Shown here: positions 1 to 38,668 of the stretch, piece after piece
Numbering within the stretch: position 1 is the stretch's first letter
Layout: the number at the start of each line of letters is the position of its first letter
Assembly (NCBI GenBank): GCA_027019785.1
Contig: JALUWF010000283.1
Coordinates: 1 to 38,668 of the forward strand
Origin: Mariprofundus sp.
Lineage (GTDB): Bacteria; Pseudomonadota; Zetaproteobacteria; Mariprofundales; Mariprofundaceae
Direction: 5' to 3'
DNA: 38,668 nucleotides
Notes under the pieces: generated by a model
What the model was told of the DNA's origin: nothing
Databases searched by the model: none
Seen by the model: the letters and a program-made list of their open reading frames with translations, nothing else
Program-made: the position numbers and the translations under genes

Positions 1-304
1 TACCACCCATATTGATATCCAGACGTTTATCCACATAGGGCAGCACACCGAACAGGGCCAGTTTTGGACTGGCACCATAGGCCAGCACTACGGGCGCTGC
101 GGTTACATTCAGCACCCGACCTGCGGGCGAAGCATCGCCTGATTTTCGTACCAGCTTGATCTGACTACGTAAAATGCTCATGCCGTCGGCAACAGGCAGG
201 GCGCTGCTGAAGGTAATCGGGCCAGCCTGAGCTGTTGATATAAACCCGAAACCTCCGCTAAACAGAGTAATGCCTAACAAATAACGAATCAGGTGTTCTT
301 TCAT
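1..304 (-). CDS. Secreted/outer-membrane transporter-like protein, partial (N-terminus only; runs off the window)
   Basis: Reverse-strand reading from ATG at 304: MKEHLIRYLLGITLFSGGFGFISTAQAGPITFSSALPVADGMSILRSQIK...; signal peptide; ATGA overlap with the upstream gene's stop. Confidence 0.7.
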   Translation of the reverse strand, partial: MKEHLIRYLLGITLFSGGFGFISTAQAGPITFSSALPVADGMSILRSQIKLVRKSGDASPAGRVLNVTAAPVVLAYGASPKLALFGVLPYVDKRLDINMGG

Positions 305-1158
305 AAGTGCCACTCCAATTGCAGCCTGGTACGGTAATCAGTTTTAGTTTGGGCACCGTTGAGATTGCTGAAGACAGGAAGCTGCACTCCCGCCCTGACT
401 GCAAAATTACGCACCGTCCACATAAAACCCGGAGACAAAAACAGTTCCGTGCCGCCGTCATTGACAAGAGATACGCCGTCCAGACTGCCATGCCTGCCAT
501 ATTCACCGTTCAACTCCAGTAACCATACCATATCCGGTTTGAGATATTCCGGCATGGTAGGACGCCAACCTGCAACCAGATCAACCAACACCTTGTCTCC
601 AATCTTTTTTCCGCCGCTGTGCCCGTTACGGCGATAGCGTACGCTTGCCCAACGATACCATGTGAGACTCTCATGGCCGTAGGTCAGTCCTGCAACAACA
701 TCGGTGGTGCCAGTACCAAGTGCTGGTTTTGCGGCTGTAGACGCTCCTTGTTTCGATGTATCGAACTTCACCTTCAGCAGAGCCGCCATTGAGTCCACCG
801 TACCCGGGCTATCCTCGTGCCAAAAACGATACTTGGTGAACAATCCCAAATCTCCCAAACCATTGGCCTGACCATAACTGTTTTTCTTGAATACCCACGG
901 AAATTCGCCTCCGACCGTCAAATCCGCATTGATACCATAGGCGATATTGAGCAGCCCAATATCAAGACCACGGGTGCTACCCGATTGGCTAACATCCAAT
1001 TGGGATGATACCTCTACGCCACCCTCATAAATGACATGTGGCCCCAGCCCGAAAATCGGGTCATGCGCCATGGCAACACCGGGTAATGCCACAAATAACA
1101 GCCCTGCCACCGCCATACGTGCGGATTTACCGCCTGTTGAAATTTTTCCGAGCATCAA
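301..1158 (-). CDS. Outer-membrane transporter-like protein with signal peptide
   Basis: 285 aa ORF, signal peptide then AHDPIFGLGPHVIYEGGVEVSSQLDV..., beta-strand-rich ending in ...LQLEWHL; overlaps neighbours by ATGA on both sides. Confidence 0.7.
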   Translation of the reverse strand: MMLGKISTGGKSARMAVAGLLFVALPGVAMAHDPIFGLGPHVIYEGGVEVSSQLDVSQSGSTRGLDIGLLNIAYGINADLTVGGEFPWVFKKNSYGQANGLGDLGLFTKYRFWHEDSPGTVDSMAALLKVKFDTSKQGASTAAKPALGTGTTDVVAGLTYGHESLTWYRWASVRYRRNGHSGGKKIGDKVLVDLVAGWRPTMPEYLKPDMVWLLELNGEYGRHGSLDGVSLVNDGGTELFLSPGFMWTVRNFAVRAGVQLPVFSNLNGAQTKTDYRTRLQLEWHL

Positions 1159-1574
1159 GGAACTTCCTGATCATCAGGATTATCCAGACTATCCATAATC
1201 GGGCAGGCTTTCAGCGTCCCGTTTTTAGGACACGCCTCAACCAGTGGAATTAGCGCATCTCTCATACGTTCAAGATCATGAATCTTCGTTTCAATGTCTT
1301 GCAAGTGGTTTGCAGCCATGCTGCTCACTTCAGCACAGCTTGCATTCTGCTCACCCTGCAATGCCAACAGTGCCATCACCTGTTTAAGCGTAAAGCCCAA
1401 CGCCTGCGAACGTTTGATAAAGCGAATACGCCGTACCGATGCATCATTAAATACGCGGTAGCCATTCATAGAACGGGAGGGCGCAGGTAACAGACCACGA
1501 CGCTCATAATAGAGCACAGTCTGCGCATTCACGCCCGCCTCTTTGGCGACCCAGCCAATAGTTTTTCGGGTCAT
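1155..1574 (-). CDS. MerR-family metal-responsive regulator (Hg-type MerR cysteine layout)
   Basis: N-terminal HTH (TIGWVAKEAGVNAQTVLYYERRGLLPAPSRSMNGYRVF) and Cys...CPKNGTLKAC (C-x8-C) near the C-terminus. Confidence 0.85.
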   Translation of the reverse strand: MTRKTIGWVAKEAGVNAQTVLYYERRGLLPAPSRSMNGYRVFNDASVRRIRFIKRSQALGFTLKQVMALLALQGEQNASCAEVSSMAANHLQDIETKIHDLERMRDALIPLVEACPKNGTLKACPIMDSLDNPDDQEVP

Positions 1575-1575
1575 T

Positions 1576-1669
1576 TTATGCGCTCACAGGACATCGTAAT
1601 CCGGCATCACGCAATGATGCCTCGCTGATCCCCCGAGCTGAACACCTCAATTTTTTGTTTGATAGTCAT
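1576..1669 (-). pseudogene. Remnant of a small thioredoxin/glutaredoxin-like protein with internal deletion
   Basis: Strong SD AAGGAGGTAACAGC-ATG, then MTIKQKIEVFSSGDQRGIIA* (1607-1669); a shifted frame continues ASLRDAGLRCPVSA* to 1576. The N-terminal beta-strand resembles thioredoxin-like proteins, but the CxxC region is missing. Confidence 0.5.
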
Positions 1670-1700
1670 GCTGTTACCTCCTTGTCTTTGTAGTCCGCAA

Positions 1701-1731
1701 TTCTAAACCCTGTACCTTAGTATGGAGTCAA
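1701..1731 (-). promoter_or_regulatory. MerR-type promoter/operator (19-bp spacer), proximal
   Basis: Reverse strand: TTGACT-CCATACTAAGGTACAGGGT-TTAGAA; 19-bp spacer with dyad. Confidence 0.75.
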
Positions 1732-1758
1732 TCCCCTAATATTTCGTAATGAGCACAA

Positions 1759-1789
1759 ATCTAAACCCCTGACTATAGTATCGGGTCAA
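1759..1789 (-). promoter_or_regulatory. MerR-type promoter/operator (19-bp spacer), distal tandem copy
   Basis: Reverse strand: TTGACC-CGATACTATAGTCAGGGGT-TTAGAT; 19-bp spacer, 58 bp upstream of the first. Confidence 0.7.
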
Positions 1790-1845
1790 GCTAAAATTCA
1801 CAGGGGTTGGGCAGGCCGGGTAAGTGTGGCTAAAATTTATTATTT

Positions 1846-1871
1846 CAATATTACTTGAATTAATGTATATT
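1846..1871 (+). promoter_or_regulatory. Candidate ArsR operator
   Basis: CAATATTACTTGAATTAATGTATATT, ending 6 nt before the arsR ATG; matches the sequence at 26112-26138 upstream of the paralogous arsR. Confidence 0.6.
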
Positions 1872-1877
1872 TAGCCA

Positions 1878-2279
1878 ATGTTGTCGGACGATCTTACAGC
1901 CAACAAGCTTGCAGCGCTCGCCCACCCGGCGCGACTTGCTGTGATCCGCCTGCTGGTGAGGGCTGGTCCGGCAGGGTTGCCGGCGGGCAAGTTGGGCGAA
2001 CAGCTACATATTGCTGCCAATGCCTTGACATTTCATCTACAGAAACTGGCTCATGCCGGACTAATTACCTCGCAACGTCAGGGGCAGTTCATTGTCTACG
2101 CCGCCGTGTTTCCTGATTTGCTTGAACTGACAAATAATCTCGTTGGAGCTTGCTGCGCCGACAGCACCGAAAAGTGCGGCCCGGCATGCCCATCAAGCGG
2201 GCGAGAAGCCGGTGACATCGGACTTGCAGATAACACTGATAACCCCGCAACAAAAGGAAAAGGAGTCCAAAATGAATGA
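1878..2279 (+). CDS. ArsR/SmtB-family repressor
   Basis: LAALAHPARLAVIRLLVRAGPAGLPAGKLGEQLHIAANALTFHLQKLAHAGLI winged-helix; C-terminal ACCADSTEKCGPACP thiolate motif. Confidence 0.9.
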   Translation: MLSDDLTANKLAALAHPARLAVIRLLVRAGPAGLPAGKLGEQLHIAANALTFHLQKLAHAGLITSQRQGQFIVYAAVFPDLLELTNNLVGACCADSTEKCGPACPSSGREAGDIGLADNTDNPATKGKGVQNE

Positions 2280-2733
2280 ATCCATATCCAAGCTTCCCAC
2301 TTCTTCATGGCTGCGCGACATCGGTGTCGGACTCGGTGTCGCCGTATTGACCGCGCTGGTCATGCTAACACTGCTGAATACTGGCATTTCGCCCTTCCCG
2401 AAGCCGCCCTCACTGGCATTTGCCGAAACACTGCTGGGGCGTACGTTGCCCATGCCCGTCGGACTGCTATTCCACACGGCGTATGTCATCTTCTGGTCGG
2501 TGGTTTTTGTGCGTTTTTTCCCGAAGCGTAACCTCAAAACGGCACTGGCGCTTGCCGGTTTTCTCTGGCTCGTGATTTTGGCGGTATTCTTCCCGATTGT
2601 GGGCTGGGGCTTCGCAGGGTTGGATGTCAGCCCCAAACTGATTCCCGCCTCCTTTATGCCGCATCTGCTGTTCGGGTTATTGCTGTGGGGATTGGATAAA
2701 TATCTGCCACACAGGTCGTCCTTGAAAGCCTGA
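2272..2733 (+). CDS. Uncharacterised ~4-TM inner-membrane protein paired with ArsR
   Basis: Begins MNESISKLPTSSWLRDIGVG; start overlaps the arsR stop; hydrophobic segments; paralog at 25286-25729. Confidence 0.8.
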   Translation: MNESISKLPTSSWLRDIGVGLGVAVLTALVMLTLLNTGISPFPKPPSLAFAETLLGRTLPMPVGLLFHTAYVIFWSVVFVRFFPKRNLKTALALAGFLWLVILAVFFPIVGWGFAGLDVSPKLIPASFMPHLLFGLLLWGLDKYLPHRSSLKA

Positions 2734-2778
2734 TGGTAAAGGATACCGATGTTCCTGAGCCATTTGGATTGTTCGGTT

Positions 2779-3474
2779 TTAAGGTGCATCCGGTGTTGAG
2801 TCGAACCGCATGATTTGTTCAGTCAGGCTGGAAAGGCTGTTCACTGTGATGGTTGGTTCGACTCCCCACGGATCCAATAAGGCATCGGGAGAACGCTGAA
2901 CCCAAACAGCCCGCATGCCTGAAGAAATAGCACCGATCACATCAAACGAATTGCTTGAAACAAGCCATGCATTGCCGCAATCCGTTTCCGCTTGCCTTAA
3001 AAAAAAGTCATATACGCCGGGGTTTGGTTTAAACGACTTCATGGCATCGACGCTCACAATTGCTTGAAAATAATTTCTGATGCCGGCATTCGTTAGTAAT
3101 TTTTCCACTGCATCTTCACTGCCATTGGAGAATGCAAATATGTTGAACCCCGATTTTTCGGCTTGAGCCAAGGCTCCCTGCACATCATCGAATGCCGGCA
3201 ATATCCGATAGGCATTCAACAGTTCATCTTTATCTTGCCTGCTAAGGGGCGCACAAAAATAGGCGCTGGTATAATCAAGTGCCTGTCTGGTGCAAATAGA
3301 AAAGTTTTCATAGTTTTGCATTAACCCGCGCCGAAAAGAATATTCAAGTTGTTTCTCACGCCAGACATGAGAGAACTCGCTGGCTTGAGAACCGACCTTC
3401 TTTTCCAGTATCTCTGTGATGCCATGGGTGTCGATTAAAGTTCCATAGACGTCAAATGCAAGTGTAGTTGCCAA
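2779..3474 (-). CDS. HAD superfamily, haloacid dehalogenase type II-like
   Basis: LAFDVYGTLIDT motif I, FAFSNGS motif II, SFKPNPGVY motif III; probable TTG start at 3474 just after the upstream stop. Confidence 0.85.
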   Translation of the reverse strand: MATTLAFDVYGTLIDTHGITEILEKKVGSQASEFSHVWREKQLEYSFRRGLMQNYENFSICTRQALDYTSAYFCAPLSRQDKDELLNAYRILPAFDDVQGALAQAEKSGFNIFAFSNGSEDAVEKLLTNAGIRNYFQAIVSVDAMKSFKPNPGVYDFFLRQAETDCGNAWLVSSNSFDVIGAISSGMRAVWVQRSPDALLDPWGVEPTITVNSLSSLTEQIMRFDSTPDAP

Positions 3475-3475
3475 A

Positions 3476-4027
3476 TTATTTCGCCTGCCATGCATTAGCG
3501 GAAAATGCCGGGTCAAGCTCCGTGTCAGCAAGATGGTTGGTATAGTTGCTGAGCGTCTTCATGCCGACCCCGAGTACAACTTCCAGTATCTGTGACTCGA
3601 CATAACCCGAAGCCAAAAAATCTGAAATAGACTGTTCACTAGGCCATCCACGAGATTGAACGATGTCAGTGGTCAAACGGCGCAAGGATTCAAGCCTGGA
3701 ATCTTCAATCGGTTGATCGTTGCGGATTGCCTGCACCACGTCATTTGGCACGTTTTGCATCTGTGCAATCGTTGAATGCGCCGCAACGCAGTATGTGCAT
3801 TCATTGAATCGGCTGACCGCCAATAACACCACTTGCTGTTCAGTCGGGCTAAAGCTGCTTTCTTCAAACAGTTTTCCTATCGCAAGATATGCTGCCGCCA
3901 AGGCGGGGGCATTGGCCATTGTTCCAATCAGGTTAGGCACAAAGCCGAAGTTTTCCTGTGTGGACTGAAGAATATTGTGCGCCTGCCCCTTGGCTGTATC
4001 CAGTGTCAATGTTTCGAGTTGATTCAT
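3476..4027 (-). CDS. Carboxymuconolactone decarboxylase/AhpD-family protein
   Basis: CTYCVAAHS CxxC motif, peroxidase-related fold signature; SD GGAGGAAGTG before ATG at 4027. Confidence 0.85.
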   Translation of the reverse strand: MNQLETLTLDTAKGQAHNILQSTQENFGFVPNLIGTMANAPALAAAYLAIGKLFEESSFSPTEQQVVLLAVSRFNECTYCVAAHSTIAQMQNVPNDVVQAIRNDQPIEDSRLESLRRLTTDIVQSRGWPSEQSISDFLASGYVESQILEVVLGVGMKTLSNYTNHLADTELDPAFSANAWQAK

Positions 4028-4046
4028 CACTTCCTCCATATTGTAT

Positions 4047-4127
4047 GTTATTGAATATATATTCAATAACGGAAACATAAGCGTATTTGAATAATCATTC
4101 AATAATTATTATTGAACTTGTATTCAA
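4047..4127. promoter_or_regulatory. Cluster of three TetR-type operators, TTGAA(T/C)-N4-ATTCAA
   Basis: 4047-4070 is a perfect 24-bp palindrome GTTATTGAATATATATTCAATAAC; further sites TTGAATAATCATTCAA (4087-4102) and TTGAACTTGTATTCAA (4112-4127). Confidence 0.75.
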
Positions 4128-4184
4128 TCATCTATAAAGTAGAGGTTTGATCAACATCGGAAAATTATTCAGCGAGGGCAGACT

Positions 4185-4763
4185 ATGGCCAGACCAGCAC
4201 AATTTGACCGGAATCAGGCTGTTATTCAGGCCATGTCGGTCTTTTGGAAGAACGGTTTTCAGGGAACCCCTGTTAGTGAACTGGTTAAGGCAACCGGCCT
4301 GAAGCCGGGAAGTCTGTATGGCGCCTTCGGTAATAAAAGAGCCTTGTTTCTGATGGCGCTTGATGTGTATTTCGAAAGCCTGTTTCGCAAAATACAAAAT
4401 ATCCTGAGAGCGGATAAACCTCCACTGGACGCCATCAACGATTTCTTTGAGCAACTAACCTCCGATTGCAGCGCACGTAGCAAAGGCTGTTTACTGGTTA
4501 ATACCCTGACTGAAATGCCCACTGAAGATCGGGAGATACAACAGCTTGTTGCTGCGATGTTTGACCGGATAAAACTGGAATTTATCTATATTCTGAACAA
4601 AGCACGGGATGCTGGAGACATCCCTCGCCATCAGGACGTCGAAGCTCTGGCTCGCATGCTCGTCACAGGAATATATGGCTTACGACTATATAGTAAAACA
4701 GATCAAAACCCGGAACACTTACGCAGTATTGCCCGGAATTTTTTGAAAGTTTTAAGCGCATAG
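4185..4763 (+). CDS. TetR/AcrR-family regulator
   Basis: N-terminal HTH VSELVKATGLKPGSLYGAFGNKRALF. Confidence 0.9.
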   Translation: MARPAQFDRNQAVIQAMSVFWKNGFQGTPVSELVKATGLKPGSLYGAFGNKRALFLMALDVYFESLFRKIQNILRADKPPLDAINDFFEQLTSDCSARSKGCLLVNTLTEMPTEDREIQQLVAAMFDRIKLEFIYILNKARDAGDIPRHQDVEALARMLVTGIYGLRLYSKTDQNPEHLRSIARNFLKVLSA

Positions 4764-5035
4764 ACTTGAATCTACCAAGCCATACAAGGTCATCCTGATC
4801 TACTTGCGGTGTCAAGCTGTTGATGTCACTAACGCGCACGGATTTTTCCCATCCTGTAATACGAAACAATATCACGGGGTCGAAAAAATCATGCAGTCGC
4901 GTTGTTTATTTCATGTTCAACAGGGCAGCACCTGTTCTGGATGCGCCTAAAGCACTAAGTACTGCTTTAAGCCGGTCATCGGCAGCCCTCACAAGAAGGT
5001 TGCGACCCTCCCATGCATGCACTAATGTCGCGTTC

Positions 5036-5482
5036 ATGGTGAAAGGCAGACTAACACACTCTTTCTTGCGGCAATTCGTACTGCTGACACTGCTGCTATC
5101 CTCTGTTCTGCCATCGATCCAGTCCGTATTTGCCTGCAATCTTATGGGCGGAAAAATTCAAACCGTTTGCTGTTGCAAAGGCCCGAATGCTATGCAGGGC
5201 TGCGAAATGGGCGGTGGATGCCATGCCAATGAAGCTGCTTCAAGTACGGGTTGTTGCACAGCAACTGATGTCTATCAACCTCTCGTTGATGCTGTTGCTT
5301 TGCCCGGTCTGCACGCATCACAACTCTTGGCAGCAGATTTCCCGCAACCACCTGCACTGTTTTCTTCTCTGCTCTCGCATGATCTGGGCATCCGTTTTGA
5401 AAACACTCCATATCACTATTCTCCGCCCCCATGGGGCTCCGGCTCAAACACCTACCTGATCACCAACCGACTCCGCATTTAA
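5036..5482 (+). CDS. Small Cys-rich exported protein preceding the cus-like operon
   Basis: MVKGRLTHSFLRQFVLLTLLLSSVLPSIQSVFACNLMGGKIQTVCCCKGPNAMQGCEMGGGCHANEAASSTGCCTATD; hydrophobic leader followed by a cysteine cluster. Confidence 0.65.
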   Translation: MVKGRLTHSFLRQFVLLTLLLSSVLPSIQSVFACNLMGGKIQTVCCCKGPNAMQGCEMGGGCHANEAASSTGCCTATDVYQPLVDAVALPGLHASQLLAADFPQPPALFSSLLSHDLGIRFENTPYHYSPPPWGSGSNTYLITNRLRI

Positions 5483-5599
5483 AACATCTTCGTTCAAGGA
5501 TTTGCCGTGTATTTTTTATCACGGTAATTGTTTCGTATGCCCTAGGCTTTTTCAAAGCTCTTTTCACAAATGGATGATGTTATTAAATCGGAGGTTTCA

Positions 5600-6922
5600 A
5601 TGGGTCATTTGCCCCACGTTATAAGGTGGCTGCCGTTAGGGTTTGCCACTATTTTACTCACATTTTCATGGAGCATGGCGCAAGCTGATGAAGATGCTTT
5701 ATTTAATCATGCCAAACAGATTACCCCCGCACAACTTGTAGACGCCGTGCTGATTCGCAATCCCGGCCTGAGCGGCATGCGCTCGGCCGTCGAAGCGGCA
5801 CGCGCGAAAATTGATCCCGCCGGTGCACTGACCGACCCGTTGCTGGCCTACGGGCTGGCGCCGGAAACCATCGGCGGATTCAGAACGCCCGGCGGCAGGC
5901 ATCGCGGTCTGAGTCAGCGCATAGAACTGTCGCAAACGATTCCCTGGCCGGGCACCCTGGAACTGCGCGGCAAGAAGGCTGCCGCAGAAAGCGAATCGGA
6001 AGCCTGGAAGCTCTCCGACTTTCGCCTGCAACTGGCCGAACGGACGCGCGCCGCCTATGCCCAATGGTATTACGTGCATCGCGCACTCGCGGTTAACGCC
6101 GAAAATCGTGTTTTGCTGGTACGCCTGCGCGGCGTCGCCGAAACTGCGTATGGTGCAGGTCAGGCGCCGCAGCAGGACGTATTGCAAGCGGAAGTGGAAC
6201 TGACCCGTTTGCAGAATCAGGCATTGGAAATAGAACGCCGCCGCGCCACGGTGCAGGCCGGAATCAATGGCTTACTCAATCGCAATCCACAGGCACCTTT
6301 ACCGATACCGAAGGCATTGCCTCCGGCCGGTAACCTTCCCGACTACGCGAATCTACAGCAGATGGCGCTGGCCCGATATCCGGTGCTCAAACGGCTGGAT
6401 GCGGAGATTAACGCTGGTCAGGATCGGGTCGAACTGGCGCACAAGGGCTTTTATCCCGATTTCAAACTATCGGCAGGCTATAACAACCTGTGGGACGCGC
6501 CGGAAAAACAATTCACCGTTGGCGCTACGATCAACATCCCTATCGGCGCTAAACATCAAGGTGAATTGGAGGCGGCCAATGCACGCTTGCAGCAACATCG
6601 CGACGAACGGCTGGATGCACGGGCAAGCCTGCTCAGTTCACTCGATCAGTCCTATAGGACGGCACGACAGGTCAGAGACAGCATCGCGCTCTACGCCGAC
6701 CGCCTGCTGCCTCTGGCGCGCTTAAACATGAAGGCTGCCGAGGCCGATTACAGCGGCGGTAGTGGAGATTTTTTGAAGTTGATCACCGCCGAACAGCAAT
6801 ATTTGATAGCCAAGCTGGAACTGTCGCGTTCGCGTGCCGATTTCTTCATCCAGTTCGCCGCACTCGATTACCGCACCGGCGGCGCGCTGACTACTAACCA
6901 GACACAGGAGACAAACCCATGA
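5600..6922 (+). CDS. cusC-like: Outer-membrane efflux protein, TolC/CusC-like
   Basis: SD GGAGGTTTCA-ATG; OEP repeats (...LQAEVELTRLQNQALEIERRR...); first gene of the RND operon. Confidence 0.85.
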   Translation: MGHLPHVIRWLPLGFATILLTFSWSMAQADEDALFNHAKQITPAQLVDAVLIRNPGLSGMRSAVEAARAKIDPAGALTDPLLAYGLAPETIGGFRTPGGRHRGLSQRIELSQTIPWPGTLELRGKKAAAESESEAWKLSDFRLQLAERTRAAYAQWYYVHRALAVNAENRVLLVRLRGVAETAYGAGQAPQQDVLQAEVELTRLQNQALEIERRRATVQAGINGLLNRNPQAPLPIPKALPPAGNLPDYANLQQMALARYPVLKRLDAEINAGQDRVELAHKGFYPDFKLSAGYNNLWDAPEKQFTVGATINIPIGAKHQGELEAANARLQQHRDERLDARASLLSSLDQSYRTARQVRDSIALYADRLLPLARLNMKAAEADYSGGSGDFLKLITAEQQYLIAKLELSRSRADFFIQFAALDYRTGGALTTNQTQETNP

Positions 6923-8307
6923 ATAAATCCGGATGGATTGTTATCGCCGTTATCATCGTATTGCTCGCGTCGGCCACCGGGTATTTTGCCGGCAAGCACG
7001 GCAACACTTTGAATAGCACAGGCAGGACGCCTGCTTCCGGCACCACTACGGAAGATCGCAAGGTACTGTACTGGAAAGCGCCGATGGACCCCAATTTCCA
7101 CAGCGACAAGCCCGGTAAGTCACCGATGGGCATGGATTTGGTGCCGGTTTACGCCAACGACAGAGGTGCAGCCAGTGACGTAAAAATCGATCCGGCGGTA
7201 GTCAACAATCTCGGCGTGCGCACGGTCGAGGTTCAACAGGGCTCCCTCTCGCATCGCATTGAGGCCGTAGGCTATGTTGGCTACGATGAAAATACCGTTA
7301 CCAGCATTAACACGCGCGCTGAGGGGTGGGTGGAAAAGCTGGGGGTTAAAAGTGTTGGTGACACCGTACGCCCCGGCCAACTGCTTTATTCACTGTTCTC
7401 CCCCAGGCTGGCGACGGCTGAGCGTGAATACCTGACAGCGACGGCCAGCGGTAGCAAAACCTTAATCCGAGCCTCGCGCCAACGCATGCGCGCCCTGGGT
7501 TTTACCACGATCCAGATTGAACGTCTCAAACACAGACGTAAGGTGAGCGATCGTGTGGCGCGGCGCGCCGAAGGCGCAGGCGTCGCGATCAATCTTGGTA
7601 TCAGTGAAGGTGCTTACGTCAAACCGATGACCCGGGTCATGCGGTTGGCGGATTTACATACGGTATGGATTCTGGTTGAAATAGACGAAAGCGATGTAGC
7701 ACTGTTGCGTACTGGTCAGAAAGCGGTCGCCACCTTTGACGCATTTCCGGGACAGCGCTGGTCAGGTGCCGTGGACTATATTTATCCGGACATCAATACG
7801 GCAACACGTACGGCCAAACTGAGGTTGCATTTCAATAATCCAAAGCTGCGTCTGCAACCCAATATGTATGCGCACATTTCCATTGATGCCATGCCTCAGC
7901 ATCATGTTGTCCATATTCCATTGCAGGCGCTGATCCGCACCGGCCATAGTCAGCGTGTTGTTGTCTCGCTGGGTAACGGACGTTTCGATATTTGTCCCGT
8001 TGAAGCCGGGTTTACTTCAGGGCGTCAGGTGGAAATTTCAAAAGGCCTGCGGGTCGGCGAGCGCGTGGTGATCTCAGCGCAGTTCATGCTCGATTCCGAA
8101 GCAAACGTCGATGCGACTTCGCTGCGTCTGGGTTCCGGAAAAGCAGCCTGCACGGCTGTGGCGGCGATGCCGGGGCGGAGCAAAGCTATGTCCGGTATGA
8201 GGATGCCAGTTCACGACATGGGAGGCGGCATGGAAGGCAAAGGCAGCTCCGGTCAGAGCATGTCCGGTCCCATGCAATCCGGCGATAGTGAAGGAAAACA
8301 GCCATGA
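6919..8307 (+). CDS. cusB: Periplasmic adaptor (membrane fusion) protein, CusB-like
   Basis: YWKAPMDPNFHSDKPGKSPMGMDLVPVY heavy-metal-binding domain; MFP core; Met-rich tail MSGMRMPVHDMGGGMEGKG. Confidence 0.9.
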   Translation: MNKSGWIVIAVIIVLLASATGYFAGKHGNTLNSTGRTPASGTTTEDRKVLYWKAPMDPNFHSDKPGKSPMGMDLVPVYANDRGAASDVKIDPAVVNNLGVRTVEVQQGSLSHRIEAVGYVGYDENTVTSINTRAEGWVEKLGVKSVGDTVRPGQLLYSLFSPRLATAEREYLTATASGSKTLIRASRQRMRALGFTTIQIERLKHRRKVSDRVARRAEGAGVAINLGISEGAYVKPMTRVMRLADLHTVWILVEIDESDVALLRTGQKAVATFDAFPGQRWSGAVDYIYPDINTATRTAKLRLHFNNPKLRLQPNMYAHISIDAMPQHHVVHIPLQALIRTGHSQRVVVSLGNGRFDICPVEAGFTSGRQVEISKGLRVGERVVISAQFMLDSEANVDATSLRLGSGKAACTAVAAMPGRSKAMSGMRMPVHDMGGGMEGKGSSGQSMSGPMQSGDSEGKQP

Positions 8308-11300
8308 TTGCCGCCGTCATTCGCTGGTCGCTGAACAACCGCGCCTTTGTGCTGCTGGCGCTGGCCTTTGTTGTGGTCGGCGGCTTGTACACGCTACAGC
8401 AGACGCCGGTGGACGCTATTCCCGATCTGTCCGACGTGCAGGTCATCGTCAAGACATCATATCCCGGTCAGGCGCCGCAGGTGGTTCAGGATCAGGTCAC
8501 CTATCCGCTGGAGACGGCCATGCTGGCTGTGCCGGGTGCCACCGTGGTGCGCGGCTATTCGTTCTTCGGGGACTCCTATGTCTACATCATCTTCAAGGAC
8601 GGCACCGATTTGTACTGGGCGCGTTCGCGGGTGCTGGAATACCTCAATCAGGTCGCCGGCAGTTTGCCTGCGGCTGCCCACCCGAGCCTGGGCCCGGATG
8701 CCACAGGCGTCGGCTGGGTGTACGAATACGCACTGGTGGACAAGACCGGCCAACACGATCTGGCGCAGTTGACCAGCCTGCAGGACTGGTTTTTGAAATA
8801 CCAGTTGCAAACAGTGCCGGGGGTGGCCGAAGTGGCCACTGCGGGCGGCATGGTGCGCCAGTACCAGGTAGTGGTAGACCCGGACAAGCTGCGCGCTTAC
8901 GGCATCACCTTGAGCCGTGTGAAGACTGCTATTCAAAACGCCAATCACGAGACTGGTGGCGCGGTGGTGGAACTGGCGGAAGCTGAATACATGGTGCGTG
9001 CCAGCGGCTATATCCAGAGCATTAAGGGTCTGTTGCAGGTGCCGCTGATGACCGATAAAAACGGCACGCCGGTGCAACTCAAGGACGTAGCCGAAGTGCG
9101 CCGGGGGCCGCAGATTCGCCGTGGTATTACCGAACTCAATGGTCAGGGTGAAGTCGTGGGCGGCGTCATCGTGATGCGCTACGGTGAGAATGCGCAAAAG
9201 GTTATCGACGGGGTCAAGGCCAAACTCGCTTCGTTGAAAGGCAGTCTTCCGCCCGGTGTTGAAATCGTGCCCACTTACGATCGCTCCGAACTGATCGGCA
9301 ATGCGATCAGCAATCTGCGCGAAAAGCTGTTCGAGGAGTTTCTGGTGGTAGCGCTGATCTGCGGCGTATTTCTGTTTCACTTCCGTTCGGCGCTGGTAGC
9401 CATCGTCAGTCTGCCCATCGGCATTCTGATCGCGTTTATCGTCATGCACGTCCAAGGGCTCAACGCCAACATCATGTCGCTGGGCGGCATCGCCATCGCT
9501 ATCGGCGCGATGGTGGACGGAGCCATCGTCATGATAGAAAATCTGCACAAACACATTGAGCGCGGCGATGACAGCAAAGAGCATTGGCACCGCGTGGCGA
9601 CGGCCACCACCGAGGTCGGCCCGCCACTATTTTTCTCACTGCTCATCATCACTCTCAGCGTGGTTCCGATCCTTAGCCTGACCGGTCAGGCCGGACGCAT
9701 GTTTTCGCCGTTGGCCTACACCTGGATCTATTCCATGGCTGCGGCCGCCATTCTGGCCGTGACTCTGATTCCGGTGCTGATGGGCTATTTCATCCGTGGC
9801 AAAATCACGCCAGAGCAGCGTAATCCGATCAACCACCTGCTCACGACAATTTACAGACCTGTTATCAACCGGGTGGTGGGCCATCCCCGGCTGGTGGTGA
9901 TCTTTGGCATTCTGATGATTTTCATCGGCCTGTGGCCAGCCTCGCGCCTGGGTTCGGAGTTCATGCCGCCGCTGGATGAGGGCGATTATATGTACATGCC
10001 GTCGGCCCGCCCCGGCATTTCCGCAGGCAAAGCGTTACAGGCATTGCAGCAGACCGACAAGCTGATTATGAGCGTGCCGGAAGTGGCCTCCGTGTTTGGT
10101 AAAATGGGCCGCGCGCAAACCGCCACCGATCCGGCACCGTTGCCGATGGATGAGGCCATCATCCAGTTCAAACCCGAATCAGAATGGCGACCCGGCGTCA
10201 CCCGTGCCGACATCTACAAAGAATTACAGCAGCGGGTGCATCTGCCGGGGCTGACCAACGCCTGGGTGATGCCGATCAAGACCCGCATCGATATGCTATC
10301 CACCGGCATCAAGACGCCGGTAGGGATCAAGGTCGGCGGGCCGGACTTGAAAGTGATCCAGAAGATCGGTAAAAAGCTGGAGAAACTGCTGCCGCAGGTC
10401 AGGGGCACCACCTCAGTGTATGCCGAGCGCGTGGCCGGCGGTCGCTACATCAGGATCGATATTGATCGCAACAAGGCGGCCCGCCTCGGGCTCAATATCA
10501 GCGATGTGCAGGATGTGGTGCGCACCGCCATCGGCGGCATGAACGTCACCGAAACCGTGGAAGGGCTGGAGCGTTACCCGGTCAATCTTCGTTACCCGCG
10601 CGACTGGCGTAATTCGGTAGCAGCATTGCGCCAGTTGCCTGTCGTCACCGCCCGTGGCGGTCATATCACGCTGGGCGATGTCGCCCGCGTCTACATTGCA
10701 GACGGGCCGCCGATGATCAAGAGCGAGGCCGGACAACTCACGGGTTGGACTTACGTGGACATTGCCGACCGCGACGTCGGCTCCTATGTGGTTGAAGCTC
10801 AGAAGGTGGTCGCGGAGCAGATCAAGCTGCCGGTCGGCTATTCGCTGACATGGTCGGGGCAGTACGAATATATCCGCAAAGCCAGGCAGAGTCTGATGCT
10901 GATTATCCCGGTTACCGTCGTTCTCATCGCGTTGCTACTGTATATGGCGTTTCGCAGTATCCCGCAGACCCTGATCATCATGGGTGCCCTGCCGATGGCG
11001 CTAACCGGCAGTTTCTGGCTGCTGTACCTGCTCGGCTATAACCTGTCGGTGGCGGTGGCGGTTGGCTTTATCGCACTGGCAGGCGTCACCACCGAGATCG
11101 GCGTAGTATTGGTGGTCTATCTCAATATGTCGGTGGGTTTGTACCTCGAAAAATGCAAATCGGAGGGTAGGTCTTTAAGTTATGAAGGCGTGCGCGACGC
11201 CGTGCGAGACGGGGCGCTGCTGCGTCTGCGCCCAATCTCCATGACCGCCGCCGCCATCATCGCCGGGCTACTGCCGGTCATGCTCGGCGGCGGCACAGGT

Positions 11301-11429
11301 TCGGAGGTGATGCGTCGCATCGCCGCGCCGATGGTCGGCGGCATGATTAGCGCACTGGTGCTGACCATGCTCGTGATTCCCGCAGCGTATCTACTGTGGG
11401 AATGGCGGCATCTGCGCAAACGCGGCTGA
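8304..11429 (+). CDS. cusA: HME-RND copper/silver efflux permease, CusA-like
   Basis: 1041 aa; AAVIRWSLNNRAFVLLALAFVVVGGLYTLQQTPVDAIPDLSDVQVIVKTSYPGQAPQVVQDQVTYPLETAML, typical of CusA/HME-RND. Confidence 0.95.
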   Translation: MIAAVIRWSLNNRAFVLLALAFVVVGGLYTLQQTPVDAIPDLSDVQVIVKTSYPGQAPQVVQDQVTYPLETAMLAVPGATVVRGYSFFGDSYVYIIFKDGTDLYWARSRVLEYLNQVAGSLPAAAHPSLGPDATGVGWVYEYALVDKTGQHDLAQLTSLQDWFLKYQLQTVPGVAEVATAGGMVRQYQVVVDPDKLRAYGITLSRVKTAIQNANHETGGAVVELAEAEYMVRASGYIQSIKGLLQVPLMTDKNGTPVQLKDVAEVRRGPQIRRGITELNGQGEVVGGVIVMRYGENAQKVIDGVKAKLASLKGSLPPGVEIVPTYDRSELIGNAISNLREKLFEEFLVVALICGVFLFHFRSALVAIVSLPIGILIAFIVMHVQGLNANIMSLGGIAIAIGAMVDGAIVMIENLHKHIERGDDSKEHWHRVATATTEVGPPLFFSLLIITLSVVPILSLTGQAGRMFSPLAYTWIYSMAAAAILAVTLIPVLMGYFIRGKITPEQRNPINHLLTTIYRPVINRVVGHPRLVVIFGILMIFIGLWPASRLGSEFMPPLDEGDYMYMPSARPGISAGKALQALQQTDKLIMSVPEVASVFGKMGRAQTATDPAPLPMDEAIIQFKPESEWRPGVTRADIYKELQQRVHLPGLTNAWVMPIKTRIDMLSTGIKTPVGIKVGGPDLKVIQKIGKKLEKLLPQVRGTTSVYAERVAGGRYIRIDIDRNKAARLGLNISDVQDVVRTAIGGMNVTETVEGLERYPVNLRYPRDWRNSVAALRQLPVVTARGGHITLGDVARVYIADGPPMIKSEAGQLTGWTYVDIADRDVGSYVVEAQKVVAEQIKLPVGYSLTWSGQYEYIRKARQSLMLIIPVTVVLIALLLYMAFRSIPQTLIIMGALPMALTGSFWLLYLLGYNLSVAVAVGFIALAGVTTEIGVVLVVYLNMSVGLYLEKCKSEGRSLSYEGVRDAVRDGALLRLRPISMTAAAIIAGLLPVMLGGGTGSEVMRRIAAPMVGGMISALVLTMLVIPAAYLLWEWRHLRKRG

Positions 11430-11553
11430 TTGGTACTGTCATGCGTTCCGGCACGGGAGGAGTCCCATGACATAACACACGCCCCATGCAAAAATAGCAT
11501 CTGAAATTTTATATCACTCAAACAAACAGCACAAAGAAAACAGGAGAAACAGG

Positions 11554-11790
11554 ATGATGAATATGATGAACAGCGGGCATGGCGGATTTATGATGGGTGA
11601 CATGGGTTTACTCCACATCCTGTTCTGGATTTTGATCATTGCCGGGGTGGTATTGATTGTGCAATGGTTTTCAGGACGAGGAAAAGAATCGGCACTGGAT
11701 ATCCTCAACAAGCGTTATGCAACAGGCGAAATCGATAGCGTGGCATTTGAACGCATGAAAAAAGACATTGGCGAAGGTGACAGATCATGA
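11554..11790 (+). CDS. Small SHOCT-domain membrane protein
   Basis: Met/His-rich N-terminus, one TM, then ALDILNKRYATGEIDSVAFERMKKDI (SHOCT). Confidence 0.85.
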   Translation: MMNMMNSGHGGFMMGDMGLLHILFWILIIAGVVLIVQWFSGRGKESALDILNKRYATGEIDSVAFERMKKDIGEGDRS

Positions 11791-12230
11791 AGTCAAACAA
11801 ACGCTTAATCATTGGTCTTGTCTTGTTGCTGACTGGCGTTGCCGGGCTTTTGGCCATACGCAGCAATCCCATGTCGATGGGGGGTGGTATGGGGATGATG
11901 CAAGGCGGCGGGGGGATGATGGGGCAAGGCAATATGAAGGAGATGATGAAACGCATGATGGGCGACCAACTGCCACCGGGAATTGATGCAACCGATCTTC
12001 CCGATCCGCAATCTCAGGGAGCCAGGCTTCTGACCCGCTATTGTACCCAATGCCACGATTTGCCACCGCCAGCACTGCACACCTCCAGCGAATGGCCCAA
12101 AGTATTTGCTCGTATGAATCAACACATGAAGATGATGTCCCGAATGGGCTCCATCCTGAACCCGACGGGTCAGGAGCAGTTAATCATCCTGAACTATCTG
12201 CAACTGCATGCCGCTGATAATTCTGAGTAG
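11787..12230 (+). CDS. Met-rich membrane-anchored c-type cytochrome-like protein
   Basis: N-terminal TM, MSMGGGMGMMQGGGGMMGQGNMKEMMKRMM, then CTQCH heme-c motif; ATGA overlap with the SHOCT gene. Confidence 0.8.
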   Translation: MKSNKRLIIGLVLLLTGVAGLLAIRSNPMSMGGGMGMMQGGGGMMGQGNMKEMMKRMMGDQLPPGIDATDLPDPQSQGARLLTRYCTQCHDLPPPALHTSSEWPKVFARMNQHMKMMSRMGSILNPTGQEQLIILNYLQLHAADNSE

Positions 12231-12342
12231 GCATTTGTCGTACCCATTGGGCATCAGGTTTGGTGCGTACCTTTTCGAGAAGATGATCATACCATTTACC
12301 TGATTACAGCATGGCCGGACAGAAAGTTAAGGAGAAAATATC

Positions 12343-12612
12343 ATGGATCATATAACTAAAAGTATGAATGACACAGAAACTGAATGGATGGATGATATTG
12401 AAGCCGGTCAGATTACATCCGATACAGAAGCCAGGAAAAGACTTGCTGGAAAACTCATCGTGGATCAATCACTCAAAAAATCGCATCCGTTAAGTTTAAG
12501 AGTTCCTGATGCTGATCTGGAAGCCATTCAGCTCAAGGCAGCCAAAGCTGGTATCCCCTATCAAAGCTTGATCAAATCAGTTTTACATCGCTTCGCTACC
12601 GATCAACTTTGA
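12343..12612 (+). CDS. CopG/BrnA-like antitoxin, apparently orphan
   Basis: LSLRVPDADLEAIQLKAAKAGIPYQSLIKSVLHRFATDQL ribbon-helix-helix C-terminus; no toxin ORF alongside. Confidence 0.7.
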   Translation: MDHITKSMNDTETEWMDDIEAGQITSDTEARKRLAGKLIVDQSLKKSHPLSLRVPDADLEAIQLKAAKAGIPYQSLIKSVLHRFATDQL

Positions 12613-12885
12613 TCGTTGCTCCTCTGCATGTCCCTTCTTATCCTGCAATATTCCCGGATAACACTCAGTTTTTTATTCTCTGAACGGGCGGACACGGCAT
12701 ATCTTCGTAGGAGAAGAATACGCAGCAGTCGCCATCTTTAGGTTTGAATCACTATTTCCTATGAGGTCAGGCTGGTGGTTTCAGAAGAACATATTTTAAA
12801 TGGGAAACCATATGTGATGCTTCAGGAACTAGCGCACTGCGTACTGGCTGGGATGCAGTAAAATATCCAGATTATGGCTCTTGTA

Positions 12886-13239
12886 CTATACTAATTTACT
12901 CCTGAATATAAAATATACAGCTCCCATCAGACATAACCCCGCCCACAGGTAGTCCATTTTCAAGGGTTCTTTCATAAAGAACAACGAAAACGGCACAAAT
13001 ACGCTTAATGTAATCACTTCCTGAATAATTTTTAACTGTCCGATAGATAGTACTGTGTAGCCAATACGATTGGCAGGTACTTGAAACATATACTCAAAAA
13101 ACGCGACTCCCCAACTAATAAGCGCAGCAATCATCCAAGGTTTGTTACTCAACTCTTTCAGGTGTGCATACCAGGCAAAAGTCATAAAAATATTACTGCA
13201 TATCAACAGCCCGATTGTAAAAAAGATTGGTCTCGTCAT
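12886..13239 (-). CDS. DMT-family small membrane protein (DUF486-like)
   Basis: NIFMTFAWYAHLKEL...ISWGVAFFEYMFQVPANRIGY...QLKIIQEVITLSVFVPFS. Confidence 0.85.
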   Translation of the reverse strand: MTRPIFFTIGLLICSNIFMTFAWYAHLKELSNKPWMIAALISWGVAFFEYMFQVPANRIGYTVLSIGQLKIIQEVITLSVFVPFSLFFMKEPLKMDYLWAGLCLMGAVYFIFRSKLV

Positions 13240-13276
13240 TCAGTTGCCTTCCTTTTTAAATATAGATGTTTCGCAA

Positions 13277-16200
13277 CTACTCAGCACCCTTTGGATGATG
13301 GTCTCTGGCAATAAACATATACATCGCCGGTACGACAAACAAGGTGAACAGCGTGCCGATGGACAGGCCGGTAAAGATCACCAGCCCCATCGAATAGCGA
13401 CCGGCGGCTCCCGCGCCGCTGGCCAGCACCAGCGGCAGTACGCCGAGCACCATCGCAGCTGTGGTCATCAGAATCGGACGCAGACGCACACCGGATGCTT
13501 CTATAATTGCATCGAGTTTGCTCTTGCCTGACAGTTGCAATTCATTGGCAAACTGCACCATTAGAATACCGTGTTTACTGATCAGCCCCATCAGTGTCAC
13601 CATCCCCACCTGGGTGTAGATATTGATGGTGGCCAGCCCCAGATTGATAAACAGTAATGCTCCCAACAGTGCCATCGGCACCGATACCAGAATCACCAGC
13701 GGATCACGGAAGCTGTTGAACTGGATGGAGAGCGCCAGAAAGACAATCACAATGGCCAGCAGCATCATATATACAAAACCGCCGGACTCCTGCACGAACT
13801 GGCGCGTCTGACCTGCATAATCGACAGAATAGCCGCTGGGGGCGATGTCGTTCAATGTCCTGGTCATAAAATCCAGTACCTGCTGTTGCGACAAACCACC
13901 GGCATAGACGCCGGATATCTTGGCAGAATTCAGTTGCTGGAAGCGGTTGATCGATTCGGGCACCACTTGATGCGTCAGCGTTGCTACGGTGGAGGCCGGA
14001 ATCATCGAACCATCGGCGGCGCGGATATAATAATCCAACACCTGATCAGGATTCAGCCGCATAGCCTGCTCAACCTGCGGCATGACCCGGTAGGAACGAC
14101 CATCGATAGAAAAATAGTTCACATAACCGCCACCCAGCGCTGCGCCGAGCGATGCGCCCACCTGCTGTTCGGTGAGCCCCAGATCGGCGACCAGATCACG
14201 ATCCATCTTGAGCGTACTTTGCGGTTTATCGATTTTCAGATCGCTGTCAATAAAAAAGAACATACCGCTGGCCTGCGCCCTGGCCAATACCTCACCGGCA
14301 ACGCGGTTGAGTTTATCGAAGCCTTCGGTCGTTTTGATGACAAACTGTAACGGCAAGCCGCCGGAACCGGGCAGTGATGGAAACTGGAAAGCAGCCACAC
14401 GCGCACCGGCAATATGATTCCATTTCTGTTGCAACACCTTTTGCAATTCACTGGCGCTACGCTGGCGATCTTCCCATGGTTTAAACAGCACGCCGCCGAT
14501 GCCCTGACTGGTGGTCGGGATGCCCGTCAGCTGGAACATCTGATCGTATTCCGGCAGTTCTTTGGCCATCCGGAACATCTGATCGGCGTAAATATTCATC
14601 TGTTGGGCTGTAGCATTGGGCGCGCCGACAATCTGGCCAGCCACCAGTCCCTGATCTTCCTGTGGTGCCAGTTCAGCCTTGGATGTAGCAAACAGATAGA
14701 CGACCAGACACAGCAGCAAGCCGCCCATCACCACCATCACCGGCCAGGTCTGTAAGGTACCACTTAAACGTCGCTGGTAAGCTGCATGCAGGCGGGAGAA
14801 CTGATGATCAATGGTTGCCACCAGCCGGTTATCCTGTTGCTTGGGGGTGAACATTTTCGAAGTCATCATCGGCGACAGGGTTAGCGCTACAATCGCCGAA
14901 ATGGTCACAGCCCCCGCCAGCGTGAAGGCGAATTCGGTGAACAACGCGCCGGTTAAGCCGCCCTGAAAGCCAATTGGCACATAGGCGGCAATCAGCACCA
15001 CCGTCATAGCGATAATCGGCCCACCCAGTTCGCGCGCCGCCAAAAGCGCCGCCTCAAACGGCGATTTACCCTCGTGGTGCATGTGCCGATCCACATTTTC
15101 CACCACGATAATCGCATCATCCACCACCAGACCAATCGCCAGCACCAGCGCCAACAGGGTCAACAGATTGATGGTATAGCCCAGTGCCATCATCACGAAG
15201 AACGCTCCGACCAATGATAACGGGATGGCCACCAGGGGTACAATCACCGCGCGCCAGCTGCCCAGAAAAATAAACACCACCAGCGTAACAATCAGCAATG
15301 CTTCGCTGAGCGTTTTCAGCACTTCATCAATCGAGCTGCGGATGAATTTGGTGCCGTCATAAACAATCTTGCCACTTAAACCATTCGGCATCTGCGCCTG
15401 AATGGCCGGGAAATGATCGCGCACACGCTGAATCACATCCAGCACATTGGCTTCCGGCGCTACCTTGATACCGATAAACACCGACTTCTCACCGTCAAAG
15501 GCTGTGGTCTGATTGTAATCTTCCGCCCCCAGCACCACATTGGCGACATCATCCAGGCGTACCACCGCACCACCCTGCTCGCGGATGACCAATGCCTTGA
15601 ATTCATCAATCGAGTGCAGATCGGTGGCGGCATTGAGTTCCACGCTGACCATCTGCCCCTTGGTACTGCCCAGCGCCGACAGGTAATTATTCGCAGCCAT
15701 AGCGGCATAGACATCGCTGGCCGTGACCCCGTGCGCTGCCATGCGATCCGGATCGAGCCAGGCGCGCAGCGCAAACTGGCGCGAGCCGATAATTTCAGCC
15801 CGCTGCACCCCTTCAATGCCGTCCAGCTGCGGCTTGACCACACGCAGCAGGTAATCGGTGACATTGTTATTCGGCAACAGTTTGCTGGAAAACCCCATAT
15901 ACATCGCATCGACTGTCTTGCCTACCTGCACAGTCAGTACCGGTCGCTGCGCCTCGGGCGGCAAGCGATTGAGTACGGCACTGACCTTGGAACTGATATC
16001 GGTCAGCGCACGATTGGAATCATAATTCAGGCGTAGCGTGGCCATGATTGTCGAAGCATTGCTGACGCTGGTTGAAGAGAGATAGTCAATGCCTTCAGCC
16101 TGTGCAATGGCCGTTTCCAACGGCTGGGTGATAAAACCGGCTACAGTTTTGGCATCAGCGCCATAATAGACGGTACTGATCGTCACCACGGCATTCTGCG

Positions 16201-16321
16201 TTTCCGGATACTGACGGATCGGCATATTGATAATCGCCTGCAAGCCGAGCACCAGAATCAATAAGCTGATCGTTGTAGCCAGCACCGGCCGGCGAATGAA
16301 AATATCGGTATAATGCTTCAC
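13277..16321 (-). CDS. HAE-type RND multidrug efflux permease
   Basis: 1014 aa; FIRRPVLATTISLLILVLGLQAI..LPIRQYPETQNAVVTISTVYYGADAKTVAGFITQPLE; AcrB/MexF family. Confidence 0.95.
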   Translation of the reverse strand: MKHYTDIFIRRPVLATTISLLILVLGLQAIINMPIRQYPETQNAVVTISTVYYGADAKTVAGFITQPLETAIAQAEGIDYLSSTSVSNASTIMATLRLNYDSNRALTDISSKVSAVLNRLPPEAQRPVLTVQVGKTVDAMYMGFSSKLLPNNNVTDYLLRVVKPQLDGIEGVQRAEIIGSRQFALRAWLDPDRMAAHGVTASDVYAAMAANNYLSALGSTKGQMVSVELNAATDLHSIDEFKALVIREQGGAVVRLDDVANVVLGAEDYNQTTAFDGEKSVFIGIKVAPEANVLDVIQRVRDHFPAIQAQMPNGLSGKIVYDGTKFIRSSIDEVLKTLSEALLIVTLVVFIFLGSWRAVIVPLVAIPLSLVGAFFVMMALGYTINLLTLLALVLAIGLVVDDAIIVVENVDRHMHHEGKSPFEAALLAARELGGPIIAMTVVLIAAYVPIGFQGGLTGALFTEFAFTLAGAVTISAIVALTLSPMMTSKMFTPKQQDNRLVATIDHQFSRLHAAYQRRLSGTLQTWPVMVVMGGLLLCLVVYLFATSKAELAPQEDQGLVAGQIVGAPNATAQQMNIYADQMFRMAKELPEYDQMFQLTGIPTTSQGIGGVLFKPWEDRQRSASELQKVLQQKWNHIAGARVAAFQFPSLPGSGGLPLQFVIKTTEGFDKLNRVAGEVLARAQASGMFFFIDSDLKIDKPQSTLKMDRDLVADLGLTEQQVGASLGAALGGGYVNYFSIDGRSYRVMPQVEQAMRLNPDQVLDYYIRAADGSMIPASTVATLTHQVVPESINRFQQLNSAKISGVYAGGLSQQQVLDFMTRTLNDIAPSGYSVDYAGQTRQFVQESGGFVYMMLLAIVIVFLALSIQFNSFRDPLVILVSVPMALLGALLFINLGLATINIYTQVGMVTLMGLISKHGILMVQFANELQLSGKSKLDAIIEASGVRLRPILMTTAAMVLGVLPLVLASGAGAAGRYSMGLVIFTGLSIGTLFTLFVVPAMYMFIARDHHPKGAE

Positions 16322-16325
16322 GCGC

Positions 16326-17480
16326 TCACTGCTCCTGCGGGGTTGGGGCTATGTCATTGGCTGGCTGAATTTTGTTATCAATCAACAACGGCGTGCCATT
16401 CTTCAGCTTCATCAAACCGCTGGTCACAATCATATCGCCATCGTTGATGCCGGAGAGAATAGCCACCTGATCACCGCGGGTGGCACCTAGCTTGACGAAT
16501 TCCTGCTGCGCCACCAATCCCGGCCTGGCTTTTTTGCTGTTCTTGTCTCTCGTCGCCACAAACAAGGTTGCCCCATAGGCGTTATAGCTGACAGCGGTTT
16601 GCGGCAGGGTAAGATAGTGTTGCACCTTGCCACTAACCACGGATAAGGTGACAAACATGCCGGGGGCTAACTGGCCCTCCGTATTGGCGGTTTTATCAAC
16701 ACGACCTTCTATGCGCACATTGCGCGTCGCGCTATCCACGGCTGCATTGATAGCCGTAATCTCGCCGTCAAACACGCGACCCGGCCATGCATCACTGTGG
16801 ATATGCAGTAGCTGCCCGACAGATATACCACCGAGTTCCTTCTGTGGAAGATGAAAATCAACAAACAGCGATTCGGTATTCTCCAGACTGGTAATCACAT
16901 CACCCGGATTGATGTATGCACCGGGATTGATCGATACAATCCCCAAACGACCTGCAAACGGAGCAGTGATAAATTTCCTGGCAATCAGAGCACGCTGCTG
17001 CTGAACTGCGGCAACGGCGCGCTTGAGCCCGGCTGCACTGACATCAAAGGCTGCCCGGCTGATAGCTCTGGCCTTTAACTGCGCCTTGTCACGGGTGAAA
17101 CGGAGCTCGGCCAGTTTGGCATCGGCTGCCAGCGCACGCAGCTGCGCATCGGCATCGGCATGATAGAGTTCCAGTAACAGCACGCCTTTTTTCACCTGTT
17201 GCCCGGATTGTATATACACACGACCAACCTTACCGGCCACTTCGCTGCTGATATTTACACCCTGCAGCGCCCGCAAACTGCCGATAGCATGCAGCGTCGG
17301 CTGCCAGTTCTGATAGCTCACCCGCATCGCCGTGACCGTAGCCGGCGGTCGCGTATTGGAAGCCAGGTATTTTTGCATCATATAGACACCGAACATGCGG
17401 TAGCCGTACAAGCTGCCAAACAGCAGCCCCACGCCGATGAGCATCCAGATCATGCGTTGACGCATTTTACTCTTGTCCAT
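16326..17480 (-). CDS. RND periplasmic adaptor subunit
   Basis: Membrane anchor, lipoyl/barrel-sandwich motif, ITAPFAGRLGIVSINPGAYINPGDVI. Confidence 0.92.
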   Translation of the reverse strand: MDKSKMRQRMIWMLIGVGLLFGSLYGYRMFGVYMMQKYLASNTRPPATVTAMRVSYQNWQPTLHAIGSLRALQGVNISSEVAGKVGRVYIQSGQQVKKGVLLLELYHADADAQLRALAADAKLAELRFTRDKAQLKARAISRAAFDVSAAGLKRAVAAVQQQRALIARKFITAPFAGRLGIVSINPGAYINPGDVITSLENTESLFVDFHLPQKELGGISVGQLLHIHSDAWPGRVFDGEITAINAAVDSATRNVRIEGRVDKTANTEGQLAPGMFVTLSVVSGKVQHYLTLPQTAVSYNAYGATLFVATRDKNSKKARPGLVAQQEFVKLGATRGDQVAILSGINDGDMIVTSGLMKLKNGTPLLIDNKIQPANDIAPTPQEQ

Positions 17481-19092
17481 GATTCATCTCCGGTTGGGTG
17501 ATACCTGACCACGCCTTGAAAAAATCCGCATTACCGGCTACCGGGCGATAGGCATCGGCGCGTTGCCACCAGCCTCCGCCCATGGCCTGAAACAGCGCGG
17601 CACTGTCGGCCAGCAGCGTTGCCCGCGCCTGCACCACGCCGATATGACTCTGGCGGTACTGCTGCTGGGCATTGAGCAGGGTCAGAAAACTGACCGCACC
17701 CAGATTAAATTGATGATGCACCAGATCCTGCGTCTGCCGGGCCAGCAATTCGGCTTTCAGTTGTAATTTGAGGCCGCGCGCATCGTTTTGCAGTGCCAGA
17801 AATACATCGGCGACATCGCGAAAGGCCAGCAATACCGTCTGTTGATATTGCGCCCGCGCTGCATCAAAACTGGCCAACGCCTGCCTGCGTTTGGCGCTCA
17901 GTTCGCCACCATGAAATAGCGGCTGCAACACATTGCTGCCGATACTCCAGATGCCGCTGGCAGGCCCGCTCAGCAGATCGCCGAACTGTACCCCCTGCCT
18001 GCCGAATCCGGCCGTGATCTTGAGCGACGGATACATATTGGCCGTCGCCAGCCCGATTAACGCGCTGGCCTGATGCAGTTGCGCTTCTGCCGCGCGAATA
18101 TCCGGTCGCTGATGCACCAACTCGGATGGCAGGCTCACGGGCAAGGATTCCGGCAGATGAAGCCCGGCCAGTTCAAATGCAGGCATGCCCGGTTTCGCAT
18201 CCCTGTTATTCTGGTGAGCAGATTGGGCATGGTGGGTTCCCGCACGTTCACCGGGAAAACGCCCAACCAGCACCGATAACTGATGCTGCGCCTGCGCCAG
18301 TTGTTTCTCCAGCGGCGGCAATGCCGCTTCCGCCTGTGCCAGAGCAGTGCGTTGACTCAATACATCGGCCTCGGTCACCACGCCGATTTCCGACTGCCTC
18401 TCGACAATCTTCAACTGCGCGCGCCGGTTTTTCACAATATCGCTGGCCGCCTGCCATTGGCCACGCAACGAAGCTTCGGAAATCGCCGTGGTCACAATAT
18501 TGGCAGCCAGCGTCAGATTGGCCGCCTCCATCTGAAAACCCTGATAATCCACCTGCGCCCGCAGCGATTCCAGATAACGCCGCCCGCTGCCGAACGGATC
18601 GAATGCATACGACACACTCACCGAGGCGGTATGCAGGGAATAAATAAAATCGCCGCTCTGCCCGAATGAGGCACCGGCCAACTTCTGGCGGTCAGAACGG
18701 ATGCTGGCATCGACGGTCGGATACAGGATCGTGCCGCTCTGCGAGGCATAATCCTCTTGCGCTGCCCGCAAGGTGGCTCTGGCCGCTGCCAGCGTCGGAC
18801 TCTGCCGCATACCCTGCTGAATCAGTTCATTCAGTTCTTTGGAGCCATACACCCGCCACCACTGTTCGGGGACATGCTCACCCTGTTTCAGTTCAGGCCC
18901 GTCGGCGGTTCGATCTCCTAATGGATTTTCTGATGTATTCTCTAATGCGCTACTGTACTGCTCCACCTTCGGCGCAGCGGGTGGTTTAAAATCCGGCCCG
19001 AGGGCGCAGCCACCCACAAGCATGCCGACCAGTGCCCCGGAGGCAATAGATTTAATACGTTTGGATTGAATTCGTTTCGATGTGATTCCCAT
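17467..19092 (-). CDS. Efflux outer-membrane lipoprotein, NodT/OprM family
   Basis: Lipobox LVGGCALGPDFKPP; OEP repeats; SLPSELVHQRPDIRAAEAQLHQASALIGLATANMYPSLKITAGFG. Confidence 0.92.
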   Translation of the reverse strand: MGITSKRIQSKRIKSIASGALVGMLVGGCALGPDFKPPAAPKVEQYSSALENTSENPLGDRTADGPELKQGEHVPEQWWRVYGSKELNELIQQGMRQSPTLAAARATLRAAQEDYASQSGTILYPTVDASIRSDRQKLAGASFGQSGDFIYSLHTASVSVSYAFDPFGSGRRYLESLRAQVDYQGFQMEAANLTLAANIVTTAISEASLRGQWQAASDIVKNRRAQLKIVERQSEIGVVTEADVLSQRTALAQAEAALPPLEKQLAQAQHQLSVLVGRFPGERAGTHHAQSAHQNNRDAKPGMPAFELAGLHLPESLPVSLPSELVHQRPDIRAAEAQLHQASALIGLATANMYPSLKITAGFGRQGVQFGDLLSGPASGIWSIGSNVLQPLFHGGELSAKRRQALASFDAARAQYQQTVLLAFRDVADVFLALQNDARGLKLQLKAELLARQTQDLVHHQFNLGAVSFLTLLNAQQQYRQSHIGVVQARATLLADSAALFQAMGGGWWQRADAYRPVAGNADFFKAWSGITQPEMNHGQE

Positions 19093-19856
19093 CAGCCCTG
19101 CTCTCCGAAACCATGCGGACAGGCAAACCAGACATGACCGACCAATGCCTTCACCGCTGCGGCGCGGCAGGCATCGAACATCTGTTCGGGGTCGGGATCA
19201 TTCCACCCATAACCCTTGAGAAAATGGATTACATTGGTGGTGAAATGTTTATAGCTGCACGCCTCATGCTGGTCGCCATCGGCTCGCGCAATGCCGGACT
19301 GAGCGGTTGAATTCAGACCGACGCACAAGCCCCACATGCCGTGATTGAGTAGCATCGCCAGTTCCTCACGCGCCGCATCATCGAGGCCGGCATAGCCGTT
19401 GAGCTCGCTGCTCAACATCTCCAGCACCAGCGATTGTGCCAGCACGAAAAAGGATTGATGTAACGCATTCAGTTCCTGAATACGCTGCGGGTTGGCTCGT
19501 GACCACACCGACGGCATCAGCGACAGGTTTTCGATCTCAACCAGACCGGGATGATGCTGAGCAATCAGCCAGTTCATCGTAAAACCGGTGACAATACGCT
19601 GCATGGCCGGTTCATCCGCCTCGATCACACCCTGATACAGGGACTTCTCCTCACGCGTCAGAAACGCCGCACACCCCATCAGCAGATCTTCCTTGGCTGC
19701 AAAATGCGAATAGATCGTCCCCATCGACAGCTCACACGCTTTCGCCACATCCGACATGCGCACCCCGAGAAACCCTTTCTCGACAAACAGGCCAATCGCC
19801 TGCCGCAATATCTTTTCTTCCCGTTCCACCCGTTTCTGTTGCCTCAACACGATCAT
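19092..19856 (-). CDS. TetR-family regulator of the RND pump
   Basis: EEKILRQAIGLFVEKGFLGVRMSDVAKACELSMGTIYSHFAAKEDLL. Confidence 0.9.
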   Translation of the reverse strand: MIVLRQQKRVEREEKILRQAIGLFVEKGFLGVRMSDVAKACELSMGTIYSHFAAKEDLLMGCAAFLTREEKSLYQGVIEADEPAMQRIVTGFTMNWLIAQHHPGLVEIENLSLMPSVWSRANPQRIQELNALHQSFFVLAQSLVLEMLSSELNGYAGLDDAAREELAMLLNHGMWGLCVGLNSTAQSGIARADGDQHEACSYKHFTTNVIHFLKGYGWNDPDPEQMFDACRAAAVKALVGHVWFACPHGFGEQG

Positions 19857-19878
19857 TGCCCCTACATAGAATTATATT

Positions 19879-19891
19879 CGAACAATGTTCG
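19879..19891. promoter_or_regulatory. Candidate TetR operator
   Basis: CGAAC-AAT-GTTCG dyad 23 bp upstream of the tetR ATG. Confidence 0.4.
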
Positions 19892-20000
19892 CTCTGGTTG
19901 CTTTGTCAATTAAATATTACTGTAACAGATGCGAGAGAAATGATGATCGCCCATTGCATGAAAAGGTGCACCATGTGCCAGAAACCAACTTGGTAATGGT

Positions 20001-21275
20001 TCATGAGTCATTTGCCACCTCCATGATTGTGCGTGATCGTTGCATGATCAACAACCACAAGATTAGTGCAGCAACAAGAAAGAAACCCTGACCCAGCACG
20101 AAATAGAGACGTTCTGCTTGCAACATCGGCACAGCAATGCTGGCAACGACAGCATTGAGCGCCATTTGCAGAAACCCCTGCATGGATGCCGCAGTGCCGC
20201 GATGGGAGGGGAAGCAATCCATGGCTAGGATGGTCAGTCCCGGCATGGTCAGCGAGAGTCCAAACGAATATACCACCATGGGGGCAATCACCAAAAACAC
20301 AGTGGGTGCTCCGATTGCTGCCTGAAGAAGATTCAGCAGGCATGCCAATAACATCAGGGCAAAGCCCAGACTAATCATGTAGCGGGATGTCCAGTGATGT
20401 GATTTCCGGCTGACCAATGCTGATCCCAGCATCATACCTGCCACCATAGGAATAAAGAGCCATCCGAAATCTGTCGGTCCAAGTCCAAGAAAGGCGTAGA
20501 TGACCACCGGTGCCCCAGCAATATATAAAAACAATCCTGCAAATGATAAGCTCATACTTAACACCAGTGTCAGAAATAGCCCATGCCTTACCGTGCGTTG
20601 ATATGCCTGCCATACGGCAAGCGGATGCAGGGATTGCCGGTGCGGCATAAGCAGAGTCTCACGCATAAACATAACCAAGCAGAGCAAGAGCAGGGCAAAT
20701 GCTGCAAGAAACCAAAACACACTATGCCAGCCAAACTGTACGTGTAACCACCCACCCAATAGGGGCGCAACAGCAGGTGCCAGCGCGAACATCATCATCA
20801 CCTGCGACATGGCCTGCTGTGCCGTTCGACCATCATGGGCATCACGAATCATGGCGCGCCCGGCAATAAAGCCACCACTTGCAGCCAAACCCTGAATGCA
20901 GCGAAAGATCAGAAAACTGTCAATCACGCTAGCCAAAGCGCAGGCCATGGATGCCAGGATATAAACAAGCAGGCTGATAAGAATGACGAGCCGCCGCCCT
21001 ACCCGATCTGCGAGCGGCCCCCAAAACAGCATGGATATGGCAAAGGCCGCTAAATAGATACCCAGACTTTGCGACAACAGGCTTCGACTAACTGCAAACT
21101 CCGATGCAATATCGGGAAATGACGGCAGATAGGTGTCAATAGTGAACGGACCGAGCATGGCCAGCAGAGCAGCAACCATGGTCAGGTGAAAATGTACACC
21201 TGACTTGGTTGTCTTCGGGTATGTATGATTCTGTTGCACTACTGCACAATGGCAGGGCCTTCGGTCAGCACGCAT
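20001..21275 (-). CDS. Bcr/CflA-like MFS drug exporter
   Basis: [57 protein letters not shown]; the exact start is uncertain (an internal GTG is possible). Confidence 0.88.
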
Positions 21276-21454
21276 CCATCAGGCAACGCCAGTGCAGGCA
21301 CGCAACCATGCGGGTTAATCGCGTAGTAGTCTTCGCCATTTTCAAGCGTCTTGTTGGTAAGGTCAACGCGTATCAGTTCATAATCCAGCCCTGCTTCTGC
21401 CAGAGCAATATGCGGCGACAATGAGCATGCGCCTGCGCTATAGTATAATTTCAT
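21239..21454 (-). pseudogene. Glutathione S-transferase N-terminal fragment (truncated)
   Basis: [71 protein letters not shown] ; thioredoxin-fold domain only. Confidence 0.85.
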
Positions 21455-21483
21455 CAGCTTACTCTCCTTTGTTTCTCATGTCA

Positions 21484-21608
21484 CAGCTTGCCAGCCTTCA
21501 ACCTGCGCATCGCTATAGATGCCAGGTGTGGCTGGATAACCGACGGCTTGCTCCGAGTTTCTTGCCAAACAGCAGCAGGTTAATGATGGCGTGAGCTGGT
21601 GTGTTCAT
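21484..21608 (-). pseudogene. Gene debris: short N-terminal fragment (MNTPAHAIINLLLFGKK) joined to an old-yellow-enzyme (NemA-like) internal fragment
   Basis: Reverse frame gives NSEQAVGYPATPGIYSDAQVEGWQAVT*, a characteristic OYE block (GYPxTPGIYSxxQVxGW); a different frame gives MNTPAHAIINLLLFGKK. Confidence 0.65.
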
Positions 21609-21651
21609 AATTTAAGCATCAACAATACCCACGCCATCATCGTGTTATGCC

Positions 21652-21888
21652 TTAAAGTGCCTTGTGGGAGCCATCGCAAAATGGAGGATTCTTCGTGTGT
21701 TTACACTGACATAGTGCCACGCTCTGCTTTTCCGCAATATCGAATTCTACCGGTTCAAAATCCGTTCCTTCGTGCGAGCCATCGCAAAACGGCTGGTTCT
21801 TTGATCGCCCGCAGGCGCACCAGTAGTAGGTTCCGGGTTCCAATTCCAATACGGCGGGTTCTTTTGCTGCTATAATCACTTCACTCAT
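21652..21888 (-). CDS. CDGSH iron-sulfur protein with two CDGSH motifs
   Basis: [11 protein letters not shown]...[21 protein letters not shown]...[21 protein letters not shown]. Confidence 0.95.
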
Positions 21889-21910
21889 TTCATTTCTCCT
21901 TTTTTTATTT

Positions 21911-22492
21911 TTACTGACGGATGCCTTCGATGGATAGATACAATTGCACATCCTCGGAAACCGGGCCGAGTTTCGGTGCAAACGGCATGTGATAATCCGA
22001 AAGGTGCAATATTGTATGGCCTTCGAATCCGCGACGATAACCGCCCCATGGATCCGGGCCAGTGCCCACTTGATCGACATCAATGGCAAGCTGCTTGGTG
22101 ACGCCATGCAAGTGTAGCAACCCCTTCATGATTCCTCTGTCGTGACCTTTATCCTCATAACTGGTGCTTTCAAAGGTGGCTGTCGGATATTTGGCGACAT
22201 CAAAGAAATCGGCGCTGCGCAGGTGTTTGTCGCGTTTAGCGTGATTGGTATCAATGCTGGCGGTGTCAATGGTGACCTTGACTGTATTGTTTTCCGGATG
22301 CTTCGCATCGTAGGTGAATGTTCCCTTAAATGTATCGAAGCGCCCCAATAACCAGCTATAACCCAGATGTTTGACCTTGAATTGGATGAACGCGTGATGT
22401 TTCTGCGTATCGATGATATAGTTTTCGGCCATAGCCGGTGCAGCCATGAACAGTGTAATCAATAGTGATCCGAGTATTGTTTTGAATTTCAT
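21911..22492 (-). CDS. YceI-family periplasmic protein
   Basis: Signal peptide; YIIDTQKHHAFIQFKVKHLGYSWLLGRFDTFKGTFTYD. Confidence 0.95.
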   Translation of the reverse strand: MKFKTILGSLLITLFMAAPAMAENYIIDTQKHHAFIQFKVKHLGYSWLLGRFDTFKGTFTYDAKHPENNTVKVTIDTASIDTNHAKRDKHLRSADFFDVAKYPTATFESTSYEDKGHDRGIMKGLLHLHGVTKQLAIDVDQVGTGPDPWGGYRRGFEGHTILHLSDYHMPFAPKLGPVSEDVQLYLSIEGIRQ

Positions 22493-22494
22493 TA

Positions 22495-23046
22495 CTATTC
22501 TCCTTTTTTTTTACCCAACATACGAAGCAGGGTTGCATCCCTGTTGATCAGGTGATGTTTGAATGCGGCAGCTGCGTGCAGCGCTGCGAGGACGACGATG
22601 AGCCATGCCGAATATTTGTGAATCGCGCCATTAATATCTGCCTGTTTCGGTGTCAGGTGAAATAGCGCCGGCACATGCAGACCGCTGAATATATCAAAGC
22701 CCTCCGCCTCCGCCGTGGGAATCAGATAACCGGATGTCATGATGATGAGCATCAACAGATAAAACAGTCGGTGCGCGATGATCCCTCCGGTCCGCTCCCA
22801 TGGTGCACCGAGGGTATGGGGCTTTACATTGGTTGACGCCCAGCATAGGCGAAACAGCAACAATGCCAGGGTTATCATGCCGATGCTTTGATGCAGATCG
22901 GGTGCTCTGTGATACCACGCATCATAATAGCCCAGGCTGCGCATCCACACGCCGAGACCGAACAGGCCGAAAATAGCGACTGCCATGGCCCAGTGCAAAA
23001 CAATTGTGATCCAGCCATAAGTCGTTGTTGAATTACGTAAATTCAT
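22495..23046 (-). CDS. Cytochrome b561
   Basis: TTYGWITIVLHWAMAVAIFGLFGLGVWM...HQSIGMITLALLLFRLCW...HKYSAWLIVVLAALHAAAAFKHHLI. Confidence 0.92.
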   Translation of the reverse strand: MNLRNSTTTYGWITIVLHWAMAVAIFGLFGLGVWMRSLGYYDAWYHRAPDLHQSIGMITLALLLFRLCWASTNVKPHTLGAPWERTGGIIAHRLFYLLMLIIMTSGYLIPTAEAEGFDIFSGLHVPALFHLTPKQADINGAIHKYSAWLIVVLAALHAAAAFKHHLINRDATLLRMLGKKKGE

Positions 23047-23669
23047 GAAGACGGTTTTAACCCTGAATAAAGCAAATCGATCAGCCGATTTAAATCTTGG
23101 GTTAAGATCTTTAGTGTATTGTTTTGTAGCGTCACAGGATGATTGTAACGTAAGGTGGCCTGATGAATATCATAAGCTACCTGCATGGCATCACAACGAC
23201 CAAACTGATTTTGCTCTACTCCTTTCAGGATAATATACGCTAAGGCGGATATTACTTTCTGTTCATACGCCAATAACACCTCATGATGCTGCGATTCAAT
23301 GGTATTGATTAAATCAAATAGATGTCGCGTATCGGCAAATTGGGCATACCCCAAGAATAACCGTGTTTGTAAAAAACTTCGCAATGCATCCAATGCATCA
23401 TCGTACTTTGCTGCGGCAGCAATACCAGCATCCAGCTTTTCCTGAAGTTGCTGTTCCAGGCAAGCCATCATAATAGCATTTTTGCTTTCAAAGTGACGAT
23501 ATAGGTTCCCAACGCTCGTACCACAATCATTGGCGATCTCTGCCATCGTGGTTTTGCATGGTCCATAATCCGAAAAGCGCTTATAAGCAGCCCTGAGAAT
23601 AGAATTGATCATATCGGCCATGGTCGCATGGTAAGGAGGGAGTACTGAATGTAAATAAATATTATTCAC
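23043..23669 (-). CDS. TetR-family regulator (a start at MADMINS, 23621, is also possible)
   Basis: ILRAAYKRFSDYGPCKTTMAEIANDCGTSVGNLYRHFESK; overlaps the cytochrome b561 gene by 4 nt. Confidence 0.88.
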   Translation of the reverse strand: MNNIYLHSVLPPYHATMADMINSILRAAYKRFSDYGPCKTTMAEIANDCGTSVGNLYRHFESKNAIMMACLEQQLQEKLDAGIAAAAKYDDALDALRSFLQTRLFLGYAQFADTRHLFDLINTIESQHHEVLLAYEQKVISALAYIILKGVEQNQFGRCDAMQVAYDIHQATLRYNHPVTLQNNTLKILTQDLNRLIDLLYSGLKPSS

Positions 23670-23735
23670 TATTCACTTTATGTCAGGCTTAAAATAAAGC
23701 ACTTATTCTGTCTCATCTGCATCGTGCATTTGGTA

Positions 23736-23860
23736 AGTAAGCGTCAAAGCAAGGCTTTAATCAGTCGAAACAATTTTGCATCCTGCATCCGCTACGTTTC
23801 TGCCGCGAAGGCAGAAGCCTCTATATTTTAGCGGTAGATGAAGTCGCTTTGACGCTTACT
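23736..23860. repeat. 125-bp element bounded by perfect 15-bp inverted repeats
   Basis: AGTAAGCGTCAAAGC (23736-23750) and GCTTTGACGCTTACT (23846-23860). Confidence 0.7.
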
Positions 23861-23865
23861 ATGTT

Positions 23866-23965
23866 ACTCATCAACAGTGTTTCCCTGCCTGAATGGGTGG
23901 ACACTGCACATCGCCTGCCGCAATATCTTATCTTCCCGTTCCGCCCGTTTGACCTGCTGGCTCAT
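23866..23965 (-). pseudogene. TetR N-terminal remnant
   Basis: Reverse: MSQQVKRAEREDKILRQAMCSVHPFRQGNTVDE*; matches the N-terminus of the 19092-19856 TetR (RQQKRVEREEKILRQAIGLF) then diverges. Confidence 0.55.
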
Positions 23966-24038
23966 AAGCACCACCGCCTGCGATTGACAGATGAATACTC
24001 TTATTGGTATTCTTTATCATACTGTAAAGGAGGTCGTT

Positions 24039-24293
24039 ATGAATGCGATTGCAGCCAATCAATTAAAGATGCGCGGTGTTTCAGCTCTGGATGAAGGGCT
24101 GCAGGATGAACCGGAGGCGATGATTACCGTGCGCGGCAAGAGTCAGTATGTCGTCATGCGCATTGAGCAATATCATTATTTTCGGGAGATGGAACTGGAA
24201 GCCGCTCTACTCGAAGCAAGGCGGGACATCGAAAACGGCGATGTGATTCAGGAATCAGCCGAAGCCCACGTGAACAGGGTATCGAACGAGTGA
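24039..24293 (+). CDS. Phd/YefM-type antitoxin
   Basis: SD AAAGGAGGTCGTT-ATG; MNAIAANQLKMRGVSALDEGLQDEPEAMITVRGKSQYVVMRIEQYHYFREMELEAALLEARRD. Confidence 0.85.
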   Translation: MNAIAANQLKMRGVSALDEGLQDEPEAMITVRGKSQYVVMRIEQYHYFREMELEAALLEARRDIENGDVIQESAEAHVNRVSNE

Positions 24294-24358
24294 GTTTCAC
24301 ACTGACGTTCACGGCAAGTTATAACTGGCGTACAGCAAGATTTCTGAAACTACTTTAA
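24290..24358 (+). pseudogene. Truncated RelE/ParE-like toxin, N-terminal 22 aa
   Basis: GTGA overlap with antitoxin; VSFTLTFTASYNWRTARFLKLL* then stop. Confidence 0.65.
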
Positions 24359-24361
24359 TGT

Positions 24362-24820
24362 TCATTGTCTTGTCCGGGTTCATGGTTGTCTCCGAGGTCA
24401 GCGCAAATGGTATGTTGGCTGCCTCATGATGGTGTCGGATGACGGCAAACGTTTCAGTGTCCCAGCCACGCCGTTCTGAATGGATGGTTTCATCCGCGCG
24501 GCAACAGTACTTTCGAAATCGTCTTTCGTCCTCGTCCCGGTCAGGACATGGTATTCCCGTTACCTCCTGCGGCCAGTCCATGACACATCGTCGGATTGGT
24601 AACTGCGTGGCGTCAGACCAGATAGGCGCCAACCGATGATGATTTGGAAAACTTTTCCGTACCATCCATAGCCGAGACGAACGCTAGCGCCGTTAACTGA
24701 CCGACGCCGGGCATGGTTTGCAACAGCTCACACCGCTCATCTGTACTAGCCAGGCGTTTGGCCTCATTTTCCAGGCAGCCGACAGTTCTGAATAAAAGCC
24801 AGTATCAGGATAGACTCGCC
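24362..24820 (-). pseudogene. Decayed IS110-family transposase C-terminal region
   Basis: Reverse: CLENEAKRLASTDERCELLQTMPGVGQLTALAFVSAMDGTEKFSKSSSVGAYLV* followed in another frame by TPRSYQSDDVSWTGR: Transposase_20-type block with a frameshift. The extent left of ~24590 is uncertain. Confidence 0.7.
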
Positions 24821-25137
24821 CTTGGCGCAAACAAAATGATCCCGGCACCGAACAGGCATATTGCTGCTCCCAGTATGTCCCATTGATCTGGCAACTTGCC
24901 TTCTGCCAGCCAGAGCCAGATAAGTGAACTGATAATATAGATGCCGCCGTATGCGGCATAAGCCCGCCCCGCATAGTCCGCATCAACCTGCGTCAACAAC
25001 AGGGCGAATAATGCCAGACTCGCTATGCCTGGAAGTAACCACCAAGCATCACGTTCCAGCCTCAACCATGCCCAGAAGGTAAAACAACCTGCGATTTCGA
25101 AAATTGCGGCTCCCATATAAACTGCCACTGTCATCAT
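24805..25137 (-). CDS. ynfA: YnfA/UPF0060 family small membrane protein
   Basis: [80 protein letters not shown]. Confidence 0.93.
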
Positions 25138-25285
25138 AGGTTCTTTTTCCAAGCTTATGCCTCCTTTCCGTAAACCGCTAACGGTAATGTATCCACCAGC
25201 ACAAAGTCCTGCTGGTCGAGTTGCCATGATAGCAGTGTTTTGGCATCAATGGTTGTCATATAAGCGACTCGCCATGATCGGGAGT

Positions 25286-25729
25286 TTACGGGGTACTTCG
25301 AATCAATTTATTCAGTGCCCAGAGAAACAGACCGAACAACAAATGTGGCATAAAAGATGCAGGGATCAGCTTGGCACTGACGGATAATCCCGCAAAGCCC
25401 CAACCGACAATGGGAAAGAATACTGCCAGAACAATGAGCCACAACCCAAGTGCCAGTAGTAATGCGGTTTTGATATTGCGTCGAGAAAAGAAGCAAACAT
25501 AGACCACCGACCAAAAAGTGACATAAGCGGTGTGAAAAACAAGCCCTACAGGTAGCGGTAACGTACGATGCAGCAAGGTTTCCGCAAAGGCCAACCCCAA
25601 GGGTTTTGGCAACGGGGAGATACCGCTCTTCATCAAGGGCACCATAATCAATGCCGTCAGAAGGGATACGCCTATGCCAATTCCTATAGCCCGAAGCCAA
25701 GAACTGGCGCACTTTCTGGATTCTATCAT
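25286..25729 (-). CDS. Uncharacterised ~4-TM membrane protein, paralog of 2272-2733
   Basis: MIESRKCASSWLRAIGIGIGVSLLTALIMVPLMKSGISPLPKPLGLAFAETLLHRTLPLPVGLVFHTAYVTFWSVVYV...; SD AAAGGAGT inside the arsR 3' end. Confidence 0.85.
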   Translation of the reverse strand: MIESRKCASSWLRAIGIGIGVSLLTALIMVPLMKSGISPLPKPLGLAFAETLLHRTLPLPVGLVFHTAYVTFWSVVYVCFFSRRNIKTALLLALGLWLIVLAVFFPIVGWGFAGLSVSAKLIPASFMPHLLFGLFLWALNKLIRSTP

Positions 25730-25730
25730 G

Positions 25731-26105
25731 TTAAACTCCTTTTGAGTGATCATCTTTGGTTATGAGGTTGTCAGCAGCGCCATCTTTCGACGGGCATTTT
25801 GGCCCACACTTGTTCGGGGAGTCTGCGCAACAAGCGCCCACAAGGTTATCCGTGAGTTCCAGCAAATCGGAAAATACAGCCGAATAGATAATGAATTGGC
25901 CTTTCCGTCGCGAAGTGACCAATCCAACATGAACAAGCTTTTGGAGATGGAATGTCAAAGCATTGGGAGCGGCATTCACTTGTTTGCCCAGTTGGCCTGC
26001 AGCAAGACCCGCCGGACCAACGCGAACGAGGAAGCGTATGATGGACAGCCGTATCGGATGCCCGAGTACCGCAAGCTTTTTGGCAACAAGGTCGTCTGTA
26101 ATCAT
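25731..26105 (-). CDS. ArsR/SmtB-family repressor, paralog of 1878-2279
   Basis: MITDDLVAKKLAVLGHPIRLSIIRFLVRVGPAGLAAGQLGKQVNAAPNALTFHLQKLVHVGLVTSRRKGQFIIYSAVFSDLLELTDNLVGACCADSPNKCGPKCP. Confidence 0.9.
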   Translation of the reverse strand: MITDDLVAKKLAVLGHPIRLSIIRFLVRVGPAGLAAGQLGKQVNAAPNALTFHLQKLVHVGLVTSRRKGQFIIYSAVFSDLLELTDNLVGACCADSPNKCGPKCPSKDGAADNLITKDDHSKGV

Positions 26106-26111
26106 GCGGGT

Positions 26112-26138
26112 AATATTACAATGATTCATGTAATATTG
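26112..26138 (-). promoter_or_regulatory. Candidate ArsR operator (second copy)
   Basis: Reverse strand CAATATTACATGAATCATTGTAATATT, 6 nt before the ATG; includes a direct repeat GTAATATT(A/G)CAAT at 20-bp spacing. Confidence 0.6.
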
Positions 26139-26145
26139 CAATATG

Positions 26146-26586
26146 CTATCTGTGGTCGCTTCTTTTCTCTTCTCGACTGAAGTCAATCAGGCAGCAGCGA
26201 CCCGATGGGTTTCTGGATTCACAGGCGCATAGTTTGTCTTTCGTCTGCTTTACCACAAAGGCTTTCATGGCTTGTGCCGTGCCATCAGTCAGGGCGGCAC
26301 GGTATACTGATTCGGAAATATCGAAGCAGTGACAGAGCATGGCTTGCTGACCGGACTGAAATGCCCGCAAGCGGGTTTTGGAAATGCTACAGGATTCTGA
26401 AAAATAACCGACATTACATTCAGAGTTAGCACAAAATGCGTAACCTCCTTCATCTATAGCTTGGTTTTCCGGAAACAGAACCTGATGCAAGATGGTTTGC
26501 CTGCTGACTGGAAAACAGTTCTGCCCGCATGCCGGACAGCTCATTCGAGTCTTTTTCGTAGTCGTGTTACAGCAAGCACAAGACAT
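26146..26586 (-). CDS. CopZ N-terminal-like zinc/[2Fe-2S]-binding protein
   Basis: MSCACCNTTTKKTRMSCPACGQNCFPVSRQTILHQV...CANSECNVGYF...LCHCFDISE...KDKLCACESRNPSGRCCLID (Bfd-like [2Fe-2S] motif). Confidence 0.8.
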   Translation of the reverse strand: MSCACCNTTTKKTRMSCPACGQNCFPVSRQTILHQVLFPENQAIDEGGYAFCANSECNVGYFSESCSISKTRLRAFQSGQQAMLCHCFDISESVYRAALTDGTAQAMKAFVVKQTKDKLCACESRNPSGRCCLIDFSREEKRSDHR

Positions 26587-26599
26587 GGTTGCTCCTTCT

Positions 26600-28281
<1,682 letters not shown>

Positions 28282-28330
28282 TCTTTATCTCCCAACCCTG
28301 CAAGGCTGGAACCCGACAGGAAAATCTTGA

Positions 28331-28422
28331 ACCACAGAGGGCACAGAGAGCACAGAGGAGGTCAAAATCTATATGCTTTGTTTTCTCTGCTTTTCCTCTG
28401 TGCTCTCTGTGTACTCTGTGGT
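28331..28422. repeat. Imperfect inverted repeat from CACAGAG units
   Basis: ACCACAGAGGGCACAGAGAGCACAGAGGA ... TCCTCTGTGCTCTCTGTGTACTCTGTGGT, 29-nt arms, between merF and the small ORF. Confidence 0.85.
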
Positions 28423-28485
28423 GAAAATATTTTGATTTTATGATTTTCATTCTTGTATATTGTGCGCGGAATTTTTCGTAAGCGA

Positions 28486-28599
28486 CTAATGACAAGACGG
28501 GCAATGTGTCACCAGCCAGATGATGCCGGACACTGCTGCAATGCCGATCATGACGTTCAACACAACTGAGCTGCTACTCTTCTTTTCGGGTTCGCTCAC
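28486..28599 (-). CDS. 37-aa single-TM peptide ending CPSCH, in the mer operon
   Basis: GTG start overlapping merP TGA (GTGA): (M/V)SEPEKKSSSSVVLNVMIGIAAVSGIIWLVTHCPSCH*. Not in the supplied ORF track because it is short. Confidence 0.65.
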   Translation of the reverse strand: MSEPEKKSSSSVVLNVMIGIAAVSGIIWLVTHCPSCH

Positions 28600-28892
28600 T
28601 GTTTTGTTCCTGTAATGGTTGCCGGATACCCTAATTTTGTAATGGCCTGAGCAATCGCTTGAGGCGACTGTTCGCTATCTTCAAACGTAACGGTCGCCAA
28701 CGCTGTATCGAGATCAACAGCAGCAGAGTGGACGCCTTTCATCTGCAAGGCGCGATGGCGAACACTGATTGGACAGGTACCACAGGTCATGCCAGAAACA
28801 TGCATTCTGACAGTTTTCTCCTGTGCAAAACCAGTTTGCGCGTAGGCTACAGTCATGCAGAGACAGCCAGTCATCAATAACATTTTTCGCAT
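28596..28892 (-). CDS. merP: Periplasmic mercury-binding protein MerP
   Basis: Signal peptide; VRMHVSGMTCGTCPISVRHRALQMKGV. Confidence 0.93.
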   Translation of the reverse strand: MRKMLLMTGCLCMTVAYAQTGFAQEKTVRMHVSGMTCGTCPISVRHRALQMKGVHSAAVDLDTALATVTFEDSEQSPQAIAQAITKLGYPATITGTKQ

Positions 28893-28904
28893 CAGTAAAT
28901 CTCC

Positions 28905-29240
28905 TTATTTAATCAGATAGGGTAACAGTGATGGTGAAATCAGCAGCAGAATTGCAACGCCGCCCAGCATCCAGAGCAACACAGGTTTCTTCGGCGGACA
29001 ACCATTGGCCATGCACACTTTTCTGCCCTGCCAGTGCCTCCAGCCAGCCCAGCCAATCAGGCCAAGCGTGATAGCGGCGAAAATGGGGCGATACGGCTCC
29101 ATGGCGATAAAGGCTGAAGCTGAACCCAATCCCAGCATCACCACAATCAATGGCCCGATACAGCAGGCGGAGGCCAGGCCTCCAGCTATAATTGCACCCA
29201 CCAATGGCGTGTTTTCTTTTTTTGTTTCGGTATTGTTCAA
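28905..29240 (-). CDS. merT: Mercury transporter MerT
   Basis: GAIIAGGLASACCIGPLIVVMLGLGSASAFIAMEPYRPIFAAITLGLIGWAGWRHW. Confidence 0.94.
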   Translation of the reverse strand: MNNTETKKENTPLVGAIIAGGLASACCIGPLIVVMLGLGSASAFIAMEPYRPIFAAITLGLIGWAGWRHWQGRKVCMANGCPPKKPVLLWMLGGVAILLLISPSLLPYLIK

Positions 29241-29241
29241 G

Positions 29242-29628
29242 TTACTCCTCCAACGATTTCAAAATAGGACATGGGTCAGTATCGGACGACTCTTCACACT
29301 GCTCGGCTAAACTCAGTAAAATTTGACGCATCTGGGATAGTTTACGAATCCGCACCTCGATCTCATTGGCTTTGGCTTCGGCAACAGCCCGCACTTCAGC
29401 GCAATTGCAGTCATCAGTACGAAGGGCAAGCAGCTGGCCTGTTTCCTCCAGCGTAAAACCCAGTTCCTTGGTCTGCACAATAAACTTCAACCGCGACACA
29501 TCTTCTGCTGAATACTGACGATAACCGGACGCCGTACGCCTGGCCTCAGGAATTAGACCCCGCTGTTCATAATAACGAATGGTATCAATGGATACGCCGC
29601 TCTGTTTTGATAACTCGCCAATCTTCAT
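29242..29628 (-). CDS. merR: MerR, Hg(II)-responsive regulator
   Basis: MKIGELSKQSGVSIDTIRYYEQRGLIPEARRTASGYRQY; CNCAEV and QCEESSDTDPCP cysteines (C-x8-C); first gene of the mer operon. Confidence 0.93.
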   Translation of the reverse strand: MKIGELSKQSGVSIDTIRYYEQRGLIPEARRTASGYRQYSAEDVSRLKFIVQTKELGFTLEETGQLLALRTDDCNCAEVRAVAEAKANEIEVRIRKLSQMRQILLSLAEQCEESSDTDPCPILKSLEE

Positions 29629-29635
29629 GGGCGAA

Positions 29636-29666
29636 TGATAAAGCATGGAGTATACTCAAGGGTCAA
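29636..29666 (-). promoter_or_regulatory. MerR-type promoter/operator (19-bp spacer) of the mer operon
   Basis: Reverse strand TTGACC-CTTGAGTATACTCCATGCT-TTATCA with dyad GAGTATACTC. Confidence 0.8.
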
Positions 29667-29699
29667 GATAAATATTCCGCAGTAAATTTCCCGTCTTTA

Positions 29700-29809
29700 T
29701 TCGCGTGTATTCGCGTCCATTCGCGGTTTGCCCTTGACCTTGACCTGTTCTTTCTCATACAATCCAAACCTTTAAACGAACCACGAATGGACACGAATTG
29801 ACGCGAATT
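29700..29809. repeat. Imperfect inverted repeat from ATTCGCG units
   Basis: TTCGCGTGTATTCGCGTCCATTCGCGGTTTG ... CGAACCACGAATGGACACGAATTGACGCGAAT. Confidence 0.75.
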
Positions 29810-29932
29810 AAATCAAAATCCTGAACCAAAAAAAGATATTTTCAGGGGGCTGTGTCAGATACATACTCCGGGCTTGTCCAACGAACAGTTCAGATCGTGA
29901 TTCGCTTCGCTCTCACGATCTAACCTTATGCG

Positions 29933-30715
29933 CTATTGCGGTAGTTGTATTTTATCACCATAGAGCTTGTCGAACTGGCTTTCGGAGATAAGTACCGGCA
30001 TCACGATACCAGTGGTATTGAGCTTTTTCCACAGCCGTTCGGACTGCTGCCTGTCACCTGACGGAAATGTAAATCGCACCACAGGAACCGGCACCCTGCG
30101 TCGCTGATAGCGGTATTTTCTGCCAACACGATCCAGCTGCTGTTGCCATGCTTCGGCATATTTGGCCTGAAAATAACGGCCCAGACCGAGCAGATACACC
30201 CCTTTCGCTGCCCGGATAATGTTTGTTTCAATATCATGCTGTTGCCAGAAACGGGCCATCTCACGGGCTTGCCGCCGGCTCTTGAACAGTTGCGCATCAT
30301 CAAAGGCGTGCATGGTCATCTCTTCTGTGGTGTGAATACTGATTGGGTGCGTATGCATGGCCTCAAGACGATTGGTCAGTGCGTGAATGCCCTCCGGTGT
30401 GATCATACGACGCGTTACCACCCGCCATAACAGCGGCTTTGCAGCTTGTTCTGGTTTTTCCGCCGGCCCTGACAGGGCGTCATCGCTGTTATCGGTTACA
30501 TTACTATCGCTTACAGTACTATCGGCAACAGGCGTGGCGGGCAGGCTCGCCCGAACAATGGGCGATCGCAGCGCCGGCAGTGGGGGCTGCCAGGCCAGCC
30601 ATGCAATACCGGCCAGCCCGGTCAACAGAAGCAGTCGCCACAGAAAGCTATACCATTTCATGCTTTGCTGTATGAATGCGCACAATCGATCAACAATGCG
30701 CGTTAGTTTCACCAT
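29933..30715 (-). CDS. Uncharacterised single-TM protein with possible SPOR-like C-terminal region
   Basis: N-terminal TM (WRLLLLTGLAGIAWLAW), low-complexity linker, C-terminal globular part; overlaps the LOG-family gene. Confidence 0.6.
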   Translation of the reverse strand: MVKLTRIVDRLCAFIQQSMKWYSFLWRLLLLTGLAGIAWLAWQPPLPALRSPIVRASLPATPVADSTVSDSNVTDNSDDALSGPAEKPEQAAKPLLWRVVTRRMITPEGIHALTNRLEAMHTHPISIHTTEEMTMHAFDDAQLFKSRRQAREMARFWQQHDIETNIIRAAKGVYLLGLGRYFQAKYAEAWQQQLDRVGRKYRYQRRRVPVPVVRFTFPSGDRQQSERLWKKLNTTGIVMPVLISESQFDKLYGDKIQLPQ

Positions 30716-31754
30716 GATGCTCAAGCTGGTAGAGCGCATTCATGCGCCGGATAATCTGCGAGAGCACATTCATTCGTGAGTGATCCAGATGCATGCGAAG
30801 ACGCGGCAGATGTTGATAGCATTTATCATCCGATTTCGGCCAGTGGAACACCTGTTCAATCTTCCCATCGCTTAATACATCGGAAAACTCTGCATTCAGG
30901 CGGTTGAGCGCGTCATCGGACAACGGCGCCAGAAGGCGTAGCAATATACACTTACCGACATAGCGAAAACTATGGTAGTTCAAATAAAAATCACGGATAT
31001 GAGCGACGGCTGTATCGACATTGTCTGTGTGATAAAGCAGATGTGTATCATCCGAATCAATCAGGCCATCTTTCACCAGACGCCGCATCCACGATTTCAT
31101 AAACGGCCCCCAGTAATCATCGCCGGGCGCCTCCAGCATCACCACCGGCAACGGCGGATTACGGCCGGTCTGCAACAACGTCAATGTTTCAAATGCCTCG
31201 TCCAGCGTACCGAATCCGCCCGGCGTCAATACAACAGCATCACTCTCCTTGAGAAAAAACACCTTGCGGGTAAAGAAATACTGACAATAGAAATGACGCG
31301 GCGAGCCCACCATCACCGGGTTAGGCTGCTGCTCCATAGGCAGGTTGATGTTAATCGCAAAGGAGTTCTGCTCACCCGCACCTTCATTGGCCGCCTGCAT
31401 CATACCACCACCGCCGCCGGTAATAATCATAAAGCCGGCATCTTTCAGGGCGCTGGCACAACTACGCGCCTGTTCATAACGCGGATGATCCTCCGCTGTT
31501 CTGGCCGAACCGAAAATAGCCACTTTACGGCATGCCTGATAGGGCGTGAATACATCCAGACCCTGGCGCAGTTCCGCCAGCATCTTGGATAACATTTTAA
31601 TATCCACATTGTTATAGCCGCCGGATACCAGCCCTACTGTTTCAAGCATCAGGGCGCGCTTGTAGGGCGAGTCGTGTTCAAAATCCGCCAGCAGTTGCGC
31701 TACATGATCACGGATATCGTCTGGAATATCGTCAAGCACGATCGCCTTGCTCAT
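30690..31754 (-). CDS. LOG/TIGR00730-family Rossmann-fold protein
   Basis: VAIFGSARTAEDHPRYEQAR...IITGGGGGMMQAANEGA...VVLTPGGFGTLDEAFETLTLLQTGR (GGGxGTxxE-type). Confidence 0.92.
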   Translation of the reverse strand: MSKAIVLDDIPDDIRDHVAQLLADFEHDSPYKRALMLETVGLVSGGYNNVDIKMLSKMLAELRQGLDVFTPYQACRKVAIFGSARTAEDHPRYEQARSCASALKDAGFMIITGGGGGMMQAANEGAGEQNSFAININLPMEQQPNPVMVGSPRHFYCQYFFTRKVFFLKESDAVVLTPGGFGTLDEAFETLTLLQTGRNPPLPVVMLEAPGDDYWGPFMKSWMRRLVKDGLIDSDDTHLLYHTDNVDTAVAHIRDFYLNYHSFRYVGKCILLRLLAPLSDDALNRLNAEFSDVLSDGKIEQVFHWPKSDDKCYQHLPRLRMHLDHSRMNVLSQIIRRMNALYQLEHHGETNAHC

Positions 31755-31804
31755 GTCTTGTTCACCTTAACGCGCGTTGTGTATTTCATTTCGTGATGTG
31801 CATG

Positions 31805-33322
31805 TCATTTCGCCGCATTAATCACCACATCAATACGCCGGTTCATCGCACGCCCCCGGGCAAACTCGTTACTGGCAATCGGGCGTACTTCACCATAGCC
31901 CAGCGCTTTCAAACGTGTGCCATCGGCACCGGCGGCAATGAGAAAATCGCGCACGGCTTCGGCCCGCTTCAGCGATAATATCTGGTTCGACTTGACGCCG
32001 CCCTGGTTATCGGTATGCCCTTCAATACGCAGGTTACGATCCTGATAAATATCCATCGCCTCTTTTAATCGACCCAGCATATCGTAGTGCTTCGGATCAA
32101 TCCTGCTTCTGCCCGATTTGAACTTGAGGCTGACCAGACGGATCAATAGTGAGCCATCAAGATTTACCAGAATATTGACCTCGCCCGGTTTAAACAATTT
32201 GCGCAACCGTTGCTGTCGTTTCTGCTCAAAGGTTTCGCGTTCCAGCTTGGCCTTGAACGCTTCCTTGATATTGGACACCTGATGCTGCTGCGCCTGTTTC
32301 ATGGCGTCCGTCTGCGCCGCCAGATTGCTTTGAAGTTGCTGCTGATACTCTTTTTTCATCCGGCTCAGTTCCTGGCGGTGCGCCTTTCGTTCCTCAGCCA
32401 GCTCTCTGGTCAGCTTGTTGGCTGCCTTGAGCAGATCCCGGGCGGGAATATCTGTCAGCATCGCATCGCCGTGGCTGGCCATACCCAGAGCATGCGCCAG
32501 ATCCAGTTTCATCTGTCTTGTTTTTAGCAGTAACTGTTCATGGCTGCCACGTTTCCTGCGCCACGCCTTCACCTGCTCAGCCACATGGATCGATTCGCGC
32601 GCCAGGTATAATCCCCGCTCGGGATGCGGCGGGATCTCCCCGCGTTTACCATTTTTAAAGGCTTCCAGTTCAGCCAGTTTATCTTTGGCCGCCTGATAAA
32701 TATGCGGCGCATATTGCCTGGCATTGGCATTGGCCGCCTTGCCAATCACACTGGCAGTCAACCGGGCAAGCGAGGGGATCATCCCCTCCAGCGCCTGTCG
32801 GTAGGCCTCCAGTGCCTTGCCTGCGTACGTTGCAGTCTGATTCAACTCACCTTGCTCATGCGTCTTAATGGCCAGCGCCAGTTCACTATCCGCCGCCTCG
32901 ACACGATCAACGGCGGACGAGTTTCTACTCGCCCTGCCCGATGATGCCAAAATCGTATTGACCACATCGGCATCACGATTCAGCGCCAACAGCCGGGAAA
33001 AACGCTGTCTGAAATCAGATGCAGTACGGCGAGCTTCCTGAATGGTTTCAGCCGCTTTAGCAAGTGCAGCATCGTGTTCCTGTTGCTTATGTTGTTCATC
33101 CGCCAGCATGGCTGCGCCCATGTAGGCCTCTGCCCGGTTCACTGTCTGCGGCGCGAAACGTTGGCTTTCACCATGCTTGAACAGGTCAATCTGCTGTTGT
33201 AGTTGCGACTGACTATATTCGGCTGCCTCTAGCGCCGTGCCCGGCTGCATGGCGGCCAACTGTATAGCGAGCAGCAGCATGGCAACCAACAGCGGCGGCA
33301 TCCGGTAACGAGATTCAGGCAA
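31805..33322 (-). CDS. OmpA-family protein with coiled-coil N-terminal region
   Basis: C-terminal NLRIEGHTDNQGGVKSNQILSLKRAEAVRDFLIAAGADGTRLKALGYGEVRPIASN...GRAMNRRIDVVI. Confidence 0.93.
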   Translation of the reverse strand: MPESRYRMPPLLVAMLLLAIQLAAMQPGTALEAAEYSQSQLQQQIDLFKHGESQRFAPQTVNRAEAYMGAAMLADEQHKQQEHDAALAKAAETIQEARRTASDFRQRFSRLLALNRDADVVNTILASSGRASRNSSAVDRVEAADSELALAIKTHEQGELNQTATYAGKALEAYRQALEGMIPSLARLTASVIGKAANANARQYAPHIYQAAKDKLAELEAFKNGKRGEIPPHPERGLYLARESIHVAEQVKAWRRKRGSHEQLLLKTRQMKLDLAHALGMASHGDAMLTDIPARDLLKAANKLTRELAEERKAHRQELSRMKKEYQQQLQSNLAAQTDAMKQAQQHQVSNIKEAFKAKLERETFEQKRQQRLRKLFKPGEVNILVNLDGSLLIRLVSLKFKSGRSRIDPKHYDMLGRLKEAMDIYQDRNLRIEGHTDNQGGVKSNQILSLKRAEAVRDFLIAAGADGTRLKALGYGEVRPIASNEFARGRAMNRRIDVVINAAK

Positions 33323-34427
33323 GATTCAGCATCCTCTCCAGCGCCAGTCTGGCCCAACGTTTATGGCTCTGCGGCACACTGATCCGGTTATGGATGCTCA
33401 GGTTATCGCCATTGCCACGGATGCCGTCGCGAATCGCAGTCAAAGCGGCGCACAGCTGTTGCGGATCAGTACGGAACATCGTTGAACACATGCAGACCAT
33501 CGGTGATAAAAACCAGATGGGGTGATCCGGAAAGCGGATTCGCAGCCGGTTAACCAGATTCAGTTCGGTGGCGATGGCGAACGACTGGCCCTTTTCCGCC
33601 TCTAATACACGCTTGATAATCATTTCAGTCGAGCCGACAAAATCGGCTGTTTCACATACGGCGCGGGAACATTCCGGGTGCGCCAGGATATGGATACCGG
33701 GATGATTACGCCGCATCGTATCGGCATGCTCCGGCTTGAACAGCTGATGCACGGAGCAAAAACCTTTCCATAGAATCAGACGCGCCTGCTCAATGGCTTC
33801 CGGAGCCTGACCACCCAGCGGCAGTGCCGGATCCCAGACAATCATATCCTCATCAGGCACGCCCATCGCCACCGCCGTATTTTCACCCAGATGCTGATCC
33901 GGGAAAAAGAGGATTTTTTCACGATTGTTCCAGCTCCACTGCATAACTTTCCGTGCATTGCCAGAGGTGCAGACAATGCCGCCGTGTTCACCGCAGAATG
34001 CTTTCAGGGCCGCCGTGGAATTGATATAGGTCACCGGCGTCACGGTTGTGTCGGGACTGATCACGCTGGAGAGTTCGCGCCAGCAGCGTGTCACCTGTTC
34101 ATCATCAGCCATATCCGCCATCGAACAACCGGCGGCCAGATCGGGCAGAATCACAGCCTGATCATCAGCCGTCAGGATATCGGCGGTTTCAGCCATAAAA
34201 TGCACGCCGCAGAAGATGATGTAAGGCGCGCTGGTTTCAGCCGCCTGCTGCGATAATTTGAGCGAATCACCGCTCACATCGGCAAAGACGAAAACCTCTT
34301 CGCGCTGATAATGGTGGCCCAGGATCAGCACTTGATCACCCAGTTCGGCTTTTAGTTGCTTGATTTGTTCAAGGATATCGATTTCGGGCGTATCGTATAG
34401 CTGCGTCAGCAGCGCCTGTGCATTCAT
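33315..34427 (-). CDS. nadA: Quinolinate synthase NadA
   Basis: LILGHHYQREEVFVFADVSGDSLKLSQQAAE...FCGVHFMAETADIL...AGCSMADMA. Confidence 0.96.
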   Translation of the reverse strand: MNAQALLTQLYDTPEIDILEQIKQLKAELGDQVLILGHHYQREEVFVFADVSGDSLKLSQQAAETSAPYIIFCGVHFMAETADILTADDQAVILPDLAAGCSMADMADDEQVTRCWRELSSVISPDTTVTPVTYINSTAALKAFCGEHGGIVCTSGNARKVMQWSWNNREKILFFPDQHLGENTAVAMGVPDEDMIVWDPALPLGGQAPEAIEQARLILWKGFCSVHQLFKPEHADTMRRNHPGIHILAHPECSRAVCETADFVGSTEMIIKRVLEAEKGQSFAIATELNLVNRLRIRFPDHPIWFLSPMVCMCSTMFRTDPQQLCAALTAIRDGIRGNGDNLSIHNRISVPQSHKRWARLALERMLNLA

Positions 34428-34506
34428 AATGCCAAAGTTTCCGGTTGTAAGGCAGTCTTGTCAATTCGTCAGTTCACCTTCAACTCACATCTCCGGAACG
34501 CTCCGG

Positions 34507-34923
34507 CTATTTTGTTTTGCCGCTGGTTTTGCGAATATAGGCGATAATCTCGTCTTCCGGACTGCCTGTCATAAATTGCGAGGGCATGCGTGTTTCCGCC
34601 TTCGGGTCGCCTGTCAGCCCCTTAACTGCATGGGCAGTATTAAAATCCCATTGACGAATCTTTTTCTCATCCCAAACCCAGGGTACTCCCTTGATGTAGG
34701 TTTTAAAGACATAACGATATCCGGGATAGGTTCCCGCCCGGCGTCCGAGAATGCCTTTCAGACTTGGCCCGAACTTGTTCTTGCCCGTGGTGAAGTCGTG
34801 ACACACCTTGCACTTTCTCTCCGCCCCTGCATGAACGGCACCAGACCACATCCCCGTCAACAGGATGATTACAAAAAAAATATAATAACGATAACGCGCC
34901 ATCTCAGACCTCCGCAGATACAA
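34507..34923 (-). CDS. Class I cytochrome c
   Basis: Signal peptide; CKVCH heme motif; GPSLKGILGRRAGTYPGYRY; C-terminal SQFMTG-type segment. Confidence 0.92.
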   Translation of the reverse strand: MYLRRSEMARYRYYIFFVIILLTGMWSGAVHAGAERKCKVCHDFTTGKNKFGPSLKGILGRRAGTYPGYRYVFKTYIKGVPWVWDEKKIRQWDFNTAHAVKGLTGDPKAETRMPSQFMTGSPEDEIIAYIRKTSGKTK

Positions 34924-34931
34924 TTTGTCGT

Positions 34932-35693
34932 TTATTCAACCCCTGTCCCCTTCGGGTTCTCGGGCATTGGCGGCGGTTTGGCGCCGGTTAGAAATGCAGC
35001 CGCATCAAGGATATCCTGATCACTCAATTTGGCTGCCACATCCCGCATCTGTGCCATAAAATCATTGGCGCGGCCATACTCTTTCTTCCTCAGTGCAGCG
35101 CGTCGGAAAGATTTAAGTTCATGTGTCAGATAAAGGTAGTTCTGCCCGCTGAGCACTGGATAGAGCCTGCCTGCGCCATGCCCGTCATAGCCGTGGCAGA
35201 CCTTGCAGGCGGCAATACTCCGCGCCCGGACGCCAAAATTGACAATTATTCTGCCGCGTCCGGGATTGCCAACGTTCACGCCATCCCGCCCGAGCCGGGC
35301 CAGATCCGAACCTTCATACGGCCACTTCAACGAATGCAGGAAGGCGGCGACATCCCTGCGCTGCTGCGCACTTAAGCCTTTAGCGATGCGATTCATCTGG
35401 TGCATCACATCATCGGTACGTCGGCCGGTAGCAAAGTCGGTCAACTGCTTGAGCAGATAAGTATAGGTCTGAGCTGCCGTTCTGGGCGTGGCAATATCCA
35501 CAGCTCCCAGCCCCATACCATCGCTGCCATGACATTTCTGGCAGGCCGGAATCCGGTCATTCACCCCATAAGTAAAGATTTTCTTTCCCGCTTCGATACT
35601 GTTGCCGTTCTCTGCCGCATCAAGCGGCAGAGAAAAAAACAAGCCCAGCAGGATAAGGCAGATAACCTCTCTCTTCACGCGCCACATCGACAT
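34932..35693 (-). CDS. Di-heme cytochrome c (c4-like)
   Basis: Two heme motifs (CQKCHGSDGMG, CKVCHGYDGHG); signal peptide. Confidence 0.92.
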   Translation of the reverse strand: MSMWRVKREVICLILLGLFFSLPLDAAENGNSIEAGKKIFTYGVNDRIPACQKCHGSDGMGLGAVDIATPRTAAQTYTYLLKQLTDFATGRRTDDVMHQMNRIAKGLSAQQRRDVAAFLHSLKWPYEGSDLARLGRDGVNVGNPGRGRIIVNFGVRARSIAACKVCHGYDGHGAGRLYPVLSGQNYLYLTHELKSFRRAALRKKEYGRANDFMAQMRDVAAKLSDQDILDAAAFLTGAKPPPMPENPKGTGVE

Positions 35694-35860
35694 TCAACTC
35701 TCCAGATAGATAGTAATAGCACTCCCGCTCCCGACTACGAATGCTACGTCCGGATGAGAATCTATCAATCAGTTAAATCCTGTTGCAGATACAGATCCGC
35801 GTGCATCATAGGTGAACTCTGGGTACGCTTCGCTTTGATTTTTGAATGGGAGATATATTT

Positions 35861-37762
35861 ATGCCTGCATATCGTTCACGCACCACCACTCATGGCCGCA
35901 ATATGGCTGGCGCGCGCGCCCTGTGGCGCGCTACCGGCACCAAAGAAGGCGATTGGGATAAACCGATTATCGCCATTGCCAACTCCTTTACGCAGTTCGT
36001 GCCGGGTCATGTGCATCTCAAAGACCTGGGGCAGATGGTGGCTCGCGAAATAGAGGCTGCCGGTGGCGTGGCCAAGGAGTTCTCCACCATTGCCGTGGAT
36101 GACGGCATCGCCATGGGTCATGGCGGCATGCTCTATTCGCTGCCAAGCCGCGAGATTATCGCTGATTCAGTCGAGTATATGTGTAACGCCCATTGCGCCG
36201 ATGCGCTGGTCTGCATCTCCAATTGCGATAAAATAACGCCGGGCATGCTGATGGCGTCGATGCGGTTGAATATTCCGGTCGTATTTGTCTCCGGCGGCCC
36301 GATGGAAGCGGGCAAGGTGACGCTGAACAAGCGCGAACTGCATCTCGATCTGGTTGATGCCATGGTCAGGGCGGCTGATCCGCATGAATCGGATGAAGAT
36401 GTCGCAGCCATCGAACGCTCGGCCTGCCCGACCTGCGGTTCCTGTTCCGGCATGTTCACAGCCAATTCGATGAACTGTTTGACCGAAGCCCTCGGTCTGG
36501 CTTTGCCCGGCAACGGTTCGCTGGTCGCCACCCATGCCGCCCGCAAAGAGCTGTTTTTGCATGCCGGTCGCCTCGTTGTTGATCTGGCCAAGCGCTATTA
36601 TGAGCAGGGTGATGATTCTGTATTGCCGCGCTCCATTGCCACCTTTGAGGCGTTTGAAAATGCTATTGCACTGGATATCGCCATGGGCGGCTCCACCAAC
36701 ACCGTGCTGCATCTGCTGGCTATTGCTCAGGAAGCCGGCGTCGATTTCACCATGGCCGATATTGACCGCATGAGCCGCCGTATTCCTAATATCTGCAAGG
36801 TGTCGCCATCTTCCCCATATCACCTGGAGGATGTGCATCGCGCCGGCGGCATTATGTCGATTCTGGCTGAACTCAAACGCGCTGGCCTGCTGCATGGCGA
36901 TGCCGGTTGCGTACATGCGCCAACGCTGGGCGCAGCGCTGGATGCATGGGATATTACCAACGAAGCGAATAAAGCAGCTCGGGAATTATATCTGGCTGCG
37001 CCCGGTGGCGTGCCATCGCTGCAGGCGTTTTCGCAATCCGAACAGTGGAAATCACTCGATGAAGATCGTGAATCAGGTTGCATCCGCGATGTACCCCATG
37101 CTTATTCACAGGAAGGCGGATTGGCTGTGCTCTACGGCAATATTGCCGAACATGGTTGTATCGTGAAAACTGCCGGCGTCGATGCATCCATCTGGACATT
37201 TACCGGTCGCGCCCGCGTATTTGAGTCGCAAGATGATGCCGTCACCGCCATTCTCAATGATAAAATCGTCGCCGGCGATGTGGTGGTGATTCGCTACGAA
37301 GGCCCGAAAGGCGGCCCCGGCATGCAGGAGATGCTCTACCCGACTTCCTACCTGAAATCCAAAGGCCTGGGCAAGGATTGCGCCCTGCTCACCGATGGAC
37401 GTTTTTCAGGCGGCACCTCCGGCCTATCGATTGGCCACGCTTCACCGGAAGCTGCCGAGGGCGGCGCGATTGGACTGATTGAAGATGGTGACAGTATCGA
37501 AATTGATATTCCAGGCCGCACCATCCATCTGGCGATATCCGATGACGAACTGGCATCCCGCCGCGTTGCCATGCAGGCCAGAGGCGCTGATGCCTGGCAA
37601 CCGCTTGATCGTGACCGGGTCGTTTCTAAAGCATTGCAAGCCTATGCAGCCCTGACCACCAGCGCTGATCGCGGTGCTGTGCGTGACTTGTCACAACTGA
37701 CATCAAACAAAGCGTTGCCTTTTAACCTCAACTCTCGCCAAGACGCAAAGAACGCAAAGTAA
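35861..37762 (+). CDS. ilvD: Dihydroxy-acid dehydratase IlvD
   Basis: [21 protein letters not shown]...[33 protein letters not shown]...[32 protein letters not shown]. Confidence 0.97.
37733..37759. repeat. Dispersed-type CGCAAAG unit repeat overlapping the ilvD 3' end
   Basis: CTCGCCAAGACGCAAAGAACGCAAAG. Confidence 0.6.
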
Positions 37763-37816
37763 TACCAAGAAATATGCACTGCCTGGTAAATATTTTCTGA
37801 TTTGCACAAAAAAGGC

Positions 37817-37891
37817 ATTCCCGCGCAGGCGGGAATCCAGTGTGCGCATAAACACATAAAGGCTATGGAATCCCGCCTGCGCGGGATGACG
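37817..37891. repeat. Inverted pair of ATTCCC-N8-GGGAAT-type (dRS3-like) repeats
   Basis: ATTCCCGCGCAGGCGGGAAT (37817-37836) and GGAATCCCGCCTGCGCGGGATGAC (from ~37867) in opposite orientation. Confidence 0.75.
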
Positions 37892-37925
37892 GAAAGAACT
37901 TATGCAACGATTTATATGTAGCCGT

Positions 37926-38492
37926 TCAGATTGCCGCTGATTTCGTCAGCCTGTTTTGATCCGTGTGATGAAATATCGCATCATTCACCGGAATCCAAAG
38001 TTGCGTGTCTTCCTTATAACTGAAGCTGCCATCATCATGCATGCTGACATCCAGTTCATATTTCATTGTTTTGTAGGATGCATCGAGATATTGATTGGAT
38101 AAAATGCCATATGTTTCAGAGCCAACCTCAGCCGACAGGTGAAAATTGCGACTATCCGGCTCGGCATCACCGCTGGCATTGATTAGCACGCCACGCGGCA
38201 CCATAAAACAGCGCAGCACTTGCTTGTTGCCACCATCCCACAACCAGTAACCCAGCTCTTCATGGAATGCATCATCCTCGCCCAGACGCCAGGCTGTCAT
38301 ACTGTAGCGCAGGCCGTATAATTCCTGCGGCCCGTTCCGAACCGGCCCCAGCGGTTCAAATACAGCCCGTTCGCGGAATTTTGTCTCTTTTTCCTGGCTG
38401 TGAACTCTTGAGAAATCAACACCTTGATCCCCTTCCCATATTCCAGCTAATACAGCCAGTGGCCCGAGATTTTGTTTCATTGCATCGCTCAT
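37926..38492 (-). CDS. Heme-binding beta-barrel (nitrobindin/FABP-like) domain protein
   Basis: LGPLAVLAGIWEGDQGVDFS...FREBAVFEPLGP-like region (FRERAVFEPLGPVRNGPQELYGLRY), ELGYWLWDGGNKQVLRCFMVPRG. Confidence 0.75.
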   Translation of the reverse strand: MSDAMKQNLGPLAVLAGIWEGDQGVDFSRVHSQEKETKFRERAVFEPLGPVRNGPQELYGLRYSMTAWRLGEDDAFHEELGYWLWDGGNKQVLRCFMVPRGVLINASGDAEPDSRNFHLSAEVGSETYGILSNQYLDASYKTMKYELDVSMHDDGSFSYKEDTQLWIPVNDAIFHHTDQNRLTKSAAI

Positions 38493-38591
38493 ACTTCCTC
38501 CTTTTTAGCCCTGCTTATTTCGATACGCTTTGCCGCCTTATACCACGCTGCACTATTCGCATTGTCAAACGACAAGTGTGCGTCAAAATCA

Positions 38592-38622
38592 TTCACCGCA
38601 AAGTACGCAGAGTTTCGCAGAG
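38592..38622. repeat. Dispersed-type GCAAAG/GCAGAG unit repeat
   Basis: TTCACCGCAAAGTACGCAGAGTTTCGCAGAG. Confidence 0.5.
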
Positions 38623-38668
38623 TAAAACCTAATCAATCGTTATAGACAGGCAACGATTCAGCATGCCC

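Follow-up and report, generated by a model that had tools for sequence, protein, structure and literature searches.

Two copies of a small module, in which a gene for an ArsR regulator is followed by a gene for a short protein with four transmembrane helices (the 4-TM protein), occur in the window, the whole stretch of 38,668 nucleotides of Mariprofundus sp. DNA analyzed here (Table 1). This arsR/4-TM module is real, conserved, and apparently undescribed, and it is a variant of metal resistance operons, not a new kind of system. From its sequence features, we lean toward the reading that each pair forms a self-contained, inducible accessory unit for resistance to thiophilic metal(loid)s, with the 4-TM protein as a probable, so far overlooked component of mercury/arsenic-type defense. 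The mer and ars operons belong to the most thoroughly studied bacterial resistance systems; to these, a conserved membrane family that is coupled to regulators and absent from the searched protein libraries would bring a further component with a distinct chemistry (histidine and no cysteine). Also, Boyd and Barkay (2012, PMC3466566) stated that proteobacterial mer operons lack ArsR, and arsR-4TM pairs beside mer genes run counter to that statement. The operator, the regulator swap, and the culturable Halomonas homologs described below make the module directly testable.

Table 1. Features of the window that belong to, or lie next to, the two arsR/4-TM pairs
Feature	Coordinates	Strand	Product or sequence	Supporting match
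merR-like regulator gene, divergent from copy 1	1155..1574	-		best NCBIfam match TIGR02051 (MerR), 135 bits, below cutoff of 150.85
Putative ArsR operator, copy 1	1843..1861	+	TTTCAATATTACTTGAATT, 35 nt 5' of arsR ATG	25.0 bits
arsR, copy 1	1878..2279	+	133 aa, tail CCADSTEKCGPAC	PF12840, 3.5e-12; NF033788, 57.8 bits (cutoff, 55)
4-TM gene, copy 1	2272..2733	+	153 aa	
ynfA (UPF0060)	24805..25173	-		PF02694, 2.8e-29; NF002586, 132.5 bits
Rhodanese remnant, directly after 4-TM copy 2	25155..25259	-	34 codons, stops before catalytic-Cys region	
4-TM gene, copy 2	25286..25729	-	147 aa	
arsR, copy 2	25731..26105	-	124 aa, tail CCADSPNKCGPKC	PF12840, 3.1e-10
Putative ArsR operator, copy 2	26123..26141	-	TTGCAATATTACATGAATC	21.0 bits
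copZ-like gene	26146..26586	-	CopZ-N-like iron-sulfur metallochaperone	NF047645, 123.9 bits (cutoff, 100)
merA	26600..28045	-	mercury(II) reductase	TIGR02053, 557 bits; NF010311, 820 bits
merF	28051..28278	-		tblastn with L019 MerF, 55% identity, E 7e-24
merP-like gene	28596..28892	-	heavy-metal-associated domain	PF00403, 2.9e-14
merT	28905..29240	-		PF02411, 2.9e-14
merR, heading the mer run	29242..29646	-		best match TIGR02051, 131.3 bits, below cutoff

A reading made from the sequence alone had described the pair as present twice in opposite orientation, with genes that adjoin or overlap and are homologous along their whole length, and the gene structure agrees on each point. The copies occupy positions 1878-2733 of the forward strand and 25286-26105 of the reverse strand. 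The two genes of copy 1 share an 8-nt overlap (ATGAATGA), those of copy 2 are separated by a 1-nt gap, and in both copies the Shine-Dalgarno sequence of the 4-TM gene is inside the 3' end of arsR. Identity is 64% over 130 amino acids between the ArsR proteins (E 2e-60) and 73% over 138 amino acids between the 4-TM proteins (E 5e-67).

The word "duplicated" in that reading stands for two homologous copies but not for a duplication event. In the tree the window copies are not paired, although forced pairing is not rejected (AU p 0.16), so that an old duplication and two separate acquisitions would both fit the tree and the AU test. A recent duplication of the pair was considered and is unsupported by this tree. 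The 4-TM gene is missing from 22 other genomes within the genus, so acquisition of the pairs is probable; such an absence is what one would expect if a resistance trait had been acquired.

Both copies lie where the sequence-only reading had placed them, one divergent from a merR gene and the other behind a mer operon. Copy 2 ends a same-strand run, merR-merT-merP-merF-merA-copZ-like, whose merF was too short for the initial list of open reading frames, and it is followed by the rhodanese remnant and ynfA. The single strand and close spacing of copy 2 and the mer run are as in loci L017-L019, L031, and L045 of the survey described below; this arrangement could fit one transcription unit with the mer genes, but copy 2 has its own putative operator. 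A tblastn search with a linked Halomonas rhodanese matched the remnant at 56% over 32 amino acids (E 4e-8). The order arsR, 4-TM, rhodanese, ynfA is intact in L012, and because of this shared order, copy 2 probably descended from an L012-like arrangement by loss of the rhodanese. No rhodanese was found near copy 1. On a wider scale, two RND-type efflux systems (positions 5570-11429 and 13277-19092), one of them CusABC-like with a heavy-metal-binding domain, flank this region, which gives the window the look of a metal resistance island. Two minor features were also observed. Between merP and merF (positions 28290-28480), a translation HREHRG...CALCALCG resembles a common interspersed repeat, and short inverted repeats are present. 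By eye, tandem MerR-type promoters (TTGACY, 19-bp spacer, TTAGAN) on the reverse strand at 1700-1800 face the merR-like gene next to copy 1.

Both window regulators belong to the ArsR/SmtB group, as evidenced by matches above the PF12840 cutoff; for NF033788, copy 2 scores 52.9 bits, just under the cutoff that copy 1 exceeds. A tail of the form CC-x6-C-x2-3-C is found in all 21 bacterial ArsR proteins linked to 4-TM genes. The closest solved relative of the ArsR is AfArsR (PDB 6j05, E 3.7e-17 with copy 1), in which three cysteines arranged as CC-x5-C (fragment NCCHGTRDCA) form the As(III) site (PMC11212059). The linked ArsR proteins resemble AfArsR in having a vicinal cysteine pair and a third cysteine at the same place near the C terminus. 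They depart from the AfArsR-type site, however, in their CC-x6-C spacing and in a fourth cysteine, and the window arsR genes are paired with a 4-TM gene and not with known ars genes. Because the spacing is x6 and not the x5 of AfArsR, the inducer is not readable from the tail.

Putative operators provide a second line of evidence for regulation. Many loci have an operator-like sequence, TTTCAATATTrCwTGAAwt, in common upstream of arsR. When a matrix built from seven distinct sites, all of them in arsR upstream regions of other species and none in the window, was run over the 38.7 kb, the two window arsR promoters ranked first and second (25.0 and 21.0 bits), and the third match was the reverse strand of the copy 2 palindrome; the best score in 20 random windows was 19.2. 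The copy 2 site is inside a perfect AATATTAC-N10-GTAATATT dyad. A genome-wide search with a pooled operator pattern, for which the window sites had been among the input sequences, found no site within one mismatch other than these two. Five arsR upstream regions (L007/L021, L028, L030, and L032) contain no operator-like site; possibly, the arsR start or the promoter is elsewhere in these loci. In MerR-linked loci, the ArsR operator is replaced by a promoter of the MerR type, positioned 5' of the 4-TM gene or of a small gene preceding it; its spacer is 19 bp long, and it contains a dyad around TTGAACYTCAAGTTACTTGAAG (TTCAAGTTACTTGAA). The use of two unrelated regulator types on the 4-TM gene argues for metal or thiol stress as its signal.

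For the membrane protein, the earlier impression that it belongs to no characterized family was confirmed. Neither copy has a match above threshold in Pfam, NCBIfam, or PDB sequences or in PADLOC, and searches with the MerT, MerC, MerF, and MerE profiles (Pfam and NCBIfam) and with PF01758 and related profiles, which cover the ArsB/ACR3 arsenite exporters, gave no match. An AlphaFold2 model built with 37 natural sequences (pLDDT 91, pTM 0.83) has four transmembrane helices and a short helix at residues 46-55, and a Foldseek comparison with PDB folds gave no meaningful match (best E 2.2). Among the 37 members, H68 in TM2 and H131 in TM4 are invariant, as are W99, P108, W112, and W139; E52 is kept in 36, and the family has no conserved cysteine. 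The N terminus, loop 2, and the C terminus are enriched in lysine and arginine, and by the positive-inside rule both termini are predicted to be inside and the two histidines to lie in the outer portion of the membrane. No relative was found in viral contigs, and a plasmid tblastn search returned a single close match, from Nitratireductor. In the literature searched, no description of the arsR/4-TM gene pair was found.

The 4-TM protein is a distant, subthreshold relative of DUF6789 (PF20587), a family with no known function to our knowledge. The window proteins show no DUF6789 match up to E 1, below the Pfam gathering cutoff, and weak matches occur in only 9 of the 37 subfamily members (best, 1.8e-5). 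Profile-profile comparison nevertheless aligned the two over their full length (139 columns, probability 96.3, E 1.7e-9), while a reversed-profile control gave a probability of 0.9. The relatives share their length, their four transmembrane helices, and, in core DUF6789 members, histidines in TM2 and TM4, although the window proteins fail to reach the family. In the literature searched, DUF6789 was found named only in one paper, on nematode G protein-coupled receptors.

On plasmids of haloarchaea, the neighbors of true DUF6789 genes include HxlR, DoxX, Rdx, and SBF. An HxlR regulator gene, DoxX, DUF6789, and Rdx lie in a row in L098:3987-7083, L100:3987-5802, and L005:3440-7978, with an SBF gene in two of the three; DoxX is missing from L005, which has an ArsR gene and merA next door. 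Among enterobacterial plasmids, those of the Klebsiella IncR and Salmonella IncC types (L096:5004-8288 and L097:5004-8288) have DUF6789 adjoining bufferin-type genes, its partners being DUF2282, MNIO, DUF2063, DoxX, and a TVP38/FAD oxidoreductase. A survey of bufferins makes no mention of DUF6789 (PMC12452194). While a true DUF6789 gene thus lies beside a bufferin (MNIO/DUF2282/DoxX) locus on IncC/IncR plasmids, no bufferin-type gene was seen adjoining the 4-TM subfamily. The DUF6789 neighbors support a function in redox stress or in stress from thiol-reactive metals yet blur the substrate; because these relatives adjoin HxlR/DoxX/Rdx or bufferin-type genes, a redox or copper role would also fit the 4-TM protein.

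A survey of one genome per species, scanned with the 4-TM alignment alone as the query, yielded 43 4-TM loci in Alpha- and Gammaproteobacteria. Locus genes were called with a codon-trained caller and clustered; ArsR-rhodanese fusions occur among the clustered proteins, and a stricter coverage rule separates ArsR from rhodanese. The linkage counts are lower bounds because the caller overlooks copy 2 of the window and certain small genes. In 19 of 41 loci, the gene at position -1 encodes ArsR, and none of the remaining positions between -7 and +7 does so in any locus. After reduction for divergence (24 groups at 85% identity, with one edge-cut row left out), arsR is immediately upstream on the same strand in 8 groups, and a divergent MerR-type gene is present, directly or one gene away, in 10, which brings the groups with either arrangement to 18. 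Neither regulator is in the tested position in the remaining six, which include L009, a locus with neither regulator anywhere in it. Two of the six are in metal settings: L045, where the 4-TM gene starts 37 bp after merA, and L036, where it is beside MerR and SBF genes. Within ~6 kb, mer structural genes are found in 13 of 42 loci and SBF/ACR3-like genes in 12. The conserved regulator linkage and the mer co-occurrence beyond the window that were anticipated from the sequence alone are thus both borne out.

Several of these settings are consistent with the idea that the 4-TM protein specifically takes up or handles Hg(II) or organomercurials and so joins MerT, MerC, MerF, MerE, and MerH as a sixth type of Mer transporter. 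Copy 2 is at the end of a mer run, the 4-TM gene of L045 is just behind merA, the order merT-(merP)-merF-merA-arsR-4TM recurs in Halomonas L017-L019 and L031, and merB is present in L039 and L041. Like MerT, MerC, MerF, and MerE, the 4-TM proteins are short and predicted to be in the inner membrane. Known Mer transporters have cysteine pairs, however, and since the 4-TM family has no conserved cysteine, the cysteine-pair relay of MerT, MerC, and MerF is not used; moreover, 29 of the 42 loci have no mer structural gene within ~6 kb. We therefore consider this identity unlikely. ACR3/SBF carriers that occur next to ArsR, frequently encoded two genes on in the Halomonas loci, are different proteins from the 4-TM protein, and the linked SBF carriers score 32.8 bits against an ACR3 cutoff of 282.8.

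Other neighbors point to sulfur chemistry. A rhodanese gene is within ~6 kb in 15 of 42 loci and directly downstream of the 4-TM gene in 13, Trx and CcdA genes come next in L030/L032, and MsrPQ genes accompany L004/L014/L041. With the haloarchaeal DUF6789 genes that lie beside an HxlR regulator gene, DoxX, Rdx, and SBF, these partners raise the possibility, which we rate as modest, that the 4-TM protein works in the homeostasis of thiols, sulfane sulfur, or redox state (dealing with persulfide, thiosulfate, or oxidized-thiol damage). Metals would then induce it only by striking thiols, and rhodanese, Rdx, Trx/CcdA, DoxX, and MsrPQ would be its real partners. Set against this are the multicysteine, metal-type sites of the direct regulators, the frequency of mer genes near 4-TM loci, and the state of the window itself, where the rhodanese of copy 2 is broken beside an intact 4-TM gene and copy 1 has none that was found.

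The patchy distribution, along with L009 (the nearest relative of copy 1), L042, and L050, which have no regulator or metal genes nearby, would also suit a passenger of metal islands with no role in resistance. Neutral hitchhiking, though, predicts neither an operator, a tail motif, and a gene order kept across classes nor a second regulator family on the same gene elsewhere, and we regard this explanation as very improbable.

We thus return to a metal(loid) resistance accessory unit. Starting from regulation and linkage, which the sequences support, we infer its inducer, topology, substrate, transport or handling step, direction, and phenotype. Without metal, the operator in the arsR promoter would be occupied by an ArsR dimer. 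A thiophile such as As(III)/Sb(III) or Hg(II) would bind the cysteine-rich tail and release ArsR, leading to joint translation of arsR and the 4-TM gene. The 4-TM protein would insert into the inner membrane with both termini inside, and H68 and H131, together with E52 and W112, may form a site near the periplasmic face that transports or handles the metal(loid) or its thiol/sulfur adduct. Where they are present, MerA/MerT-type proteins, rhodanese, or an SBF/ACR3-like carrier would act beside it. The proposal of an undescribed thiophilic-metal module accordingly keeps its footing in the missing family match, the ArsR/MerR linkage, and the mer co-occurrence, whereas its transport function and substrate are conjectural. 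More speculatively, the 4-TM proteins could represent a class of cysteine-free, histidine-paired small membrane proteins that handle thiophilic metal(loid)-sulfur species under ArsR/MerR control in Proteobacteria and are related to a haloarchaeal DUF6789 unit with like partners (a small thiol protein and an SBF carrier).

The surveyed loci contain further small genes of note. In most MerR-linked alphaproteobacterial loci, the start of the 4-TM gene is overlapped by a gene for a protein of 120 to 140 amino acids that has an invariant CC and a tail rich in cysteine (L004:7532-7909; also L014, L022, L033, L036, and L038); the one such protein tested had no Pfam or NCBIfam match. For the ~125-amino-acid product encoded before the 4-TM gene in MerR loci, the predicted fold (pLDDT 72) had no significant PDB match. 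Finally, a Rhodovibrio locus with no ArsR or MerR gene (L050:3406-5081) contains two diverged, tandem 4-TM genes with a CBS-like open reading frame between them.

Follow-up and report, generated by a model that had tools for sequence, protein, structure and literature searches.

The window analysed here, a 38,668-nucleotide contig from a 2.87-Mb genome closely related to Mariprofundus and other Mariprofundaceae of the class Zetaproteobacteria, carries a mer operon on its minus strand. A MerR-type regulator (29242–29646) is the operon's first gene and is followed by merT (28905–29240; 111 residues, TTG start; PF02411, E = 2.9e-14), merP (28596–28892; 98 residues, with the motif GMTCGTC; HMA domain PF00403, E = 2.9e-14), the short gene discussed below, merF (28048–28281; 77 residues; PF11431 and NF033565, 98.4 bits) and merA (26600–28045; TIGR02053, 557 bits). 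MerT, MerF and MerA match their own Pfam or NCBIfam models; MerP and MerR are assigned from HMA and MerR family Pfam matches, together with scores below the cut-off for TIGR02052 (72.8 bits against 92.55) and TIGR02051 (131 bits against 150.85), respectively. The 481-residue MerA lacks the HMA-type N-terminal domain, its alignment to PRK13748 beginning at profile position 86. Its N-terminus (28004–28045) reads MSDCC, with MSDCC, MSECC or MRDCC in relatives, and MerF has a CC pair near its end; these short cysteine tails suggest a use in transfer from MerF to MerA. Directly 3' of merA, on the same strand, are a CopZ N-terminal-like iron-sulfur metallochaperone (26146–26631; NF047645, 123.5 bits) and then an ArsR-type regulator (25731–26186). 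A 155-residue protein, also encoded on the minus strand of the window, matches no family.

A MerR-type promoter, TTGACC-N20-TATCAT with a dyad (29635–29666, minus strand), lies just 5' of an ATG internal to merR at 29628, and it is this position that makes the internal ATG probably the true start of the gene. At least 16 relatives have a similar arrangement, TTGACY-N20-TA...T with a dyad, upstream of a merR that leads the operon. Since the window MerR falls below the NCBI MerR cut-off and models of ZntR and CueR score nearly as high, it is from the structural genes that we infer Hg(II) to be the inducer.

Between merP and merF, at 28486–28599 of the minus strand, is a reading frame for a 37-residue protein with a single hydrophobic helix and a CPSCH tail, MSEPEKKSSSSVVLNVMIGIAAVSGIIWLVTHCPSCH, referred to here as X. 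The preliminary description of this DNA had proposed exactly this product, and its sequence, coordinates and strand are all correct. The start codon of X, GTG (28599–28597), overlaps the TGA stop of merP (28598–28596) so that the two share the letters GTGA (28596–28599), as had also been proposed; within the open frame of 62 codons, no other standard start codon precedes the X helix. At the other end, the codons for HCPSCH and the stop occupy 28486–28506, at the C-terminal end of the helix. Most homologues have ATG at the position equivalent to the GTG, and others have GTG. Where merP is present in relatives the overlap is kept as GTGA, ATGA or TAATG and, being conserved through different codon solutions, it argues for translational coupling of the two genes.

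The conservation of X in related mer operons had been named beforehand as one of the points on which the proposal would stand or fall, and it is borne out. Homologues are present in 21 of 78 Zetaproteobacteria genomes and in one metagenome-assembled genome (MAG) labelled Gammaproteobacteria. Across 399 Pseudomonadota genomes a profile search found X in 21, all from the family of the window, and among the 85,488 species genomes scanned there were nine X loci, all in Zetaproteobacteria save for that one MAG (L036), which has the full set of merR, merT, merP, X, merF and merA and may reflect transfer or misbinning. Beyond the class, a tblastn search of plasmids with the window peptide gave no match, a scan of IMG/VR found no relative, and X-like reading frames were absent from six other Pseudomonadota MerF loci and from four plasmid mer operons, in three of which the gap from merP to merF is 2–10 nt. 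The single plasmid match of a second family member (E = 6) is taken as chance; it is in a Pseudomonas plasmid, and no mer genes are annotated nearby.

The 23 alignable homologues occupy the same operon position as X, and their differences bear the mark of a translated sequence. In 15 members the final 26 codons give a pN/pS of 0.34 in frame; read in the two shifted frames, the same DNA gives 1.16 and 1.57. The first, second and third codon positions differ 744, 375 and 1335 times, respectively. These figures are descriptive since pairs of related sequences are not independent, and they point to purifying selection on the reading frame. The shortness of X and its lack of an annotated family might otherwise have suggested a chance, untranslated reading frame, but the conserved frame with its signature of purifying selection, the conserved start/stop overlap and the retention of X through a deletion of merP, described below, lead us to reject that explanation, whose probability is now negligible. 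On this sequence evidence X is a real gene and its homologues a protein family.

Except for one decayed copy, X sits in mer operons in all the layouts examined. The order merT-merP-X-merF is seen at twelve loci, including those of the window's genome and of the MAG L036; at one of these (G048) merT is partial at a contig end, and another (G022) is spread over two contigs, each cut at one end. In a further genome (G059) merT-merP-X is followed by the end of the contig. In Mariprofundus micogutta ET2 merT, merP and X are intact and merF is internally deleted, with about 23 codons left. Seven genomes (G006, G007, G015, G053, G060, G102 and G110) have merT-X-merF with no merP, and one (G057), in which the contig starts inside merR, has merR-X-merF with neither merT nor merP. 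The placing of X between MerP and MerF, given in the preliminary description, is therefore true of the window but does not hold generally.

The clearest view of how merP may be lost comes from G007, whose MerT is 96% identical to that of the window. Here a deletion scar, TAAGGAGAATTACATGAACAAAACAGTGAGCGAACC, fuses the ribosome site and ATG of merP in frame with the last part of merP and the beginning of X, and because of this fusion X could be translated from the merP start. Since X is retained in operons without merP, in merR-X-merF and beside a broken merF, we conclude from the layouts that it is not an appendage of MerP. Equally, it is dispensable, since two operons (G051 and G062) have merP without X, and about eight loci have merT-merF with neither X nor merP, one of them with a degraded merF (G035) and another being a second locus of M. 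micogutta ET2.

Two further sequences resemble X. The decayed copy, in G048, has an in-frame TGA and is outside any mer gene that could be detected. G018 has a second merT, 70% identical, and after it an X-like sequence (L157, 1560–1685) that loses its frame in a run rich in A; as it is at a contig end, the break may be decay or an assembly error.

The members of the family are 34–54 residues long (n = 23). In support of the helix and terminal CxxC foreseen in the preliminary description, each has a single hydrophobic stretch, with an 18-residue mean hydropathy of 2.2–3.0, that ends at or just before CxxC[H/Y], the usual tail being CPTCH or CPSCH. The two cysteines are invariant (23/23), as is the initiator methionine, and Trp28 and His37 are nearly so. 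As CxxCH is the attachment motif of haem c and c-type cytochromes are abundant in Zetaproteobacteria, a miniature cytochrome might be considered. However, the last residue of the motif, His in 21 of the 23, is Tyr in two (CPTCY and CSSCY), there is no second ligand, the motif is at the very end of the chain and the context is mer; the haem reading is rejected as very improbable. Lys and Arg are more numerous before the helix than after it in 21 of 23 members, with a tie in two, which weakly favours a topology with the N-terminus inside and the C-terminus outside. One member (G102; L058 / L079) has an additional CHCKGGC ahead of the helix.

Neither Pfam nor NCBIfam offers a convincing family match for the 23 members. 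Weak matches to CrgA, Vma12, DUF2976 and conjugation proteins are taken as matches between hydrophobic helices, as is the best result of a profile search of the PDB (E = 0.38). Stannin (PF09049), an animal organotin binder, resembles X in its one helix and in its cysteines at the membrane interface but has CxC rather than CxxC and comes from unrelated organisms; just one of the 23 members matches it weakly (E = 0.0013), probably through hydrophobic composition, and we reject membership.

Among mer proteins, the closest functional parallel appears to be the CPCH site of MerE (PF05052), the 78-residue broad mercury transporter of Tn21 type. This too is a small membrane protein, in which a hydrophilic N-terminus and a hydrophobic stretch lead to VLTCPCH, to be set beside LVTHCPSCH in X. 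Nevertheless, MerE has two helices and a CxC in the middle of the first, whereas X has one helix and a CxxC at the end of the chain. Homology was not found: hhalign of X with MerE gave 25% probability across 7 columns, PF05052 is absent from the matches of the 23 members at E <= 1, and the PF05052 model, with which a true MerE scores 162.7 bits, finds nothing in the 78 genomes of the class. MerP shares with X a CxxC site for Hg(II), expected on the periplasmic side, but is a soluble HMA-fold protein with a signal peptide rather than a membrane tail; X, at 34–54 residues, has no HMA match and no GMTCxxC HMA domain preceded by a signal peptide. MerF and MerT are likewise membrane proteins of the same operon with cysteine pairs, but have two and three helices, respectively, with CC within helix 1, compared with the single helix of X. 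No relation to either could be detected by profile comparison, and X does not match PF11431 or NF033565. By analogy, X may act like a membrane-tethered MerP or like the first half of MerE, and by the tests made it belongs to neither family. It is an undescribed small accessory family within the known mer system, a search of open-licence papers having found no description of an X-like protein.

Two features that would be looked for in a mer accessory handling Hg(II) are present in X: it is encoded in a mer operon under a MerR-type promoter, and it combines a predicted membrane helix with an invariant CxxC. In the known transport system MerP delivers Hg(II) to two paired cysteines in the first helix of MerT, from where it goes on to MerA, and in MerE the His adjacent to the cysteine pair is critical in Hg(II) transport (PMC5715351). 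X has an invariant thiol pair and a near-invariant His at a membrane interface and, with the MerE parallel in view, is proposed to bind Hg(II). In our preferred model, for which we see the chances as evenly balanced, X would be an accessory subunit whose hydrophilic N-terminus stays in the cytoplasm and whose single helix crosses the inner membrane. The CxxCH tail would then bind Hg(II) at the periplasmic face and hand it to MerT or MerF, alongside or in place of MerP, so that X would serve as a minimal membrane-tethered counterpart of MerP, either a backup or a replacement. Some part in handling Hg(II) at the membrane, where a relay was first suggested, is the most economical reading of a one-helix protein with a terminal CxxC(H) conserved in mer operons; the more specific passage from MerP to MerF is not supported in that form, given that X persists without merP, without merT and beside a deleted merF. 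Counting against the preferred model, some mer operons do without X, the charge signal that orients the tail is weak, and a CxxC so near the end of the helix could become oxidised in the periplasm.

The opposite orientation would place the CxxCH tail in the cytoplasm, where it would take Hg(II) from MerT or MerF for a MerA that lacks the usual metal-binding N-terminal domain. Translocation of short N-terminal tails is possible, and in several X N-termini acidic residues equal basic ones in number. Yet Lys and Arg counts point the other way, and MerA and MerF already have CC tails of their own, so that we regard the reversed arrangement as unlikely.

It is also improbable, in our view, that X is a small subunit with a structural or regulatory task, stabilising or gating MerT or MerF, its thiols sensing rather than carrying Hg(II). 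Many single-helix small proteins of bacteria are such subunits, and X does accompany varied transporter sets (MerT with MerF, MerF alone, or MerT with a broken MerF). However, with a variable helix and cysteines as the sole invariant residues besides the initiator Met, selection seems directed at the chemistry of the tail. The likeness of CPTC and CPSC to redox-active CxxC motifs raises the further idea of a thiol-disulfide helper that keeps MerP or MerT cysteines in the reduced state. This we consider quite improbable since X is retained without MerP, is far below the size of a thioredoxin fold and belongs to an operon without an electron source.

Going beyond the preferred model, X may be a lineage-restricted and possibly the smallest Hg(II) carrier, able to replace MerP as the periplasm-facing receptor and having done so repeatedly in Zetaproteobacteria. 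We put this forward tentatively, as a somewhat doubtful extension: replacement on more than one occasion is read from the operon layouts, with one clear deletion scar and a MerT tree too poorly resolved to count the events. Because some operons have X but no merP, its role can be tested directly. If X does carry Hg(II), it would be a metal relay of 37 residues, amenable to NMR and peptide chemistry. As a mer component overlooked owing to its length, X is also a reminder that conserved parts may still hide as short reading frames in long-studied operons.

Two smaller observations concern the operon. At its 5' end (29622–29666) the -10 element is just 6 nt ahead of the conserved internal ATG of merR, so that the merR mRNA is probably leaderless or nearly so. 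Downstream, the window has a spacer of 204 bp between X and merF; in most relatives merF follows X after about 10–25 nt. The spacer contains an inverted repeat, ACCACAGAGGGCACAGAGAGCACAGAGGA ... TCCTCTGTGCTCTCTGTGTACTCTGTGGT (28331–28426), that looks like a small repeat element that entered the operon, and a comparable repeat, ACCACAGAGGACGCAAAGG, is found 3' of X in G006.
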